In this document: in pieces, positions 1-64,000 of the stretch | Layout of the letters: each line of letters starts with the position of its first letter | How positions within the stretch are numbered: the stretch's first letter is position 1 | Assembly (NCBI GenBank): GCA_903892355.1 | Contig: CAITIE010000091.1 | Span: 1-64,000 of the forward strand | Source of the DNA: an uncultured Pirellula sp. | GTDB lineage: Bacteria > Planctomycetota > Planctomycetia > Pirellulales > Pirellulaceae | Direction: 5' to 3' | Length of the DNA stretch: 64,000 bases | The notes under the pieces: generated by a model | Databases searched by the model: none | The model's input: only the letters and a program-made list of their open reading frames with translations | Told to the model about the DNA's origin: nothing | Made by a program: the position numbers and the translations under genes

Positions 1-29
1 AAGCAGAGATGTGAAATCGGATGACATAT

Positions 30-1691
30 TCAAAATGGAATCTCCTCGTCTGTAAACTCATTGGAAAAATGTTGGTCGCACGGTTCGGGCATCGGCCCGA
101 TCTCGTAGTCAACGATCCGGTCGTACTCTTCCCCAGAGACACTTCGAACGACGATCGCAAGGGTTTGCGCAACGGCACCCCCTTCGATCCGCGCGAGTGC
201 CTCGTCGGTAGTTGCAGGAACCGGATCGGGGGATCGCTGTTTCCACCAAGCCACCGCACGCTGCCGTGCGTAGCCTGAGTGTTCAAAGCAAACCCACTCG
301 GATTTTTGGTTGCGCCAGCCGATCATGTAATCGACTCGCATCGATCGCGGTGCATCGTCGCTGGCCCCACGTTTGAGATGGCTGTAGTAATGTGTGTCGG
401 TGACTTCGTAGCGCGTGTTGGTGATTTGGCCAGATAGGATCGGTGCTTGGGTCGCTTGGGCTTCGTGGTTCTGCTTTTCAGGTGGGGGGAATTCGAATCC
501 GCATTCCGGACAATTCGCGTACCCCATCGCGATGAGTGCATTGCAATGGGGACATTTCTTCGCCGGTGCATCTCCGGTTCCCTGATTGCCTCCAGGTTTG
601 AGCCGCAGGGCATCGACCGGGCCGTGTCTTAAAACATTGCCACCAAAGTCGAGGACTAAACAGTTCTGTTTGCTGGGGTGAAGTCTGAAACCTCTCCCCA
701 CAGCCTGATAGAAAAGTCCTGGTGATGAAGTCGGCCGTACCATAGCCACGCAATCGATGTTGGGTGCATCGAAGCCGGTGGTCAGCACGTTGACGTTGCA
801 TAGGTACTTGAGATCGCCGCGCCGGAATTGCTTCAGTAATATGTCGCGAATCTTTGGCGGGGTTTCGCCAGTGACGAAACCGCAATCAATCCCATACTTT
901 TCATCGAGCGTTTCGACGATGTGATTGCCATGCCGAACGCCGCTCGAAAAAATCAGCACGGCGTTGCGGTCGGCTGTTTGCTCCACGATTTCACGGCAAA
1001 CGGACTCGACCAGCGACTCGCTATCCATGAGGGCTTCGACCTCGTCGGCGACGAATTCGCCGCCGCGGATGTGCAGCGAACCGAAGTCGATTTGATCTTT
1101 ACCAGACTTGGAAACCAGCGGGCACAGAAAGCCGTCGCGAATCAATTCTTTGATCCCGACCTCGTAACAGATCGTGTTGAGGATATTCTCCGGTGCACAG
1201 ATCGGTCCGTCCTTGAGTCGAAACGGGGTGGCCGTAAAGCCGATGATCCGCACGCGAGGATTCACCATCTTGGATTCGGCGAGGAATTGTTGGTACATCC
1301 CCTCACCATCAGGACTGATTAGGTGCGCCTCATCAACAATGATCAGATCGAATCGATCGAGCTCGCAGGCACGCTTATACACCGATTGGATACCAGCGAT
1401 GATGACCGGATTGTCCGTGTCACGTCGCTTGAGTCCTGCGGAGTAAATGCCATAGTCAACCTCTGGGCAGACCGCGGTTAGCTTGTCGGCAGTCTGCTGC
1501 AGGAGTTCTTTGACATGGGCCAAAACCAGGACTCGACCTTGCCAGAGCGTCACCGCATCCTTGCAGATTGTGGCCATACAAGGGGTCTTGCCCCCCGCTG
1601 TGGGAATGACCACGCAAGGATTGTCATCACGATCGCGCAGATGGTTGTAGACCGCGTTGACGGCCGCTTGTTGGTAGGGACGTAGTTGCAT
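30..1691 (-). CDS. DEAD/DEAH-box superfamily 2 helicase with C-terminal zinc ribbon (mobile element)
   Basis: ATP-dependent DNA helicase of the SSL2/RecG-like SF2 group, typical of phage and integrative-element replication modules. Visible motifs in order: Q-motif-like start MQLRPYQQAA, Walker A PTAGGKT (about residues 30-36), DEAH box in IIVDEAH, motif III in GFTATPFR, and motif VI in QAVGRGFRLHPSK. A four-Cys zinc ribbon (CPHC...CPEC) follows near residue 390. The start at 1691 is chosen because TGAGGA lies 8 nt upstream and this ATG clears the upstream zinc-ribbon gene (stop at 1696); an in-frame ATG at 1739 would overlap it. It is the last gene of the leftward recombination operon. The specific substrate is unknown. 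Confidence 0.85.
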   Translation of the reverse strand: MQLRPYQQAAVNAVYNHLRDRDDNPCVVIPTAGGKTPCMATICKDAVTLWQGRVLVLAHVKELLQQTADKLTAVCPEVDYGIYSAGLKRRDTDNPVIIAGIQSVYKRACELDRFDLIIVDEAHLISPDGEGMYQQFLAESKMVNPRVRIIGFTATPFRLKDGPICAPENILNTICYEVGIKELIRDGFLCPLVSKSGKDQIDFGSLHIRGGEFVADEVEALMDSESLVESVCREIVEQTADRNAVLIFSSGVRHGNHIVETLDEKYGIDCGFVTGETPPKIRDILLKQFRRGDLKYLCNVNVLTTGFDAPNIDCVAMVRPTSSPGLFYQAVGRGFRLHPSKQNCLVLDFGGNVLRHGPVDALRLKPGGNQGTGDAPAKKCPHCNALIAMGYANCPECGFEFPPPEKQNHEAQATQAPILSGQITNTRYEVTDTHYYSHLKRGASDDAPRSMRVDYMIGWRNQKSEWVCFEHSGYARQRAVAWWKQRSPDPVPATTDEALARIEGGAVAQTLAIVVRSVSGEEYDRIVDYEIGPMPEPCDQHFSNEFTDEEIPF

Positions 1692-1695
1692 CGAA

Positions 1696-1980
1696 TTAAT
1701 CCTCATCAGACTCGTCGTAACAAGCAGGGGTTCGCTCATCGTCGAACACCCGATCTATCCATTCAAAGCCATCGTTCATCATGCCGAAACCTTCTCCAAG
1801 TCGAGACGACAGGCTCCGATAGGATTCACGAACCCCATCGCATTCAGGATCGACAGTCGGTTGATTGACTAGACGTTTGCGTGGCACCATCAGACCGCCA
1901 CATTTAGGGCACTCTTTGATTCGTCTAGTAACAATTACTCCGCAATCACTACAAACTTTGCGTCTAAGGTTTTTCACCAT
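1696..1980 (-). CDS. Small zinc-ribbon protein
   Basis: A 94-residue basic protein starting MVKNLRRK. It has two CxxC knuckles (CSDCG and CPKCGG) within the first 35 residues, forming one zinc ribbon, then a polar tail. The start at 1980 has GGAAGAG upstream and lies 2 bp after the rusA-like stop; an upstream in-frame ATG at 1998 would overlap that gene. Such small zinc ribbons occur in phage recombination operons, probably as nucleic-acid-binding accessories. No specific function can be assigned. Confidence 0.6.
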   Translation of the reverse strand: MVKNLRRKVCSDCGVIVTRRIKECPKCGGLMVPRKRLVNQPTVDPECDGVRESYRSLSSRLGEGFGMMNDGFEWIDRVFDDERTPACYDESDED

Positions 1981-1982
1981 GA

Positions 1983-2351
1983 TCACTCTTCCATACATTT
2001 CGAGATGCGTACAAAAACCATGCCTCCAGGGATCGGTTCGCGTTTCCAGGTGTCTAGGTGGATGATTTGGCTGTCGTCGTGATAGGCACCACCTTGCCCA
2101 AGTGCATCGAGCAAAGCTTTTTGAGTGTTATCCACGTCTCGGCGACGACGGTCGGGTGGATACAGTTCAATGAAGACTTCTAAGTCACCATCGATGGGGC
2201 GAACGCCGCGCGCCGCGAGGATCGACACAACCTGTTGACGGAAGAGTCGACCCCCGCGGCTGATGAGCGTCCGTGCTCCCACCCGCCGCCAGTAATGATT
2301 CACTGACGGCGGGTACGGCAGTTCAAGTTCGATCACGAGGGACGTCTCCAT
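1983..2351 (-). CDS. RusA-like Holliday junction resolvase
   Basis: A 122-residue protein with the RusA signature: LPYPPSVNHYWRR at the N-terminus, the metal-binding block RRRDVDNTQKALLDAL and GAYHDDSQI. These acidic residues are the catalytic Asp cluster in the family, and the length matches RusA (about 120). The family cleaves Holliday junctions made during phage-type recombination. The gene overlaps the end of the DUF669 gene by 19 bp, so the two are probably translationally coupled. I recognise the family confidently; activity is inferred. Confidence 0.85.
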   Translation of the reverse strand: METSLVIELELPYPPSVNHYWRRVGARTLISRGGRLFRQQVVSILAARGVRPIDGDLEVFIELYPPDRRRRDVDNTQKALLDALGQGGAYHDDSQIIHLDTWKREPIPGGMVFVRISKCMEE

Positions 2352-2791
2352 GGTGGAGTCGTATGGCTCGCTTGCTGAGGCTGAGCCGTAGCTGTCGCAG
2401 GTTTCGCGTAACCCTTGATCTCGTTGGTGATGTCCCCCGAATCCTCGCGCCTACGGCACTTGACGTTGATCACCAACGGCAAGTTATGCAGCTCGACCGA
2501 ATCGCCCGGGGTGAGCACCCCAACGGCTCGGCAGATGGCCGAGAGTTCCGCTTGCGCGATCTGCACCGCAGTCGCATTCGCGTTGTGAAGGTTCAGTCGG
2601 GACCAAAGGAATCGACCTTTGTATTCCCCCTCGAGGATCTGGAACGTGAGCTGCAAATAGCTCCCCGATCCGGACTTCGTCGGCTTGAGTTCCGACTCGG
2701 TGATGATCGCCAGGTACTTGCCGGCTGGGATCGGTTCGAAATCCGACGACGGTTCGACTTGATTCGCATTGAAGTTGTTGAGATTAGCCAA
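2333..2791 (-). CDS. DUF669 family protein (phage ssDNA-binding-like)
   Basis: A 152-residue protein containing the DUF669 pattern: DFEPIPAGKY, then YLQLTFQILEGEYKGRFLW. DUF669 proteins accompany AAA_24 ATPases and exonucleases in phage recombination modules and are thought to act as single-strand binding partners. I take a TTG start at 2791 because AAGGAG sits 9 nt upstream. It overlaps the TAA of the preceding ATPase gene by 8 bp, a coupled arrangement. A longer reading frame from 2869 exists, but its N-terminus is encoded inside the ATPase gene and looks unnatural. Confidence 0.75.
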   Translation of the reverse strand: MANLNNFNANQVEPSSDFEPIPAGKYLAIITESELKPTKSGSGSYLQLTFQILEGEYKGRFLWSRLNLHNANATAVQIAQAELSAICRAVGVLTPGDSVELHNLPLVINVKCRRREDSGDITNEIKGYAKPATATAQPQQASHTTPPWRRPS

Positions 2792-3596
2792 GGTTCGATA
2801 CTCCTTCTGGAACAGAAACGGGGTTGGACAGTTCGTTGGATGAGCCGAGGATGCCGCCAACAATCGCATCCCAAGCCAATGGGATTTCAGGTTTGAGTCG
2901 GTACCGGTTCTTGGCCACGCACGATGGACCGCCGATGGTTTTCAAGATGCGTTCGCCACCGGCAGCCCCCACGGGTGCTGCGATCGCTCTCTGGCGACCA
3001 AAGCCACTCTCTTCGGTGCGGGTGGTGAATCGCTTGGTGGCAAACAGCACCGCATCGCACCATTCGGTAATGATGGCGCTGGCATGCTTGTGCAGACGAG
3101 GCGAGTAGCGATCGTAGGCCGGCGCTTCGGGATCCTCGAATTTCTCGACTTTCGCGTGAGCGATCAGAAAGATCATCATGCCGCGATCGCGATGGAGGTT
3201 GCCAAGCTTGTCGATGAGCTTGCGCCAGTAATCCAAAGCGAGGGTGTAACCTTTGCCGTAGCCACCTCCGACCTTTTCGATCGTCGTGGCCGATTCACGT
3301 CGGCAGATGGCATCCCAGATCAATCGCTCGAGCCAATCGAGGGAATCGATCGCGACGGTTTGGTAATCGTGCTGCTGGGTCTCTAACTCCGTCAGGGCCG
3401 CGACGACATCTTCGAGGGATTTGGCCAGTGGGAAGCGATCGCAATCGATCTCTCCCAAGCCATCTTCGGTTTGGATGAAGATTGGTTTGGGGGTGGTGGC
3501 CGCGAGGCTACTCTTGCCAACCCCTTCGGTACCGTAGACCAAGATCCGTGGTGGCAGATGGGCTTTCCCACGCTGCACTTGCTGTAACAAACTCAT
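2784..3596 (-). CDS. AAA_24-type ATP-binding protein (RecA-like, phage recombination)
   Basis: A 270-residue RecA-fold ATPase. Walker A is GTEGVGKSS (about residues 21-29) and Walker B-like strands include TVAIDSLDWLE and MMIFLIAHAK. Family members in phages (AAA_24, related to Sak4) work with single-strand annealing or RecE-type nucleases. Start 3596 (MSLLQQVQRG) fits the domain; the frame stays open upstream to 3875, but that segment is basic, low-quality sequence covering a stem-loop region. It is the second gene of the leftward operon after the nuclease. Confidence 0.8.
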   Translation of the reverse strand: MSLLQQVQRGKAHLPPRILVYGTEGVGKSSLAATTPKPIFIQTEDGLGEIDCDRFPLAKSLEDVVAALTELETQQHDYQTVAIDSLDWLERLIWDAICRRESATTIEKVGGGYGKGYTLALDYWRKLIDKLGNLHRDRGMMIFLIAHAKVEKFEDPEAPAYDRYSPRLHKHASAIITEWCDAVLFATKRFTTRTEESGFGRQRAIAAPVGAAGGERILKTIGGPSCVAKNRYRLKPEIPLAWDAIVGGILGSSNELSNPVSVPEGVSNLG

Positions 3597-3643
3597 GTGC
3601 TTTTTCCTTACAAGAACGAACAAAAAAACTGGGTAAAACAAAG

Positions 3644-3733
3644 GCAGTAAGCAGGTGGGCACAGGGAGTCCCGACGCTCTCTCCGTTTGCCATTCGTGGC
3701 CGGGAGCGTCACGCCATCCCACCTGCCTACTGC
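3644..3733. other. Long imperfect stem-loop between nuclease and ATPase genes
   Basis: The arms GCAGTAAGCAGGTGGG (3644-3659) and CCCACCTGCCTACTGC (3718-3733) pair at 15 of 16 positions. An inner pair GACGCTC (3673-3679) / GAGCGTC (3704-3710) extends the structure, so about 90 nt can fold into one element in the 143-bp gap between the RecE-like and AAA_24 genes. It could be an mRNA processing or attenuation structure, or a small inverted-repeat insertion. There is no coding sequence. Confidence 0.5.
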
Positions 3734-3739
3734 GCTGGA

Positions 3740-4546
3740 TCAGAGAAAATCGAAGACGCGAGTCTCTTCGTAGCCCGTGGGCCAGGAATCGTTCGCAGTG
3801 CACGCATGCAAGCGATCGATCGCCTGCTCGTTTTCCTTTTGGGCGAGGTTCAAAACCTCGCTCGAGAGTTGCCAAACGCCGCAGCGGTAGGGTTCTTTCT
3901 TCTCCACGGCGATCAGATGAACGGGAACATAGATCCCCAAGGCTTTCTTAAGCACGGCTCGGTAGAACGCCAATTGATGGGCGTACCCGTAGCGCCGCGA
4001 GTCGGCTTCGAACCAGGTCAAGTCATCGCAGGTTTTCAGGTCCACGATGCTCGGGGACGGATCCAACCAATCGATACGGATCTGGCAAGGGAATCCGCAG
4101 TACTCGGCCCGCACGACCGCTTCGGCGATTCCGTATTGCAGCAAATCAACCGCCGCCTCGTGCATCGCGACCGATTCGTTCATGCGCTCGATCGTTTCGA
4201 ACTGCGAATCGGACAGCACGGGTTTGCCGATCGTCTCGGCCCACTCAGCCCACGGCTTGGTAGCTGGCCCGAATGGCAGGCCTGTTTTCTTATTGATGGG
4301 ACCGCCGACAGCGAAGTCTTCGCGGAATCGCTCGAGGCCTTCGAGGATCAGGACATGGGCAGCGCGTCCGACCAAATAGGCCGGCGATTCTTCTTGGGTG
4401 CGTGGTTGGTACTTCTTGCGATAGTAGAGCTGAGGGCATTTTCGAAAGTCGGCCAACTGATGGCTCGATAGATAGTGCTTCGCTTTCGCGTGGTACTCGT
4501 CGGCTGACTCGTGGATCAGAAACGACATGGATGGGGACTGATGCAT
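3740..4546 (-). CDS. RecE/exonuclease VIII-like PD-(D/E)XK nuclease (DUF3799-type)
   Basis: A 268-residue protein with the YqaJ/RecE-like layout. It begins with a helical start (SSHQLADFRKCPQLYYRKK), then GRAAHVLILEG and the nuclease core CQIRIDWL...SIVDLKT, where the Asp and the D-x-K pair are the metal and catalytic residues. It ends with a helical YGYAHQLAFYRAVL segment like the QxxxY motif. The family resects double-strand ends 5' to 3' for annealing-based recombination. It heads the leftward operon, just beside the iteron-containing divergent promoter region. ATG 4528 is an alternative start. Confidence 0.8.
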   Translation of the reverse strand: MHQSPSMSFLIHESADEYHAKAKHYLSSHQLADFRKCPQLYYRKKYQPRTQEESPAYLVGRAAHVLILEGLERFREDFAVGGPINKKTGLPFGPATKPWAEWAETIGKPVLSDSQFETIERMNESVAMHEAAVDLLQYGIAEAVVRAEYCGFPCQIRIDWLDPSPSIVDLKTCDDLTWFEADSRRYGYAHQLAFYRAVLKKALGIYVPVHLIAVEKKEPYRCGVWQLSSEVLNLAQKENEQAIDRLHACTANDSWPTGYEETRVFDFL

Positions 4547-4652
4547 GGCAAACTCCTGCGTTGTTAAACGTGGAAGCGTTGTGCCTCCATATAATTATTT
4601 GCCGCTCGACCCTCTACTTCGCGCGCTTCGATCAAAAGTCAGGTGAGTGCGC

Positions 4653-4850
4653 TGACCCTGTAATGTGTGGGAAGTGGGGTCATATATGTAGTCATGACCC
4701 TGTAATTTGCTCCCACGTGGGGTCATATGTGACTGGCGTGACCCTGTAATGTGTCCCACGTGGGGTCATATGTGACCGGCGTGACCCTGTAATGTGTCCC
4801 ATATGACTTTTGAGACTACATGTATGACCCTAGATACATGACCCTGTATT
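4653..4850. repeat. ~43-bp iterons with TGACCC / GGGTCA inverted elements
   Basis: TGACCCTGTAAT-like units begin at 4653, 4695, 4739 and 4782, with degenerate ones at 4825 and 4839; successive spacings are 42, 44, 43, 43 and 14 bp. GGGGTCATAT in the opposite sense recurs near 4676, 4719 and 4763. The best units contain the perfect palindrome CCCACGTGGG and a GGTCA-N4-TGACC inverted repeat. The block fills the gap between the leftward nuclease operon and the rightward sigma-like gene, so it is a candidate operator array or element replication origin. The rest of the 4547-4905 gap shows nothing else. Confidence 0.8.
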
Positions 4851-4905
4851 TCTCGAACAATTGCCTCGCGATCGAAACAACCACGCGAGCAATCGAGGAA
4901 TCGTC

Positions 4906-5424
4906 ATGTGTATCACAGTTAGCAAACAACCGACCGAAAAGACCATCTCCAAATGGATTTCCTCCCGTGCCAGACGCATGGGATTCAAAAGACACGACAT
5001 CGAAGACGTGCAGCAGCAGATTTTGCTGGTGCTCATGGACTTCGAATTCAACCCTGAGAAATCCAACGGTGCCTCTGGCCAAACCGCCATCACCGCAGTG
5101 ATCGACCGACAGCTTCGGCAGTATCGAAGAACCCGAAACCGTTACACCGACCACGTCACCGGCAGCGAAAACATGCCTCGGCATGTGGTGGACTCTTCGT
5201 ACGGAGTCGACCAAGCCACACACATCAGCATGTTGGCCGATCTAGCAAAGGCTCGCACTTTGCTCTCACCGATCGAACAGCAAATCAGCGATGCGCTCGC
5301 CGATGGCCAATCGATCAACGAGATCGCCAAGACCATGAAGATGAATTGGCACACCGTCAACAAGCATGTGGCATCGATTCGCGACTGCCTCGAATCTTTG
5401 GGGCTCGATCAGAGAGCCCACTAA
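4906..5424 (+). CDS. Sigma-70-like / HTH regulatory protein of the element
   Basis: A 172-residue protein. The N-terminal half has a sigma region 2-like helix set (ARRMGFKRHDIEDVQQQILLV) and a basic RQYRRTRNR stretch. The C-terminal half has a region 4 / LuxR-type helix-turn-helix (LSPIEQQISDALADGQSINEIAKTM...NTVNKH-like). I choose ATG 4906 with AGGA upstream over 4861. It reads away from the iteron block and is the first rightward gene before excisionase and integrase, so it probably controls element gene expression. Whether it is a true sigma factor is not certain. Confidence 0.65.
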   Translation: MCITVSKQPTEKTISKWISSRARRMGFKRHDIEDVQQQILLVLMDFEFNPEKSNGASGQTAITAVIDRQLRQYRRTRNRYTDHVTGSENMPRHVVDSSYGVDQATHISMLADLAKARTLLSPIEQQISDALADGQSINEIAKTMKMNWHTVNKHVASIRDCLESLGLDQRAH

Positions 5425-5574
5425 CAACCTGGGCAGCAAAGCTGAAAAAGCTTGGGAATTGCTGCCAAGAGCCGCTGGACTTTACCGGGTAAGTGAGCCT
5501 CCTGTGTGCATCGGACATTGGCGACTCACACCCTTTCGAAATCATTGAATGATGACCGCAAAGGATGGTGAGAA

Positions 5575-5796
5575 ATGAGTGTTTTCAAGGGGATCGAACC
5601 CATGGTAGTCGACGAAGAACAGGCCGCCCGAATGCTCGGCATTTCACGGCGCATGGTCTTCGAGTTTCGCACCAAAGGGGAACTCCAGCATGTGAAGTTC
5701 GGACGTTTGATTCGCTACCGCGTTTCAGACATCCAAGCGTTCCTGGAGCGAAAACTGATCGGGAACGACACTCTAGCCAATGGCCGCCGAGGGTGA
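5575..5796 (+). CDS. Excisionase-type helix-turn-helix protein
   Basis: A 73-residue MerR-like winged-helix protein (HTH_17/excisionase family): EEQAARMLGISRRMVFEFRTKGELQHVKFGRLIRYRVSDIQAFLE covers the complete domain. It lies 48 bp upstream of the integrase on the same strand with GGTGAG before its start, the usual Xis-Int pairing. The predicted role is directionality control of site-specific recombination or transcriptional regulation. Confidence 0.8.
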   Translation: MSVFKGIEPMVVDEEQAARMLGISRRMVFEFRTKGELQHVKFGRLIRYRVSDIQAFLERKLIGNDTLANGRRG

Positions 5797-5844
5797 CGCA
5801 AGTCACGGATATTTCATGCGACCAACTGACAGGAGATTTAAACG

Positions 5845-7044
5845 ATGGCTTCTATTTCGACCGACAAATCAGGCAACAGGCGGATCCTGTACTTCGATGA
5901 GAATCGCAAACGAAGGGTGCTCTATATCGGCAAAGTTTCCGAGCGAGATGCCGAAGGAGTGCAGCGACGCGTCGAAAGCATGCTGGCTGCCAGAATCCTT
6001 GGGAACGCGATCGATCGCGACGATGCACGTTGGCTCTCGGAATCGCCAACGATCCGCGAGAAGCTCGAACGGCTCGATTTGATTCCATCTGGGAAGCTCC
6101 AAATCGATCGCAGGTGCATGTCCATGGAAGAGTTCCTAGACGACTACATCGAGCGCCATGGGGCAAGCCGCAAACCAGCCACGGTTGCGGTTTGGAAGCA
6201 GGTGGTTGCGAACCTCAAAGAGTTCATGCCCGAGGGGATCAGGATCAACCAGATCACCGCAGGCCATGCGAAAGAGTTTCACGAGAAGCTCAAAGCTCGA
6301 GGGATGGCCACGACCACGATCCACAAACGGATCCAGTTTGCGCGGCAATTCATGCACGATGCGGTCGACTGGAAGATTATCGACGAGAACCCGTTCTGCA
6401 AAGTAAAAACGCAGAAGAGTTCGGTGAAGGTCAACGAGTTCGTACCTCGCGAAGTGGTCGACAAGCTGATGAAGAAGGCCAACCCCGTCTGGCAAGTGAT
6501 CCTGGGCCTGAGTCGCTACGGTGGGCTGCGCACACCCTCGGAAACGCTATCGCTTCGTTGGGACGACATCGATTGGGAGCTGAACCGGATGAGCATCCCG
6601 GAGCCAAAGGTCGAGCACCACGAAGGTCGTGGGATTCGGAGTTGCCCGATCTTCCCGGAGCTGCGTCCGATCCTCGACGAAGCCTTCGAGATCTTCGGCG
6701 ACAAGAGCGACTATGTGGTCGCGGCTCCCCAGTACCGAGCCGCAGCCAACACTGCGATGGGTTGGAAGAATGCCAACTTACGCTCCGAAATGACACGTTT
6801 ACTGCGTCGCGCCGGCGTCTCGGGTTGGACACGATTGTTTCATTCGATGCGGGCTAGTCGTCAAACCGAGCTCCAACGCGAGTTCCCTCTACATGTGGTT
6901 TGTTCCTGGCTTGGCAACTCACCTAGGATCGCACAGCAGAGTTACTTGCTGGTGACCGAGGATGATTTTTCTAGGGCGGCAGGGGCGAAGAAGGAAGGCA
7001 GGGGCGATGCGTGCCGCCCCCCAAATGGGCGATCCCAATGGTGA
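5845..7044 (+). CDS. Tyrosine recombinase (integrase), intact copy
   Basis: A 399-residue phage-integrase-family recombinase. An N-terminal arm/SAM-like DNA-binding domain (about residues 95-180, starting SMEEFLDDYIERHG) precedes the catalytic domain. The catalytic residues are visible: Arg229 in RYGGLRTPSE, His333/Arg336 in FHSMRASRQ, Trp in SWLGNSPRIAQQ and the nucleophile Tyr367 in QQSYLLV. AGGAG precedes the ATG. The C-terminal tail after about residue 375 (KKEGRGDACRPP) differs from the partial copy at 12789-13584, which shares the catalytic region closely. It probably integrates the element at tRNA-Ser. Confidence 0.92.
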   Translation: MASISTDKSGNRRILYFDENRKRRVLYIGKVSERDAEGVQRRVESMLAARILGNAIDRDDARWLSESPTIREKLERLDLIPSGKLQIDRRCMSMEEFLDDYIERHGASRKPATVAVWKQVVANLKEFMPEGIRINQITAGHAKEFHEKLKARGMATTTIHKRIQFARQFMHDAVDWKIIDENPFCKVKTQKSSVKVNEFVPREVVDKLMKKANPVWQVILGLSRYGGLRTPSETLSLRWDDIDWELNRMSIPEPKVEHHEGRGIRSCPIFPELRPILDEAFEIFGDKSDYVVAAPQYRAAANTAMGWKNANLRSEMTRLLRRAGVSGWTRLFHSMRASRQTELQREFPLHVVCSWLGNSPRIAQQSYLLVTEDDFSRAAGAKKEGRGDACRPPNGRSQW

Positions 7045-7137
7045 TGTGCACTCCGCCCCACCAATTCAGTTGAAAAAATAGTTAGCGTTCTGATGCGTGG
7101 GTGGCACTTAATTCTCTCCTCGCAGCTCGAATCCGTT

Positions 7138-8178
7138 CTAATATTCGAAACTAAAAGATTCGCCTCCAGCTCGTGAACCTAGCGAACGCCAGACCTCAAG
7201 GTCAATTGAGTCGGAGATTGGTTCAACATGACCGTCTCCAAAGAGAGTGTTGACACAACTTGAATGGTAGCTTCTGGCCGAAAACACTCCTACAGGTACG
7301 TTGGTCGCATCACCACAGTCCGCAACATTCGCATTCGGTCCGAGCACGTGATTGTAAAACGAATAAACTGCGGAATACCATTGGCGCGCATTCGTGCGAG
7401 ACCACGTTGGGAAGTTCAAAGGGATTGTAGCACATCGGTCTGAAAGTCTATTGGGGTTTCCCATATCGACAAGAAGCTCCGTTGTCGGCAATCTCGCTAC
7501 ATCGACAAACGGCTTACCGTTTGGCACATAAGTAGAATTTGAAGAAGTCCCGATTCGTCTCTCAGAAAAAAAAGCTGTGCAAAAAAGACCGTCAACAATC
7601 TCGGCAGGACGAACAGCAACATCTTCACGAAAGGGGCCACCCAATCTCGTTTTATCCCCAAGCAACAAACCGAGCTTTTGTTCATTCTGCATGGAACCAA
7701 GGACGCCAACACTCGCAACATAGGAATGGCCAAGGGGTGCGCGAGAGTCGGTTCCTTGTATTACAATTTTGCCGTTCACGTTCGGATCAGATGGACACTT
7801 CAAGATAGCGATTGACGCAGATTCAAAGAATTCTCGATTGTTCTCTTCTAAGGGCGAAACGCTCCAATCCACTGATCTTGCGACGGTTACTTCGTCCAGT
7901 TCGGCGAGAATCCGTGTGAAAACACTATATGAACTTCCCAAACCGTCGCGTCCGATTTTTGAAGATACACCAATTGGGAACGTACGACTTACCGACTGAA
8001 AACTCTGCAATGCCGTACCAATTTGACGAATGTTTGACTGGCAATACAGTCTACGAGCTGCCTCGCGGGCGGCTTGAACGGCTGGCAAGGTCACGGACAG
8101 CAAAACACCGATAATTGCGAAGACAACTAGTAATTCGGTCAAAGTAAACGCCCGTCTTTGAGCCATGCGGATTTTCAT
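7138..8178 (-). CDS. DUF1559 prepilin-like protein of the four-gene operon
   Basis: A type IV pilin-like N-terminus (RRAFTLTELLVVFAIIGVLL) is followed by the DUF1559 body with NIRQIGTALQSFQ and the C-terminal H-X9-DG-type block SCVNTLFGDGHVEPI. Planctomycetes encode many such secreted pseudopilins of unknown function. Its first ATG (8178) overlaps the stop of the C39-DUF1573 gene. However, AAGGAG abuts that ATG directly, so initiation at the second Met (8166), 12 nt downstream of AAGGAG, is also plausible. Last gene of the operon; likely cargo of the integrative element. Confidence 0.8.
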   Translation of the reverse strand: MKIRMAQRRAFTLTELLVVFAIIGVLLSVTLPAVQAAREAARRLYCQSNIRQIGTALQSFQSVSRTFPIGVSSKIGRDGLGSSYSVFTRILAELDEVTVARSVDWSVSPLEENNREFFESASIAILKCPSDPNVNGKIVIQGTDSRAPLGHSYVASVGVLGSMQNEQKLGLLLGDKTRLGGPFREDVAVRPAEIVDGLFCTAFFSERRIGTSSNSTYVPNGKPFVDVARLPTTELLVDMGNPNRLSDRCATIPLNFPTWSRTNARQWYSAVYSFYNHVLGPNANVADCGDATNVPVGVFSARSYHSSCVNTLFGDGHVEPISDSIDLEVWRSLGSRAGGESFSFEY

Positions 8179-9893
8179 CTCCTTGAAACCGTCGCTTGAA
8201 AGTCTAGTTTCAGATCGCTCCCAGTATCTGGGGTAACGATAAGTGAGATTGTCGCGGCTTCATCATGGGGAACCTTTGAATCCGGAATGTTGGATTGGGG
8301 GGAAAGTTGCAAGACCTTACTTTCGACGATGTTCGCTGTAATCATCGATGAATTGGCTATTTCGACGCTCTTGATCGTGTATCCGGTATGCGATGATGTA
8401 AGTCGCAACAAGGAAGGAACCACGTGACCATCTTTGACCAATATCCTTGGTGTTCGCGAACCAGAAAGGCTCCATTCAGCACGTATTCTTCCACGTACAT
8501 GAATTTTAAACGACTGTTTATTTAACTCTCCCGAACAACCGTATGCGAACGGCCCTGGCTCAAATCGCTCGGTATTGAGTCGGAAGGTAACCGGAAAATT
8601 CCATTGCTGGTTCTGTAACTGGACTCCAATGAATTCGGGCTCACCTACATCCGCTGTTAGTTCGCCAATTCCGGTCAATATCGAGATCGCATCCTTTCCC
8701 AAGAACGATTCAGTAGTGGATCGCACTATGATGTTTTGAGAGACTACAGCGTCGTCACCTCTGTTGATTTCGCCAAAGTCCACATCAATGGGGCCAAGAA
8801 CTCGATATGCAGGACGGATTAGGCGAATAGACGAAGGAGTGACGATGACTTGCTTATCTTCGCCAACTGCAATTTGGATTTCCAGAGTCTCCGCCATGCC
8901 ATCCACACGACCGTAAGCGATATAGTGAGCAGAGAAGGTGCTTCCTGGTTCGACCGACTTCGAACTTAGAGATCTTAGTACAAACGTTGAGCAGCAAGGT
9001 GATCCAGATACAAAATTCTCCATCGACAAACTATTGGCACTCACGTTAGTAAGATGGGCAATGACTTCGGAATGTTCTCCTTCTGCAATCTCCTTCGGAA
9101 AATCAACTCTTTCGAGGGTGACTAATTTGGCTGACTCAAACATCGACTCTTTGCGATCAACAGCGAGAGGTCTCGTAAGTGTGTGAGTGGACTCAATGTT
9201 TGAGTCCGAAGTTTTTTGTTGACAGCCGCCAAAAAATGAACACGTGAGCAATAGCGCAAGTGGCGAAATTAAGGAACTTGCAGAGTCCATTGAACCCGAC
9301 GTACCAGTCCGAGCTAAGGCTTGCGATCCCAAAAACAATAAAGCACCAACAATCAAAACGCTCACGATGATTAAGGTCGCCCAATGATTGCCAGTAAAGT
9401 TCGAATAGTCAGAATTGTGAATGATCCATGCCCCGCTAAACGCGACGTCTCGAATATCGCGTTTTTCAACGACAATTGGCGCATGGAGCCGAGGATCGAG
9501 AACGGTCCAATTTGTTGCTGACGGAAAAACTACCGCAAAGTGCCCCGGTAATCCTTTTGTTGACAGGTGTGCGATAAAAGGCTTTTGCACGACTCCAAAA
9601 AGACTTTGCACGTCAGCTTTAATAGGTCGAACCCGGATAGATTGATCCGACACCATCTTTACAATTTCATCAATTGTATGCGACGACTTAGAAGTATTGT
9701 GCTCGGTGACGTAGTTTCGAACATTGATAGACTTGCCTGACGCAGCAACAAAAATCGCTGTTGCAGTAACGCCGCAACTCGGGTTTGTCGACAGCTTACC
9801 TATTGGCGGAATTGAATAGCCGCCATAGGACTTGCACAAACTGACGAGCGAACAAAGTGCGAAGGCAAGCAGTATTCTCATACCCCGGTTCAT
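8175..9893 (-). CDS. C39-like cysteine peptidase fused to DUF1573-type domains
   Basis: A 572-residue protein. A signal peptide (RILLAFALCSLVSLC) leads into a papain-like C39 domain with Cys in NPSCGVTATAIFVAASG, His in GLPGHFAVVF and Asp in WTVLDPR, so the catalytic triad is preserved. A TM segment follows (about residues 170-190, TLIIVSVLIVGALLFLG), then a second hydrophobic stretch with a lipobox-like LTCSFFGGC, then DUF1573/ASH-like beta domains containing SPCCSTFVL. The C39 part is predicted outside the cytoplasm, unlike peptidase-ABC exporters. Start 9893 has AAGGA 8 nt upstream and overlaps the preceding stop by 4 bp. Function inferred only. Confidence 0.6.
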   Translation of the reverse strand: MNRGMRILLAFALCSLVSLCKSYGGYSIPPIGKLSTNPSCGVTATAIFVAASGKSINVRNYVTEHNTSKSSHTIDEIVKMVSDQSIRVRPIKADVQSLFGVVQKPFIAHLSTKGLPGHFAVVFPSATNWTVLDPRLHAPIVVEKRDIRDVAFSGAWIIHNSDYSNFTGNHWATLIIVSVLIVGALLFLGSQALARTGTSGSMDSASSLISPLALLLTCSFFGGCQQKTSDSNIESTHTLTRPLAVDRKESMFESAKLVTLERVDFPKEIAEGEHSEVIAHLTNVSANSLSMENFVSGSPCCSTFVLRSLSSKSVEPGSTFSAHYIAYGRVDGMAETLEIQIAVGEDKQVIVTPSSIRLIRPAYRVLGPIDVDFGEINRGDDAVVSQNIIVRSTTESFLGKDAISILTGIGELTADVGEPEFIGVQLQNQQWNFPVTFRLNTERFEPGPFAYGCSGELNKQSFKIHVRGRIRAEWSLSGSRTPRILVKDGHVVPSLLRLTSSHTGYTIKSVEIANSSMITANIVESKVLQLSPQSNIPDSKVPHDEAATISLIVTPDTGSDLKLDFQATVSRR

Positions 9894-10894
9894 GACTTTA
9901 TCCTTGTTCTAATTGCAATTGCCAACACAACAATGCAGGTGGTTGCGAAAACCAAAGCAACGATCGAAAACTGCCAATTCGACGGTTTGGAGAAAACTCC
10001 AAAAAGCGATGGTTTGGAAATGTCAGTGCGTCTTGCATGATTCGCCATTGACTCTATAGAACTAATCGGATCGTTAGACTTGCTTACCTCGTAGTATTGT
10101 TTATTGACATGATCGTTGACTTTGGTGCCGGGCGGAAATTCAACATCCCAATCGATTCGTCCTTTGGAATCCAACGATATGTCGGAGAAATAGAGTTGGA
10201 GCTTTCCATCACCATTGGATCCGGAAGTCAGTTCGACACAACTCTTTGGAATCCAAATACCGTCCACTAGTATATTCTCGAATGTACGCTCAAAGTTGAT
10301 GGAGAAATTGGGGTTCTTCACGGACGAGTTCAGTTTCGTAATCTGTAGTCCATTCGGCGACTCCAGAAAGGTAACGAATATCGAAGGATTCCCTGGCATT
10401 TTAATTTCCAGGGTTTTGGCAGATGATTTGATAGTAATTTCCTGCGGATTTAGCACAACATTAGTGTTTTGATACCAATCGATCCACATCGGCCAATATC
10501 GAGAGGTAAACAAGTTCCCTTGCTGCGCTATCTGTCCGTGTCCTTTGGCTTTTTCATCCGCGGGTATCCAGAGTTCAGCAATATGTGAACCATGCCCAAA
10601 TGTCGACTGAGAATGCGTCCCACTCAGAAAGGGCAAGTCGAACCGAAGCCCCTGTTCGGGGTTGAATTGCCACTTACCCAAATTCGAGTCCCCTTTTGCT
10701 TCCGGTGTGAAAACAGCGTTTCCCTCCAAATTCAGCTGAACGGAACAATTGATGGACTTGCTCTCACATTTGGACAAGTAGTCAAAAGCCAATAGGTCAA
10801 ACGGATGCTGGCCTCTGTCTTGTCCGATCAATAAGGCATTCGTGGAAAAGCACATCAGAAGCCCGATGAACAAAATCGCAAATCGCAACTTCAT
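9890..10894 (-). CDS. Membrane-anchored LolA-like secreted protein
   Basis: A 334-residue protein from MKLRFAILF. It has a signal peptide (FAILFIGLLMCFSTNALLIG), a beta-rich middle resembling planctomycete LolA/outer-membrane-lipoprotein-sorting-like proteins (IDWDVEFPPGTKVND is characteristic) and one C-terminal TM helix (FSIVALVFATTCIVVLAIAI) ending in basic residues. The longer frame to 10969 adds an unlikely acidic N-terminus. Its stop overlaps the start of the C39 gene by 4 bp. The specific function is not recognised. Confidence 0.55.
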   Translation of the reverse strand: MKLRFAILFIGLLMCFSTNALLIGQDRGQHPFDLLAFDYLSKCESKSINCSVQLNLEGNAVFTPEAKGDSNLGKWQFNPEQGLRFDLPFLSGTHSQSTFGHGSHIAELWIPADEKAKGHGQIAQQGNLFTSRYWPMWIDWYQNTNVVLNPQEITIKSSAKTLEIKMPGNPSIFVTFLESPNGLQITKLNSSVKNPNFSINFERTFENILVDGIWIPKSCVELTSGSNGDGKLQLYFSDISLDSKGRIDWDVEFPPGTKVNDHVNKQYYEVSKSNDPISSIESMANHARRTDISKPSLFGVFSKPSNWQFSIVALVFATTCIVVLAIAIRTRIKS

Positions 10895-10988
10895 AGCGTT
10901 TCTCTTGTGATTGGGGAGGATGCCTTCTGTCAAATCAAGGTCGGCGGGCCAATCGGAATCTGGCTCCAATCAGAACGGCAAGACTGAT

Positions 10989-11414
10989 TCAGTACGCGTT
11001 GCAAATAGAACCACCGCATGCTGGTGTGCCTGTTGTCGGAATCGGAGTCCATTCCCAACCTCCACCTGCCAACAAAACGCACGTACCATTCAAAATATTC
11101 CCACAGCCGGTGCTTGCGAACGTAGACGAACAGTTGTTGTATCCTGGGTAGTATTGAATACCGCAATTTGGATTGTTGTTCGAACTATCGCAGGTAGACG
11201 TAGTGGGACAAGGATTTGGGTCTTGGCATGGGGCGCGATCAACACAAATCCACCATGGATATCCGCCTTCAATCCATTCGGTCTCACTTCGTTCAAGCAG
11301 TCGTACATTGCGAGATGGCGCAAACAGGCTTTCTCCGGCAACGGCCCAAAAACCACCAAGAGCGAACAGTAACATTCCCAAACCACTTGTTATCAGCCGA
11401 ATTCGATCACGCAT
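10989..11414 (-). CDS. Small secreted Cys-rich protein, first gene of the operon
   Basis: A 141-residue protein from ATG 11414 with GGAG 8 nt upstream. It has a signal peptide (RLITSGLGMLLFALGGFWAVAG), then a mature region of about 110 residues with ten Cys residues in Pro/Gly/Asn-rich spacing (ICVDRAPCQDPNPCPTTSTC near the middle), ending CGGSICNAY. An even Cys number and the lack of enzymatic motifs suggest a disulphide-stabilised secreted or surface peptide. It precedes a LolA-like gene by 94 nt and a C39 peptidase-DUF1573 fusion, so it is a candidate substrate of that peptidase. No family is recognised. Confidence 0.55.
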   Translation of the reverse strand: MRDRIRLITSGLGMLLFALGGFWAVAGESLFAPSRNVRLLERSETEWIEGGYPWWICVDRAPCQDPNPCPTTSTCDSSNNNPNCGIQYYPGYNNCSSTFASTGCGNILNGTCVLLAGGGWEWTPIPTTGTPACGGSICNAY

Positions 11415-11724
11415 GACGAAGCTCCAAGTATTTGAAAGGTAAGCGTCAAGATGGGCATTGACATCCCTAGAGCCGTTGAATGTAAGGATCTGAAATCTGC
11501 AAGTCAAGTTTTTCAACGGGAATTTTTCCTCAAACAGGCAGTTGCAAAACGGACACGCAAATGCGTTCCACCCACGAATCGTTTCTCGACCGAACAAATG
11601 CGGGGATAGGCAGATGGCAACCAACGCCAATCGGGTCAGGACATTGACTTCCGAAGAGCCTACGAGCGTGTGATTGGCTTTCTTGGGATCCTCGTCTCAC
11701 CGTGGCCGCACTTCAAAACATCAC

Positions 11725-11969
11725 GTCCCTAGTTCGAATCCTGCACCTCCACTACAAAACCACATGTTTTCCCTGGAAAAACGAGGGTTCGGGGACGACT
11801 CTGGCGACTCACTCGACGACTCACCAGGGTCCAAGGCAGCGCACAAGACGACGCAGCACCTGCAGGCATGGACATGCATGGATAGGCAGGAAAGCCAAAG
11901 CAATTGGCCGAATATGCGAAAAACCCTGGGAAAACCAGGGTTTTTGAGCGGAGAGGACAGGAACCGAAC
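11725..11969. repeat. Left copy of att-adjacent repeat plus tRNA-Ser 3'-end fragment
   Basis: The sequence 11730-11946 matches 15000-15220: AGTTCGAATCCT + ACCTC, TTTTCCCTGG..AAAACGAGGGTT, GACGACTCAC, GGCAGCGCAC, GCAGCACCTGCA, then the hairpin AAAAACCCTGG-GAAAA-CCAGGGTTTTT. It is followed at 11950-11969 by GGAGAGGACAGGAACCGAAC, which matches the 3' end of tRNA-Ser (15293-15312) at 18 of 20 positions. This fits an attachment-site remnant at the right end of element A. The remaining gene-free sequence from 11415 to 12134 shows no convincing ORF. Confidence 0.7.
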
Positions 11970-12134
11970 ATTTCGCTGTTTTCCCAATGGTTTTGAGGGA
12001 GTTCGAGAGGTGCCTAAAACGAAGATCCCGACTCCTGCATGGTCGTGATTAGGCCGGAATTGACGAATGCAACTTGACTCAGAAATGAACCAATGAGACT
12101 ATTGAGTGTGAGTCTTACTAAAGCCTGAGAACGA

Positions 12135-12374
12135 ATGGACGAAGTAGTCATGGTCACATCAATTGAACTGTCAGAACAGGAATTAGCCGAGCTACGTGAT
12201 CTGACTGAACAGAGTGATTCAATGGAAGCTATCCGAGTGGCGATGCGCGATTACATTCGCTACGCCCGTCGAATGCGACTCAAGCAACTTTCTGGTCAAG
12301 TCGAAATGATCGATAATTGGCGTCAATTAGAAGAATCCGAGGTTGGCGATCTCAATGACGATTCCTCCAAGTGA
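12135..12374 (+). CDS. vapB: VapB-like antitoxin
   Basis: A 79-residue ribbon-helix-helix-type antitoxin: a short beta strand (VTSIELSEQELAEL), then helices including MEAIRVAMRDYIRYARR, and an acidic C-terminal tail that would wrap the toxin. ATG 12150 is an alternative start. It overlaps the PIN toxin gene by 20 bp, the standard antitoxin-first arrangement. The pair sits at the left end of the decayed second element, where it may have stabilised the element. Confidence 0.8.
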   Translation: MDEVVMVTSIELSEQELAELRDLTEQSDSMEAIRVAMRDYIRYARRMRLKQLSGQVEMIDNWRQLEESEVGDLNDDSSK

Positions 12375-12759
12375 TCTAGTTCTGATCGACACTTGTATCT
12401 GGGTAGGTTTCTTCAACCGAAATCAGTCCGCCGAACGGATTACTGTCGATCCTTTGCTTGATGACGATCGTGCTGCAATCACAGGAATGATCTTGGCCGA
12501 AATCTTGCAAGGTTTTCGTCGCGATGAGCAGGCCGATTGGGTTGCGTCTTCACTGAAGGGCCTACATGACCTTGAACCTATTTGGGATGACTGGCGAGTA
12601 GCCGCCAAACTGGGACGACATCTTGTTGCCAATGGACACCGGTTACCACTGACCGACCTTGCAATCGCAGCTATCGCACTTAGAAACGACTGTTCAGTCC
12701 TCACAACCGATCCGCACTTCGATCTTATTGCGGGGTTGAAACGCTTTCCACTTAAATAA
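12355..12759 (+). CDS. vapC: VapC-like PIN-domain RNase toxin
   Basis: A 134-residue PIN domain with the acidic metal site intact: Asp in LVLIDTCIWVGFF, Glu in GMILAEILQGF, Asp in LPLTDLAIAAIAL and Asp in VLTTDPHFDLIAGL. VapC family members are site-specific RNases, often acting on tRNA or rRNA. ATG 12355 is chosen because the domain begins directly after it and it overlaps vapB, allowing coupled translation. It looks functional. Confidence 0.88.
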   Translation: MTIPPSDLVLIDTCIWVGFFNRNQSAERITVDPLLDDDRAAITGMILAEILQGFRRDEQADWVASSLKGLHDLEPIWDDWRVAAKLGRHLVANGHRLPLTDLAIAAIALRNDCSVLTTDPHFDLIAGLKRFPLK

Positions 12760-12788
12760 TGATGTAGCTTCAAGCAGTTGTGCCCGAG

Positions 12789-13584
12789 GAATGGCTACGA
12801 CGACGATCCACAAACGGATCCAATTCGCGAGGCAATTCATGCACGACGCGGTCGATTGGAAGATCATCGACGAGAACCCATTCCTTAAGGTAAAGACCCA
12901 AAAGAGCTCGGTGAAGGTCAACGAGTTTGTCCCGCGCGAAGTGGTCGACAAACTAATGAAGAAAGCCAACCCAGTTTGGCAAGTGATCCTGGGGCTGAGT
13001 CGCTACGGTTGGCTTCGCACGCCCTCGGAAACGTTATCGCTACGATGGGAGGACATCGATTGGGAAATGAATCGGATGAGCATCCCGGAGCCAAAGGTCG
13101 AGCATCACGAAGGCCGTGGCATTCGTAGCTGCCCAATCTTTCCCGAGCTGCGACCGATCCTCGACGAAGCGTTCGAGATCTTCGGTGACAAGAGCGAGTA
13201 TGTGGTCGCGGCTCCACAGTACCGTGCGGCAGCCAACACAGCGATGGGCTGGCTCAGTCGTTCTCGTGCTCAATGAAATGGTGCTCGTGCTCGTAATCGA
13301 CGCGGTTGGTTCGAGCAGGAGTACGAGCAGGAGTTCGAGCAGGAGTACGAGCAGGAGTACGAGCAGGAGTACGAGCAGGAGTACGAGCAGGAGTACGAGC
13401 AGGAGCAGGAGCACGAGCACGAAAATCCCAGTCAATATGCGAAACAGAACTCCAGCGTGAGTTCCCACTGCACGTGGTTTGCTCCTGGCTCGGCAACTCA
13501 CCACGCATTGCACAGCAGAGTTATCTGCTGGTCATCGAGGATGATTTCGCCAAGGCGGCCGGCGTGGCGAAGGTGATGGTGTAG
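12789..13584 (+). pseudogene. Truncated, interrupted tyrosine integrase copy
   Basis: From GGAATGGCTACG onward this sequence closely parallels 6300-6770 of the intact integrase (MATTTIHKRIQFARQF..., SRYGWLRTPSE). Roughly the first 150 residues are missing. After AANTAMGW (about 13252) homology stops and a GAGCAGGAGTAC repeat intervenes. Homology resumes at TELQREFPLHVV and runs to QQSYLLVIEDDF before stopping at 13584. About 33 residues including the HxxR catalytic motif are absent, and the repeat breaks the frame, so it cannot be active. It is a remnant of a second, related element. Confidence 0.9.
13313..13421. repeat. GAGCAGGAGTAC 12-bp microsatellite within integrase pseudogene
   Basis: About nine 12-bp units of GAGCAGGAGTAC (one reads GAGTTC) run from 13313 and end in GAGCAGGAGCACGAGCACGA. 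The left flank holds opposite-sense TCGTGCTC copies (13263-13293), so the whole insert can fold back. It replaces the catalytic HxxR segment of the integrase copy. A related GAG(T/C)AC array is at 40107-40177. Confidence 0.9.
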
Positions 13585-13645
13585 AGGAGTGCGATTGGGG
13601 TAGCATATGAGATAGCAGTTGTTTTCGTCTCGTGCAGCAGCTTAT

Positions 13646-14821
13646 TCACCGATCACTTTCTTTGGATGCAGGCTTTCGAGCAGCTAAAAATCGAGTCACC
13701 GCACTTTGGGTTGCTTTTGCCTCAAGAAGGTCCATATGCTCCAGTTTCGGCATTGTCGCGATCACCTGCAAAACCTTTTCCGTCGTGAGATTCCGGCCGT
13801 TGGCAAAGATCGATTCGAGTTTCGGGTGATTCGCAAACATCGCAAACTGCTCATCAGAAAACGGAGTATTCCTCAGGCGGAGGATCTGCAACTCAGGTAG
13901 TTTTACCACTTTTTCTACGACTTCGTTGGTGATCGTTGGTGCGGTGATCAAGAGGTGGCGTAGGTCTTTGAGTTCCGTTAGAACGTTCACAGATTCCTGC
14001 GTCAGCAGCGGGCATTCCAGCAAGATTTCTTGTAGCTGTTTTGCGGATGCTAGAGATGCGATACCTTGGTCCGTGAACTGTTTGGAATACAAGCTAATGG
14101 ATTTCAAGCTGCCGCACCGTTCGGAAAGCAGTTGCAGAGTGCGGTCGGTTAGGAGTTCCGAATCTAAATCGAAATGCTCAAGGTTGCTCAAGTGCTGAGT
14201 GATTTCTTCAACGAATAAATCAGAGAGCGTATCTCCTCCGTCAATTACAAGAAAACGAAGGGACTTTGAACTCCCTATAGACTTTGCACATGCGTCTGTG
14301 ACGCTAGAGCCATTTTCACTGCGCGGATTGGGACCCGTGAGAAATTCCAATGCTTCTAGGTTAGGTAACTCACGAACAAACTCAAGATCGCTGTCATGCA
14401 TGTCGCGTTTGCATAGAAACAACCGCTCAAGCCGCTTGAGTTTAGCAAGTGGCGCAAGGTTACCCTCAATCACGACGTACTCGTCATCTAAATTGCCGCC
14501 AAAAGATAATTCCTCGACATTCTGCAGCGAAGCCAAGAACTCAATATCGTCACGCGTGAGTGTTGTTCCATAGGATATCTCAACGTTGGTCAGGTTGGAA
14601 ACGTCCTTCGGTGCGGATTGTCTCAGTCCACCACGCCCCCAATAGGTCAGTCCGACTATCCGCCCTTGTTCATCGCTCCGAGTCCGAGCGCCTCGAGTAG
14701 TGGGTTCCTGCGAAAAAGAGTCTGTAGAACACAAGCCCCCAAGAATCGCAACGATTAGAAAGGATGCTATTGATGTTGATTGCAGCGCATGTTTTGGGAA
14801 CATTTGTGTCTTTGCTTTCAC
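13646..14821 (-). CDS. Secreted leucine-rich repeat protein
   Basis: A protein of up to 391 residues with a signal peptide (TSIASFLIVAILGGLCSTDSFSQ) and about ten leucine-rich repeats of the ribonuclease-inhibitor-like type (LASLQNVEELSFGG, LAKLKRLERLFL, LPNLEALEFL, LSNLEHFDL, LKDLRHLLI, LPELQILRL, HPKLESIFA, MPKLEHMDL). Such extracellular LRR proteins are common in planctomycetes and mediate protein binding; no partner is visible. The longest frame starts with a non-ATG codon at 14821; ATG 14803 (MFPKHALQ) is an alternative. It lies between the integrase remnant and tRNA-Ser, and is likely element cargo. Confidence 0.75.
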   Translation of the reverse strand: MKAKTQMFPKHALQSTSIASFLIVAILGGLCSTDSFSQEPTTRGARTRSDEQGRIVGLTYWGRGGLRQSAPKDVSNLTNVEISYGTTLTRDDIEFLASLQNVEELSFGGNLDDEYVVIEGNLAPLAKLKRLERLFLCKRDMHDSDLEFVRELPNLEALEFLTGPNPRSENGSSVTDACAKSIGSSKSLRFLVIDGGDTLSDLFVEEITQHLSNLEHFDLDSELLTDRTLQLLSERCGSLKSISLYSKQFTDQGIASLASAKQLQEILLECPLLTQESVNVLTELKDLRHLLITAPTITNEVVEKVVKLPELQILRLRNTPFSDEQFAMFANHPKLESIFANGRNLTTEKVLQVIATMPKLEHMDLLEAKATQSAVTRFLAARKPASKESDR

Positions 14822-15000
14822 TGGAGGAAAGTCGCAGTGACTGCGAGTCGTTTTACGGGGACAGGATCGGAATCTAACACTCGATTCCGCTGGCCTCTAT
14901 GCCGAACAACCGCAAACACGCCTAGATAAGAAGACCTTTCGAACGGTCGATCGGATTAGAACTATTTTCTTCCTTCTCATGGTCCCGAACAAGGCGACTG

Positions 15001-15220
15001 AGTTCGAATCCTACCACCTCTGCTGCAAAACCACCTGTTTTCCCTGGGAAAACGAGGGTTTCGAGGCGACTCTGACGACTCACTGGACGACTCACTAGGG
15101 GGCAAGGCAGCGCACTAGGGTTGTTGATTTATCGGGGGCAGCACCTGCAAGCATGCACGTGCATGAAAGCCAAATCAATTGACCAGAAATGCGAAAACCC
15201 CTGGGAAAACCAGGGTTTTG
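15001..15220. repeat. Right copy of att-adjacent repeat
   Basis: Diverged copy of 11730-11946 with the same block order. It starts AGTTCGAATCCTACCACCTC, which resembles the T-arm and acceptor 3' part of a tRNA or tmRNA. It ends with the perfect hairpin AAAACCCCTGG-GAAAA-CCAGGGTTTT. A ~24-bp insertion (around 15115-15138) is unique to this copy. It sits just left of tRNA-Ser. The rest of 14822-15292 has no gene. Confidence 0.75.
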
Positions 15221-15234
15221 CAGCAAGGGCTTCA

Positions 15235-15298
15235 GAAAGCTAACGGATGAGAAAGCTAACGGATGAGAAAACTAACGGATGAGAAAACTAACGGAGAG
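15235..15298. repeat. 16-bp tandem repeat abutting tRNA-Ser
   Basis: Four 16-bp units (GAAAGCTAACGGATGA, with A for G in later units) occupy 15235-15250, 15251-15266, 15267-15282 and 15283-15298. The last unit runs into the tRNA 3' end, so the array lies exactly at the presumed integration site. Confidence 0.85.
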
Positions 15299-15380
15299 GA
15301 CAGGATTCGAACCTGCGGTAAGGAGTTAACCCTACGCCGAATTAGCAATCCGGTGCTTTAGACCACTCAGCCACCTCTCC
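15293..15380 (-). tRNA. tRNA-Ser(GCT)
   Basis: An 88-nt class II tRNA on the minus strand. The acceptor stem GGAGAGG pairs with CCTCTCC, the anticodon loop has GCT (in GGATTGCTAATTCG), there is a long variable arm, and the T-loop is GTTCGAATCC. The 3' CCA is not encoded. Its 3' end is duplicated at 11950-11969, suggesting use as an integration site. Confidence 0.95.
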
Positions 15381-15725
15381 AATTCACCTAGCAATCCGCT
15401 AGCCGACTTGCGTAGTTTGTCAGATTCTCCACGATTTGCAAGACGCATTGCAAGACGCAGTCTAACACCTACTGGGTTCGCTCTGTCTTCGGTATCCCTA
15501 GGGAAATACTTGCGAAAAACCTGCTCGTCCGGAATTTTACGGCAATTTTGGTCTCGCACTACGGTCCATATTGTTACCGTTTGCGATCTCGGGACGGCGG
15601 AAATTGCAAGCCAACTGGTAAACGGAACAGATTTGCTATGGAAGCCAACGGTGGATTTCTGCTAATGTCCCGCTGCTCCCCGTCACAATTCCTGGATTTC
15701 CAACGGTTCCTTAACCCCACGGCGC
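15381..15725. other. Gene-free stretch between tRNA-Ser and the HEAT-repeat gene
   Basis: 345 bp with no supportable ORF, RNA or clear repeat. It contains the promoter region of tRNA-Ser (leftward) and presumably that of the lipoprotein gene (rightward); no convincing promoter boxes could be assigned by eye. Confidence 0.5.
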
Positions 15726-16445
15726 ATGACCTTGGTTCAACCGTCCACGAAAGTTCGATTTCTCCTCATTGCCTCAGCGATGCTGGCAACCCTATCCGGT
15801 TGCACAGATGGGCCATTTTTCCAGCTGAAAAAGATAAACCCCTACATTCAATCGCAATGGAAAAAAGACCGAGAAAAGACGGTCGTCTACTCTCAACGCA
15901 TGGATGAAATGCGTTTGCTGAAACGCCAACTTCCCAGCATGAACGAGGAAGAGCAGGCCCGTTGGGTTGCAACCCTCGATGATGTCCTCAAAAAAGAAAC
16001 AAGTCCCTCGCTTCGGCGCGAAGCGGTGCTTACCCTCGCGGTCGTCAACCAACGTTCGGATGCTCTGCGCACGATTGTCCCGATAGCCCGGGATGAAAAC
16101 GAAACCGTCCGCTTGGCCGTCGTGCATGCGTTAGAGAAAAACAACACCTCTGATTCGACAGCCACTCTGTTGTCGTTGGCGCAGTCCGATCGCAGCAACA
16201 ACGTGCGGTTGACCGCCACCAAATCGCTCGGCCAGCATAAAACCAACGAAGTCCGGCAGTTCCTAGCGAGTAAACTTGAGGACCGCAGTACCGCAATGCA
16301 GTACTCAGCGTCCCTGGCACTCAAGGAACAAACCGGCAAAAATTACGGTGGCGACATCGAAGCGTGGAAGCAGTACCTGCAGGGGGATGAAGTCCCTGAA
16401 CCTCCAGTATCGATTGCCGAACGAATGCAGTCGATGTTCCGCTAA
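15726..16445 (+). CDS. HEAT-repeat lipoprotein
   Basis: A 239-residue protein with a lipoprotein signal (VRFLLIASAMLATLSGC, Cys as lipidation site). The body consists of helical HEAT-like repeats (SPSLRREAVLTLAVVN, NETVRLAVVHALEKN, SNNVRLTATKSLGQH, STAMQYSASLALKEQ). It likely acts as an envelope-anchored scaffold. No operon partner is evident; the next gene starts 132 bp downstream. Confidence 0.75.
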   Translation: MTLVQPSTKVRFLLIASAMLATLSGCTDGPFFQLKKINPYIQSQWKKDREKTVVYSQRMDEMRLLKRQLPSMNEEEQARWVATLDDVLKKETSPSLRREAVLTLAVVNQRSDALRTIVPIARDENETVRLAVVHALEKNNTSDSTATLLSLAQSDRSNNVRLTATKSLGQHKTNEVRQFLASKLEDRSTAMQYSASLALKEQTGKNYGGDIEAWKQYLQGDEVPEPPVSIAERMQSMFR

Positions 16446-16577
16446 ATAGCGTGTATACTAGCGAGCAGTCATATCCAAGTGCTCGCATATGTCCGCTTGG
16501 TTTTTCTCGATCGAACGGAGGCGATCTCTTCTGGATGCGCAAGGTGGCGCTCACTCAATTCATTGAAGGCCACACGC

Positions 16578-17534
16578 ATGAAATTTTCCCTCCATGGGTC
16601 GTTGGGCGCGATCCTAGCATCCGCCGTTTTCTCGGCCGCTATCGCATTCCCTTCCATTGCAGCAACAGCCGTCGATCCAAATCCGGTCGCGGAACCAGCG
16701 GCACAGGACCAAACAGAAAGCCCTGAGATCGCCGTCATCCGCAAAGGGGCAATGGAGTTTGAACAAGCGTTCAATAGCGGCAATGCCTCCGCTGTCGCAG
16801 CACTTTGGACTCCCGATGGCGAGTTCATCAACGATGAAGGCGAACGTCATATCGGCCGCCAAGCGATCGAGGAAGCCTACAAAAAAATCCTCGCATCCAG
16901 TCAAGGCCACCATATCAAGCTCAATATCGATTCGATTCGCTTGCTCAGCGACAGCGCTGCGATCGAAGATGGCCATGCCATTTTGGAACCCACTCCATTA
17001 GGTTCCACCGCCATCGGTCGTTATACGGTGGTGCACGTCAAAGCGAACGGCAAATGGCTTATGTCCTCGGTCCGCGATTCCCGAGTGGAGGCTTCATCCG
17101 TCACTGGAAAGCTTTCGGAACTGGAATGGATGATCGGCAACTGGGTCGCAGAAGAATACGGTTCAAGGGTTGACTCGGTTTGTAGCTGGATCGCAAACAA
17201 GAGCTTCCTCCAAAGAAGCTACACAGTAACGCGACCGGACAAGAGCACCACCTCAGGGTTGCAGATCATCGGCTACAACCCACAAGAAGATCAGCTCCAA
17301 TCGTGGAACTTCAGTTCCGATGGTGGATATGCGGTCGGCAAATGGATGCGGAATGGAGACCAGTGGGTTTCCGAGTTCCGCGGTGTCCTTCCAACCGGCC
17401 AAAACACTCAAGCCTTCAATGCGATCACGCGTCTGGACAATAATGCTTACTCATGGCAGTCCATGCAACGCACCATCGATGGCATCCCTGTCGCAGATAC
17501 CGACGAAGTGGTCGTCAAGCGACAGTCCAAATAA
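16578..17534 (+). CDS. Secreted SnoaL/DUF4440-like (NTF2-fold) protein
   Basis: A 318-residue protein from MKFSLHGSLG with a signal peptide (LASAVFSAAIAFPSIAA). Residues about 50-175 form an NTF2-like DUF4440/SgcJ-type domain (AFNSGNASAVAALWTPDGEFINDEG, IGRQAIEEAYKKIL, GRYTVVHVKANGKWLM). The C-terminal half is a beta-rich domain (LEWMIGNWVAEEYG, YNPQEDQLQSWNFSSDGG) often found attached in planctomycetes. Enzymatic activity is unproven. The start at 16578 is preferred to an upstream frame opening at 16479 because the signal peptide begins here. Confidence 0.75.
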   Translation: MKFSLHGSLGAILASAVFSAAIAFPSIAATAVDPNPVAEPAAQDQTESPEIAVIRKGAMEFEQAFNSGNASAVAALWTPDGEFINDEGERHIGRQAIEEAYKKILASSQGHHIKLNIDSIRLLSDSAAIEDGHAILEPTPLGSTAIGRYTVVHVKANGKWLMSSVRDSRVEASSVTGKLSELEWMIGNWVAEEYGSRVDSVCSWIANKSFLQRSYTVTRPDKSTTSGLQIIGYNPQEDQLQSWNFSSDGGYAVGKWMRNGDQWVSEFRGVLPTGQNTQAFNAITRLDNNAYSWQSMQRTIDGIPVADTDEVVVKRQSK

Positions 17535-17568
17535 ACCATCGGGCCAAATAAACCATCGGGCCAAATAA
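17527..17568. repeat. 17-bp tandem duplication spanning a stop codon
   Basis: CCAAATAAACCATCGGG occurs at 17527-17543 and 17544-17560, and its first 8 bases recur at 17561-17568. The first unit contains the TAA stop of the DUF4440 gene. Confidence 0.9.
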
Positions 17569-17703
17569 GCCGCTTAACCAAGAAGGTTTGCAAACAATAA
17601 AACGAACCGCACGCAACTCGGCCAAAGACCGAAGTCGCAAGGGGCCTTGCAAGCCAATCAGCAATAGTAAAGACCAAACAGATTCAATCGATAGGAACGT
17701 AGT

Positions 17704-19143
17704 ATGAAATGCCGACATTTAGTACCGATCACCCTGATGGTGCTCGGATTGTTTGTAGATAGTTACTGCCATGCACGGGGGGGTGGGGGAGCCCGTGGGG
17801 GTGGCGGTGGCGGTGGCGGAGGCGGTGGCGCCCGAGGCGGCGGGAGCTTCAGTGGCGGCGGGGGCTTCAGTGGCGGCGGTCGTTCTGGTGGCTTCAGCAG
17901 CGGTGGCTTCAGCAGCGGTGGCGCCCGACCCAATAGCGGTAACTTCGGCGGTGGTAACTTCGGCGGCGGAAATGTCGATCGCGGCAACTTCGGCGGTGGA
18001 AATTTCGATCGCGGGAATTTTGGTGCTGGGAATTTCGGCGCCGGCGCGGGTCGCGGCCCATTCGGAGATGGAGCCTACGGAAACCGAGTCTCCAGTGGTC
18101 AATTGGGTAGCTTTTTGGGAATGTCGTCCGACGAAGGGATGCACAGTTTGGGTTCCTCCGGACTGGGTAGCAACGTGGATGTGAATCACGGTTCTGTCGA
18201 AGGACCACGCGGTGGCACGGCGACCGGTACCACAGTAACCGGCCCACGTGGCAATACCGCAGGCCGCGGTGTCGCCGAGGGCCCCAATGGTGGGACGGTG
18301 GCAGGCCGTGGCGTCGCCGGCGCGGATGGTGGTCGCGCCGGACAAGCCGTTGGGGTTGGACCTAACGGTGGCGTTGCTGCAGGTAGTGCCGTGAGAGGGC
18401 CCAATGGCGGATTCGCAGCTCGCGGCGCTGCAGTTGGCCCCAACGGAGGATACGCAGCGGGGTTCGCGCGTGTTTCACCATCCGGTCGTTATGCGGCGGG
18501 GGCTGCTGTCCGAGGGAATTTCAATAATTGGGGGGTCTATGGACGAGGTTGGTACGGCCTTCACCCAGGAGCGTGGGCATTGGCTGGTTGGGCTGATGCT
18601 TACTACTGGCAAGCCGCCAGCATGGCGAATTTATGGCCTTGGATGGGCTGGTCTGCGGCTCAGCCTGTCTACTACGATTACGGCAACAATGTTACCTACG
18701 TCGATGACTCGGTCTATGTCAACGGACAATCGATGGGAACATCGGGCGAGTTCTACGACCAAGCGGCAACATTGGCCACCACGGGGAGCCAAGCACAAGT
18801 CACCAACGTCGATGCCGATTGGCTACCACTCGGCGTCTTCGCCTTGGCCAAAAACGACGCTACCAAGTCGGATGTCACCATGCAGCTGGCTGTCAACAAG
18901 CAAGGGATCATTCGTGGCAACTACACCGACTCGGCAACGGATAAGACGCAAGTGATCCAAGGCTCGGTCGACAAGAAAACGCAGCGTGCAGCATTCACCG
19001 TCGGGGACAACAAAGACAATGTGATCGAAACAGGTGTTTACAATCTGACCAAAGATGAAGCACCCGCGCTGATCCACTTTGGCAAAGATCGCACGGAACA
19101 ATGGTTGCTGGTCCGACTCACTAAGGACGCCGACCAAAAATAA
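17704..19143 (+). CDS. Gly-rich secreted surface protein (mu-protocadherin-like in planctomycete annotation)
   Basis: A 479-residue protein with a signal peptide (LVPITLMVLGLFVDSYCHA). A Gly/Ser/Phe-Gly-rich region (about residues 25-125) is followed by GPNGG-type repeats (EGPNGGTVAGRGVAGADGG, VGPNGGVAAG, RGPNGGFAARG) to about residue 265. The globular C-terminus contains GWYGLHPGAWALAGWADAYYW and a beta-rich segment. I recall this C-terminal module being labelled 'mu-protocadherin cell-surface protein' in Rhodopirellula, which is a name rather than a function. AGGA precedes the start. Confidence 0.7.
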   Translation: MKCRHLVPITLMVLGLFVDSYCHARGGGGARGGGGGGGGGGGARGGGSFSGGGGFSGGGRSGGFSSGGFSSGGARPNSGNFGGGNFGGGNVDRGNFGGGNFDRGNFGAGNFGAGAGRGPFGDGAYGNRVSSGQLGSFLGMSSDEGMHSLGSSGLGSNVDVNHGSVEGPRGGTATGTTVTGPRGNTAGRGVAEGPNGGTVAGRGVAGADGGRAGQAVGVGPNGGVAAGSAVRGPNGGFAARGAAVGPNGGYAAGFARVSPSGRYAAGAAVRGNFNNWGVYGRGWYGLHPGAWALAGWADAYYWQAASMANLWPWMGWSAAQPVYYDYGNNVTYVDDSVYVNGQSMGTSGEFYDQAATLATTGSQAQVTNVDADWLPLGVFALAKNDATKSDVTMQLAVNKQGIIRGNYTDSATDKTQVIQGSVDKKTQRAAFTVGDNKDNVIETGVYNLTKDEAPALIHFGKDRTEQWLLVRLTKDADQK

Positions 19144-19207
19144 CGCAGCATTTATCAAGCAGCGATCATCAAGCAGCGTTGATCATGCGTGGTTATCAAT
19201 ATAGCGA

Positions 19208-19248
19208 ATGAAAGACTGCGCATGAAAGACTGCGCATGAAAGACTGCG
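19208..19248. repeat. 14-bp tandem repeat
   Basis: ATGAAAGACTGCGC is present at 19208-19221 and 19222-19235, and almost completely at 19236-19248, about 65 bp after the Gly-rich gene. Confidence 0.9.
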
Positions 19249-19290
19249 ATCTACAAGTTCAATCCGATAGGATTGGACTCCGTACCCACA

Positions 19291-19356
19291 ACAGCCCTCT
19301 CAAACTGTCGGTTGCCAGCCAATGGTCACCACAGAGGATGAGGGCTGTTTTTGTTT
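19291..19356 (+). terminator. Possible rho-independent terminator
   Basis: ACAGCCCTC (19291-19299) pairs with GAGGGCTGT (19340-19348) and runs into TTTTTGTTTT. The ~40-nt loop is long, so confidence is modest. It would terminate the Gly-rich gene transcript. The rest of the gap 19144-19597 has no supportable gene. Confidence 0.45.
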
Positions 19357-19597
19357 TCCGAAATCCGCGTTCGATGATGAGGCAGTAAATCATCTAAGGC
19401 CCCTAATACGGGTGCTCTATGGTGGGTACTTTGATGCGAACCATTAGGTACATCCATGCTGCTACCGCCAATGAATGCTGTCATTGAATATGTTCCGGAT
19501 ATTCCGGTTTTTATCTCTGTATCGTTTGCGATGACTCGGCCGATAGACAACCTCGTGCGTACCTGCATTCCAATGCTCTCATTCTGCGCCGAAGAAT

Positions 19598-21889
19598 ATG
19601 CCGTCGACTCATCGTTTTCGTTCCATCGGGAAGCTTTTCCTCATTGCCGTTGTGATGCTAGCATTCCCAATGATCGGGTATTCGCAAGAATCCACCGATC
19701 GTCAGGAGTGGCGAGAAGAACCTCGCATCCAGTTGGCAGCAGCATGGACATCCGAAGTTTCGCTCACCGAGTTGGAAGACGAGGAAGGGGTGATCGCGGA
19801 GCAGATGGCTGCGTTGGGCTCGAATCACTTCGCATCCCTGTTTCATTGGGTTATCAAAGTCACCCAAAGCGCGCAGAACCTCTCCGATGCGGACGAGATC
19901 GAGAATGTACTCATCGCCGATCTCCCACCCGATGCAACACTTGCCGAGACCGGCTCGAGCTCCGACCAAGTACCGATGAATGGAGGCCGTGTTGAAGCTG
20001 TCGATTCCGTTTGGACAGAGGAAGTCCAAGGATCGGGTGATGTCGCGTCCGGTGATATCGCGTCCGGTATCGTGGGAAATGAAGGTAACGAAATTGAAGA
20101 AGTGATCACCGAATCGCGAAATTCGGCCCTCGAAGTACCCATCTCCGAACTGCTGTCCAATACGGAACACTCCAACCCGGAAGACAACGAGGAGCCATCG
20201 GTGGTAATGTCGGACGAAGCGCTCGGAAGTCCCAGCGAGGAAGTCTCGACTCGTAACAACGTGAAGGCGGAACCCGCCAAACTCAGCAGCGCCAAGCCCT
20301 TCACTCCAAAGAATGAAACCGGACGCAATCTGCGCAAGCCAATGGATATGAAGGCGCTCGAAGAGCTCGACCACGGTGACGCTGCTTCAGGTTTATCGCA
20401 CTCCGGAACCACAGGATCATCGCTCTCGCGGAACTCTTTGGGTGCTTCTGTATCCCCGCCCTCAAAAACACCCTTGATCGAACCCAAGGCACTCTCAGCG
20501 GATCCGAAGTCGTCAGCTTCCAAGAGTCCACCGAAGCGACCGGTAAAAACGCCCGACGAAGATTTACGAGATTACCTCGCCGAAGAAGAACCACCGGCAA
20601 CCTCGACAACGAAGGAACTCCAGCGTGAATCGCAGCGAGCCCTGCAAGGAACCGATGCCGAGCGAGCGCAGAAGCCGAAGAACCACGGTGAAAGTGGCTC
20701 GACCTCCGGTCGCGACTCCGGGTCGATGTCCGACACGAAGTCCATAATTAGCCAGCCCAAAAGCACCGAAGCGGCCAAATCCCCAACCAGGTCACCGAAT
20801 CAGGATCGGCGCGTGGGACGAGTGGATGCATGCGTTGAACACTTTTTAAAGAACCCAGAGACGACGGCGGAGCGGTCCCCGTGGGCGGTCATGCACGCAA
20901 CCCTTGCTTATGGGAGCGACTACGAATTGATCGGACCGAATGGTCGAGTCAATGCCATCGGATGGATGTGCCACAATGGCTTGTGCCGTACCCAGCGGAT
21001 GTTCACACCCTCTGGTAAATCCTTCGTCCCGAACGTAGGTGGTGGTGTCCAAGGTCACCAGGGTCAGTTTTTGGCCATTCTGGCACAGTGCCAAGTCCCT
21101 CCGGATTATCCGATCCAAATCGGGAACAACAAGTTCACCGTTCAGGATTTGGTTCGATACGAAATGGCGACGTGCAAAGAGCGATCCGAGTTGACGTTTA
21201 AACTGATCGGTCTCTCCTACTATCTGGAGTCGAACAAGCAATGGCGAGCCAATGACGGTAAGGTCTGGAGCATTCAAAAGCTGATCCAAGAAGAATTGGC
21301 GCAACCGATCGTCGGAGCCGCATGCGGTGGTACACACCGATTGATGGGCTTCTCCTTTGCACTGAAGCAACGATCGTTGCAGGGAGAACCGATCACTGGC
21401 CAGTACCTGCGAGCCGCGAAATTCGTCGAAGATTTCATTAGCTACACGTGGCGACTTCAGAACCCCGATGGCAGCTTCAGCACCAATTGGTACGAGAGTC
21501 GTGGCAACGATCCGAATGACGAACGCAAAGTCCAAACCTCGGGGCATATGCTCGAATGGTTGATGTTTACGGTCAACGACGAGGAGTTGCAAAGCCCACG
21601 TGTCGAGAAGGCGGTCGATTTCTTGTTGAGCAAGATTTATGATTCGCGAAGCAAGAAATGGCCGATCGGTCCTCGAGGGCACGCGACACGCGCATTAGCG
21701 CTCTATTCGGCTCGCATGGCCACTCTTGGCGAATCGGATGCCGAGTCGGCATCTGCTCCGGTCGTTGCCTCGATCCAGAAGGAATCCGCAAGGCCACAAG
21801 TCGCTCCAGCGACGCCCGCTCCAAAGTCCCAGACGGCGGCACCGAGGGCGCGATCTGCGTCTCCATCACAAGTGCGAACCCGGCGTTAA
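19598..21889 (+). CDS. Secreted protein with disordered middle and alpha/alpha-toroid C-terminal domain
   Basis: A 763-residue protein. It has a signal peptide (KLFLIAVVMLAFPMIGYSQ), then an acidic Ser/Pro/Glu-rich low-complexity region to about residue 400. A helical C-terminal domain follows, from RVGRVDACVEHFLKNP to about residue 710. That domain has terpene-cyclase/prenyltransferase-like toroid repeats (WAVMHATLAYG, GHQGQFLAILAQCQV, YTWRLQNPDGSFSTNWY, VQTSGHMLEWLMF, KAVDFLLSKIYD) and a basic tail. The family is widespread in planctomycetes without known function. No catalytic DxDD-type motif was seen. Confidence 0.65.
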   Translation: MPSTHRFRSIGKLFLIAVVMLAFPMIGYSQESTDRQEWREEPRIQLAAAWTSEVSLTELEDEEGVIAEQMAALGSNHFASLFHWVIKVTQSAQNLSDADEIENVLIADLPPDATLAETGSSSDQVPMNGGRVEAVDSVWTEEVQGSGDVASGDIASGIVGNEGNEIEEVITESRNSALEVPISELLSNTEHSNPEDNEEPSVVMSDEALGSPSEEVSTRNNVKAEPAKLSSAKPFTPKNETGRNLRKPMDMKALEELDHGDAASGLSHSGTTGSSLSRNSLGASVSPPSKTPLIEPKALSADPKSSASKSPPKRPVKTPDEDLRDYLAEEEPPATSTTKELQRESQRALQGTDAERAQKPKNHGESGSTSGRDSGSMSDTKSIISQPKSTEAAKSPTRSPNQDRRVGRVDACVEHFLKNPETTAERSPWAVMHATLAYGSDYELIGPNGRVNAIGWMCHNGLCRTQRMFTPSGKSFVPNVGGGVQGHQGQFLAILAQCQVPPDYPIQIGNNKFTVQDLVRYEMATCKERSELTFKLIGLSYYLESNKQWRANDGKVWSIQKLIQEELAQPIVGAACGGTHRLMGFSFALKQRSLQGEPITGQYLRAAKFVEDFISYTWRLQNPDGSFSTNWYESRGNDPNDERKVQTSGHMLEWLMFTVNDEELQSPRVEKAVDFLLSKIYDSRSKKWPIGPRGHATRALALYSARMATLGESDAESASAPVVASIQKESARPQVAPATPAPKSQTAAPRARSASPSQVRTRR

Positions 21890-22397
21890 TTCCCGGGTGT
21901 GTTCATTCACAAGTCCGGTACTGGGATGCTGCCGACCGGACTAACCCGAAAATGTCTTGCAGCGATCCGGAGTTTGTAACGAATATCAGGGTTTCAGGGC
22001 GTCCATAAAACGAGACAGCTTTAAGCCTTCCGAAGTCTTTTCGTTCGAGCTAAGAACTTACGGCCATCTGCGTGAACGCTACTCGGCCCCGCCAGGGAAT
22101 GGGGATCGATTCAATGGGGCGGAAACAAGCGAAAAAAGGGCTATCCTGGCCTCCGCATCTCCCTAAAAATCGGGATTCCCCCCCTTCGGACTTGCACGGC
22201 GCTCCTCTTTGCATCCATAATACCTAAGTAGCGAACAGCGACGACCTGCATGGCTTGCATGTCATCGCTGGCCGCCCCCGCCGCAACGGCATCCCCTACG
22301 AGGGATTTGCCACAACGATTCAGTTGGTACTGGGAATGCTCATGCGAGCATCCTCGGGACCGCTCCCGCCTCCTACCTTTTATTCCGGAATCGCACC
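21890..22397. other. Gene-free stretch upstream of DUF1501 operon
   Basis: 508 bp with only short out-of-context reading frames. It presumably contains the promoter of the 22398-31790 operon. No repeat or RNA element was recognised. Confidence 0.5.
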
Positions 22398-23741
22398 ATG
22401 CTCCATTTTTTTGGTGGTTCGGATCGCTTGTGCAATGGACTCACACGGCGCAGCTTTCTGTCGGCAGGCTCCCTTTGTTTCGGGATGGGGGGCTTTACGC
22501 TCGCGGATCTATTGCGGGCAGAAGATGCCACAGGGAAACGCAATTCCCACAAGGGATTAATCAATATCTTCTTAGGGGGTGGCCCACCGCATCAGGACAT
22601 GTGGGAGATCAAGACGGAAGCTCCGTCGGAGATCCGAGGTGAGTTTAGCCCGATTGCGACCAATGTCCCCGGAATCCAAATTGGCGAAGTCTTTCCGCAG
22701 TTGGCCCAACGAATGGACAAGTCGGTGGTGATCCGTTCTGTAGTCGGATGCAAGGATCGTCATGAGTCATCCCAATGCATGAGCGGTTGGTTCCCCGATG
22801 ACCTGAAAGCCCTCGGCGGCCGTCCATCGATCGGATCGGCGGTTTCCAAGCTGCAGGGGACGGTCGACCCCGCGGTCCCCGCGTTTGTGGGGCTTGCGAG
22901 CAAGACACAGCATGTACCGTGGTCCAATTCGGGCGAGGCAGGATTTCTTGGAGCCGCGTTTTCCGCATTCAAACCGGATGGCCCTGGGATGGACAACATG
23001 AAACTCCATTCGATCTCCTTGGACCGATTGAAGGATCGCCGCCGACTGTTGACCAGTCTTGATACCATGCGGCGCGATATCGATACCACCGGGATGATGT
23101 CCGGGATGGACGCTTTTGAACAACGGGCTCTCGACGTCCTTACCAGCAGCAAGCTGTTGGATGCGTTGGATCTAAGCAAGGAAGATCCAAAGGTTGTCGA
23201 ACGCTATGGCGACGGCAAACCTTACAAATACCAATACGATGGCGCCCCAACCTGCAACGACCACCTGCTGATCGCTCGTCGATTGATCGAAGCTGGCGTG
23301 CGGGTCGTTAGCTTGAGCTATGGCAGGTGGGATTCCCACGGTCAGAACTTTGATTTGGTGCGAGATCACGGCACGAAACTCGATCAATGCTTGAGCGCCC
23401 TGCTCGACGATCTCCATGAACGCGGGATGCTCAACGATGTGACCGTGATCGTATGGGGTGAGTTTGGCCGAACTCCAAAGATCAATAACAATGCGGGACG
23501 AGACCACTGGGCTCAAGTCAGCAGCGCATGGATGGCGGGTGGTGGGATGCGTGTAGGCCAAGCGATCGGAGCTACGAATCGATTAGGTGAATACGCGACC
23601 GAACGTCCCGTTCACATGCAGGAGATCATCGCCACTCTTTACCACAACCTCGGCATCAACGTGGCGAGCACCACCATCACCGATCCGACGGGTAGACCAC
23701 AATTCTTGGTGGATCAAGAGCCCATCAAGGAATTGATCTAG
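22398..23741 (+). CDS. DUF1501 secreted protein (sulfatase-like fold), Tat signal
   Basis: A 447-residue DUF1501 protein. The twin-arginine signal TRRSFLSAGSLCFG lies near residue 17. Family hallmarks follow: INIFLGGGPPHQDMWEIKTEAP, VFPQLAQRMDKSVVIRSV, RWDSHGQNF, LHERGMLNDVTVIVWGEFGRTPKIN and GRDHWAQVSSAWMAGGGMRVG. DUF1501 has an alkaline-phosphatase/sulfatase-like fold and in planctomycetes almost always pairs with DUF1549/DUF1553 proteins, as here (the next gene starts 2 bp downstream). The substrate is unknown. Confidence 0.92.
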   Translation: MLHFFGGSDRLCNGLTRRSFLSAGSLCFGMGGFTLADLLRAEDATGKRNSHKGLINIFLGGGPPHQDMWEIKTEAPSEIRGEFSPIATNVPGIQIGEVFPQLAQRMDKSVVIRSVVGCKDRHESSQCMSGWFPDDLKALGGRPSIGSAVSKLQGTVDPAVPAFVGLASKTQHVPWSNSGEAGFLGAAFSAFKPDGPGMDNMKLHSISLDRLKDRRRLLTSLDTMRRDIDTTGMMSGMDAFEQRALDVLTSSKLLDALDLSKEDPKVVERYGDGKPYKYQYDGAPTCNDHLLIARRLIEAGVRVVSLSYGRWDSHGQNFDLVRDHGTKLDQCLSALLDDLHERGMLNDVTVIVWGEFGRTPKINNNAGRDHWAQVSSAWMAGGGMRVGQAIGATNRLGEYATERPVHMQEIIATLYHNLGINVASTTITDPTGRPQFLVDQEPIKELI

Positions 23742-23743
23742 CC

Positions 23744-26383
23744 ATGTTCCAACGTGATTCGGCGGAAATTACTATGGCAGCCACCACGCAACTTCGAGAC
23801 GTAGACCGTCTGCATCGTTCCAGAAAACCCTATCCAAATGTTGCATGGATCGCGATTCTGGGGGTGCTGGTTTTTGCCCCAGTCTCGCCACTCGTTCACG
23901 CATCCGACACCGCCGCGACGACCATCACAGCGGAGGCATCCATAGCATCTCTGCGTTTTGATCGTCCCGAGTTCACCCTGCGAGGTCGCGATGCTCGCTA
24001 TCAATTGTTGGTGAGCACAGGGCAAGAGAACGGTCCGATGCGAGACTTGACTCGCGAAACTCGCTTTGAATGCACTCCTTCAGGTATCATTGCGATCGAT
24101 TCGCAAGGTTTAGTCAGTCCACTCGCCGCCGGATCGGTAACGATTGCTGCGTACGTCGAAGGTCAACCGACCGCGACCACGACGGTACATGTTCAAGTGG
24201 GTGACGGAGACGATATCGTCAATTTCCCAAACCAGATCGTTCCGATCTTTACCAAGTACGGCTGCAACGGTGGGGGTTGCCACGGCAAGATCGCGGGACA
24301 AAACGGATTCAGGTTATCGCTGCTAGGCTTTGAGCCTCGCGAGGATTACGAGCATCTCGTCCGCGAATCGCGAGGTCGACGTTTGTTCCCCGCCTTACCT
24401 GACTCCAGTTTGCTCCTTCAAAAATCTATCGGTACTGTACCTCATGGCGGGGGGCAACGCATGGAGATGGACTCGCACGAGTACCGTTTGATGCGTCGTT
24501 GGATCGCACAGGCGATGCCGTATGGCAATGCGAACGACCGAAGTATTACCTCCATTGCGGTTACCCCCTCGTCGCGACAGATGAATCGCTCGACGGATCA
24601 GCAACTCTCCGTGGTGGCCACGTATTCCGACGGCACCGTCGAAGACATCACTCGAACGGCGCAGTACGAATCCAACAACCTGGATATGGCAGAAGTGACC
24701 AACGGGGGATTGGTCAAGGTGCGTGAACTGGCTGGTGAAGTATCGATCATGGCCCGGTATCAAGGTCAAGTGACCGTATTCCGCGCTAGTATCCCCTTAG
24801 GAACCCTTCAGCAACCGTTGCCGATCGCTAGAGGCCCGATCGACCAAGCGGTTTTCAGTAAACTCGCATCGTTGGGTATCCCACCCTCCGATATTTGTGA
24901 TGACATCACGTACCTGCGGCGAGTGACTTTGGATATTACCGGCAGGCTACCAACGCTCGATGAGATTGACGAGTTCCGCAAGTCCGCTGCCGAGGCTTCT
25001 GCGAACGGAGACGAGTCCCCCGATTCACGCCAGCAACGCAGAACCGCGTTGGTCGACCGATTGCTTGAGAGTGGCGATTACGCCGAGTATTTTGCCAGCA
25101 AGTGGTCCGCGATCCTGAGGAATAACCACGGCAGCGAAGAGACTCGATTCGGCGCTTATGCATTCCACGATTGGATCCGCCAAAGCCTTTTCGAGAACAA
25201 GCCGATCAATACCTTTGTTCGCGAGCTGTTGACGGCAACAGGAGACGTCGAAACGAATCCTGCTGTGGTTTGGTTTCGACAAGTGAACAATACCGAGTCG
25301 CGGATCGAAGATGCAGCACAACTGTTCTTGGGACAAAGGTTGCAATGCGCTCGGTGCCATCACCACCCCTACGAAAAGTGGGGACAGCAAGACTACTATC
25401 AGATGGCAGCTTTTTTCTCGACAGTCGATCGGCGCGAAGGTGGATTGCCAGCGGAGCCCAGGTTCGTGTCGCGGGTGGGCACTGCCAACGCAAACCATCC
25501 GAAGACAGGCCAATCTCTCCCAGCGGCAGGTCTGGATGCAGCGAAGATTGATATCGCCACCTACGAAGATCCACGAGGTGCATTAGCCGACTGGATGACT
25601 TCACCGGCCAATCCCTTCTTCTCAAAGTCGATCGCTAACCGCTACTGGAAACACTTCTTGGGACGCGGCTTGGTGGAGCCCGAAGACGATATGCGAATCA
25701 CCAATCCACCTAGCAATCCGGAACTGCTAGATGCTCTTGCCAAAGAACTGACTCAATCCGGGTTTGATCTCAAGCATTTGGTCCGCACGATTTGCTCCTC
25801 GACCACCTACCAATTGAGTTCGACCGCCAATGAACTCAACATCCGTGACACCAACTGCTATTCCCGCTTTTATCCGAAGCGGCTGTCGGCAGAAGTTTTG
25901 CTCGATGCCATCGATGATGTGAGTGGGACAGTATCGCAATTCGATGGAATGCCCGTCGGTACACGGGCTGTGGAATTGCCAGACACCTCGTTCGCATCGT
26001 ACTTCCTCTCGGTATTCGGTCGCCCCGATGCCTCGACTGCATGTGAATGTGAGCGCAGTACGTCTTCGACATTGGCGCAGAGCTTGCACTTGCTGAACTC
26101 GAAAGAGATGCAGACCAAGCTTGGGAACGACTCGGGGCGTGCAGCCCAATGGGCAAGCCTCGCTGCGTCAGACGCTGCGCTGAGCCCGGCCGAGAATTTT
26201 CGGCGAGCCGCTCCGGACCGAATTCGCGAATTGTACTTACGAGCACTCTCGAGGCTGCCTTCAGATTCGGAGCAGACCGTGGCTGTCGAATACCTGATGC
26301 AACGTGCCGAAAGGGCACGCGAAGCGTACGAAGATTTGTTATGGGGAGTGGTGAACAGCAAGGAGTTTCTTTTCAATCATTAA
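23744..26383 (+). CDS. Big_2 / cytochrome-like / DUF1549-DUF1553 secreted protein
   Basis: An 879-residue protein. It has a hydrophobic signal/anchor (WIAILGVLVFAPVSPL), a first Ig-like Big_2 domain (about residues 60-145), a cytochrome-like PSCyt segment with CNGGGCHGK (CX4CH), and a second Big_2 domain (about 265-345). DUF1549 follows with LRRVTLDITGRLPT and the heme-type motif CARCHHHPYEKW, then DUF1553 (NPFFSKSIANRYWKHFLGRG, EVLLDAIDDVSG, NSKEFLFNH at the C-terminus). The domain set is classic for planctomycetes. The function is presumed envelope electron transfer or polysaccharide processing, unproven. ATG 23774 is an alternative start. Confidence 0.88.
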   Translation: MFQRDSAEITMAATTQLRDVDRLHRSRKPYPNVAWIAILGVLVFAPVSPLVHASDTAATTITAEASIASLRFDRPEFTLRGRDARYQLLVSTGQENGPMRDLTRETRFECTPSGIIAIDSQGLVSPLAAGSVTIAAYVEGQPTATTTVHVQVGDGDDIVNFPNQIVPIFTKYGCNGGGCHGKIAGQNGFRLSLLGFEPREDYEHLVRESRGRRLFPALPDSSLLLQKSIGTVPHGGGQRMEMDSHEYRLMRRWIAQAMPYGNANDRSITSIAVTPSSRQMNRSTDQQLSVVATYSDGTVEDITRTAQYESNNLDMAEVTNGGLVKVRELAGEVSIMARYQGQVTVFRASIPLGTLQQPLPIARGPIDQAVFSKLASLGIPPSDICDDITYLRRVTLDITGRLPTLDEIDEFRKSAAEASANGDESPDSRQQRRTALVDRLLESGDYAEYFASKWSAILRNNHGSEETRFGAYAFHDWIRQSLFENKPINTFVRELLTATGDVETNPAVVWFRQVNNTESRIEDAAQLFLGQRLQCARCHHHPYEKWGQQDYYQMAAFFSTVDRREGGLPAEPRFVSRVGTANANHPKTGQSLPAAGLDAAKIDIATYEDPRGALADWMTSPANPFFSKSIANRYWKHFLGRGLVEPEDDMRITNPPSNPELLDALAKELTQSGFDLKHLVRTICSSTTYQLSSTANELNIRDTNCYSRFYPKRLSAEVLLDAIDDVSGTVSQFDGMPVGTRAVELPDTSFASYFLSVFGRPDASTACECERSTSSTLAQSLHLLNSKEMQTKLGNDSGRAAQWASLAASDAALSPAENFRRAAPDRIRELYLRALSRLPSDSEQTVAVEYLMQRAERAREAYEDLLWGVVNSKEFLFNH

Positions 26384-26486
26384 ACCGAGCACACCATGTG
26401 CCGGCAGCGAGTGCAATACCTTGCGATTGCAACTCCTAAAAGCTCCCTACGACGTGATACCACACCTTGAACCCACCCACCGAATC

Positions 26487-28838
26487 ATGAACCAATGGTG
26501 CTCGGGCACGCATGCAGCCGACACGTCAGAAGTCATCGCGCTCGACCAGCGAGCCTTGAACGCATTCTCCAATCGCTGGCTCGGCATGGCGATGCTGTTT
26601 TTTTGGCTGCAAAGTTTCTGGATAGCAAGTGGACTCGCTTGGGGTGAAGTTCCTACCGTGGCGGTGGACGCGATCTTCCCGCCGGTGCTAACCACCGTTC
26701 AGCCCAACACTATAAAAATCTCTGCAGGTCGATTCACCCAGGATATCGATGAACTGATCTTCTCCAACCCGATGATTCGCGGCACCGTCGAACCCGGCCC
26801 AAACCTCGCCATGGATAGCGAGCCTCAGAAGCAATTCGGGAGCTTCCAAGTGACCGTAGATCCTTCGGTACCTGAGGGGTACTACGAAGTATGGGCCGTT
26901 GGAAGGTATGGGGTCTCCAACGCGAGAACCATTGCAGTCGTCCACACGCCTCTCGAAGTGCTTCCGGCGAACACGGATCCCAAAAATCCACCCGAGCTCA
27001 AATCGGGGGTTTGCTATATCGGTCAAACACGCCGCAATGACCGGCAAACTTTGAAAATCGCATCAATGTCAGCTTGGCCTCGGATTGTAGTGGCCGCCGA
27101 GTCGCTCGACTCCATTGCAATACCAACCATGACGGTGATGGATTCCAAAGGACGAATGCTACAGCAACTCCGCGGGAACCGGCGTTCTCCCATCGTATTC
27201 ACCAAGCCTGCGGCGAACCAAGCGCCACCGGGCGACTTCCTGACGTTGAAGCTTTATGATTTTCTCTATCGTGGCGGGGATAGCTTTTTCTTCGCCATCG
27301 TGATCGATCCGCCTGAATCCCATCCCTTACTAAAACCATCGTCGTTGAAAACAGTTCCGTCGATTGCCATGGAAGGCCTACCAAACTGGCCGACCGTCGA
27401 TTTGAAACCGACCCCAGGTGTCCATGCGCTGGTAGCACCCGCTCCCCCGTGGGAAACGCGATTGCAAATTCCACCCAACCCAAGGATGACCGCGATTGAG
27501 TTCACGCCTGTGGAAGGACAAGCGTACGAATGCGAGGTTTTTTCGGAGGTCCTGGATCAATCGTCCGATATTCGCGCGGTAATCGATCGACCACCAGTCC
27601 TTCCTGCAGCAGAACAACTGGTCGCCATCGAAGCCGCTTTGAAGAACCCTGGTGCACCACCGAGCGATCCAGCAATGCATCAACTGATTCAATCGCACCA
27701 AGCGAGAGAACGCTCGACAGGTAGAGATGTTGTCACGATTGCTGAAGACAGTCTAGCCTCGGGCACACGAGCCGTCCGGTTTTCTTCGGCCGATCCGATC
27801 GCCATGCTTCCCGCAAGCCCCGCTGGCAAAAACCTTCGCATCACCCTCACCGATTTGAATCTTCAACCTTCCTCACCGGTTGGGACTCACGTCGTGTTGA
27901 GGGTCGGGCCTCCGATCCCGCGAGTGCACGCAATTGCATTCTGGACTCCCGACACCAACAACGCGGCACAAGCCAAAACAACAGGTGCGTTGTTGTCTCG
28001 CGGAGGGCAAATCGCCATGCACATTAGCATCCGACGCAGTGGAGGATTCGCTGGCCCCGTCTCCATCGCTGCGGAGTCACTTCCCACCGGCATTACCACA
28101 TCCCCAGCCATCATCGCACCTGGTCAATCAGAAACCCAGTTGGTCTTTTATGCAGCTGAGGATGCACCCGCATGGACCGGAGCTATCGTTCCTGTTGCGA
28201 AGCTGACCATCGACGGAAAAGAAGTTGCGGTCCCCGCTCAAGCGACCACGATCTCGGTCAATGCGAGCGGTGACCGCGGACTGCCTCAAGCCAGACGCTC
28301 GAAAGAGTTATTGCTTCGGGTAAATGATCGAGACATGGCTCCGATTCAAATCCGAATCGGGGACGGACAAGTCCTCGATGTCGCACAAGGGGCTTCTTTG
28401 AAGCTACCGGTCAAGGCGGTTCGCCGGGCCGGTGGTGAGGCGAAATGCCTACTGAGGCCTCAAAACCTCCCTCCCAAAGCGACCCTCGGCGAATTTGAAC
28501 TGGCCCCGAACGCGCTGGAAGCAGCTCCGGAACTCAAAATAGCTGCTGACGCTCCGGTTGGCGAATACACGCTATGGTTTCAAGGGGAGGTCACGGTCAA
28601 GCAGTCGCTCCATCCGGAGTCTCACGCCAGAATTGTTGCATACCGTGATCGCTTGCAATCCATGCTGGCTGATCCATCATGGAGTGGGGATCGGCCCGCA
28701 GCTGAAAAGTTAATCGTCGAAACCAACACCCGAATCGAAGCCCTAGCCAAGGAAATTGCACCTCGCGATTTCCCAACCTTCCTAACCTGTGCGCCGGTAA
28801 CAATCCGTATCGTCGCCCCTCCTGAAGCTCCTAAATAA
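26487..28838 (+). CDS. Secreted multi-Ig-like (PPC-type) protein of the DUF1501 operon
   Basis: A 783-residue protein from ATG 26487. A hydrophobic signal (MAMLFFWLQSFWIASGLAWG) follows an unusual N-terminal extension, so ATG 26586 may be the true start. The rest is beta-sandwich-like sequence: IFPPVLTTVQPNTIKISAGR, TVDPSVPEGYYEVWAVGRYGVSN (pre-peptidase-C-like), and GGFAGPVSIAAESLPTGITT (Ig-like). The final ~60 residues are helical. Planctomycetes carry such proteins between DUF1553 and WD40-cytochrome genes. No enzymatic motif is visible. Confidence 0.7.
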   Translation: MNQWCSGTHAADTSEVIALDQRALNAFSNRWLGMAMLFFWLQSFWIASGLAWGEVPTVAVDAIFPPVLTTVQPNTIKISAGRFTQDIDELIFSNPMIRGTVEPGPNLAMDSEPQKQFGSFQVTVDPSVPEGYYEVWAVGRYGVSNARTIAVVHTPLEVLPANTDPKNPPELKSGVCYIGQTRRNDRQTLKIASMSAWPRIVVAAESLDSIAIPTMTVMDSKGRMLQQLRGNRRSPIVFTKPAANQAPPGDFLTLKLYDFLYRGGDSFFFAIVIDPPESHPLLKPSSLKTVPSIAMEGLPNWPTVDLKPTPGVHALVAPAPPWETRLQIPPNPRMTAIEFTPVEGQAYECEVFSEVLDQSSDIRAVIDRPPVLPAAEQLVAIEAALKNPGAPPSDPAMHQLIQSHQARERSTGRDVVTIAEDSLASGTRAVRFSSADPIAMLPASPAGKNLRITLTDLNLQPSSPVGTHVVLRVGPPIPRVHAIAFWTPDTNNAAQAKTTGALLSRGGQIAMHISIRRSGGFAGPVSIAAESLPTGITTSPAIIAPGQSETQLVFYAAEDAPAWTGAIVPVAKLTIDGKEVAVPAQATTISVNASGDRGLPQARRSKELLLRVNDRDMAPIQIRIGDGQVLDVAQGASLKLPVKAVRRAGGEAKCLLRPQNLPPKATLGEFELAPNALEAAPELKIAADAPVGEYTLWFQGEVTVKQSLHPESHARIVAYRDRLQSMLADPSWSGDRPAAEKLIVETNTRIEALAKEIAPRDFPTFLTCAPVTIRIVAPPEAPK

Positions 28839-28916
28839 ATCCGATGCTCGCCAGGTAACCGGCGTCTACCGACCCGTCAGCCTGCGACATTCCTTTTGAC
28901 CGGGGATTATCCCATC

Positions 28917-31790
28917 ATGAACCATTGTTTTTCCTCGCCGCGACGTGCATTGTGCAACGCGACAACCGCGCTGCCTGCCAACCGCATCGCGATTTTGGCG
29001 TTGGCGATTCTATCGGCCGTCGTCCCAGGTTCGACCGTTATTGCCCAAGAAGCCCCTGCCCCCAAAGATTTTGCGAACCATGTACTGCCACTCCTTCGGG
29101 CGAACTGCATCGCATGCCACAACGTCCAAAAGGCGGAGGGTGGGTTGAATCTAGAATCCCTCGATATGCTCATGAAGGGTGGGGATAGCGGTCCATCTTT
29201 GGTCGTAGGAAAAGGTGCAGAAAGCGAATTGCTTCGCCGAGTTCAAGCGACCGACGAATCGATGATGCCTCCCGAAAAGAATGCGGTTGGAGCCAAGCGA
29301 TTGTCGCCCGAAGAGATCGCGATGGTCAGCGGATGGGTCGACGCAGGCGCGATCGCTGGAACGGCCAAGCCGACGGCATCGATGCAATGGAAACAAGTCC
29401 CCGATTCGGTGCGGCCGATGTACGCGCTCGATGCTACCGCCGATGGTCAATTTGTCGTCGCGGGACGAGGCAATCAAGCGACCGTTTATCGTTGGCCAGC
29501 CATCGATGCTGGAGCAAGCGTCTTTCCATTAGTCGATCCTGCAGTCCAAACGCAGTTGCAAACCCAGCTTCCGGTTACCCATTTGGATTTGATTCAATCG
29601 ATCGCAATCAGTCCCGATGGGATGCGCGTTGCGACCGGAGGCTTTCGAGACATCAAAATTTGGAAACGCAATGTTGGTCCGATCGAAGATGGAGTCGTCG
29701 CACCCCTTCGCGGATCCCATCTCTTGGCTACATCCCCGAATGGCGTGATGGTCGCCAAGGCCACACGCGCGTCAAGCCTTGAGGTAGTCCGCATCGATCG
29801 GTCAGCGACGTCCCATCAACTCGAATGCCCCAGCGTCGTGACCGGATTGGCATGGTCCGCTGACAATACTCGATTGATCGTCAGCACCGAGGATGCATCT
29901 GTGTACCTGTTTGCCATCGAACCGAATGAAACGGGAACACCGCTTGCCATCAAGCCTACGTTTAGTCAAAAACTTGAGCAACCACTTCGAGGGATTGTCA
30001 TTCCCGATGCGCAGTCCTTGGTCGGTATCACCCCTGAGAAGAAACTCCAGTGGTGGACAATTACTGTCGCAACCCCCGAAGCCCCCTCGGTAGCAACTAA
30101 GATCGAGCGATTGGGAGATGTTGCCGATATCGTTTCATTGGCGAGGTACGATGAGGCGAACACGCCGCGTGTCGCGGTGGCCACAGGGGATGGCAACATT
30201 CGGATCGTGGTTGCGACCGATGGTGCGATCCTGCGAACGATGAATCACGGCAGCCCTGTCGTTCAAGTGGTAGCATCAAGCGACAACACCAAACTTGCTT
30301 CGGTAGGTGCCGACGGTTCTGTCAAAGCATGGAACACCGCCGATGGAAACATGCTTTGGGAACAAAAGATCGACTTCGATACCCAGCGCAAAATGGATCT
30401 CGCTGAGGTGTTGGCTGCACGGCAAAAGTCCAAAGTCGATCGCGCGAACGCCAAGATTCCCGAGCTTGAGAAAGCCAAGCAAGCGGAAATGGAGGCGCAC
30501 GGCAAACTGCAAACGTCACGCAACCAGATCAACGAGGAACTGGCCAAGAAGCAAACTGAACTGGAAGCGAACAACAAAATGGTTACCGATGGTGAAGCAG
30601 CCATGGTTGCCGCCAAAGCCGCCATCGAAGAAGCGATGAAGAAAGCCGAACAGGCACAGAAGGACTTGGAGGCGAAAAAGACTCAACAACTCGCGGCTCA
30701 AAAGGCCAAGGCGGATGTCGAGGCGAAACTGATGACGATGGACAAAACCATCGTCGGAGCCACTCAGGCCATCGAGCGAGCAGCTGCGAACCTTTCTCAG
30801 TTCCAAGCGTCGATCGAGAAAGAAAAGCTGCGGCTGACGGAGTTGGAACAACTCGCTTCACAGACCAAAGCTGCCGTGCCAAACGTTCCAGCAACACGGT
30901 TGGCCTTCACCGCCGATAACAAGGGAGTGATCACATCCCACGCCGATGGCACTCTCCATTTGGTTCGAAGCGATAAAGGCATCCAGCAGACGGTGCTGGC
31001 TGGCGGGGTTCCCAATTTCAACACACTCGCGATGACTGCGACCGGTTGGATTCTCGGGGGGGCGGAAGACGGCCGAGTGATCGCATGGGACTGGGGAAAT
31101 CGATGGTCGCTCGAACGAGCCATCGGGAACGCCAATGAATCTCCGTTCAGTGACCGCATCACCGCCATGGATTGGAGCGAGGATGGCCAAACACTCGTCG
31201 CCGGCAGCGGTGCCCCAAGCCGATTCGGCGAATTGAAATTGATTCGGGTAGCTGACGGTGCCATCGTCAAAGATTGGGGACAAGTCCACAGCGATACGAT
31301 CCTAGTCGCGCGGTTCTCTCCCGATGGCACCATGGTCGCAACAGGTGGTGCTGATAAACTGCTCCGTCTGCATCGGGTCGATTCTGATGCACCGGTCCGA
31401 ACCTTGGAGGGACACACCCACCACGTATTGGGAGTTGCGTGGCATGACGATGGGCACCTTTTGGCAAGCTCCAGCGCTGACAACACGATCAAAGTTTGGG
31501 ATGTTGAAACAGGCACGTCGACCAGGACAATCCCAGGTTTTGGCAAGGAAGTAACCGCGTTGGCATTTGTGGGCCGCACCAACCAAATCGTATCCTCGTC
31601 CGCCGATCAGCAGACGCGTGTGCACGATGTCACCAACGGTGGTCTCGTACGGGCCATCGGTGGGCCGAGCGATGCGGTATACTGCGCCGTGGTTGCAGGT
31701 AAAACACCTGTAGCGTTCGCTGGCGGCCAAGACGGAGTATTGTGGATTTGGCAAATCGACAACGGTCAAGCGCTTCAGCAAATCAAGTAA
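28917..31790 (+). CDS. c-type cytochrome (PSCyt1)-WD40 protein with coiled coil
   Basis: A 957-residue protein. A signal peptide (IAILALAILSAVVPGSTVIAQ) leads into a PSCyt1 domain with the heme motif CIACH and the family tail SMMPPEKNAVGAKRLSPEE. An N-terminal WD40 propeller follows (IAISPDGMRVATGGFRDIKIW, SVGADGSVKAW). Next is a ~150-residue Lys/Glu/Ala-rich coiled coil (around residues 495-645), and a second set of WD40 repeats (DRITAMDWSEDGQTLVAGSG, VARFSPDGTMVATGGADKLL, LASSSADNTIKVWDVETG). It completes the DUF1501 operon. ATG 28917 is preferred over a TTG at 28896. Confidence 0.88.
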   Translation: MNHCFSSPRRALCNATTALPANRIAILALAILSAVVPGSTVIAQEAPAPKDFANHVLPLLRANCIACHNVQKAEGGLNLESLDMLMKGGDSGPSLVVGKGAESELLRRVQATDESMMPPEKNAVGAKRLSPEEIAMVSGWVDAGAIAGTAKPTASMQWKQVPDSVRPMYALDATADGQFVVAGRGNQATVYRWPAIDAGASVFPLVDPAVQTQLQTQLPVTHLDLIQSIAISPDGMRVATGGFRDIKIWKRNVGPIEDGVVAPLRGSHLLATSPNGVMVAKATRASSLEVVRIDRSATSHQLECPSVVTGLAWSADNTRLIVSTEDASVYLFAIEPNETGTPLAIKPTFSQKLEQPLRGIVIPDAQSLVGITPEKKLQWWTITVATPEAPSVATKIERLGDVADIVSLARYDEANTPRVAVATGDGNIRIVVATDGAILRTMNHGSPVVQVVASSDNTKLASVGADGSVKAWNTADGNMLWEQKIDFDTQRKMDLAEVLAARQKSKVDRANAKIPELEKAKQAEMEAHGKLQTSRNQINEELAKKQTELEANNKMVTDGEAAMVAAKAAIEEAMKKAEQAQKDLEAKKTQQLAAQKAKADVEAKLMTMDKTIVGATQAIERAAANLSQFQASIEKEKLRLTELEQLASQTKAAVPNVPATRLAFTADNKGVITSHADGTLHLVRSDKGIQQTVLAGGVPNFNTLAMTATGWILGGAEDGRVIAWDWGNRWSLERAIGNANESPFSDRITAMDWSEDGQTLVAGSGAPSRFGELKLIRVADGAIVKDWGQVHSDTILVARFSPDGTMVATGGADKLLRLHRVDSDAPVRTLEGHTHHVLGVAWHDDGHLLASSSADNTIKVWDVETGTSTRTIPGFGKEVTALAFVGRTNQIVSSSADQQTRVHDVTNGGLVRAIGGPSDAVYCAVVAGKTPVAFAGGQDGVLWIWQIDNGQALQQIK

Positions 31791-31906
31791 TCCACGGGTA
31801 GCTAGCGAACCAACCTAGCGAAGCAATGTTGAATCCACCCCAAGAACTGCGGATGGGTGCTGCCGTGTGATGCACTCTTACGCACTAGGAAAGGAATAGG
31901 ATCAGG

Positions 31907-32764
31907 ATGGTCAAGCTAGGCGCTCACATGAGTATCGCCGGAGGGTATTACAAAGCGGTGGATGCCGCTGCGGAACTCGAAATGGATGTGGTCCAGTTGT
32001 TCACCAAGAACAACAATCAGTGGGCTGCAAAACCGATTACCGAGAATGAGGCTAAGCAGTTCGCCGACTCGTTAGCGACGACCGGCATCACCAACCCACT
32101 CGCTCATGCGTCGTATTTGATCAACCTGGCTTCGCCCAAACAAGAACTCTGGGAGAAGAGCATCGATGCCATGATCATTGAGTGGCAACGGGCCGAACTG
32201 CTCGGACTCGATGGCGTTGTGATGCATCCAGGAGCTTTTGTCGATTCCAGTGAGGAACAAGGACTTCAGCGGATCGCTGAAGCGATCGATAGGATTTACG
32301 AAAAGGTCGCGCCTAAAAAAGCGTGGTTGCTGCTAGAGAATACCGCCGGACAAGGCTCATGCCTCGGTTGGAACATGTCACAACTGGAATGGTTGCTGCA
32401 GAGGTCTGGATCCCCAAAGATGGTCGGTGTGTGCCTGGACACCTGCCATGCTCATGCCGCCGGCTATGATTTCTCGACCGAGAGCGGCTTCAAAGATTGG
32501 GAACGCGATGCCAAAAAACACGGTATCCTCGACGCCATCCGAGCCCTCCATTTGAACGACAGCAAGAAAGGTTGCGGCTCGCGTGTGGATCGCCATGAAC
32601 ACATCGGTCTCGGTACGATCGGCCGCGAAGGATTCGTTCGCGTCCTCAATCACCGCGTCCTGAAGCAACTCCCCATGTATCTGGAAACGGAAAAAGAAGA
32701 TACCGAAGAGGGGGAACCCTGGGACGCAGTCAACCTTCGCGTCCTGCGTGAACTCGCCTCGTAA
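31907..32764 (+). CDS. nfo: Endonuclease IV (AP endonuclease)
   Basis: A 285-residue TIM-barrel AP endonuclease (Nfo). It hydrolyses the 5' phosphodiester at abasic sites in base-excision repair. Metal-binding blocks are recognisable: LGAHMSIAGG, HASYLINLASP, VMHPGAF, LLENTAGQG, GVCLDTCHAHAAGYD, ALHLNDSKKG and DRHEHIGLG. Length matches the family. AAGGAATAGG precedes the ATG. It stands alone between the DUF1501 operon and hipBA. Confidence 0.95.
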   Translation: MVKLGAHMSIAGGYYKAVDAAAELEMDVVQLFTKNNNQWAAKPITENEAKQFADSLATTGITNPLAHASYLINLASPKQELWEKSIDAMIIEWQRAELLGLDGVVMHPGAFVDSSEEQGLQRIAEAIDRIYEKVAPKKAWLLLENTAGQGSCLGWNMSQLEWLLQRSGSPKMVGVCLDTCHAHAAGYDFSTESGFKDWERDAKKHGILDAIRALHLNDSKKGCGSRVDRHEHIGLGTIGREGFVRVLNHRVLKQLPMYLETEKEDTEEGEPWDAVNLRVLRELAS

Positions 32765-32836
32765 ACCACTGGCTTTCTCTCGTTTTTAGGCAAATGCACC
32801 GGGATAAACCCTCGTCTCTACGGGTGATACGGGCCA

Positions 32837-32949
32837 ATCCCGAACGGGAAAATCCAGCTTGACTCCCCCCCAATCGCGGCCTAGATTTCCCGAGCGGGAA
32901 TAACCGTCCGAAAGAGGGCTGGGACAGCCCCATTTTTCCCGAGCGGGAA
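32837..32949. promoter_or_regulatory. Three TTCCCG-N2-CGGGAA palindromes upstream of hipB
   Basis: ATCCCGAACGGGAA (32837-32850), TTCCCGAGCGGGAA (32887-32900) and TTCCCGAGCGGGAA (32936-32949) are near-identical inverted repeats spaced 50 and 49 bp apart. The last ends 26 bp before the hipB ATG. By analogy with HipB autoregulation these are probably cognate operators for the HTH protein encoded next; the binding is inferred. Confidence 0.8.
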
Positions 32950-32975
32950 TGTCAGTCACGTAAGGAGGGCAGGGG

Positions 32976-33227
32976 ATGACCAGAGTAACTCAAGCGGAAG
33001 ATATTGGCCAATTGGTCCGCCAACGGCGCAGGGAGGCTGGATTAACGCTCAAGGATGCGGCGGGAATGGCGGGCGTAGGCGTTCGTTTTCTATCGGAATT
33101 GGAACGAGGCAAATCCACGTTGCAACTGGGGTTGGTGATCGAAGTGCTACAACTGTTCGGGTTGGAGCTTTATGTTCAATCACGTGGTGAACACAAAGAC
33201 GGCTCAAACCGTGGTGAACCGAAATGA
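32976..33227 (+). CDS. hipB: HipB-like HTH antitoxin/repressor
   Basis: An 83-residue XRE-type helix-turn-helix protein: IGQLVRQRRREAGLTLKDAAGMAGVGVRFLSELERGK spans the five-helix domain. GGAGG lies 8-10 nt upstream of the ATG. Its stop overlaps the hipA-like start by 4 bp. It presumably binds the three upstream palindromes and represses the operon together with HipA. Confidence 0.88.
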   Translation: MTRVTQAEDIGQLVRQRRREAGLTLKDAAGMAGVGVRFLSELERGKSTLQLGLVIEVLQLFGLELYVQSRGEHKDGSNRGEPK

Positions 33228-34492
33228 GTGAAACTCTTTACGTTCATTATCAGCAGTCAGTGAAGCGGTCCAGCAAGGTTGGAGAAATCACACTCACCGA
33301 AGCTTCGAAAATTCATTTCCGGTACAGCAGTAACTGGCTCGCTTCGACCACATCGTTCCCGATCTCTATTTCATTGCCGCTCGACGGAGCGACTTCGGAG
33401 AATGCGAGCCATCATTTCTTTGCGAATCTCTTGCCGGAAGCAAACGTTCGGCAGCAGATTTGCAAATCGCTCGGCATCTCCAATGGAAATGATTTTCAGT
33501 TGCTCAAGGCGATTGGAGGGGATTGTGCGGGAGCATTGAAAATTACCACAACTGACGAAATCGCATCCCCGACGGCGGTTCCCAATTACGAAGAAGTGAC
33601 CGAATCGCAATTAGCGCAATGGTCGATCGGCTCACCAGATGCATTCGCCGCAGTGACGGGCCTCAACGAAGTTCGTCTATCCCTCGCTGGCGCCCAAGAC
33701 AAACTTCCAGTCCATATCGAGGGGGATCGCGTATCAGTTCCTCGCGGTGATGCCCCGAGCACCCACATCCTGAAATTCGCATCTCCTTTTTACTCGCATC
33801 TCCCTGAGAACGAGACTTTCGTCAGCATGCTCGCAACCGAGATTGGGCTACCGACCGCTCCCGTGAGTTTGCGAAAAACGGAACGAGCAAGCATTGCGAT
33901 CATCACCCGATACGATCGGTTCGAGCGCGATGGGGTCGACTGCCGACTCCATCAAGAGGACTTCTGTCAGGCGTTGGGGATCAGTCCCCTCAACAAGTAC
34001 GAGAAGGAAGGTGGTCCTCGTTTTCAACAATGCGCGGAGATCCTTCGTCGGCATGCTTCGTTCCCACTGGTCGAGCTTCAGAAACTCATGCAGTGGGGCC
34101 TGTTCAATTTGCTCGTCGGCAATGCGGATGCTCATGGAAAGAACCTATCGCTCCTCTACGATGAGCAAGGCGGGATCCGTTTGGCCCCTTTTTACGACTT
34201 GGTTTGCACACGCAATTACAAGCGGATTGCACGGGACATGGCGATGGGCTATGGGGGCATGTTCGACCCGGATTTGGTCAGCTCCGAGCATCTCGACACG
34301 TTTGCGAGAGATATCGGGATCCGTCCCAATTTAGTGGCCCGCGAATTGGACGAGATGATGGACCGAGTGACTTCTGGGCTGGCGAAAGTCGCAGCCAATT
34401 TTGCCGAGGGGTTTGGCAAGTCTCCCGTTTTGGAGCGACTTCCAATCGTGATTCGAAAGCAGATCAGGCGAGTACGCAGTCAGCGAAAATAA
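33224..34492 (+). CDS. hipA: HipA-like Ser/Thr kinase toxin
   Basis: A 422-residue HipA family kinase. The N-terminal Couple_hipA domain (LYVHYQQSVKRSSKVGEI...) is followed by the kinase core: LSLAGAQDKLPV (nucleotide-binding and activation segment), LVGNADAHGKNLSLL with the catalytic Asp, and LAPFYDLVCT with the metal-binding Asp. In characterised systems HipA phosphorylates a tRNA synthetase and causes growth arrest. It appears intact and coupled to hipB by a 4-bp overlap. The specific target here is unknown. Confidence 0.9.
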   Translation: MSETLYVHYQQSVKRSSKVGEITLTEASKIHFRYSSNWLASTTSFPISISLPLDGATSENASHHFFANLLPEANVRQQICKSLGISNGNDFQLLKAIGGDCAGALKITTTDEIASPTAVPNYEEVTESQLAQWSIGSPDAFAAVTGLNEVRLSLAGAQDKLPVHIEGDRVSVPRGDAPSTHILKFASPFYSHLPENETFVSMLATEIGLPTAPVSLRKTERASIAIITRYDRFERDGVDCRLHQEDFCQALGISPLNKYEKEGGPRFQQCAEILRRHASFPLVELQKLMQWGLFNLLVGNADAHGKNLSLLYDEQGGIRLAPFYDLVCTRNYKRIARDMAMGYGGMFDPDLVSSEHLDTFARDIGIRPNLVARELDEMMDRVTSGLAKVAANFAEGFGKSPVLERLPIVIRKQIRRVRSQRK

Positions 34493-34495
34493 AAA

Positions 34496-34518
34496 ACGAC
34501 GCGAGGTTTTCGCGTCGT
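34496..34518 (-). terminator. Terminator hairpin between hipA and rpsG
   Basis: ACGACGCGA (34496-34504) pairs perfectly with TCGCGTCGT (34510-34518) around a 5-nt loop. Read on the minus strand it is followed by TTTTTTATTTT, a good rho-independent terminator for the rpsL-rpsG transcript. It may also end hipA transcription from the other side, though the plus-strand T-run is weaker. Confidence 0.75.
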
Positions 34519-34566
34519 CTTGAGTTTAATCGAGGGCCGCTGGAAGTCGCGGTAAGCCTTGCGAAA

Positions 34567-35037
34567 CTACCAAGCAAAGTGAGCGAAGGCCTTGTTCGCA
34601 TCCGCCATGCGGTGGGTGTTCTCACGCTTGGTGATTGCGGTACCTTCTTTGCGGTATGCTGCCATCAATTCATCAGCCAACTTCGTTGCGGTAGCTCGGC
34701 CCTTCTTTTCACGGACGGCGCCGAGGATCCAACGGAAGGCCAACGATTGCTGGCGATTCTTATTGACTTGCATGGGAACTTGGTAGGAAGCACCACCGAC
34801 CCGCTTGGATCGAACTTCGATGTACGGTTTCACGTTCTCGATCGCTTGTTCGAAAACTTCGACCGATGGACGGTCCTTGATCTTCTCCGAGATCTCATCG
34901 AGTGCGTCGTAGAAGACGTTGTAGGCAACTGTCTTCTTGCCATCATACATCAAGCAATTGACGAACTTAGCGACCAACATCGAGTTGTGTCGAGGATCAG
35001 GACGGAGGGTTGTACGTGAAGCGGTGATCTTGCCCAT
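34567..35037 (-). CDS. rpsG: 30S ribosomal protein S7
   Basis: A 156-residue S7, the primary assembly protein of the 30S head that binds the 3' domain of 16S rRNA. Characteristic stretches are [45 protein letters not shown] and [16 protein letters not shown]-like [20 protein letters not shown]. Length is as expected. It lies 156 bp downstream of rpsL on the same strand, and a terminator follows instead of fusA. Confidence 0.97.
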
Positions 35038-35193
35038 AGCGAAACAGATATTGGATCTAAGTTGGGATGGATTGGTTTGGTCGCAGTGCCCGAACCGAGG
35101 GAATCGGTTTGGACGGATGTATTCAAGGTTGAATTTGGTAGCGAGTCACGGAATTACTGTATTGCTGTGATCGCCCGAGTGGATCGCGAAGAA

Positions 35194-35562
35194 CTAGGCC
35201 TTCTTCGCGCCGTAGCGGCTACGGGATTGCTTTCTTCCGTTCACACCGAGCGTATCGCGGCAACCGCGGACGACTTGGTAACGAACCCCTGGAAGGTCAC
35301 GCACACGACCACCGCGGATCAAAACGATCGAGTGCTCTTGAAGATTGTGGCCTTCACCTGGAATGTACACAGTGACTTCTTTGCCGTTGCTCAAACGCAC
35401 CCGGGTGATCTTTCGGAGAGCCGAGTTCGGCTTCTTTGGGGTCATCGTACGAACGATCAAGCAGACACCTTGCTTTTGCGGGCATCGCTCGAGCACAGGG
35501 CTTTTGGTGGACTTACGTTGAACTACGCGGTTGCGACGAACCAATTGATTGATGGTTGGCAT
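35194..35562 (-). CDS. rpsL: 30S ribosomal protein S12
   Basis: A 122-residue S12 from [10 protein letters not shown] at 35562. It contains the decoding-centre loops [18 protein letters not shown] and [27 protein letters not shown], ending [11 protein letters not shown]. The Lys in TPKKPNSA is the classical streptomycin-resistance position and reads as wild type. The frame stays open upstream to 35781 across the tRNA gene, which is clearly not coding. Confidence 0.98.
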
Positions 35563-35612
35563 ACGATTTCGGTCGGAGGTATCCTCGAAAAAACAGCAAA
35601 AATGTCGTTTAG

Positions 35613-35695
35613 TACCAAAGGTGGGAGTCGAACCCACACGTCCTTGCGGACACAGGATTTTGAGTCCAGCGCGTCTGCCATTCCGCCACTTTGGC
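35613..35695 (-). tRNA. tRNA-Leu(CAA)
   Basis: An 83-nt class II tRNA on the minus strand, just upstream of rpsL. The acceptor GCCAAAG pairs with CTTTGGT, the D-loop contains GGAATGGCAGACGCG, the anticodon loop CTCAAAA gives anticodon CAA, a variable arm TGTCCGCAAGGACG and T-loop GTTCGAC follow. One T-T mismatch is seen in the anticodon stem (CTGGA/TCCTG). Confidence 0.92.
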
Positions 35696-35873
35696 ATTAC
35701 TTTCGTCGCTAAATTTAGCAATGAAAATAGGGGTGAAAGTGTACCTATGGACCCCGCAATCCGACAAGTCCATAAGTTCACAATTCGTCGAAAAAGCTAC
35801 CCTAGTCCGACCGGCCCGCCCTGACCAGCTCCCCTAAGTTGCCGAAACCCTTTACCCCGAAACACTTACATCC

Positions 35874-37082
35874 TTAAAGGACTCGGGCGATGAAGCACTT
35901 CAGGTAGTCGGTTTCTGGACAATGGATCGCTACGGGATGATCGGCTGATGGGCCTCGATTCTCGAGGATTTGCATCTCCCGGCGAGCTCGAACCGCGACA
36001 CCTTGCAGCATTTCCCGGAAATCTTCCCTGGTCACGCGTCCTGAGCAACTGCAGGTAACCAGGATTCCGCCAGGCCGAAGGGTTCGGGTGGCGAGGTAGT
36101 TCAGCCGGTGGTAGGCATGGAGCGCTCTCTGCACATGCTCGCGAGAACCCGCCAATCTCGGGGGATCCAGGACAATCATGTCGTAAAGCTCTCCGCGATC
36201 GACCCGGGCGGACATAGCATCCAAGAAATCGGCTTGCTCCCATTCGATCTTTTCCTGAAGGCCGTTTCGGACCGCATTTTCACGGGCCAAGTCGAGGGCT
36301 TTGGCACTGCTGTCAATCGCGGTGATCTGGGCACCCGCGGTGTGTTTAGCGATGGTTAGTGCGAACCCACCCGCATATGTGCAAACATCGAGGATTCGAC
36401 CGTTCTCTGGGGCCCATCGAGCTGCCGCCATGCGGTTATCACGCTGGTCGAGGTAGTACCCTGTCTTCTGGCCGGCTTGCAAATCGATCCGCCAAAGCAA
36501 CCCATTCTCATGAATGGTGATAGGTTCCGCAGGAAGCGTCCCCAACACCGCTTCGTCCCGAACTTCGATCCCCTCATTCTGTGCCGTCTTTCCATCGGTT
36601 TGGATCGAAATGCTCGCTGGCTTCAAGTGATGTGAAAGTCTCTCGATGATCCTATCCATGAACGGCTCGAGGACTCCCGCAGTCAACTGGATGACCAGAT
36701 GCTCGCCGAAACGATCGACCACCAACCCGCTCAATTGGTCGGCTTCGCTGAAGACAATCCGCATGGCGTCGTAGTGCGATTGCCGCTCCAGGATCCTGCG
36801 AAGCGCGATGGCTCGATCGATGCGCAGCGCAATCCAATCGCCATCGATCCACTCATTCGGATCCCATGTATACATCCGCACGCGAATGCGGCTGTGCGGA
36901 TTATAGAGCCCTCGGCCGACCCATTTCCCATCACCTTGAATCAAATCTACCTGTTCCCCCAACTGGCATTTGCTGGCGGGCTCGACGATCGACGAAGCGA
37001 GTATCCATGGGTGCCTTCCCAGATGGGAAGCGCGTTTGTTGGGCTGCAAAAAGACTTGGCGCAGAGCCTGGCTCGATGACAC
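35874..37082 (-). CDS. rlmI: Class I rRNA (cytosine-5) methyltransferase, RlmI-like
   Basis: A 402-residue protein with an N-terminal PUA-type domain (RHPWILASSIVEPASKCQLGEQV), a middle linker domain and a C-terminal SAM methyltransferase. Motif I is ILDVCTYAGGFALTIA. The catalytic region is VLDPPRLAGSREHVQ and LVTCSCSGRV, where the Cys pair performs m5C chemistry. RlmI-type enzymes methylate 23S rRNA C1962. The start codon is GTG at 37082; no ATG is better placed. Target assignment is by family only. Confidence 0.85.
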   Translation of the reverse strand: MSSSQALRQVFLQPNKRASHLGRHPWILASSIVEPASKCQLGEQVDLIQGDGKWVGRGLYNPHSRIRVRMYTWDPNEWIDGDWIALRIDRAIALRRILERQSHYDAMRIVFSEADQLSGLVVDRFGEHLVIQLTAGVLEPFMDRIIERLSHHLKPASISIQTDGKTAQNEGIEVRDEAVLGTLPAEPITIHENGLLWRIDLQAGQKTGYYLDQRDNRMAAARWAPENGRILDVCTYAGGFALTIAKHTAGAQITAIDSSAKALDLARENAVRNGLQEKIEWEQADFLDAMSARVDRGELYDMIVLDPPRLAGSREHVQRALHAYHRLNYLATRTLRPGGILVTCSCSGRVTREDFREMLQGVAVRARREMQILENRGPSADHPVAIHCPETDYLKCFIARVL

Positions 37083-37213
37083 GTTGGAGTTACTTTCCGT
37101 CTACGGAGGGAGTTGGATTGGTGGGCGAATTCGTTGGTAAATCGTGGACTACGGATTGGTGAATTGCTGGCCTAGTGAACTGGGGGACGAGAGCACTCAA
37201 CGCATCGCGTAGC

Positions 37214-38422
37214 CTACGACGAGGAGTCGTTCGACTCCGCCATCTGCTGACGCAAAGGTCGAACGATAAACCAATTGGTGATGGCTCGCGTCAAACGAAT
37301 CATGGCAAATCCAACCTTTTTCCCAAAGGGTCCTCCCATCCCGTAAAGAAACCAAGACGCCCCTCGCTGGAGGACTTGGACGAGGGACCCAAGCCATGGA
37401 TAGCGCTGCACCATCTCAATGCTTACTGTCGCTTGCGAGAATTGCGACGAATCAGTCTTGCCGAGAGATCGGCATCGGATCGCCACGTTTTCACAGTTGT
37501 ATTTCAATGCATCGTACTTGGTGTACGATCCGGCCAAACTGCGTGCGTAGGCAGAGATTTGCTCCGGTTCCCCCGCAAGTACGTCGGGATAATTCCACTC
37601 CATCGCGCGGCGGCCCAGCAGAAATTCTTCCCAAGTAATCAGCCTCACGATGCCATCGGTGAGATAATCCACAATTTGATTGTTGCCAACACTGATCCCG
37701 CAGTGGAACGCGGGTCCGTAGAAGACCGCATAGATCGAGCCTTCGTTGGGCTGTTCTTGGTATTCCGACAAACCGCAATACGCGAGCTTCAATTCGTCGT
37801 CTGATGCTCTCAGCCCAGCCCAAAGAAACGTACACCCCATCAAGAATAGTTTGGCACCGATCAAATAGCCGATCCAGTAAGCCGGTATCGAGTGGTCCAT
37901 GTCCAAAAACGACACCACCGCGACGGCAAGCGAAACCAGCCCGCTGACCCACATCGCGATTTTTGCGGCTTGGGATTCAAAATGGACACTGGCCCAAAGG
38001 ATCAACCCGCCCTCGACAGCAACAGCCGCGGCAATGGCCAAGCTCAGATAAAACCTGGCCCAGCCCGGCCATAAAAGTATGGCCGCGCCCAACCCTAACT
38101 GAATCAGGACCAAGGTCCAAACCGGAGCCCGCTCGGAGGACGCTGCGCTCGATGACCCAACCCCGATTGCCTTTGGAGTTGGCCGAACCACCCGCGCAAA
38201 ACCACCCAAAAGGCGAGTTAGGTAACCGAGGGCCAAGTGTCCGACGGTAACCAATCCGGTCAAGAGCATGGCACCTCCCAGAATCAATTCCGCGGAAACG
38301 GTCAAGAGATAGGGTGCGACAATGCATAACGCCCCCGCCGCCGCGAGAAAAAATCCGGTCGCGGCCAAGGAACCACGTATCCGACGAATCGACTCTATTG
38401 TTTCTTGGGTTTCTTCGGCCAT
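37214..38422 (-). CDS. HdeD-like membrane domain fused to LRAT/NlpC-P60-like domain
   Basis: A 402-residue protein. The first ~225 residues hold six or so TM segments in DUF308/HdeD style (AATGFFLAAAGALCIVAPYL, LILGGAMLLTGLVTVGHLAL, LVLIQLGLGAAILLWPGW, MWVSGLVSLAVAVVSFL, YWIGYLIGAKLFLMGCTFLW). The C-terminal part has a permuted papain-like LRAT pattern: His in GPAFHCGISVGNNQIVDYL and Cys in KYNCENVAIRCRS. Such domains act on lipids or peptides. The fusion suggests a membrane-tethered acyltransferase or amidase; this is inference. The ATG at 38422 is chosen over a GTG at 38437. Confidence 0.6.
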   Translation of the reverse strand: MAEETQETIESIRRIRGSLAATGFFLAAAGALCIVAPYLLTVSAELILGGAMLLTGLVTVGHLALGYLTRLLGGFARVVRPTPKAIGVGSSSAASSERAPVWTLVLIQLGLGAAILLWPGWARFYLSLAIAAAVAVEGGLILWASVHFESQAAKIAMWVSGLVSLAVAVVSFLDMDHSIPAYWIGYLIGAKLFLMGCTFLWAGLRASDDELKLAYCGLSEYQEQPNEGSIYAVFYGPAFHCGISVGNNQIVDYLTDGIVRLITWEEFLLGRRAMEWNYPDVLAGEPEQISAYARSLAGSYTKYDALKYNCENVAIRCRSLGKTDSSQFSQATVSIEMVQRYPWLGSLVQVLQRGASWFLYGMGGPFGKKVGFAMIRLTRAITNWFIVRPLRQQMAESNDSSS

Positions 38423-38567
38423 AACAACACTATGCACGCCTTCCGCTTCAACATTATCCTACTAGGTACATCTTACTGAGTCCGGCACTATCCTAATCAG
38501 TGCCTCTGAGTAAGCTTATGAAAAGCCAGTCTACCTCAGACAGACCATTTTCAAGGGTTCCGTCATC

Positions 38568-39572
38568 ATGAAAAATCGCTTCTCCAATCCGTTGCGTCTC
38601 TTTAAGTCGATTCTCGTTTGCGGTCCGATCCTGCTGTGCTCCTTCATGCAATCGTTTACGGTGGCTCAGAACGAAGGCTCACGGGAATGGGCCGACAAAA
38701 CTGGGGCCATCAAGGTCAAGGGAACACTGATCTCCACCGACCACAAGGAGATCGTGCTAAAACTGGACGAGAAAGTAGAAGGCCGAGAACTCCTGGCTGT
38801 CGAAATCGCGAGCCTTTCGGATACCGACCAAGAGTTCCTGCGATCTGCGGAGGCGGAGACCCATTTGAAAGCAGCCGGGGAACGACACTCATGGAGCATG
38901 CGGGACGGCTCTACTATTTTTGGGAAAGTGGTCGGATTCGCCCGTCGCGACATCACCTTGCAACGCCGCCGAGGCAAACTCTACGTCAACGATCGCCCCT
39001 TCGAGAACTTGCCCGAAGTCTACCGACAAATGCTCCCAAAGGTTATCGAGCAATTGGACGGGGTACCGATGAAAAACAAGGAACAGTTCAACGCGTGGGT
39101 GCTGGCGCAGAAAGGAAACGCGAGAACCTTCACCTGCGAAGGAGTCATGATGGAGTTCCCGAATGGGGATGAGTATGGCGTTCCATTTTTCTTCTTTCAA
39201 GAATTAGAACTGCAAGTTCTACAACCGCAGTGGGACGAATGGTTGGCGTCCCAAGCTCCAACCCAATCGTCCGCGGACGCTGCCCAAGAAGAACAGCGTC
39301 AACACGATTTGTACCTGCAATCGCAAGCCGCATCCTACCAGCAGTACCAACAAGAAATGCTTCAGATCGCCCGGATGCAACTGCAGATGAACGCGGTCGC
39401 AGCAGGTGTTACAAGCATGTGGGAGGTGTATTTGTATCCCCCCATCGGGTCGAACTACTACCCGATTTCGGTAGTGGTCACGGCACGGAACTCTCAAGAT
39501 GCCTCGCAAATTGCGCTCATGAATAATCCGGGCTATCGCGTCGGACCAATTCGCCGATTCTCGCGGTACTAG
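38568..39572 (+). CDS. Secreted SHD1-domain protein
   Basis: A 334-residue protein with a signal peptide (SILVCGPILLCSFMQSFTVAQ). An SHD1 domain follows (SREWADKTGAIKVKGTLIS, LLAVEIASLSDTDQEFL), then a second SHD1-like copy (RHSWSMRDGSTIFGKVVGFA, LQRRRGKLYVNDRPFENLP). The C-terminal half is Gln-rich and helical, ending with a small beta segment (YPISVVVTARNSQDA). SHD1 domains are abundant in secreted planctomycete proteins with unknown binding partners. Confidence 0.75.
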   Translation: MKNRFSNPLRLFKSILVCGPILLCSFMQSFTVAQNEGSREWADKTGAIKVKGTLISTDHKEIVLKLDEKVEGRELLAVEIASLSDTDQEFLRSAEAETHLKAAGERHSWSMRDGSTIFGKVVGFARRDITLQRRRGKLYVNDRPFENLPEVYRQMLPKVIEQLDGVPMKNKEQFNAWVLAQKGNARTFTCEGVMMEFPNGDEYGVPFFFFQELELQVLQPQWDEWLASQAPTQSSADAAQEEQRQHDLYLQSQAASYQQYQQEMLQIARMQLQMNAVAAGVTSMWEVYLYPPIGSNYYPISVVVTARNSQDASQIALMNNPGYRVGPIRRFSRY

Positions 39573-39635
39573 CCGATCGATTCGTACTCAGTCCGCCCTT
39601 AGGACGATACGTATACTCGATGCTCCTCGAAGGAC

Positions 39636-40063
39636 TCGAGGATGCGATGCACTTCCAGCACGATCGCCTTCACCTTCCACTGGGTTTATCCCAGTGGGGG
39701 TAACAACTGACAGCTACCACTCGTCCTTTGCCCCAGTTCCTCGACTTCCTCGTTGGGGCAAAGCCACAACGCATAATGTGGGGATGCGTTGGTAGCCGCC
39801 AGTGCGTCCACCGGCATAAGGCCGGTGGTGGCCAAACATTGCGATGATCGAGGATGCGATGCACTTCCAGCACGATCGCCTTCACCTTCCACTGGGTTTA
39901 TCCCAGTGGAGGTAACAACTGACAGCTACCACTCGTCCTTCGCCCCAGTTCCTCGACTTCCTCGTTGGGGCAAAGCCACAACGCACAATGTGGGGATGCG
40001 TTGGTAGCCGCCAGTCAGGGCGTCCACCGGCACAAGGCCGGGGGTGGCCAAACATTGCGATCA
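39636..40063. repeat. Two tandem copies of a ~214-bp structured repeat
   Basis: TCGAGGATGCGATGCACTTC starts at 39636 and again at 39848 (offset 212); a third partial start (TCGAGGATGCGA) is at 40064 (offset 216). The copies are nearly identical, differing by about a dozen substitutions and a 4-bp indel near 40016. Each copy carries three hairpins: CACTGGGTTTATCCCAGTG, CCCCAGTTCC...TTGGGGC, and CCACCGGCATAAGGCCGGTGG. Short frames inside (containing MPVDALAATN) are not credible genes. This fills the gap 39573-40207 together with the microsatellite that follows. Confidence 0.92.
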
Positions 40064-40106
40064 TCGAGGATGCGAGAAAGCAAGAACAACCAGCAAAACA
40101 GCCGTC

Positions 40107-40177
40107 GAGTACGAGTACCGCTGCGCTGAGTACGAGTACGAGCACGAGCACGAGCACGAGTACGAGCACGAGCACGA
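40107..40177. repeat. GAGTAC/GAGCAC hexamer microsatellite
   Basis: GAGTACGAGTACCGCTGCGCTGAGTACGAG is followed by alternating GAGCAC/GAGTAC hexamers to 40177. It directly follows the third partial copy of the 214-bp repeat and resembles the 12-bp array at 13313-13421. Confidence 0.9.
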
Positions 40178-40207
40178 ACTAAAACCAATAGCCGCGATGC
40201 GTTTGCA

Positions 40208-41002
40208 CTAATCCGTTTGGGTCATATCCCATACGTCGCCCCAGTCGCGAGTAATCATCGCAGCAAGGACATTGAGATCGGTGCTATTTGAGAAGAACTC
40301 CGTCCGGCCACAGCTGAACAGTAGCATCGCACCGGAACGATGATGAGACCGTATTTCGTTGTCCATCGCCCAAGCCTTTGGATCATTGATGGCTCCCGAT
40401 TGCTCGAAGACGTTGCTCCCGTTGATCCACTCGCCATCCGGCCCACCGGTGTCCTCGGCGATCATCAGGGTTTGGGTCAGGCCATCAAAAATCTCGCGGT
40501 GCGAAATCGCTCGATTGTAGATAAACACGCCGTTGTCGGTGTTGAGCCGGGTATTGATCCGCTGGCCGTACAATCCACCGTAATCGGTTTTGCCCTCCGA
40601 TCCCTTTTGCACAGGGACCGTTGGGCACATGTACATCGCAATGTTCGTCTTCCGAGCTACAGCATTGGTGGGATGGTCGTATGGATAGTGAAAATCTACC
40701 AATTGGTGAACCTGGGTTGATTCCATGTAGGGCAGGATCAACGCCGACCACGCGAAATTCTTCAGTCGCGGATTCCCTCGGAAGGGACGCCACTGCATGC
40801 ATCCAGGTGGCAGCGTCCGCAGGGCAGAATGGTAATTGTGCAAAGCCATCCCCACTTGGCGCAGGTTATTCTTGCACTGCATCCGCCGAGCCGACTCACG
40901 AGCGGATTGGACCGCAGGCATCATCAAGGCGACCAAAATCCCCACGATGGAAACAACCACCAACACTTCCACGATCGTCATTCCATTTCGTTTCGAAAAC
41001 AT
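40208..41002 (-). CDS. DUF1559 prepilin-like protein
   Basis: A 264-residue protein from MFSKRNGMTIVEVLVVVSI, with the type IV pilin-like leader and hydrophobic helix (GILVALMMPAVQSARESARRMQCKNNLRQVGMALHNYH). The DUF1559 core includes TLPPGCMQWRPF and QTLMIAEDTGG. The C-terminal block (LLFSCGRTEFFSNSTDLNVLAAMITRDWGD) is a variant of the usual H-X9-DG ending. The start at 41002 is chosen because the leader begins there; the frame stays open to 41158. Confidence 0.85.
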   Translation of the reverse strand: MFSKRNGMTIVEVLVVVSIVGILVALMMPAVQSARESARRMQCKNNLRQVGMALHNYHSALRTLPPGCMQWRPFRGNPRLKNFAWSALILPYMESTQVHQLVDFHYPYDHPTNAVARKTNIAMYMCPTVPVQKGSEGKTDYGGLYGQRINTRLNTDNGVFIYNRAISHREIFDGLTQTLMIAEDTGGPDGEWINGSNVFEQSGAINDPKAWAMDNEIRSHHRSGAMLLFSCGRTEFFSNSTDLNVLAAMITRDWGDVWDMTQTD

Positions 41003-41372
41003 AGGATATCCGTTCGCGGAACAGGGAGGCCGTTGAGGTCTGGCCGTAAAGGTATCCACCGAAAAACCGAGTGGCACTCGGCATGGTCGTCGCCGAGTGG
41101 CCGTAAAGGGTACCTCAATCCCCAAAACTGTAAACAAAGAATGACACAAGGGCGACATCCTCCAAATTCCAAACTCTGCGAGAACTGGGACTTAGTTTTT
41201 GAGAGATTTTTCCGCCGCCGCGCCTAGAAACACCCCTTCTTTGTGCCATTTTGCTCTGATAATAGTACGGCCGCATAATAGTACGGCCGCATAATCACAC
41301 GACTTCACCGTGTCTTGCACTCGCTCGAGGATGCATCCAATCAACGGAACACCAACACTCACTGGACTTCAT
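41003..41372. other. Gene-free divergent region with 16-bp duplication
   Basis: 370 bp between the DUF1559 and DUF350 genes. TAATAGTACGGCCGCA is tandemly duplicated at 41260-41275 and 41276-41291, with TAAT following. Promoters for both directions must lie here but no clear boxes were assigned. Confidence 0.7.
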
Positions 41373-41624
41373 ATGCTCGCTGGATCTCTTACTCTCGCTT
41401 CCATCCCAACCGCGTTCGAGGAATTAGTGCACGCGCTCCTCGCAACGGGAGCATTTGGTTTGCTTGGCCTATTCTTGATGCTGCTCGGTTTCAAGCTTTT
41501 TGAATGGATCACCCGTCGCCTGGACGTCGAAAAACAACTTGAGAATCAGAACATCGCCGTCGGCATCGTCGTCGCAGCCCTCCTTCTCGGGATCAGCTTG
41601 ATCGTTGTCGTCTCGATGATGTAG
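41373..41624 (+). CDS. DUF350 small membrane protein (YjfL-like)
   Basis: An 83-residue protein with two TM helices (TGAFGLLGLFLMLLGFKLF and IAVGIVVAALLLGISLIVVVSM) and the DUF350 connector LDVEKQLENQN. It is followed by a small Ser-rich lipoprotein and a glutathionylspermidine-synthase-like gene, the same order as the E. coli yjfL-yjfM-yjfC set. The start is uncertain: ATG 41331 or a GTG at 41310 would give longer forms. Confidence 0.75.
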   Translation: MLAGSLTLASIPTAFEELVHALLATGAFGLLGLFLMLLGFKLFEWITRRLDVEKQLENQNIAVGIVVAALLLGISLIVVVSMM

Positions 41625-41685
41625 ACCCACCGTTTCGATTTCTCGGATTCTCCAAACACGCTGTTCGAAGGCCATCACGCTGACC

Positions 41686-42075
41686 ATGAAAAAAAGTACC
41701 AAGATCCTTTTGACCCTTTTCCTACCGACCTTGACCGCGGGTTGCTCGGATACTTCGCACCAAACCACAGCAGTCCGGCGGGATTGCAGCACCCCGGCAC
41801 AACCGGGCGAACCACCCAAGGAGCCATGCCCGCCGGAAACCAGTGGTAGCGGAACCTCGCACGGTACCAGCACGACCAACCGGGTCTCGCACAGCTACTC
41901 TTACTTTCCATTCTTCATGCCATGGATGAGTTCCAGTGGCGCGAGAAACTCCTCGCTTCAATCGTCCTCTTCAACGTCATCGGCCTCGCATTCATCAACA
42001 GCCCCTCATACCTCCACCGGCATCTCCAGCGGCGGATTTGGGCGTACGGGCTCGTTCATGTCGGGTAGTTCCTGA
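41686..42075 (+). CDS. Small Ser-rich lipoprotein
   Basis: A 129-residue protein with a lipobox signal (KILLTLFLPTLTAGC). The mature part is low-complexity Ser/Thr/Pro/Gly (SSLQSSSSTSSASHSST) with no fold visible. Its TGA overlaps the ATG of the ATP-grasp gene (TGATG), so the two are translationally coupled. The position matches YgiB/YjfM (DUF1190)-type lipoproteins next to YgiC/YjfC, though sequence similarity is only compositional. Confidence 0.65.
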   Translation: MKKSTKILLTLFLPTLTAGCSDTSHQTTAVRRDCSTPAQPGEPPKEPCPPETSGSGTSHGTSTTNRVSHSYSYFPFFMPWMSSSGARNSSLQSSSSTSSASHSSTAPHTSTGISSGGFGRTGSFMSGSS

Positions 42076-43202
42076 TGAAAAGAATCGCTGGACTAACGCG
42101 AACCGATTGGCAATCTGAAGTGGAGCGATTGGGGTTTACGTACCATACGATCGACAACGAACTCTACTGGGACGAATCGGGTTGGTACGAGTTTACTCTC
42201 GACGAAATCAACCGTATCGAAAGTGCGACCAATCTGCTCCACGCCATGTGCATCGAAGCCGTCGAATGCGTTTTTGACGAAGAGCGTTTGGGTGAGTTCG
42301 ATATACCCGCCAAATTTCATACTTGGCTGCGTGAAAGCTGGGAACGTGACGATCCGACGATCTATGGACGGTTCGACCTTGCGTTTGACGGAACAGGCAA
42401 TCCGAAACTGCTCGAGTACAACGCAGACACTCCAACCTCATTATTTGAGGCAGCGGTGGTCCAATGGGATTGGTTGCAATCGGTCCACCCGCAGTGCGAT
42501 CAGTTCAACAGCCTTCATGAGGAATTGATCCAGGCGTGGCGGTACCTTCGCGACCACGGATGGAGCGAGGTGGCCTTTACCGCCATCGCAGATCACGAAG
42601 AGGATTTTGGCAATATCACCTACCTTCGCGACACGGCCTATCAAGCGGGTATCCGTACCGATTACTTGAACATTTCCGATGTTGGGTATTCATCGAACCC
42701 AAGCGTGTTCGTCAATGCTCGAGGCGAACCGATATGGCGATTGTTCAAGCTCTATCCGTGGGAGTGGATGCTCGAAGAGGAGTTCGCCGAGAAACTCCTG
42801 AAATCACCCACGTTGTGGTTGGAACCGCCGTGGAAAATGCTGCTTTCGAACAAGTACATCCTCGCCGTCCTTTGGGATCTATTTCCCAACCATAAGTACT
42901 TGCTCGAAGCATCGACATCCCCGTTGAACAGCGACTACATTGAGAAACCTTACACCTCTCGGGAGGGTAGCAACATCCGATGGGTCCGTTCGGGAAAATT
43001 GGCGATGGAGACTGATGGCCCCTACGGCGAATCGAGTGTCGTCTACCAAGCCCACCAACCGCTGTTCCAATCCCGATTTGGTCATGCTGTCCTGGGAAGC
43101 TGGATCGTTGGCGACAAGGCGTGCGGGATGGGGATCCGCGAAGATATCAATCCAATCACGCACAACACCAGCCGCTTTATCCCTCATTTGATTCGAGGCT
43201 AA
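42075..43202 (+). CDS. Glutathionylspermidine synthase-type ATP-grasp ligase (YgiC/YjfC-like)
   Basis: A 375-residue protein matching the C-terminal synthetase domain of GspS and its stand-alone homologues: YWDESGWYEFTLDEI, YGRFDLAFDGTGNPKLLEYNADTP, LWLEPPWKMLLSNKYIL, LLEASTSPLN and ENIVR-like REGSNIRWVRSG. These enzymes form an amide between a peptide carboxylate and an amine using ATP. With DUF350 and a lipoprotein in the operon, an envelope-linked amide ligase role is likely; the substrate is unknown. It lacks the amidase domain of full GspS. Confidence 0.85.
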   Translation: MKRIAGLTRTDWQSEVERLGFTYHTIDNELYWDESGWYEFTLDEINRIESATNLLHAMCIEAVECVFDEERLGEFDIPAKFHTWLRESWERDDPTIYGRFDLAFDGTGNPKLLEYNADTPTSLFEAAVVQWDWLQSVHPQCDQFNSLHEELIQAWRYLRDHGWSEVAFTAIADHEEDFGNITYLRDTAYQAGIRTDYLNISDVGYSSNPSVFVNARGEPIWRLFKLYPWEWMLEEEFAEKLLKSPTLWLEPPWKMLLSNKYILAVLWDLFPNHKYLLEASTSPLNSDYIEKPYTSREGSNIRWVRSGKLAMETDGPYGESSVVYQAHQPLFQSRFGHAVLGSWIVGDKACGMGIREDINPITHNTSRFIPHLIRG

Positions 43203-43245
43203 GGCATTGGAATCTAGGCTAAGGCATTGGATTCGAGGCTATTGG
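43191..43245. repeat. 20-bp tandem duplication spanning both convergent stop codons
   Basis: ATTCGAGGCTAAGGCATTGG (43191-43210), AATCTAGGCTAAGGCATTGG (43211-43230) and ATTCGAGGCTATTGG (43231-43245). The first unit holds the TAA of the ATP-grasp gene and the second the TAG of the DUF5690 gene. Confidence 0.9.
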
Positions 43246-44554
43246 ATTCGTTTGGCTTCATGCGTCCAAACGAATAGCGTGCGAAGCCGATCAGCCCCAA
43301 ACTCAAAACAGAACCTACGACGCAAACCCAAAAGAAGAGTTGAGTCATAGCGATCGCCTGATCGCCTTGTCCTTTGGGCAAGAAGTTTTTCACAAGCATC
43401 AAGATGACGTAGCCGCAATACCCCAGCGCATCGGCGAGGTACATCAGGAACCCGAGGTTTGCGCGATCGCGAGTCCACGCGATCAACCGTTCGAAGATCG
43501 TCGTGTGAACCGCGACGTAGGGGAGGTACAAACCGGCCCCGATAAGGATCATCATCAGTTGCGGCTCGACCTGAACGACACTTCTCCCACCGATCGCGAT
43601 CAAAGTCAACAGAAAACCCGCACCGCAAACGCCTAACGCGACCATCAATGCTTTTCGATTGTCTTTGATCAACACCGACGCACCGTTTACCAGCATCACA
43701 ATCAAAGCTACCCAGAAATCGATACTCGCATATGCATCAGGCTTGACCGTTGCTCCCAAGCCTCGAAGAATCTCCGGCGCAAAATCGTCACGCAGACTGC
43801 GCATGATCGTCACCAAGAGGTAGATGACGGCGATCGAACCCAATCCAGCCGAGTACGTTTTGATCACTCGCAATCGGTCTTCACGACGCATCGGTTCCCG
43901 TTTGCTCCGAGCCGCCTCATCCAGTGCGTCCGGGGGTGGAATCTGTTGCAGCATCCAAATAAAGATCGCGATCGGCACGAGAAAAATCATGCCGGCCAGG
44001 AACGGCATCCAGCGTTCGGATTCCCCCATCGACCAATTCCATTGAGTCTGGGTGTATTGCAGCACCCGTTGGCCCACCGTCTTGGAAACCCCTCCCGCCA
44101 AAATGAAACTCGCGCACAGCCCCGCCGTCAAAGCTTCGGTCATCCGTCGCCCTTCGAGGAATCCGAGCACCAATCCGAAAACGATCCCAAGTGGCAATCC
44201 GTTCAAAAAGATGCACAGCACATGCCATGGAGAAGGGACGATGGCAAACAGAAGGAGCGCAAGGTGGGATGCCAGGATCAGGCCCATCAGGAGGGCAGCC
44301 CGCCCTGCCCGCGACACTTCGGAAACAATGCGGATCCCGATGATTTTCGAGAGCATGTACCCAACGACTTGGGATGCCACCAAAATCGCTTTTTGATCCC
44401 AGTTTTCCCAACCGTCGCTCGAGTACGAAGCCGCCGTGAAGGGCTTGCGATACATGTACATGCAAAAGTAAGTACCAAAGGCTGCTGTAACAGCCCACGC
44501 GTTGAGTAGCAGCGGATGGTCAATCCTAAATCGCCCTATCGACTCGCTCGGCAC
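43214..44554 (-). CDS. DUF5690 MFS-like transporter
   Basis: A 446-residue membrane protein with about 12 TM helices. It starts LLNAWAVTAAFGTYFCMYMYRKPFTAASY (a DUF5690 hallmark, organophosphate-antiporter-like), with LGIVFGLVLGFLEGRRMTEAL and MRSLRDDFAPEILRGLG. The longest frame starts at a TTG (44611); I prefer GTG 44554 with GGAG 8 nt upstream. It follows the phosphonate-associated HD gene by 98 bp, so it may import phosphonates or related compounds. The substrate is inferred from context only. Confidence 0.75.
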   Translation of the reverse strand: MPSESIGRFRIDHPLLLNAWAVTAAFGTYFCMYMYRKPFTAASYSSDGWENWDQKAILVASQVVGYMLSKIIGIRIVSEVSRAGRAALLMGLILASHLALLLFAIVPSPWHVLCIFLNGLPLGIVFGLVLGFLEGRRMTEALTAGLCASFILAGGVSKTVGQRVLQYTQTQWNWSMGESERWMPFLAGMIFLVPIAIFIWMLQQIPPPDALDEAARSKREPMRREDRLRVIKTYSAGLGSIAVIYLLVTIMRSLRDDFAPEILRGLGATVKPDAYASIDFWVALIVMLVNGASVLIKDNRKALMVALGVCGAGFLLTLIAIGGRSVVQVEPQLMMILIGAGLYLPYVAVHTTIFERLIAWTRDRANLGFLMYLADALGYCGYVILMLVKNFLPKGQGDQAIAMTQLFFWVCVVGSVLSLGLIGFARYSFGRMKPNESNSLESNALA

Positions 44555-44652
44555 TCTCTGTCTCCGATGTTCCAAAATGCACTTCCGGCATCCAACAGAA
44601 GCAAGTTGCAAACGGTATTACTATCCGAATTACTATCCCAACACCGATGCCG

Positions 44653-45213
44653 CTATGCGGGTGACAGAATCAACTGCTCCAGCAATGGCATAAATTCTTC
44701 AATGGCTGGGATTTCAAGGTTCGGATCTTTAGCCAAATCATCCCAACGCCGCAACTGAACCGCTTCGAAGGCAAAGGGTTCATCGCGAAAATCGTCGATC
44801 TCCGATTGGCTCATCAATCCCCCTTGGTCGTGATAACTCTTCAGTGAGGTCGGCGAAAGTGCATTCACGTACTCCGGTTCGGTGGTGCACAAAAATCGCT
44901 TCGCAACAACATGCAATCGAACCGGATCTGCGACCGCTCGTCCAAAGTTTTCACGGAGCCACGCATAGGCCCTTTGCTCGTGAAGATCATCCAGATTTTG
45001 TTCGTCGGATTCGGGCAACTCATGGTCATCGAGAATGTGACCGATGTCGTGCAGCAGAGCTGCAGCAACAAGCGGCGATTCAGCTCCCGCTCGAATCGCG
45101 AGAAGGGCACATTGGATCGCGTGCTGCATTTGTGAGACAGCTTCGCTTCCGTACCGCCCGTTTCCTCGCTCATTAAACAATTGGACGATACGCCCTACTA
45201 TCGGATGGTGCAT
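44653..45213 (-). CDS. Phosphonate-degradation-associated HD-domain oxygenase (PhnZ-like)
   Basis: A 186-residue MIOX-type HD protein. Iron ligands are recognisable: His in QMQHAIQCA, HD in LLHDIGHILDD, His in DDLHEQRAY, His in VRLHVVAKRFL and the final Asp in RRWDDLAKD. The family (TIGR03276) resembles PhnZ, a mixed-valent diiron oxygenase that cleaves C-P bonds after PhnY hydroxylation. No PhnY dioxygenase is seen in the window. It lies 231 bp downstream of phnX in the same direction. ATG 45213 is preferred to an upstream start at 45246. Confidence 0.82.
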   Translation of the reverse strand: MHHPIVGRIVQLFNERGNGRYGSEAVSQMQHAIQCALLAIRAGAESPLVAAALLHDIGHILDDHELPESDEQNLDDLHEQRAYAWLRENFGRAVADPVRLHVVAKRFLCTTEPEYVNALSPTSLKSYHDQGGLMSQSEIDDFRDEPFAFEAVQLRRWDDLAKDPNLEIPAIEEFMPLLEQLILSPA

Positions 45214-45412
45214 GGTGTTCAAAGGGTTCCTGTAGCATTGCAGCATTTTAAAGACTCATTCCTCAGCAACCGGTTTCCAAAACCCTGTTTGGCTTTCTCA
45301 ACGGCGGGAAAACCTGGGATGCACGAAGTTTAAAGGAGTCTCGAGTAGTTTGCGTGAAGAATGGTAGCGGTATTCGATGAAGGGGTTCACAGCGTGTCTA
45401 GCTACAGCGCTA

Positions 45413-45440
45413 CGGCTGTGGCGCGACGGCTGTGGCGCGA
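45413..45440. repeat. 14-bp tandem duplication 3' of phnX
   Basis: CGGCTGTGGCGCGA is present at 45413-45426 and 45427-45440, ending 5 bp before the phnX stop codon (45445). It lies in the gene-poor 45214-45444 gap. Confidence 0.85.
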
Positions 45441-45444
45441 CGGA

Positions 45445-46257
45445 TTAACTCGATAGGAGCAGACCTGGCAAATCGGCAACGGATTCGATCACCGCATGAG
45501 CACCCGCGTCGATGAATTTCTTCGTCGCGGATTCGATCGCTCGCTGTTTGGCTTGTGGATCCAATCGTTCGAGTTGGTCGGGTGCGAGTCCCACCGCGTT
45601 TCCAGTGACTGTGACCGCGATGGCCCAACATCCTGCATTCCGTCCGGCGTGGATCCCTGCGATGGAATCGTCGACGATGGCGATACGATTCATCGGGAAA
45701 ACACCGAGGGATTCCGCAGCGCGAAAATTTTGCCAGGGAGCGGGCCGCCCTTTGGCGACTTCGTCCGAACAGATCACGCAATCCGCTTGGTAGCCTTGTT
45801 CGATCGCAAGCGGCTCCACAGTATCCATCAACTCCCTAGTGTAGCCCGTCGTAGACCCGATTCTGATCCCGCGATGCCTCAACGTTTGGATCGCTTCGAC
45901 GACCCCTGGGATGACTTTGGAATGATTCGCGAGAACTTGTTTTTGAAGCGGCAAGAACGTGGCGTAAATATCCTCGACGTCTTCGTCGCGCGATGGCCGT
46001 CCGTACGATTGCTGCCAGAGGGACTGGATGCGTGGCATGGCGAGCATCGATCGAATATGGTCGATCTTGGCTTGCCCCATCGGCTCGCGGGCTTCGGCCT
46101 CCGTGACTTCGATCCCAACACTGCGGAAGACTTCTTTGAAGACGTGGACAGGGGCCAAGCTTCCGAAATCGATCGTAGTGCCCGCCCAATCAAAAAGGAT
46201 CGCAGCGATGTCCTTCAAATGGCGTTGCAGCGACGGGTCTAGATGGCAGTAGTTCAT
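45445..46257 (-). CDS. phnX: Phosphonoacetaldehyde hydrolase (phosphonatase)
   Basis: A 270-residue HAD-superfamily enzyme. The nucleophile is Asp23 in LFDWAGTTIDFG, and the Schiff-base Lys64 lies in EPMGQAKIDHIRSML, the diagnostic residue of phosphonatase. GSTTGYTRELMD and IAIVDDSIAGIHAGRNAG are the remaining HAD motifs. It hydrolyses phosphonoacetaldehyde to acetaldehyde and phosphate in 2-aminoethylphosphonate breakdown. It stands 36 bp after the flavoenzyme gene on the same strand. Confidence 0.95.
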   Translation of the reverse strand: MNYCHLDPSLQRHLKDIAAILFDWAGTTIDFGSLAPVHVFKEVFRSVGIEVTEAEAREPMGQAKIDHIRSMLAMPRIQSLWQQSYGRPSRDEDVEDIYATFLPLQKQVLANHSKVIPGVVEAIQTLRHRGIRIGSTTGYTRELMDTVEPLAIEQGYQADCVICSDEVAKGRPAPWQNFRAAESLGVFPMNRIAIVDDSIAGIHAGRNAGCWAIAVTVTGNAVGLAPDQLERLDPQAKQRAIESATKKFIDAGAHAVIESVADLPGLLLSS

Positions 46258-46261
46258 CGTA

Positions 46262-46301
46262 TTACTCGTTGATCGTTACTCGTTGATCGGTATTACTCGT
46301 T
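46262..46301. repeat. 14-bp tandem repeat covering a stop codon
   Basis: TTACTCGTTGATCG at 46262-46275 and 46276-46289, then TTACTCGTT at 46293-46301. The TTA at 46293-46295 is the TAA stop of the flavoenzyme gene on the minus strand. Confidence 0.9.
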
Positions 46302-47444
46302 TGTGGGTTCCCAACGGTTCCACGCTCTCTCGGCGATTCCAAACGAGAGAGTCATCCCATTTCCACCGAGCCCTGTGCAAATGTGGAGCCCTGGTTCCGG
46401 TTCCGCTTCAAAGACGAGACCCTCGGCGTACTTGGCATAAACTCCATGCCAATGGGATTCCATATTCCAATGGGGCAACTTCAGGATTTTGTGCAGTTCG
46501 CGAAGGATCAAGCCATCGATCTCTTGGCGGTCGAAAGGTTCGATCGCATCCCCATACTCATGGGAATCCCCCAGCACGACCTCACCTCGATGGTTCTGAG
46601 AAGCCATCACGTGAATGCCGAATTGGTTCAACTCGGGTGTCTCCGATTCAATGCGGTCGGATAAGGCTTGGAGAGATCCACACGTTTTAAAATTCGGGTA
46701 GTGCCGCAGAGTCAAACCGCCTGCTAGGTGGGGACCAATCCGGAAACCTTCGGTTTGAGCGGTCGTGCGCATCATGTGGAGTTTGCATGCCCGAAGCGGG
46801 ATCCCATGGAATACTTCGGGGCGCAGTGTGGCCAAATCGTCTCCCGAGCAGATGATGATGCGGTCGAAAACGTGCCTTTGTCCACTCGCCAATCCGACCT
46901 GACCTGATTCGGCGTGCACAACGGCCGTTGAAAAGTGGAATTGAACTCCGTATTGTCGCTCGAGCCACGGCGGGATCGATCGGATGGCGCTGGTCGGATC
47001 GACGCAGCACTCGCGATCGCTCCAGAGCCCACCCAGCAGTCCGTTGGGATTAGCCGCGGGAGAACGCTGCAGAACCTCTTCGGGCGTCAGCAGTTTCAAC
47101 CACGATCCACGAGAGCCAGCTTGGTTGACCGCAGCGTACTCCTGCAAAACAGCCCACTCATCGTCGCGGTGGGCCATATGGATCGATCCGCAGGGATTGA
47201 CCCACAAACCACCTTCGCGTCCGGCACGCAACCATCGATCGCGCGAGTTATTTGCCACGTCCTGGACATGATCTGGCTGTCCGATGACCCACACCATCCC
47301 AAAATTCCGGATCGATGCGCCAAAGGCACGAGGGGAACGTTCGAACACCGTCACTTGGTGCCCACGCTCCGCAGCGGACCATGCGTGAGCCAAACCTACG
47401 ACACCAGCACCGACGATCCCGACGCGTTGCGTATGTTTTTCCAT
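46293..47444 (-). CDS. Phosphonate-associated FAD-dependent oxidoreductase (TIGR03364 family)
   Basis: A 383-residue DAO-fold flavoenzyme. The Rossmann motif VGIVGAGVVGLAHAW is followed by the subfamily hallmark FGASIRNFGMVWVIGQP; GLGGNGMTLSFGIAE is near the C-terminus. Members occur in phosphonate catabolism operons, and I recall reports that such flavoenzymes oxidise 2-aminoethylphosphonate or its N-methyl form to phosphonoacetaldehyde, which would feed PhnX here (no PhnW transaminase is present). ATG 47444 fits the domain; 47477 is an alternative. It is divergent from the dehydrogenase gene. Confidence 0.85.
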   Translation of the reverse strand: MEKHTQRVGIVGAGVVGLAHAWSAAERGHQVTVFERSPRAFGASIRNFGMVWVIGQPDHVQDVANNSRDRWLRAGREGGLWVNPCGSIHMAHRDDEWAVLQEYAAVNQAGSRGSWLKLLTPEEVLQRSPAANPNGLLGGLWSDRECCVDPTSAIRSIPPWLERQYGVQFHFSTAVVHAESGQVGLASGQRHVFDRIIICSGDDLATLRPEVFHGIPLRACKLHMMRTTAQTEGFRIGPHLAGGLTLRHYPNFKTCGSLQALSDRIESETPELNQFGIHVMASQNHRGEVVLGDSHEYGDAIEPFDRQEIDGLILRELHKILKLPHWNMESHWHGVYAKYAEGLVFEAEPEPGLHICTGLGGNGMTLSFGIAERAWNRWEPTNE

Positions 47445-47513
47445 CGAGCGACCTAGTTGTTGCGTGTTGTTATTCATGTGGTAATGTTACGCTCCCGCGA
47501 GGGAATCACAACT

Positions 47514-48584
47514 ATGCCAAAATCCAATGCAGCCTTGTTTCTCGGTCCAAATGCCCCGTGGCAATTCACGTCGGCCGATATTCCAACACTCGCGCCTGAT
47601 GAAATCTTGGTTAAGGTGCTCCTATGCACGATTTGTGGGAGCGATCTTCACACCATCCTAGGGCGACGGAGCGGGCCAGTACCGAGCGTATTGGGTCATG
47701 AGATTGTCGGCGAAATCGTCGATTTCGGTTCCTCGGTGTCGCGGATAGACATCCGCGGAGAATCGCTCCGCGCCGGCGATCGTATCGTTTGGGGGATCGT
47801 CGCCAATTGTGGTCGCTGTTTTTTTTGCCAGAACGATCTGCCTCAAAAATGCGAACGTGGATTCAAGTATGGGCACCAGCAAGTCGGCGAGAGAAAGAAT
47901 TGGCAAGGAGGCTTCGCATCGCACTGCGTACTGGTTCCTGGAACGAAGATCGTACGATTGCCCGCTTCGCTGTCTCTGAAATCAGCGGCACCGTTGAGCT
48001 GTGCGACAGCGACGATTGCAGCCTCCATGCGGTTCGCTGATATCTATGGGAATGACGATGTACTCATCGTCGGTGCAGGCATGCTCGGGTTGACGGCTTG
48101 TGCGATGGCGAACAAGCAAGGCCCCTGGTCGGTTGCATGTATTGAGAAAGACGAGTATCGCCGTCAGTTGGCAAAGCGATTCGGAGCCACCGTTGCTGCA
48201 CAGCCAGGATTATTGCGAGCAATTGACTTCAAGAATGGTTATGGATTCGATGTTGCGATCGAATGCTCCGGGACGAATTCCGGATTGCTCGAAGCGATCG
48301 AGTTGGTTCGCATCGGTGGCCGAATCGTCTTGGTCGGTGCGGTGTTCCCCTCCGAGCCTGCCCCATTAGTGGTTGAGAAGATCGTTCGAAAGCACTTAAC
48401 CCTTCATGGTGTCCATAACTATCGCAGCGACGATCTGATTGCGGCGGTCGACTTCATGGAACGACACGACAACAGTTTTCCGTTCGAGGATTTAGTCGCC
48501 CACGTATACCCCCTCGAACAACTGACCGACGGGATCACCGCCGCACAGGATGGCAGCAACATTCGCGTCGCCATCGCCCCTTAA
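47514..48584 (+). CDS. Phosphonate-associated Zn-dependent alcohol dehydrogenase (TIGR03366 family)
   Basis: A 356-residue MDR-family dehydrogenase. Catalytic zinc ligands are in CTICGSDLH and VLGHEIVGE, and the structural zinc loop is NCGRCFFCQNDLPQKC. The NAD-binding motif is VGAGMLGLTACAMANKQG. This subfamily is found in phosphonate clusters and might act on phosphonoacetaldehyde or acetaldehyde-type intermediates; the reaction is not established. ATG 47514 has GAGGG upstream. It shares a ~70-bp intergenic promoter region with the divergent flavoenzyme gene. Confidence 0.85.
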   Translation: MPKSNAALFLGPNAPWQFTSADIPTLAPDEILVKVLLCTICGSDLHTILGRRSGPVPSVLGHEIVGEIVDFGSSVSRIDIRGESLRAGDRIVWGIVANCGRCFFCQNDLPQKCERGFKYGHQQVGERKNWQGGFASHCVLVPGTKIVRLPASLSLKSAAPLSCATATIAASMRFADIYGNDDVLIVGAGMLGLTACAMANKQGPWSVACIEKDEYRRQLAKRFGATVAAQPGLLRAIDFKNGYGFDVAIECSGTNSGLLEAIELVRIGGRIVLVGAVFPSEPAPLVVEKIVRKHLTLHGVHNYRSDDLIAAVDFMERHDNSFPFEDLVAHVYPLEQLTDGITAAQDGSNIRVAIAP

Positions 48585-48608
48585 TTGCTTAAACCAAATT
48601 GCTTAAAC
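48583..48608. repeat. 14-bp duplication spanning two convergent stop codons
   Basis: AATTGCTTAAAC at 48583-48594 and 48597-48608 (unit length 14). The TAA of the dehydrogenase (48582-48584) and the stop of the lyase gene (48603-48605, minus strand) both fall in the duplication. Confidence 0.85.
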
Positions 48609-49493
48609 AGTCTTCAGGATCGCTTCGACCTTGGCCCGATCCTCGGGATGAAAGCGATGAAATGGATCGGCGAGGAAATCGTCGCAAATGCCCAGTAATG
48701 ATGCGCCGCATTTGGTGGCCTTGATAAACCGCGATGCGTACTTGCCCACATCATAGATCTTCTGAAGCCGTTCAACCCTTTGCTGCAAGACTTGCCAATT
48801 TGGATCGTTATCTCGGACGGCTTGATAAAGCTGCACAAAGAGGGAGGGGAAAATATTGGCGCCGCCGGCGACACCACCATCCCCACCGAGCTTCAGCGAC
48901 TCGGCCAACAGCGCTTCAGGGCCGAGCAAGATCGACCAGTCTGGCCTCAATTTCTTGAGCCCGATGGCTTGTTCATAATAGCCCAGATCTCCACCGGAAT
49001 CTTTAAGTCCAACGATTTTCGGGTGTCGAGTTAAATACTCCAACGTTGGGATTTCGAAGGCGACTTTGGTCAAACTCGGGATGTTGTAGAGCATCACCGG
49101 AAGGGGGAGTTCCTGCATTAACTCATCGACATAGTATCGCAGCTCCGTTTGCCCGGCAGGAAAATAATAGGGGGTCGATAGAACGAGTGCTGTCGCGCCG
49201 CAATCAGCAGCATGCTTCGCGAGTTGAACGGTTTCTACGAACGAGGTATCGGTGATTCCGACCAATACGGGAACTCGGCCGCGGACCAACTCGATCGTCC
49301 GAGCAACCATTTCGCGTCGCAAGGCATAGCTGAGACTCGGCGATTCCCCGGTTGTTCCCAGAGCAAAGATCCCATGCACCCCACCGGAAAGGAGATGCTC
49401 AATGAGTCGGCCGAGCCCGGCATGGTCCAAGTGATCGCGTCCCACCATCGGTGTAATGATCGGAGGAATGATGCCTGAGAAGCGGGATTGCAT
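48603..49493 (-). CDS. Dihydrodipicolinate synthase/N-acetylneuraminate lyase family protein
   Basis: A 296-residue class I aldolase of the DapA family. The substrate-carboxylate loop is GTTGESPSL, the catalytic Tyr136 is in VMLYNIPS and the Schiff-base Lys164 is in IVGLKDSGGD. The fold and length fit the family, but the sequence does not by itself separate true DapA from sugar-acid or neuraminate lyases. It is convergent with the phosphonate dehydrogenase and probably an independent unit. Confidence 0.88.
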   Translation of the reverse strand: MQSRFSGIIPPIITPMVGRDHLDHAGLGRLIEHLLSGGVHGIFALGTTGESPSLSYALRREMVARTIELVRGRVPVLVGITDTSFVETVQLAKHAADCGATALVLSTPYYFPAGQTELRYYVDELMQELPLPVMLYNIPSLTKVAFEIPTLEYLTRHPKIVGLKDSGGDLGYYEQAIGLKKLRPDWSILLGPEALLAESLKLGGDGGVAGGANIFPSLFVQLYQAVRDNDPNWQVLQQRVERLQKIYDVGKYASRFIKATKCGASLLGICDDFLADPFHRFHPEDRAKVEAILKTV

Positions 49494-50204
49494 AGGAGGG
49501 GCCTAGGTTGAAAACGAACCAACGGCGAAAGACCAACATCCTTCTTCAGGATGCGGTTTCGCGACGGATGACTCCTCAGATTATAGCAATGAGATCAGGG
49601 ATGGGATCGAAGCATCCCACGAGGGCGAAAGTGGCGTACTAGCCTTCTTTGGCAGCACGACTCGCCCGGGTGGAAAAACGTTGTCATGACGATCGAGCCG
49701 CATGGAAGAGGGACACGATCCTGCCAACTCAACATCGGAGGGAGGGGATACCCATTACCGACCAATGCTTCACTGGGTTTTCCGTTCAAGGGCCATCGGG
49801 GCCGGTCGCCCAACGGTAGTCCACCGTGAGAAAAGGGGAGTCAATACATCGGTTGGACTGGCAGGTCGGTGGCATCGCCCAACTGGACGCCAGTGGCGAA
49901 AAAGAATCGCGAAAGCTACAGAAGCTTTCTGCCGGGGAGTGGTTGCATTCGCTCATTGTTTTCCTCGTGCTGTGATTCATGGAGGGGCTGCATTTGCGAA
50001 GGGTTGGATGCAGCGTTCACAATAGAAACACTAGGTCTATTTTTGGGGGTAGTCAAAAAATTGCGGGATATTTTTTGAGGTTTCGCACTTCGGTTGAATC
50101 CAACAACCCAACGACGAAACGATGACCCGCTAGTTGCTGCAGGCAATCCGCGTGGGTATCTGCGTGAGGACTGCAATACCATGCCACGGGAAAGTGCGCT
50201 GGGG
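49494..50204. other. 711-bp stretch without a supportable gene
   Basis: Frames such as 49702-50025 have no recognisable fold, no ribosome-binding site and biased composition. No repeat, RNA or hairpin stands out. It could contain the promoter for the lyase gene and degraded sequence. Confidence 0.5.
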
Positions 50205-51452
50205 TTATTGAGCATACCAAGCCACCAGCCGTTCCAATTCTCCGCTGGCACTGAGGATGGTAAGTCGTCCGCGATGGATGGAGCCTGCGAGTGATCGGTA
50301 ACCTTGGCTGCGATCGAGAGCCACCACGATATTCACCATGTCTTGCACCTGCGGTTCACGGCCGTACGACACCCAGCGAAGTAGCCAAAGCCCGACGGGA
50401 AACAAGACCGACAAGCCTCGAAGACTGTCGATCACCGACCATCCTCGACGATCTGCAAGCGCGTAAAGGTAGGAATCGGATGAGGACTCGATCAGCCGAG
50501 TCAATGGTAAATCGATGGCCGGAAGCACTGGCCCTAAAGGCTTTTCTAAATCAGCGAAGCTCAATGAAGGAAAAGGTGGATGGAGGGAAGGTGTTGGGCC
50601 TCGACCACGAGCGACACGCAATGCAGTTCTCGTCAGATTGAGTCGTTCGGACCAACTGGATCGAGGTTGAAACTGGGGATGCAAGCGAGCACACTCGACT
50701 GCCATTTGTCGGAAGAAAACGCGGGCATACCATTTTGGAGGACGACGTTCTGCGAAGACGAATTTCGATTCTTCGACAACCACTTCTTCCAATGTATGAA
50801 TCAGCTCGGCGAGCTTTTTGTCGTCCATACGCTTGGTTCGAGCCCGTTCCAAAAGATTCGCGAACTGCAGGGCATGTACCAGTCGCCGAACCGGTGGATA
50901 TCGCTGATCGTTGAGCAATCTGGCGATGGTTTCCAGAGCTACGTGAATAATTTTCCAGTCGCGTCGCTCACCCGCTTTCAAAGCCGGGGCAGCGATCGAT
51001 TCCGCGGACAAACTACCCTCGCGGACGAGTTGCTTGATGAGAGGAAGGTGTCCCTGGAGAGACTGTCCGAGATCGGCGGCCGAAGAGGGACACGCTCGGC
51101 GTGTCGTCAACACGACTTGTTTGTCCCGGGGAATCAATTGCAATGGAAAAACGCGACAGACTGTCGGCTTGGCATCGCACCCGAATTCGGAATGGATTCG
51201 GCACAACCCTTGTTCATCTAGAAAGACACACGCCCCATCGGATCGCTTAGCCAATTGGTAGGGCTTGGCGGAATCTCGATGCCGAACGTAGATCGGGGTA
51301 TGGCGATATTCGGGATGCTCTTCCCATTTCTGGCTCCGCAACTTTGCAAGGTCTTGGTCGCTCAGCGGAATAATACTTCCGCGACAGCAGATTCCGCATC
51401 GATGGCAATCCCACTGTTCTTCGTTGGGCAATACGACGATGGGGAGCGACAT
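50205..51452 (-). CDS. YkgJ-type cysteine-cluster protein
   Basis: A 415-residue protein whose first ~120 residues carry the YkgJ zinc/iron-chelating Cys cluster: CHRCGICCRG, then CVFLDEQGLCRIHSEFGCDAKPTVCRVFP. The rest is helical (HALQFANLLERARTKRMDDKKLAEL) with no known domain. The cluster probably binds a metal or Fe-S centre; the role is unknown. The frame is intact and it is a single-gene unit. Unusual only for its long C-terminal extension compared with the ~100-150-residue basic family. Confidence 0.8.
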   Translation of the reverse strand: MSLPIVVLPNEEQWDCHRCGICCRGSIIPLSDQDLAKLRSQKWEEHPEYRHTPIYVRHRDSAKPYQLAKRSDGACVFLDEQGLCRIHSEFGCDAKPTVCRVFPLQLIPRDKQVVLTTRRACPSSAADLGQSLQGHLPLIKQLVREGSLSAESIAAPALKAGERRDWKIIHVALETIARLLNDQRYPPVRRLVHALQFANLLERARTKRMDDKKLAELIHTLEEVVVEESKFVFAERRPPKWYARVFFRQMAVECARLHPQFQPRSSWSERLNLTRTALRVARGRGPTPSLHPPFPSLSFADLEKPLGPVLPAIDLPLTRLIESSSDSYLYALADRRGWSVIDSLRGLSVLFPVGLWLLRWVSYGREPQVQDMVNIVVALDRSQGYRSLAGSIHRGRLTILSASGELERLVAWYAQ

Positions 51453-51712
51453 AAATTCCAGGCACTACGGAAAAGGAAGAAAGACACATCCGTTCGATCC
51501 GCCAGTATACCAAGAGGTCTTTTTGGGGGTCAGCCAGCATTCAGACAATCGACCGAGACTAAGATACCGCTCACCAAACGCGAAGGGTCGTTGTGAAATC
51601 CACGGTAAGATGGGATATACGCGGTGCGATGGGATATACTGGAGACGTCTTCAAATAACTAGGGACGACTTGCAACGGTCCTGCTTCACGGCGATTTACT
51701 AGCTCTTGATCA

Positions 51713-51754
51713 CTACACCGTTTTCTCTACACCGTTTTCTCTATACCGTATTTC
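51713..51754. repeat. 14-bp tandem repeat
   Basis: CTACACCGTTTTCT at 51713-51726 and 51727-51740, then a diverged CTATACCGTATTTC (51741-51754). It lies in the gap 51453-51842, upstream of the esterase gene; nothing else is recognisable there apart from a short GATGGGATATAC duplication near 51610-51640. Confidence 0.85.
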
Positions 51755-51842
51755 TCAAACCCGTATTTTCCTTAAAGATCGCTCGATGCCTGCACCATCG
51801 ATAGTACCCGCAACAAGATTCCAACAGCAACAAAGGTTGTCT

Positions 51843-53498
51843 ATGATTTTGATTCAAACCATATGGGGTAGCCTGCCCATTCGCATGTTGGCTCAGGCTA
51901 TGGTGATTGTCTCTCTGCTGGCACTCCAATGCGCGTACTGCCAGGAGTCCTCCGATGGGAAGCAATTGGTATTCGAAGAGGATTTTGAAAAAGGAATCGA
52001 TCGCTGGGAATTGACCGACCCAGGTGCTTGGGAGATTTTCGAAAAGGATGGCAACCATTCGATCGGCCTGAACAAACGTATCAGCAACTACACGCCCAAA
52101 GTTCGCAGCCCTCACAATATCGCTTTGATCAAGGATCTCCGTGAAGGATCGTTTGTTCTAACCTTTAATGTCCGCAGTACGAACGACACCGGAAACCATC
52201 GCGACTGCTGCGTGTTCTTCTGCCATCAAGACGCAGAGCATTTTTACTATGTGCACTTGGGTGCTAAACCAGATCCCGCGAGCGGCCAGATCATGATCGT
52301 CAACGGCGAACCGCGACGACCATTGACCGAAAACAAAAAGGACGTTCCATGGGACGATGCGTGGCACCAAGTCAAACTGGTGCGAGAGAGCGAATCTGGA
52401 ATGATTGAAATCTATTTCGACGACATGACCAAACCCCACATGTCGGTCAACGACAAGACCTTTGGAACCGGTCGTATCGGCATCGGTTCGTTCGATGACA
52501 TGAATGAGTTCGATGAGATCAGGCTGTACGCGATCAAATCACCCTCCTCTCTAAGGAGCGACGGTAAGCCCGGTTCAAAGAACAATTCTAAGAACAACGC
52601 CCAGGCTGCCAAGAAGCCGCCGGAGCGCCCAGCACCGACGGTTGCGGACTATGCCTACGGCCAGGAGTCGCAACGGCAACGCTTTGATTTTTGGAAAGCG
52701 GAATCGGATCAGCCGACTCCTGTTGTTTTACTGATCCATGGTGGTGGTTGGGTTGGTGGTGACAAAACCAATTACGGCAATCGCCCGATCAAGAATTATC
52801 TCGAAGCTGGGATCTCCGTCGCTGCCATCAATTACCGATTCATCCCACAAGCGATGGAACAAGGAGTCGAGCCACCGGTGAAGGCTTGTGTGACCGATGC
52901 TGCACGGGCCCTCCAAACAATCCGTTCCAAGGCCCAAGAGTGGAACATCAATCCAAAGAAGATTGGGGCGACTGGTAGCTCCGCAGGCGCATGCACGTCG
53001 CTTTGGTTAGCTTTGCATGATGATCTCGCCGATCCGAACAGCGAGGACCCGGTCGCTCGGGAGTCGTCTCGGTTGCAGGTTGCAGCGGTGACTGGAGCCC
53101 AAACCTCGCTGGACCCACAGCAACTCCGAACCTGGATCGGCAATTCTATTTATGGAGGACATGCGTTCGGTTTTGCAAAGAAGGGGCGAAGTCGGGCCGA
53201 AGAATTTGATCTGCTACTTGCTAACCGCGACCAAGTACTCCCGTGGATCAGAGAGTACTCACCTATCGAACTGATCACGCCGGAGGATCCCCCAATTTTT
53301 TTGGAGTACCCTAACCAAAAATCAGCTCCAAGCTTCGGCGGAAACGAATCCGATCCTACCCATTCGGCAATGTATGGAATCCAGTTTCAGGAACGCTGCA
53401 AAGCCATTGGGGTTCCATGCGATCTGGTGTATCCCTCCCATGCGGAATCCCCATTCGCAAATGCGCACGCATTCTTGACGCATCACTTGAAGCAATAG
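51843..53498 (+). CDS. Secreted LamG/DUF1080-like - BD-FAE-type alpha/beta hydrolase
   Basis: A 551-residue protein. A signal peptide (MVIVSLLALQCAYCQ) leads into a beta-sandwich domain like concanavalin/DUF1080 (LVFEEDFEKGIDRWELTD, FCHQDAEHFYYVHLG, GRIGIGSFDDMNEFDEIRL). A linker of Lys/Asn/Pro follows, then an alpha/beta hydrolase with the oxyanion loop LLIHGGGWVGGD and nucleophile elbow ATGSSAGACTSLW. Such fusions act on polysaccharide esters or similar. ATG 51843 is placed with AAGG upstream; ATG 51786 is also possible. Confidence 0.8.
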   Translation: MILIQTIWGSLPIRMLAQAMVIVSLLALQCAYCQESSDGKQLVFEEDFEKGIDRWELTDPGAWEIFEKDGNHSIGLNKRISNYTPKVRSPHNIALIKDLREGSFVLTFNVRSTNDTGNHRDCCVFFCHQDAEHFYYVHLGAKPDPASGQIMIVNGEPRRPLTENKKDVPWDDAWHQVKLVRESESGMIEIYFDDMTKPHMSVNDKTFGTGRIGIGSFDDMNEFDEIRLYAIKSPSSLRSDGKPGSKNNSKNNAQAAKKPPERPAPTVADYAYGQESQRQRFDFWKAESDQPTPVVLLIHGGGWVGGDKTNYGNRPIKNYLEAGISVAAINYRFIPQAMEQGVEPPVKACVTDAARALQTIRSKAQEWNINPKKIGATGSSAGACTSLWLALHDDLADPNSEDPVARESSRLQVAAVTGAQTSLDPQQLRTWIGNSIYGGHAFGFAKKGRSRAEEFDLLLANRDQVLPWIREYSPIELITPEDPPIFLEYPNQKSAPSFGGNESDPTHSAMYGIQFQERCKAIGVPCDLVYPSHAESPFANAHAFLTHHLKQ

Positions 53499-53555
53499 TC
53501 CCACCGTCGTTCGGGAGAATTCATTTCCACGAACAGGTTCAGGCTCGTCATCAAA

Positions 53556-53593
53556 GAACTGTCACCAGTTTGAGGAACTGTCCCCAGTTTGAG
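53556..53593. repeat. 19-bp tandem duplication upstream of the sulfatase
   Basis: GAACTGTCACCAGTTTGAG (53556-53574) is followed by GAACTGTCCCCAGTTTGAG (53575-53593), one mismatch. Confidence 0.9.
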
Positions 53594-53643
53594 GCAGTCT
53601 GTTGTTATTTTAACCCCAAGCTCCCTTCGATCAAAAAACACCC

Positions 53644-55263
53644 ATGCGAATAGCGATTGTTGTTTTGTTCATGCTCACGGCCTGGAGCATGAAACTGGCC
53701 AACCAGTCAACCGCTGCCCAAGGAGCATCAACCAAGAAGCCTAACTTCTTGATTGCGTTCGCCGACGACTGGGGACGATTCGCCAGCATCTACGCAAGCA
53801 TTGATCGCTACCCAGAGCTTCAGCGATTGGTCCGTACGCCGAATTTCGATCGGATCGCAGCCCGAGGCGTATTGTTCCGATCGGCCTTTGTTTCTGCCCC
53901 AAGTTGCACCCCCTGCCGGAGCGCCCTTCTTTCTGGGCAGCATTTTTGGCGAACGGGTCGAGGAGCGATTTTGCAAGGTGCCGTTTGGGATCCAGCGATC
54001 CCCAGCTTTCCCCATCTGCTCAAGGATGCAGGCTATTGCATCGGCGAAACCTTCAAAGTCTGGAGTCCGGGAACCCCTGGGGATGCACCGTTTGGGGGTG
54101 GCAAGTTCGCGTTCGAAAAAACCGGAGGACGATTCAATCAATTCTCAGAATCGGTGACCAAGGACTTGCGGGCCGGTGGGGATGTTCAAGCCTTTAAAAA
54201 GAAAATCGTCGATTTAGCGGTCGCTAATTTCGACGAGTTCCTTCAACGCCGACCTGCGGAGCAACCCTTTTGTTACTGGTTCGGACCGACCAACGTCCAC
54301 CGCAAGTGGGTTCGTGGTTCTGGAAAAGAACTATGGGGTTATGAACCTGATGACTTCCAAGGCAAACTGCCACCCTTCCTGCCTGATGTACCGGAGGTTC
54401 GCGAGGATCTGGCCGATTACTTCGGAGAGATTGCCGCCTGGGATATGGCCTTGGGCGGTTTGCTCGAAAACCTCGAACGGGCAGGGGAGTTGGACTCGAC
54501 CTGGATCGTCGTCAGCGGTGACCATGGTCCACCTGGGTTTCCTCATGGAAAATGCAATCTGTACGACTTTGGTGCCAGCGTCTCTCTAGCGATCTGCGGT
54601 CCTGGAGTGTCCGGTGGACGCGTCTGCGACGACTTGATCAGTTTGACCGATATCGCACCGACATTGCTCGAGGCATCAGGGATCGACCGCCCCGAAAGTA
54701 TGACCGGTATGAGCTTGGTCGCATTGCTACAAAGCCACCAAAGTGACCGTATCGAACCTCAACGCGATGCCGTCTTCATCGGGCGAGAGAGGCACGTCGA
54801 ATCGGCTAGAGCCGACTATTCACCCTACCCCCAACGCGCTATCCGAACTCACGATTTCCTTTACATCGTCAACTTCAAGCCGGAGCGGTGGCCCTTGGGA
54901 GATCCCTATCGGCTCGACGGAGATAATCCTCCGACGGATACTGAAGTCGCCGAGACGACGCGGGTGACGCTACCCGACGAAGATGCAGGGCCAACCAAAG
55001 CGTGGATGGTGTCTCATCGCAACGATCCACGATGGAAACCGTACTTCGAACGCGCTTATGGCAAACGCCCTCGCGAAGAACTCTACGATCTGCGTCAGGA
55101 TCCTTACCAAATGATCAACGTCGCCGCCGATCCTCAGTACGCAGCAGATCGGGATCGATTGGAGAAACGATTGATGGATGAGTTGCACCGAACTGGAGAC
55201 CCCCGGGTAATCGACCAAGGCCGATACTTCGAGAATCCACCATTATCTGGACCGGTGAAGTAA
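53644..55263 (+). CDS. Secreted Cys-type sulfatase
   Basis: A 539-residue arylsulfatase-family enzyme. A signal peptide (IAIVVLFMLTAWSMKLANQ) precedes the metal site NFLIAFADDWG and the modification motif CTPCRSALLSG, where Cys88 in C-x-P-x-R would become formylglycine. GDHGPPGFPHGKCNLYDFG and LYDLRQDPYQMINVA are further family blocks. It hydrolyses sulfate esters, probably of polysaccharides in marine or aquatic material. No maturase is in the window. It follows the esterase in the same direction with a 145-bp gap. Confidence 0.93.
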   Translation: MRIAIVVLFMLTAWSMKLANQSTAAQGASTKKPNFLIAFADDWGRFASIYASIDRYPELQRLVRTPNFDRIAARGVLFRSAFVSAPSCTPCRSALLSGQHFWRTGRGAILQGAVWDPAIPSFPHLLKDAGYCIGETFKVWSPGTPGDAPFGGGKFAFEKTGGRFNQFSESVTKDLRAGGDVQAFKKKIVDLAVANFDEFLQRRPAEQPFCYWFGPTNVHRKWVRGSGKELWGYEPDDFQGKLPPFLPDVPEVREDLADYFGEIAAWDMALGGLLENLERAGELDSTWIVVSGDHGPPGFPHGKCNLYDFGASVSLAICGPGVSGGRVCDDLISLTDIAPTLLEASGIDRPESMTGMSLVALLQSHQSDRIEPQRDAVFIGRERHVESARADYSPYPQRAIRTHDFLYIVNFKPERWPLGDPYRLDGDNPPTDTEVAETTRVTLPDEDAGPTKAWMVSHRNDPRWKPYFERAYGKRPREELYDLRQDPYQMINVAADPQYAADRDRLEKRLMDELHRTGDPRVIDQGRYFENPPLSGPVK

Positions 55264-55273
55264 AACTTGTAAC

Positions 55274-55290
55274 ATCCCCTAAAAGGGGAT
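55274..55290. terminator. Possible bidirectional hairpin between convergent genes
   Basis: ATCCCCT (55274-55280) and AGGGGAT (55284-55290) form a 7-bp stem with AAA loop between the sulfatase and the spermidine-synthase-like gene. There is no T-run, so a termination role is tentative. Confidence 0.4.
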
Positions 55291-55302
55291 AAGCGAGTCA
55301 CG

Positions 55303-56325
55303 CTAGAGCTTCACCCCACGGATCGCGTGAATGGGACTACCGAAATCATCCGTCCACGGTTGTAGCGATTCAGGAACTGTCACCGGAACAGCCCCCTCTA
55401 GCTTCGGAAGGGATGCAATAGGCGGGAAGAGCAATAGCCAACGGACCGTGGACCGGTTTGCCCGTTCAACTTGGCCATTTTGATTTTGACTGGCTTGGTT
55501 TCTTTCCAGGGGACTCTCGATCAAGACGGGCAGCCTCTGGCACCGCTGTGCGATTTTGTACAGCACTGGAGCCAGATCGAGATTTCGATTGGTGATATTC
55601 ATCGCGATGAGCCCATCGGTGGAAAGCCGTTTTTTGTAGAGCTCGATCGCTTCGACGGTCAGCAAGTGCATCGGCAGGGAATCATTGGAAAACGCGTCCA
55701 CGACGAGGAGATCGAGCAATGGTTCCTTTCCGTTTTTCCCTTCTTCAGCAAGCAATCTGCGACCATCCCCCATCCGGATTTCGGTGAGTCCAGGGTGGGC
55801 TGATAGGTAGTGGAAGTATTCCTCGGCAACGGATCGCACCGCTGGGCTTACTTCGTAGTAGACCAGATGATCTTCGGGATTTGCATAAAGCGAAAGGGAA
55901 CCCGTTCCAAGACCGATGATCCCTACGCGACGTGGCGATGCAGAGTTATCGTGAATCCACTGCCACGCTTTTGCAACACCAGAGTTTGTCTGGTAGTACA
56001 TCGTTTGGTTTGGATCCAACGGGCCTTGGAGCGGTTCCGATCCATGCTGGGTTTGACCGTGCAACATCGTTCGCAAGCCGCGATTGGGTTGCTCGACCAC
56101 ACTCACAACCCCATAAAAATCTCGTTGACGGGCAAGTACCGGATCGATGCTTTGCACGTTCATATGCGTCGCTAACACACCGACCAAAAAAATAGCCGCG
56201 AGCATCGTGACTGGCCAACGGAATCGACGGACCCAAACATCGTTTCGTATTTGCGGAAACATCAACGATCCATAATGAAGTGCGATGACACAGCACCGAG
56301 CGAGAGCCCAACGTGCAATTCCCAA
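55303..56325 (-). CDS. Spermidine-synthase-like C-terminal half of a membrane-bound aminopropyltransferase homologue
   Basis: 340 residues that begin with the last one or two TM segments (CCVIALHYGSLMF; WPVTMLAAIFLVGVLA) and continue into the SAM-binding domain. The domain shows RQRDFYGVVSVVEQPNRGLRTMLHGQTQHG, VGIIGLGTGSLSLY, YYEVSPAVRSVAEEYF and LLVVDAFSNDSLPMHLLT. The family is normally one fused protein with an N-terminal MFS-like membrane domain. Here that domain is encoded by the overlapping upstream frame (56262-57428), and this frame has only a TTG near its start, so it may be the 3' part of a frameshifted gene. Function as a spermidine synthase is unproven. Confidence 0.7.
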   Translation of the reverse strand: MGIARWALARCCVIALHYGSLMFPQIRNDVWVRRFRWPVTMLAAIFLVGVLATHMNVQSIDPVLARQRDFYGVVSVVEQPNRGLRTMLHGQTQHGSEPLQGPLDPNQTMYYQTNSGVAKAWQWIHDNSASPRRVGIIGLGTGSLSLYANPEDHLVYYEVSPAVRSVAEEYFHYLSAHPGLTEIRMGDGRRLLAEEGKNGKEPLLDLLVVDAFSNDSLPMHLLTVEAIELYKKRLSTDGLIAMNITNRNLDLAPVLYKIAQRCQRLPVLIESPLERNQASQNQNGQVERANRSTVRWLLLFPPIASLPKLEGAVPVTVPESLQPWTDDFGSPIHAIRGVKL

Positions 56326-57428
56326 AACTCATTGAAAATCCTGGGGGCGAGGATCGAAACGAAACCACATCCGAGTGCCCCACCCGAGGCGATGGCAAGA
56401 TAAAAACTGGTGATCCGTTGCGATGCGGGGCGCAGGGCATATAGCAGATTGTGGCATGCCAAGCTGATTGCAAAAACAACGACCATGTATCCAGCCACAA
56501 TCGCAATCCAAGGCAACCAGAGTTTGAAAATCAATAACAAGACAGCCAGGGATCCGCCGAAAAAGTAGAGGCACATGTGCGCCGCCCAGTTTTCGAGTCT
56601 GGGAGAGCGAAAGGCTATCCACCATGATGCCAAGTACATCGCCAATGGGATCACCCACAAGCCCGGCACGACAATTCCGGTTTGGGAAGCGTTGCTCGTG
56701 GATGCGGATAGCACAATCGACGAACATGCAGAGAGCGAGAGCCATGCTAAGAAGTTCCGATCGCCCAGCAGGAAGGATTCCCGCACCCCCTGGGATCTTT
56801 CCGGGACCTGACCTCCATGTTTCAATTGCCACGTCGCCGCACGGAGAATGATGGCTGTGTGTGCCAACAGACCGAGCGACAGTATGGCAAATGCAATGCT
56901 CCACAACCCATTCTGTTGCGGCAAACCTAGGACAGGCTCGAAAAGGAACGGGTAGAGCAAGCAAGCGACGAGGGAGCCTAGGTTCGCTAACGAATACCAT
57001 CGATAGGGCTCGGTCCCGGCATGCGTGGTCACAAACCAATGCGACAGGAGTGGACTCGTGCTCGAAAGGACCAGGTAAGGGAGTCCAATGGCGAACGAGA
57101 GTTGTGCCAAGATATGCCAAACAGGCTCCCAATCCGATGGAACGAGTTCGACACCCCAGTCCGTCAACAGGTTCGACTGGATCGGCAGCCAGGCCCATGA
57201 AAGAATCACCAGCGCGAGGTGCAACCAGGTCTGCTGGCGAACGGAAAGCCACGTCGCAGACGTATAGGCATAGAGATAGCCCAGCAGCAATCCCGATTGA
57301 AAAAACAGAAGGCATGACGTCCAAACGTGGGAGCCTCCCCCCCACCATGGAAGCAACGTCTTTCCCATAATGGGCTGGACCAGAAACAACAAGAACGCGT
57401 TTGCGATTAGTAAAACACCCAGCCTCAT
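56262..57428 (-). CDS. MFS-like membrane half of the spermidine-synthase-like protein
   Basis: 388 residues with about ten TM helices: LLIANAFLLFLVQPIMGKTLLPWWGG (family hallmark), LQLFFQSGLLLGYLYAY-like LLFFQSGLLLGYLYAY, LAQLSFAIGLPYLVLSSTSPLLSHWF, WYSLANLGSLVACLLYPFLFEP. It ends soon after FNEFWELHVGLSLGAV, in the TM where the fused protein would continue with CCVIALHYGSLMF in another frame. The overlap with the downstream frame is 64 bp. A one-base indel around 56276-56300 would restore a ~700-residue product. Confidence 0.72.
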   Translation of the reverse strand: MRLGVLLIANAFLLFLVQPIMGKTLLPWWGGGSHVWTSCLLFFQSGLLLGYLYAYTSATWLSVRQQTWLHLALVILSWAWLPIQSNLLTDWGVELVPSDWEPVWHILAQLSFAIGLPYLVLSSTSPLLSHWFVTTHAGTEPYRWYSLANLGSLVACLLYPFLFEPVLGLPQQNGLWSIAFAILSLGLLAHTAIILRAATWQLKHGGQVPERSQGVRESFLLGDRNFLAWLSLSACSSIVLSASTSNASQTGIVVPGLWVIPLAMYLASWWIAFRSPRLENWAAHMCLYFFGGSLAVLLLIFKLWLPWIAIVAGYMVVVFAISLACHNLLYALRPASQRITSFYLAIASGGALGCGFVSILAPRIFNEFWELHVGLSLGAVSSHFIMDR

Positions 57429-57547
57429 TCGAACCGTCTCACAAATACTGCCCCACGTAGTCTGTCTGATTTTGCCTGTCTGATTCGGACTGCCTATTCG
57501 AGGTTTTAACCGTTCGCGATTCTAGTCCAATGGTTCGATCGCGGGGC

Positions 57548-58957
57548 CTACTCGCGAAAGACTTCGAGCTTGCCGCTTCGGATTGCTGCAATAAATTTTC
57601 CGAAATCCTGTTCCACTTGATCGGCATAAGCCACCGAGAATGACGCGATTGCCGTGTCGAATTTATCGCTCTTGCCAAGATAACCTGCGACTTCAGCTGC
57701 TTTTCCAGAGCGGGCGTGAGCATGTGCCAATGTCCAACCGCACCACTCGGCGTATTGCAACATTACCTTGGGAGTGAACATTTCCACCAACGGTTTGATC
57801 TTCATATCCTTGAGCTGACGGATAAAGAACTGACCGTTAACCCCTTCGGTCCATCCCAAGAATATATCGCTGGCGGCTTGCATCATCCGATATCCGTGCA
57901 CGATTCGCTCCCCGTGGTTGGCATGGTGACCTTTCGATGCGTATGGCTCGAGTACCGACGCTCGAGCTTGTTTAATCTGCAAGAACAACGGGTCGGAATC
58001 CGATGCCATCAGGAGTACGATTCCGCAGAGGGTTCCAACGCTGCCGACCCCAACCACTTTGAAGGCAATGTCCATCAATTGGAAACGATCGAGCAATTCA
58101 CGGCGATCCTCTTGGAGCGATTCGCGATACTTCTCGAATCCACGCAAGATATCTTTCCATTGCGCATGGTGCCCCTCATCCGCCCAGTGGAAGATTAGGG
58201 GCGGGTTGTCTTTGATCCGAACGAAACCATCGGTCAGGGTCGTTAGTTCCGGAAACTCTTTGGCCATCACGCTGTGTTCCCGCGCCTTTTCGAGTCGCTT
58301 TTCAGCCCGCTGTTTGGTTTCCTCGTCATGGATCGTCGGCAACAAATCCTCGACGTCAATCCGGTCGTACCACGTTTCCAACACGGTTTTCTCGCTGTAT
58401 TGCTGAGTCCGTTCCCGGTACGCCTCCACACAACGGTACGCGGATTCCATCGCCACCTGCTCATCAAAACCATTATGACGACCAGCCAATACAAAACTGG
58501 CAGCCAATCGTTTCACGTCCCACTCCCAAGGAGCTTTGAGCGTTTCATCCAAATCGTTGATATCAAAAATCATGCGTCGCTCAGGGGTCGCAAACGCTCC
58601 GAAGTTCAACAGATGGCAGTCTCCGCAAACTTGGACATCAATCCCTGAGGTTGGAGTATGCGCCAAGTCGGCCGCCATGTTCATCGCAGTACCACGGTAG
58701 AAAGCGAACGGCGACTCCATCATGCGAGCATGGCGAACCGGGACCAGTTGCTGCATGCGACCCACATTCGACTGCTCCAACAAGGTAACCGGATCCGGAC
58801 GATCGGCTCGAGGGGACCAAATCGCATGATCGCTACGCGGCGTTTTTTCACGCAGTTTTTTCCCATAATTGAGTCGCTCGTCGCGATGAATCAATGGCTC
58901 GCTCGGATGCCAATCGTTGCCAATACCAACCGCTTCGGTTGCCACAGGATGAGTCAT
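57548..58957 (-). CDS. DUF2252 family protein
   Basis: A 469-residue DUF2252 protein: RDERLNYGKKLREKTPRSDHAIW, SPFAFYRGTAMNMAADL, CGDCHLLNFGAFATPERRMIFDINDLDETLKAPWEWDVKRLAASF, VGVGSVGTLCGIVLLMAS and SKGHHANHGERIVHGYRMMQAASD. The family has a kinase-like (aminoglycoside-phosphotransferase) resemblance, with the CGDCHLLNFG block like a catalytic loop, but no established substrate. ATG 58957 is preferred over an upstream start at 59002. Confidence 0.88.
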   Translation of the reverse strand: MTHPVATEAVGIGNDWHPSEPLIHRDERLNYGKKLREKTPRSDHAIWSPRADRPDPVTLLEQSNVGRMQQLVPVRHARMMESPFAFYRGTAMNMAADLAHTPTSGIDVQVCGDCHLLNFGAFATPERRMIFDINDLDETLKAPWEWDVKRLAASFVLAGRHNGFDEQVAMESAYRCVEAYRERTQQYSEKTVLETWYDRIDVEDLLPTIHDEETKQRAEKRLEKAREHSVMAKEFPELTTLTDGFVRIKDNPPLIFHWADEGHHAQWKDILRGFEKYRESLQEDRRELLDRFQLMDIAFKVVGVGSVGTLCGIVLLMASDSDPLFLQIKQARASVLEPYASKGHHANHGERIVHGYRMMQAASDIFLGWTEGVNGQFFIRQLKDMKIKPLVEMFTPKVMLQYAEWCGWTLAHAHARSGKAAEVAGYLGKSDKFDTAIASFSVAYADQVEQDFGKFIAAIRSGKLEVFRE

Positions 58958-59047
58958 GATGCTATTTTCTTTCGATGCATAGGTGGAGGAGGAATAAACC
59001 ACGGACGAAGCAGCAACGGTACCCCTGGGTAATGGGTCATCGAGTTA

Positions 59048-59845
59048 CTAAGAACCGGACTTTACTGCGTTAGCTGCGTTTTGGTTCATGCTGTTTTTCA
59101 AGTCGATCAGTGGTTGTTGGCTGACTCTCAAAAAACCATCTTGAGGCCGGTCGAGATCGATGATCAGTGCTGCGATCGCAGAAAAACCGAACACCAACAT
59201 GATGACCGCGAGTGATCGTCGGGACTTCGTTACGCCTTCTTGGTAACCAACACCAGCCATCGCCAATAAAGCAAGCGATCCCAGTGCAATCCAAAGAACG
59301 AGCGGCAACCGACTTCGAAGCCCGATGAGCACACGTTCGGCATGAACATCGATGACCTCATTGAGCGACTGAACGAATAGACTGACCATCAAGGAGTCTG
59401 GAGATTGCCTGGAAACATCAATCGCCTTTTCCCATAATTGCCGATGGGATTGTTCGGCATGGGCCAACAATTTCTTCGTATCGCGGGTCTCGATGACCTC
59501 CAGTCGATCCTCGACGTAGTCTCGCAGTTCCTGCTGGATCGCGATGGTACTTGAAGGTAGCAATTCGGAGCGGAGGTAGGTGGTACCAATGGCGTTGGCT
59601 TCTTTGAGCACCAAGGTGCGCTTTTCTTCGAAACGGGAAGCAGCTAGACCAAAGGTGAAGGCGAGCAAGAATGCGAGCAACCCCAACGTTGCCCCCACCA
59701 TCGTACCGACAACTTGTTCTTTCTCATCCGGACATCGTCGCTGACGCAACAAGCCCACTCGATAGCCGATTTCCACGGAGACGCTCAGGGAGCCGACGAT
59801 CAAAAGCGTCACACACCAAATTGGTACGGAATCCAGCGACATCAT
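59048..59845 (-). CDS. DUF4239 bestrophin-like membrane protein
   Basis: A 265-residue protein: an N-terminal TM (WCVTLLIVGSLSVSVEIGYRVG), then the characteristic VGTMVGATLGLLAFLLAFTFGLAASRFEEKRTLVLKEANAIGTTYLR, a helical middle, and two C-terminal TM helices (RLPLVLWIALGSLALLAMAGVGY; VIMLVFGFSAIAALIIDL). The family is annotated bestrophin-like, but ion transport is unproven. GGGAGGG precedes the start; ATG 59842 is equally possible. It lies 90 bp upstream of the DUF2252 gene in the same direction. Confidence 0.8.
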   Translation of the reverse strand: MMSLDSVPIWCVTLLIVGSLSVSVEIGYRVGLLRQRRCPDEKEQVVGTMVGATLGLLAFLLAFTFGLAASRFEEKRTLVLKEANAIGTTYLRSELLPSSTIAIQQELRDYVEDRLEVIETRDTKKLLAHAEQSHRQLWEKAIDVSRQSPDSLMVSLFVQSLNEVIDVHAERVLIGLRSRLPLVLWIALGSLALLAMAGVGYQEGVTKSRRSLAVIMLVFGFSAIAALIIDLDRPQDGFLRVSQQPLIDLKNSMNQNAANAVKSGS

Positions 59846-60102
59846 CCCTCCCGCTCCTAGCAGATCGTTCGGAAAATCAACCGGGCCCGCACCCGTTCGG
59901 CATACTGAAGTAGCTAAGCAACAATGACGTGCCAGTTATCAATAAGCCAATGAGCGAACAAGCTCTGGCTGCGTTGATCAACGGTTAATTATCAAGGAAT
60001 AGCGATCGCGCCGGGGGATGAAAGTTGAGATATTCTGGCAAATAACCTGCCAGCGATGCTTCCTTGAGAATCTGAAAGGCAAAGCAAATCGAAGCCCAGA
60101 AA

Positions 60103-60471
60103 TTAAGCGGCGCGACGGACTGGGAACTCAACACTGGTTTCCGTCGCAGGCGCGCCGGTGGGAGCACTGACCGGAACACTGATCGGAGCACTGACCGGAA
60201 CACTGATCGGTGAACTACAGAAATCATGCACCGATTTCGTATCCAGCAACGAGCCGTCTTGGGCGTAGAGCTTGATCTGCTGCTCGTCGATGAACCAAAC
60301 CAAGCTGTAGCCATGCAATGAGAAGCGGCGTCCGCAGTACGACCCATCTCGAATCAAGGTCGTCTCTAACATGCCCGTTTCCACCGTGGTCGACGGAGTG
60401 ATCATGCCCGCGCGACGACGAACCATCTCGCGAAAGTTTTTTCGAACTGCATCGACAGGTGTGAAATTCAT
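60103..60471 (-). CDS. Small hypothetical protein with SVPVSAPI repeats
   Basis: 122 residues from MNFTPVDAVRKNF. The N-terminal ~80 residues look globular (MLETTLIRDGSYCGRRFSLHGYSLVWFIDEQQIKLYAQDGSLL). The C-terminal tail repeats PISVPVSA, encoded by two perfect 24-bp units at 60161-60184 and 60185-60208. A GTG at 60489 would add six residues. The family is not recognised. The 59846-60102 gap contains nothing else of note. Confidence 0.55.
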   Translation of the reverse strand: MNFTPVDAVRKNFREMVRRRAGMITPSTTVETGMLETTLIRDGSYCGRRFSLHGYSLVWFIDEQQIKLYAQDGSLLDTKSVHDFCSSPISVPVSAPISVPVSAPTGAPATETSVEFPVRRAA

Positions 60472-60645
60472 GCTTTTCGGTATCGGCACGAACAGTTAAC
60501 AAGTTTGTCGCAATTGGGAATGTCGTTACAGATTACGGCGATTGCCCCTCGAGAAAAGTGGATTTAGTTAAGCTTGGACGGTTGTATCGACCGATCCCAT
60601 TGAGGTGAGTTTGCTTCCTCTACGCAAGCCAACTGGAAAAACAAA

Positions 60646-61572
60646 ATGCAAGCATACTTATCTCCTGTTGCGGCCCAAGCTCTCGAGATGGAACTGGACG
60701 GGGAGCAAGTCCGGTTCGTGCATCGCTGGACTCCCAGCGATGGTACACCTTGGGGTGCTATGACGATCATCCATGGTTTTGGGGATCACGGTGCGCGGTT
60801 TGCTGGCATGGCGACAAGCCTAGCGAGTTTAGGATTGGCAGTCACAGCGATCGACTTGATTGGTCACGGCCGCAGTCCCGGTCGTCGGGGCGTGATCGGG
60901 TCCTACGACCAAATGCTTGACGAGGTGGACCGAGCCGTTCGTTGGACCGAGGGCCTTTTTCCTCGCATTCCCCAATTTTTGTTTGGGCAAAGCATGGGAG
61001 GTAATCTCGTCATCAATTGGTTGCTCAGGCGCGGGACGAACGGTGTTCCACTCCGGGGGGCCATCGTGGGTTCACCGATGCTGAAAGCATCGAACATGCC
61101 CCAAGAAAAAATCATGAACGCTGGGCGATGGCTCGCCAAACGCGTTCCCAACTTGCGGATCCCGACCCCTGTGCAGGTCAATAAACTGAGCCAAAACAGG
61201 CAGGCCCAAGACGCCTACTTGCGGGATCCATGGGTTCACCGATCGATGTCGTTGCGTCTTGCCGCTTGCTTGATCGATAGCGGTTTGTGGGCCATCGAGA
61301 ATGCATCCCAACTCCCCATACCCATGCTGCTCATGCATGGGACCGATGACCAGCTGACCTGCCCAACCGGGACCGAAGAGTTTTGCCAAAGGGCGGGTGG
61401 CCTGGCGACATATTCCTCGTGGTTGAATTGCCGTCACGATTTGCACGACGAACCCGTTCGAGAGCAAGTCTTTGCGAAAATGACCGATTGGCTCAAAAGC
61501 CGATGCATTACATCCTACAGGCTCCACCCTCCAGTGCGGATTGCTTCAGCCCCAGTTCCCTTGGCCGCGTGA
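60646..61572 (+). CDS. Alpha/beta hydrolase, monoacylglycerol-lipase-like
   Basis: A 308-residue Hydrolase_4 (serine aminopeptidase S33 / monoglyceride lipase-like) protein. The oxyanion loop is IIHGFGDHGARFAGMA, the strand-helix TAIDLIGHGRSPGRRG is diagnostic, the nucleophile is in FGQSMGGNLVINW, the acid in LLMHGTDDQLTCP, and the His in NCRHDLHDEP. It probably cleaves lipid esters in the cytoplasm; no signal peptide is visible. Confidence 0.85.
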   Translation: MQAYLSPVAAQALEMELDGEQVRFVHRWTPSDGTPWGAMTIIHGFGDHGARFAGMATSLASLGLAVTAIDLIGHGRSPGRRGVIGSYDQMLDEVDRAVRWTEGLFPRIPQFLFGQSMGGNLVINWLLRRGTNGVPLRGAIVGSPMLKASNMPQEKIMNAGRWLAKRVPNLRIPTPVQVNKLSQNRQAQDAYLRDPWVHRSMSLRLAACLIDSGLWAIENASQLPIPMLLMHGTDDQLTCPTGTEEFCQRAGGLATYSSWLNCRHDLHDEPVREQVFAKMTDWLKSRCITSYRLHPPVRIASAPVPLAA

Positions 61573-61928
61573 CGTGCAACAGCATTTCCGTCCGGTCTTG
61601 GTAAACAAGGATCTGCCCAGTTGCCGTGCAGTTTGGAAGCCCTTCGACAGGGCGGTCTAATGGGAAAAGCCCGGCGGGAAAATGCCTGGCGCGCGAATTT
61701 GGGGTCAGACGATCGATCCGAGGGGCTTTCCCCATTCTGGTACTAAATGCAAGTCCTAGCCCGAAACCAACGATTCTCGGCCAATGCGGCTCGCGGATAG
61801 TTTCGTTGCCTTCTTCAAGAATCGGGGCCGTCTGTTAGTAACTCGGGCTCCTGTTAGTATTGAGGGATCGTTGGGGAACTCCTATACTACCCCCTTTGAA
61901 TTGCAGGAATTTTAGCGAAGTCATCGCC
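61573..61928. other. Gene-free stretch upstream of the TPR gene
   Basis: 356 bp with no supportable frame. CTGTTAGTA recurs at 61831-61839 and 61851-61859; otherwise nothing is recognised. It should contain the promoter for the downstream gene. Confidence 0.45.
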
Positions 61929-62750
61929 ATGAAAAGTGAACGCAGCCAAGTTCAAGAGTCCGATTTATTGGCAGACAAGATCGAGCAATTCGTGGCTCAG
62001 ATCAAGCCGTACTTGCCAGCGGCCCTGGGTGTGACCGCAGTCGCGATCCTGGGAATGCTCGGGTACGGGTTTTACACCAGCCAAATTGAAACACGGGCTG
62101 CAAGGGCGTGGACCGACTTTTACTTCTCCGACACGCAGTCTCAGGATCTCGAAGCGATTTCGAAGGATTTTGCAGATACATCGGCTGGTCCGTGGGCTCG
62201 ATTGACCGCGGGCGATGCGAACATGTCCAAGGCGATGGAAAAGTGGAACTTGGACAAGAACCTCTCCGACCAGTTTTTCCAGCAAGCGGTGGATGATTAT
62301 CGGGAAGTGGCGATCCGGGCGACCGATTCCTTCGTGAAGAGCCGTGCGTTGCATGGTCTGGGACAAGCCCTTGAGGGACTTGGGCAACGGACCGAGGCTC
62401 TCGCGGAATACCAAAAGATCACAACACTCACAGGACTCGGAGCCGAGTTCATCGCCGAAATCAATCAGCGGATCAATTGGCTCGATAGCAAAGACGGGAA
62501 AGAGTTCTTCGCGTGGTACACCGAAAAGCGCACCAACGCACCAGCTTCCGCAACGGGTGGAGCGGGATTGCCAGGACTTCCCAACCTACCCAACTTCAGC
62601 TTCCCTCCGACCGGCTCATCGCCTACTGTTCCTCCAGGTGCGCCAGCTGCAGAGACTCCAGCTGCAGAGCCACCTGCCGCCGAACCAGCTCCCGCACCGG
62701 AACCAGCTGCTGGCACGCCAGCGGGTGCAGAGCCCGCCGATAAACCTTAA
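61929..62750 (+). CDS. TPR-containing membrane protein (YfgM-like)
   Basis: 273 residues from MKSERSQVQESD. One TM helix (YLPAALGVTAVAILGMLGYGFY, about residues 30-55) is followed by a periplasmic helical region with TPR-like repeats (WARLTAGDANMSKAMEKW, FFQQAVDDYREVAIRA, RALHGLGQALEGLGQRTEALAEYQKI). The tail is Pro/Ala-rich low complexity (AAETPAAEPPAAEPAPAPEP). The architecture matches YfgM/tetratricopeptide envelope chaperone-like proteins. The start is chosen at the ATG directly before the soluble N-terminus; the frame is open to 61860. Confidence 0.7.
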   Translation: MKSERSQVQESDLLADKIEQFVAQIKPYLPAALGVTAVAILGMLGYGFYTSQIETRAARAWTDFYFSDTQSQDLEAISKDFADTSAGPWARLTAGDANMSKAMEKWNLDKNLSDQFFQQAVDDYREVAIRATDSFVKSRALHGLGQALEGLGQRTEALAEYQKITTLTGLGAEFIAEINQRINWLDSKDGKEFFAWYTEKRTNAPASATGGAGLPGLPNLPNFSFPPTGSSPTVPPGAPAAETPAAEPPAAEPAPAPEPAAGTPAGAEPADKP

Positions 62751-62833
62751 TCCCTTTCCTTCCTCGCATCTAACCTGGGCCCTTCTGTGGGTGGTCCAAT
62801 CTGGTTCAGCGAGATCAAGCGTTGAGCCATTGC

Positions 62834-64000
62834 GTGAATAAATTCAATCCAAATCGTCGCTCGCCGAGAGGCAAAGACCATCAAGGCCCCAAGGGCTCCA
62901 AATTGCCGATGGACGAGCTCGTCCTGCCGCAAGAGGAGTCGCTTGTAGAAAGTGAGGCCAATGCAGCTGCATCCGAGGAAATCGATTCGGATGAAGCGGA
63001 CGGCGCGGGAGTTTCCACCGCTGGATCTGACACCGCTGTTTCGGGGTCATCTGGGTCAGCCCATGTGTTTGCCGATCCAGTCCCCCTAAAAAACCTTAGC
63101 TTCACAGTGACTGAGGAGCATGCGAACACTCGGATCGATCTTTACTTGACGTTGATGATCGATGGCTATAGCCGCGTCTTTTTGCGCCGGGTGGTGATGA
63201 ACGACAGCGTCCTTGTGGACGGGCGACCGGTGAAGCCCGCGTTTCGTGTTTTTCCTGGCCAAGTCGTACAAATCATCGATTTACCACCGGCTCCTACCGA
63301 TGGCCCGATTCCCGAGGACATCCCGCTCGACGTGTTGTACGAAGACGAGTATTTGGTAGCGATCAACAAACCGGCAGGTATGGTGGTGCACCCTGCGAAA
63401 GGGCATTGGTCGGGGACGCTCACAGCCGCATTGGCTCATCATTTTAAAGAACTCAGCGACGCTGGCGGCCCAACTCGACCGGGGATCGTACACCGTTTGG
63501 ATCGCGAAACCAGCGGTGTGATCTTGATCGCGAAAACCAACGAAGTCCATTTCAAGCTTTGCGCCCAATTCGAAGCTCGCGACGTTCAGAAGTCGTACAT
63601 CACCGTTGTCAGCGGCAGACTCGATCGAGATCGGGACAGGATCATCCAAGCCATCGGGCACCATCCTTACCAGCGAGAGAAGATGGCGATTCGCAATGGC
63701 CATCCCAGTAGCCGTTACGCAGAAACACAGTTCGAGGTGACCCATCGCTTCCCGGGATATGCTGTGCTCAAGGTATTTCCAAAGACCGGTCGCACGCACC
63801 AGATACGTGTCCATTTAGCGCATATTGGCTGCCCGGTCCTCTGCGATCGCTTGTACGCCGGTCACGCGCAGATCACGCGAGGCCAATTGCTTCGGCGACA
63901 GGCTCGAGGGTTGCCGAATCGGGAACAGGATTCCGAAGTAATTTTAGAACGCCAAGCACTGCACGCGGCACAGATCGAGTTTACCCATCCGAAAAGTGGG
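62834..64000 (+). CDS. rluD: RluA/RluD-family 23S rRNA pseudouridine synthase (3' end beyond window)
   Basis: 389 codons are present and the frame runs off the right edge. An acidic N-terminal extension leads into an S4 domain (TRIDLYLTLMIDGYSRVFLRRVV, VLVDGRPVKPAFRVFPGQVV). The synthase core follows: DVLYEDEYLVAINKPAGMVVHPA, GIVHRLDRETSGVILIAKT with the catalytic Asp in HRLD, and KTGRTHQIRVHLAHIGCPVLCD. The sequence still visible ends in HAAQIEFTHPKSG, just short of the usual C-terminus. The start is uncertain: GTG 62834 or ATG 62909 (MDELVLPQEES). RluD-type enzymes modify helix 69 of 23S rRNA; the exact site is by family only. Confidence 0.88.
   Translation, partial: MNKFNPNRRSPRGKDHQGPKGSKLPMDELVLPQEESLVESEANAAASEEIDSDEADGAGVSTAGSDTAVSGSSGSAHVFADPVPLKNLSFTVTEEHANTRIDLYLTLMIDGYSRVFLRRVVMNDSVLVDGRPVKPAFRVFPGQVVQIIDLPPAPTDGPIPEDIPLDVLYEDEYLVAINKPAGMVVHPAKGHWSGTLTAALAHHFKELSDAGGPTRPGIVHRLDRETSGVILIAKTNEVHFKLCAQFEARDVQKSYITVVSGRLDRDRDRIIQAIGHHPYQREKMAIRNGHPSSRYAETQFEVTHRFPGYAVLKVFPKTGRTHQIRVHLAHIGCPVLCDRLYAGHAQITRGQLLRRQARGLPNREQDSEVILERQALHAAQIEFTHPKSG

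Follow-up and report, generated by a model that had tools for sequence, protein, structure and literature searches.

Integrase genes and fragments at the locus

The window (the whole 64-kb stretch of DNA analysed here) comes from a draft assembly with 158 contigs and a total of 6.18 Mb. It carries an intact integrase gene at 5845-7044 on the plus strand, which encodes a phage-type tyrosine recombinase with Phage_integrase and Phage_int_SAM_5 domains (integrase in PHROG). The stretch around it has phage-like recombination genes, for a helicase, a single-strand binding protein, an exonuclease VIII-like protein and a RusA-like protein. A 43-bp unit is repeated 3.5 times near these genes, at 4653-4801.

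A second integrase sequence, at 12782-13572 on the plus strand, is a gene remnant. Its first 150 residues are missing. What is left is a 5'-truncated fragment (12782-13252), which corresponds to residues 151-307 of the intact paralog (96.8% at the amino acid level), and a C-terminal fragment (13442-13572), which runs to residue 383. As the first-pass annotation had noticed, homology to the intact gene breaks off between the two; at the DNA level it ends at 13252 and restarts at 13442. In intact paralogs the stretch from one junction to the other is exactly 97 bp long (6766-6862 in the window) and contains HSMR; in the remnant it is 189 bp long (13253-13441). The HxxR segment has thus been replaced, as was originally described.

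Many copies of this integrase family lack the 5' part, stop near residue 383 and share one orientation, several kb apart (contigs C126, C131, C137, and C157 of the same genome, G000; L339 = G364:C13; and 5845-13572 in the window), which looks like a stacking of prophages or islands at a single site. Directly upstream of the remnant is a gene for a PIN-domain (VapC-like) protein (12343-12759). Two stretches of about 250 bp in the window (15001-15247 and 11695-11970) are similar to sequence near other inserted integrase copies. One of them ends beside a tRNA gene (15292-15380), and a 16-bp unit repeated 3.9 times at 15234-15295 marks a possible attachment site. Two tRNAs are the only Rfam matches in the window. 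Several integrase copies across species (L336, L339, L340, and L100 = C126:1625-1780) share about 13-16 extra bases right at HSMR, CTGTAA-GCTTCAAGAGGGGCGAG, a change that by eye keeps the frame in some of them. In other integrase copies, stretches have been swapped for different fold-back repeats, of the AATTGAGAATGG type, the GTAG-type palindrome and the AACCACAGAACACAC type (2375-2531 of L102 = G000:C157; L053 = G105:C39; L325-L327; L336).

Structure of the insert

Three parts can be told apart in the insert. The first is a repeat core at 13259-13299 on the minus strand, in which GAGCAC hexamers stand around a stem-loop (CTCAATGAAATGG at 13269-13281, plus strand); it scores 63.3 bits (E 9.9e-17 in the window) with R1, a model of the core of the repeat. 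The second is a GAGCAGGAGTAC array at 13312-13422 on the plus strand, with 9.2 units of 12 bp, i.e., two hexamers, and 93% matches. This arm changes its length between copies in multiples of 6 bp. The third is the filler TCCCAGTCAATATGCG (13426-13441, plus strand), which recurs with small changes in the other insert copies that have this side. A resemblance of the filler to the lost integrase stretch is suggestive by eye, and as a diverged remnant of that stretch it aligns no better than shuffled sequences (1196 and 1127 of 2000 as good). Also by eye, a 5-bp CAGTC, which may be a target-site duplication, is seen near both ends of the insert; for comparison there is no clean empty site other than the integrase site among the collected loci, as judged by us from an all-against-all comparison.

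The window has a second copy of the repeat, with a core at 40100-40140 followed by a hexamer run (40100-40176 altogether, plus strand; R1 55.3 bits). The locus of this copy (39583-40186) encloses a 212-bp unit that is present twice (39636-40075) and has palindromes of its own.

Folded as single-stranded DNA, the insert in the window is modest (z -1.6; 15 of 200 shuffles fold equally well), and so is a short-array insert from contig C126 (z -2.0; 8 of 200). A complete 104-bp doublet from the genus (L360) folds far better than the window insert (z -7.7, matched by none of 200 shuffles). Compared with this doublet, the window insert has kept one stem-loop and is missing the other. Terminal inverted repeats with no gene between them, as in MITEs, are present in the 104-bp relative (TTTTTCGTGCTC...GAGCACGAAAA) and only in part in the window insert. 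The fold-back flanks reported at first pass therefore exist, although the fold that they give in this copy is modest.

The same insertion in other contigs and genomes

A search with the C126 copy and its junctions finds the same junctions and filler at no fewer than eight places in at least four of the 27 genus genomes, which comprise one genome per species, many of them drafts. Contig C126, from the same genome as the window, has the same junctions around a 93-bp insert. The two inserts differ in length by exactly 96 bp (16 hexamers) and at 3 of the 93 bases that they share. Integrase sequence flanks the insert on both sides in G358:C669, G360:C366, and G351:C173. The left junction is found in G358:C241 and the right one in G358:C290 and in G351:C95, where the left flank is not integrase beyond GGGTTGG. 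To the left of the insert, G351:C95 resembles by eye the end of a PIN-domain (VapC-like) gene. Right flanks are truncated in G351:C95 and G360:C366.

Block A, the part with the stem-loop (61-62 bp), and block B, the end with the filler (21-22 bp), are nearly identical wherever present. The insertion is thus real and inherited. An assembly artefact, the doubt raised at first pass, is excluded for the insertion by identical junctions on a second contig and in further genomes; the exact length of the array in the window copy depends on a single assembly. The earlier description of a clean record of one local event does not survive this recurrence.

The shared junctions and filler suggest a single origin, in which one copy of the repeat would have entered an integrase gene of this genus in the region that encodes HxxR, and 97 bp would have been lost. 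Insertion and loss may have been one step or separate steps; no intermediate between the two is found among the inserted copies. It is possible that the repeat copy entered through capture by repair.

Probable spread among integrase paralogs

The window and C126 form the clean pair for comparing flanks; mean flank values over all inserted copies come out too low, as they take in the non-integrase left flank of G351:C95 and the shortened right flanks of G351:C95 and G360:C366. Outside the array, the inserts of the pair differ at 3 of 93 positions and the flanks at 36 of 241 (p 0.002); third codon positions account for 30 of these flank differences. Such a bias is the mark of genes under selection; therefore, in one copy or both, the flanks had for the most part diverged before the insert was there. 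From these figures, either the insert or the flanks would have been exchanged between paralogs. As many integrase pieces exist per genome (20 matches in the host), exchange between paralogs is the plainest reading. Thus the gene piece with its insert would have spread through integrase copies by duplication and homologous exchange, so that flanks changed and the insert was kept. In one case co-inheritance is plain, since G358:C669 and G360:C366 are 95.4% alike over 587 bp spanning the insert.

On average, the left flanks of inserted copies are about equally close to intact copies and to one another. A tree with all inserted copies in one clade is rejected by the right flank (p 0.029) and not by the left (p 0.23); in the right-flank test rows shorter than 90 bp were dropped, and G360:C366 and G351:C95 are too short for the right-hand set or absent from it.

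Part of the evidence would also suit a site-specific, homing-like insertion, in which the element with its filler entered the same integrase position independently in several paralogs and replaced the same 97 bp each time. This would explain an insert so much more alike than its flanks, and inserted copies lie dispersed in the left and the right flank tree (5 changes each, for 6 and for 5 inserted rows). Differences between the flanks of the window and C126 start 4 bp to the left and 5 bp to the right of the insert. An exchanged tract would thus reach at most 3 bp to the left and 4 bp to the right, which is short for gene conversion and counts against exchange. The insert behind a left flank other than integrase in G351:C95 points the same way. 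Homing, however, requires an identical 97-bp loss and an identical filler every time, no enzyme is known for it, and the pair of G358 and G360 is plainly co-inherited. We regard independent entry as unlikely and keep to exchange between paralogs.

Length changes and probable growth of the hexamer array

The hexamer stretch between blocks A and B can be measured in seven copies (G358:C241 is not measurable and was left out). It is 106 bp in the window and 10, 22, 28, 28, 28, and 22 bp in the others, all of which are 4 modulo 6. Since the six other copies hold 10-28 bp between the same blocks, the simplest reading of the long GAGCAGGAGTAC array is that it expanded late, in the window copy. This copy keeps the stem-loop of one arm; the other arm, a run of hexamers, changes between copies in 6-bp steps and would have grown here to 106 bp.

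Changes in the number of hexamers with flanks kept are also found elsewhere in the repeat family, between elements in corresponding positions in different species (L204/L309 and L215/L278) and between repeated copies within L116 and within L117. Replication slippage or unequal exchange would most simply account for length changes by whole 6-bp units. Note that on contigs C99 and C100 of the host genome near-identical elements close to a contig end have different arrays; arrays may therefore be misassembled.

These lengths do not support the original view of the replacement as a microsatellite-type insertion with the array as the inserted entity; the six shorter copies have block A, block B or both with 10-28 bp of hexamers. 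More generally, the array could have been placed in the gene in one event, as a bare microsatellite or through the repair of a break with filler DNA. Filler bases and target loss do resemble end joining, and in sibling copies integrase sequence has given way to other fold-back repeats (C157:2375-2531; G105:C39). The copies with short arrays, however, have a whole stem-loop unit and little array, and the unit belongs to a dispersed, structured family. Such an origin is very improbable.

A dispersed family of hairpin repeats

Further GAGYAC arrays, which the first-pass annotation proposed to look for, exist in the host genome. As read from the copies, the complete form of the repeat is about 100 bp long and has two units in inverted orientation. 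In each unit GAGYAC (GTRCTC) hexamers enclose a short stem-loop, and a short loop joins the units; one strand is predicted to fold into a long hairpin. In the seed alignment the order is GAGYAC-C-stem-loop-T-GAGYAC, with the hexamer on either side of the stem-loop. The unpaired GTAG or CGTC tag found at one palindrome end in the REP superfamilies is absent from this alignment.

The stem is maintained in evolution. In 32 seeds chosen by their hexamers and not by their stem, 97.8% of cells are paired, against 81.9% in shuffles and at most 35.6% in slid controls. Cells with a double change number 21 (6.7 in shuffles), i.e., compensatory changes keep the stem. Of the five covariation measures, two do not rise above the shuffled level, namely pairs with a double change (2 vs 1.9) and pair types (4 vs 4.0). 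A stem of at least 2 bp is present in 45 of 48 cores from the same genome (9.7 in shuffles) and in 22 of 23 cores from other genomes of the family (3.7 in shuffles). GNA triloops form very stable DNA mini-hairpins. On the GTRCTC strand, GNA makes up 24 of the 25 short loops of the host genome and 11 of the 20 loops in loci from other genomes of the family; loci from named genomes (152 of 179 GNA) are excluded from this count, having been found with a pattern that favours GNA loops.

Model R1 has 96 matches in the host genome at E≤0.1 and at least 64 at E≤1e-6, part of which are hexamer runs with no stem-loop (examples are found in the window). After merging, 61 strong matches remain. The nearest neighbour within 450 bp is on the opposite strand for 29 of them and on the same strand for 3. 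Another 29 have none, so that half of the merged matches are not doublets by the neighbour test. Complete doublets with inverted units were recognised by direct reading of the copies.

At E≤1e-6, R1 matches occur in at least 21 of 60 family genomes. Across the phylum at the same threshold there are at least 12 genomes with matches besides the host among 199, with at most 41.6 bits over 32-38 bases, which is shorter than the complete core. Going by score and length, the matches outside the family are taken for probable hexamer runs. Both counts are lower bounds, as the best candidates per genome were scored; the host genome itself gives 64 vs 31 matches at E≤1e-6 in these two surveys. In a pattern scan of named genomes, the matches listed include Rhodopirellula solitaria, R. 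maiorica, Neorhodopirellula pilleata, Candidatus Laterigemmans baculatus, Pirellula and Fuerstiella MAGs and others, together with a few labelled Kuenenia or Deltaproteobacteria. Going by the named carriers, the family that carries the repeat is probably Pirellulaceae.

Candidate movers

REP and REPIN repeats are considered to be dependent on RAYT transposases, and an associated transposase, such as a RAYT, was suggested at first pass. No movement of the GAGYAC repeat was observed. The only Y1_Tnp gene of the host genome (L029 = G000:C90:45494-45709) is among GTAG-type palindromes, ACGACGGCGGAGCGTCGT, and not GAGYAC units. Y1_Tnp genes are found in 45 of the 60 family genomes. The core is absent at E≤0.01 from all 31 Y1_Tnp loci tested, i.e., L029 and 30 of more than 150 Y1_Tnp matches (best E 0.16). 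The repeat is carried by 5 of 15 genomes lacking Y1_Tnp and by 16 of 45 having it (p 1.0), and G038, which is 99% complete, has 66 matches to the element and no Y1_Tnp. The evidence speaks against the usual RAYT (TnpA-REP) as the mover of the GAGYAC repeat. That the insert is an ordinary REP doublet moved by a Y1 transposase would suit its small size, inverted hairpin doublets and stem covariation and the frequency of Y1_Tnp in the family, but is scarcely credible given the loci and genomes just described, the other palindromes around the sole Y1_Tnp gene of the host and hairpins bordered by GAGYAC rather than by GTAG or CGTC.

Some copies of the repeat adjoin other sequences of note. The motif CCAGAA, which we take to be a mark of attC, is found within 80 bp of 30 of 277 copies, compared with 4 of 277 at 500 bp further, and within 130 bp of 43 of 329 copies (10.4 expected). 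AACTTCAA lies beside 18 of 329 copies (2.0 expected) and GTGGGYAA beside 8 of 329 (1.7 expected). Integron attC sites act as folded single strands. The likeness of the repeat to them is its predicted folding as a single strand and the adjoining CCAGAA of some copies; they differ in that no attC core boxes were noticed in the GAGYAC element. An integron integrase as the mover shows a weak, non-significant excess in the carriers, of which 13 of 21 have a match above the curated cut-off, against 17 of 39 other genomes (p 0.28). One might speculate, with little confidence, that the family moves without RAYT by means of a putative recombinase of single-stranded DNA whose targets would be small stem-loops flanked by unstable hexamer arms. 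Such an enzyme would settle the repeat in or beside other fold-back DNA, such as attC-like sites and AACTTCAA palindromes, and would home it repeatedly to one integrase site.

Origin of the block and its relation to known repeats

Taken together, the block in the integrase remnant is likely to be a copy of a REPIN-like, protein-free planctomycete repeat that came to lie in the HxxR region of an integrase gene and spread by duplication and exchange between paralogs, its array having grown later in the window. A family of hairpin doublets that is equally common with and without a Y1 transposase calls for another mover, and this question can be tested. At the integrase site, one insertion kept in several copies and species with hexamer stretches of 10 to 106 bp also makes a natural series in which to follow how a bacterial microsatellite grows, and it illustrates how exchange between paralogs may carry an insertion through a gene family.

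No description of the GAGYAC planctomycete repeat was found in the open-access PMC texts searched. Rhodopirellula baltica is among the genomes with satellites in the excerpted part of PMC6749651. Planctomycete REPs or class 3 Y1 proteins with the tags GTAG, CGTC, and CnGA are described in PMC3733652 and PMC6006769, to judge from portions of these papers. Like the GAGYAC element, these are palindromic repeats, known from the same phylum or superphylum. The palindrome of the GTAG type next to L029 fits these descriptions; the GAGYAC element, judged by the tags, does not.

REPINs, or REP doublets, are inverted pairs of short stem-loops with a spacer that fold as single strands, show compensatory changes, exist in many copies and have no gene inside (PMC3116915, also PMC8266576, in extract), and the GAGYAC repeat, in its complete copies, shares these features. 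In contrast to the doublets in the same extract of PMC3116915, it has no GTAG or CGTC tag, has expanding hexamer arms and is accompanied by no RAYT in the tested loci, and about half of its strong matches have no close partner. BrickBuilt, a MITE of Porphyromonas gingivalis, is another small inverted-repeat element with a tandem repeat of variable content (PMC4596501, as partly available). Its units are 23 nt long rather than hexamers, going by its description. In the same part of that paper BrickBuilt is reported to be always intergenic, whereas the GAGYAC copy in the window lies within a gene remnant. Although it lacks the tags and, in the loci tested, the RAYT of REPINs, the GAGYAC repeat is REPIN-like in build, and the kinds closest to it are REPINs and the minisatellite-bearing MITE BrickBuilt.
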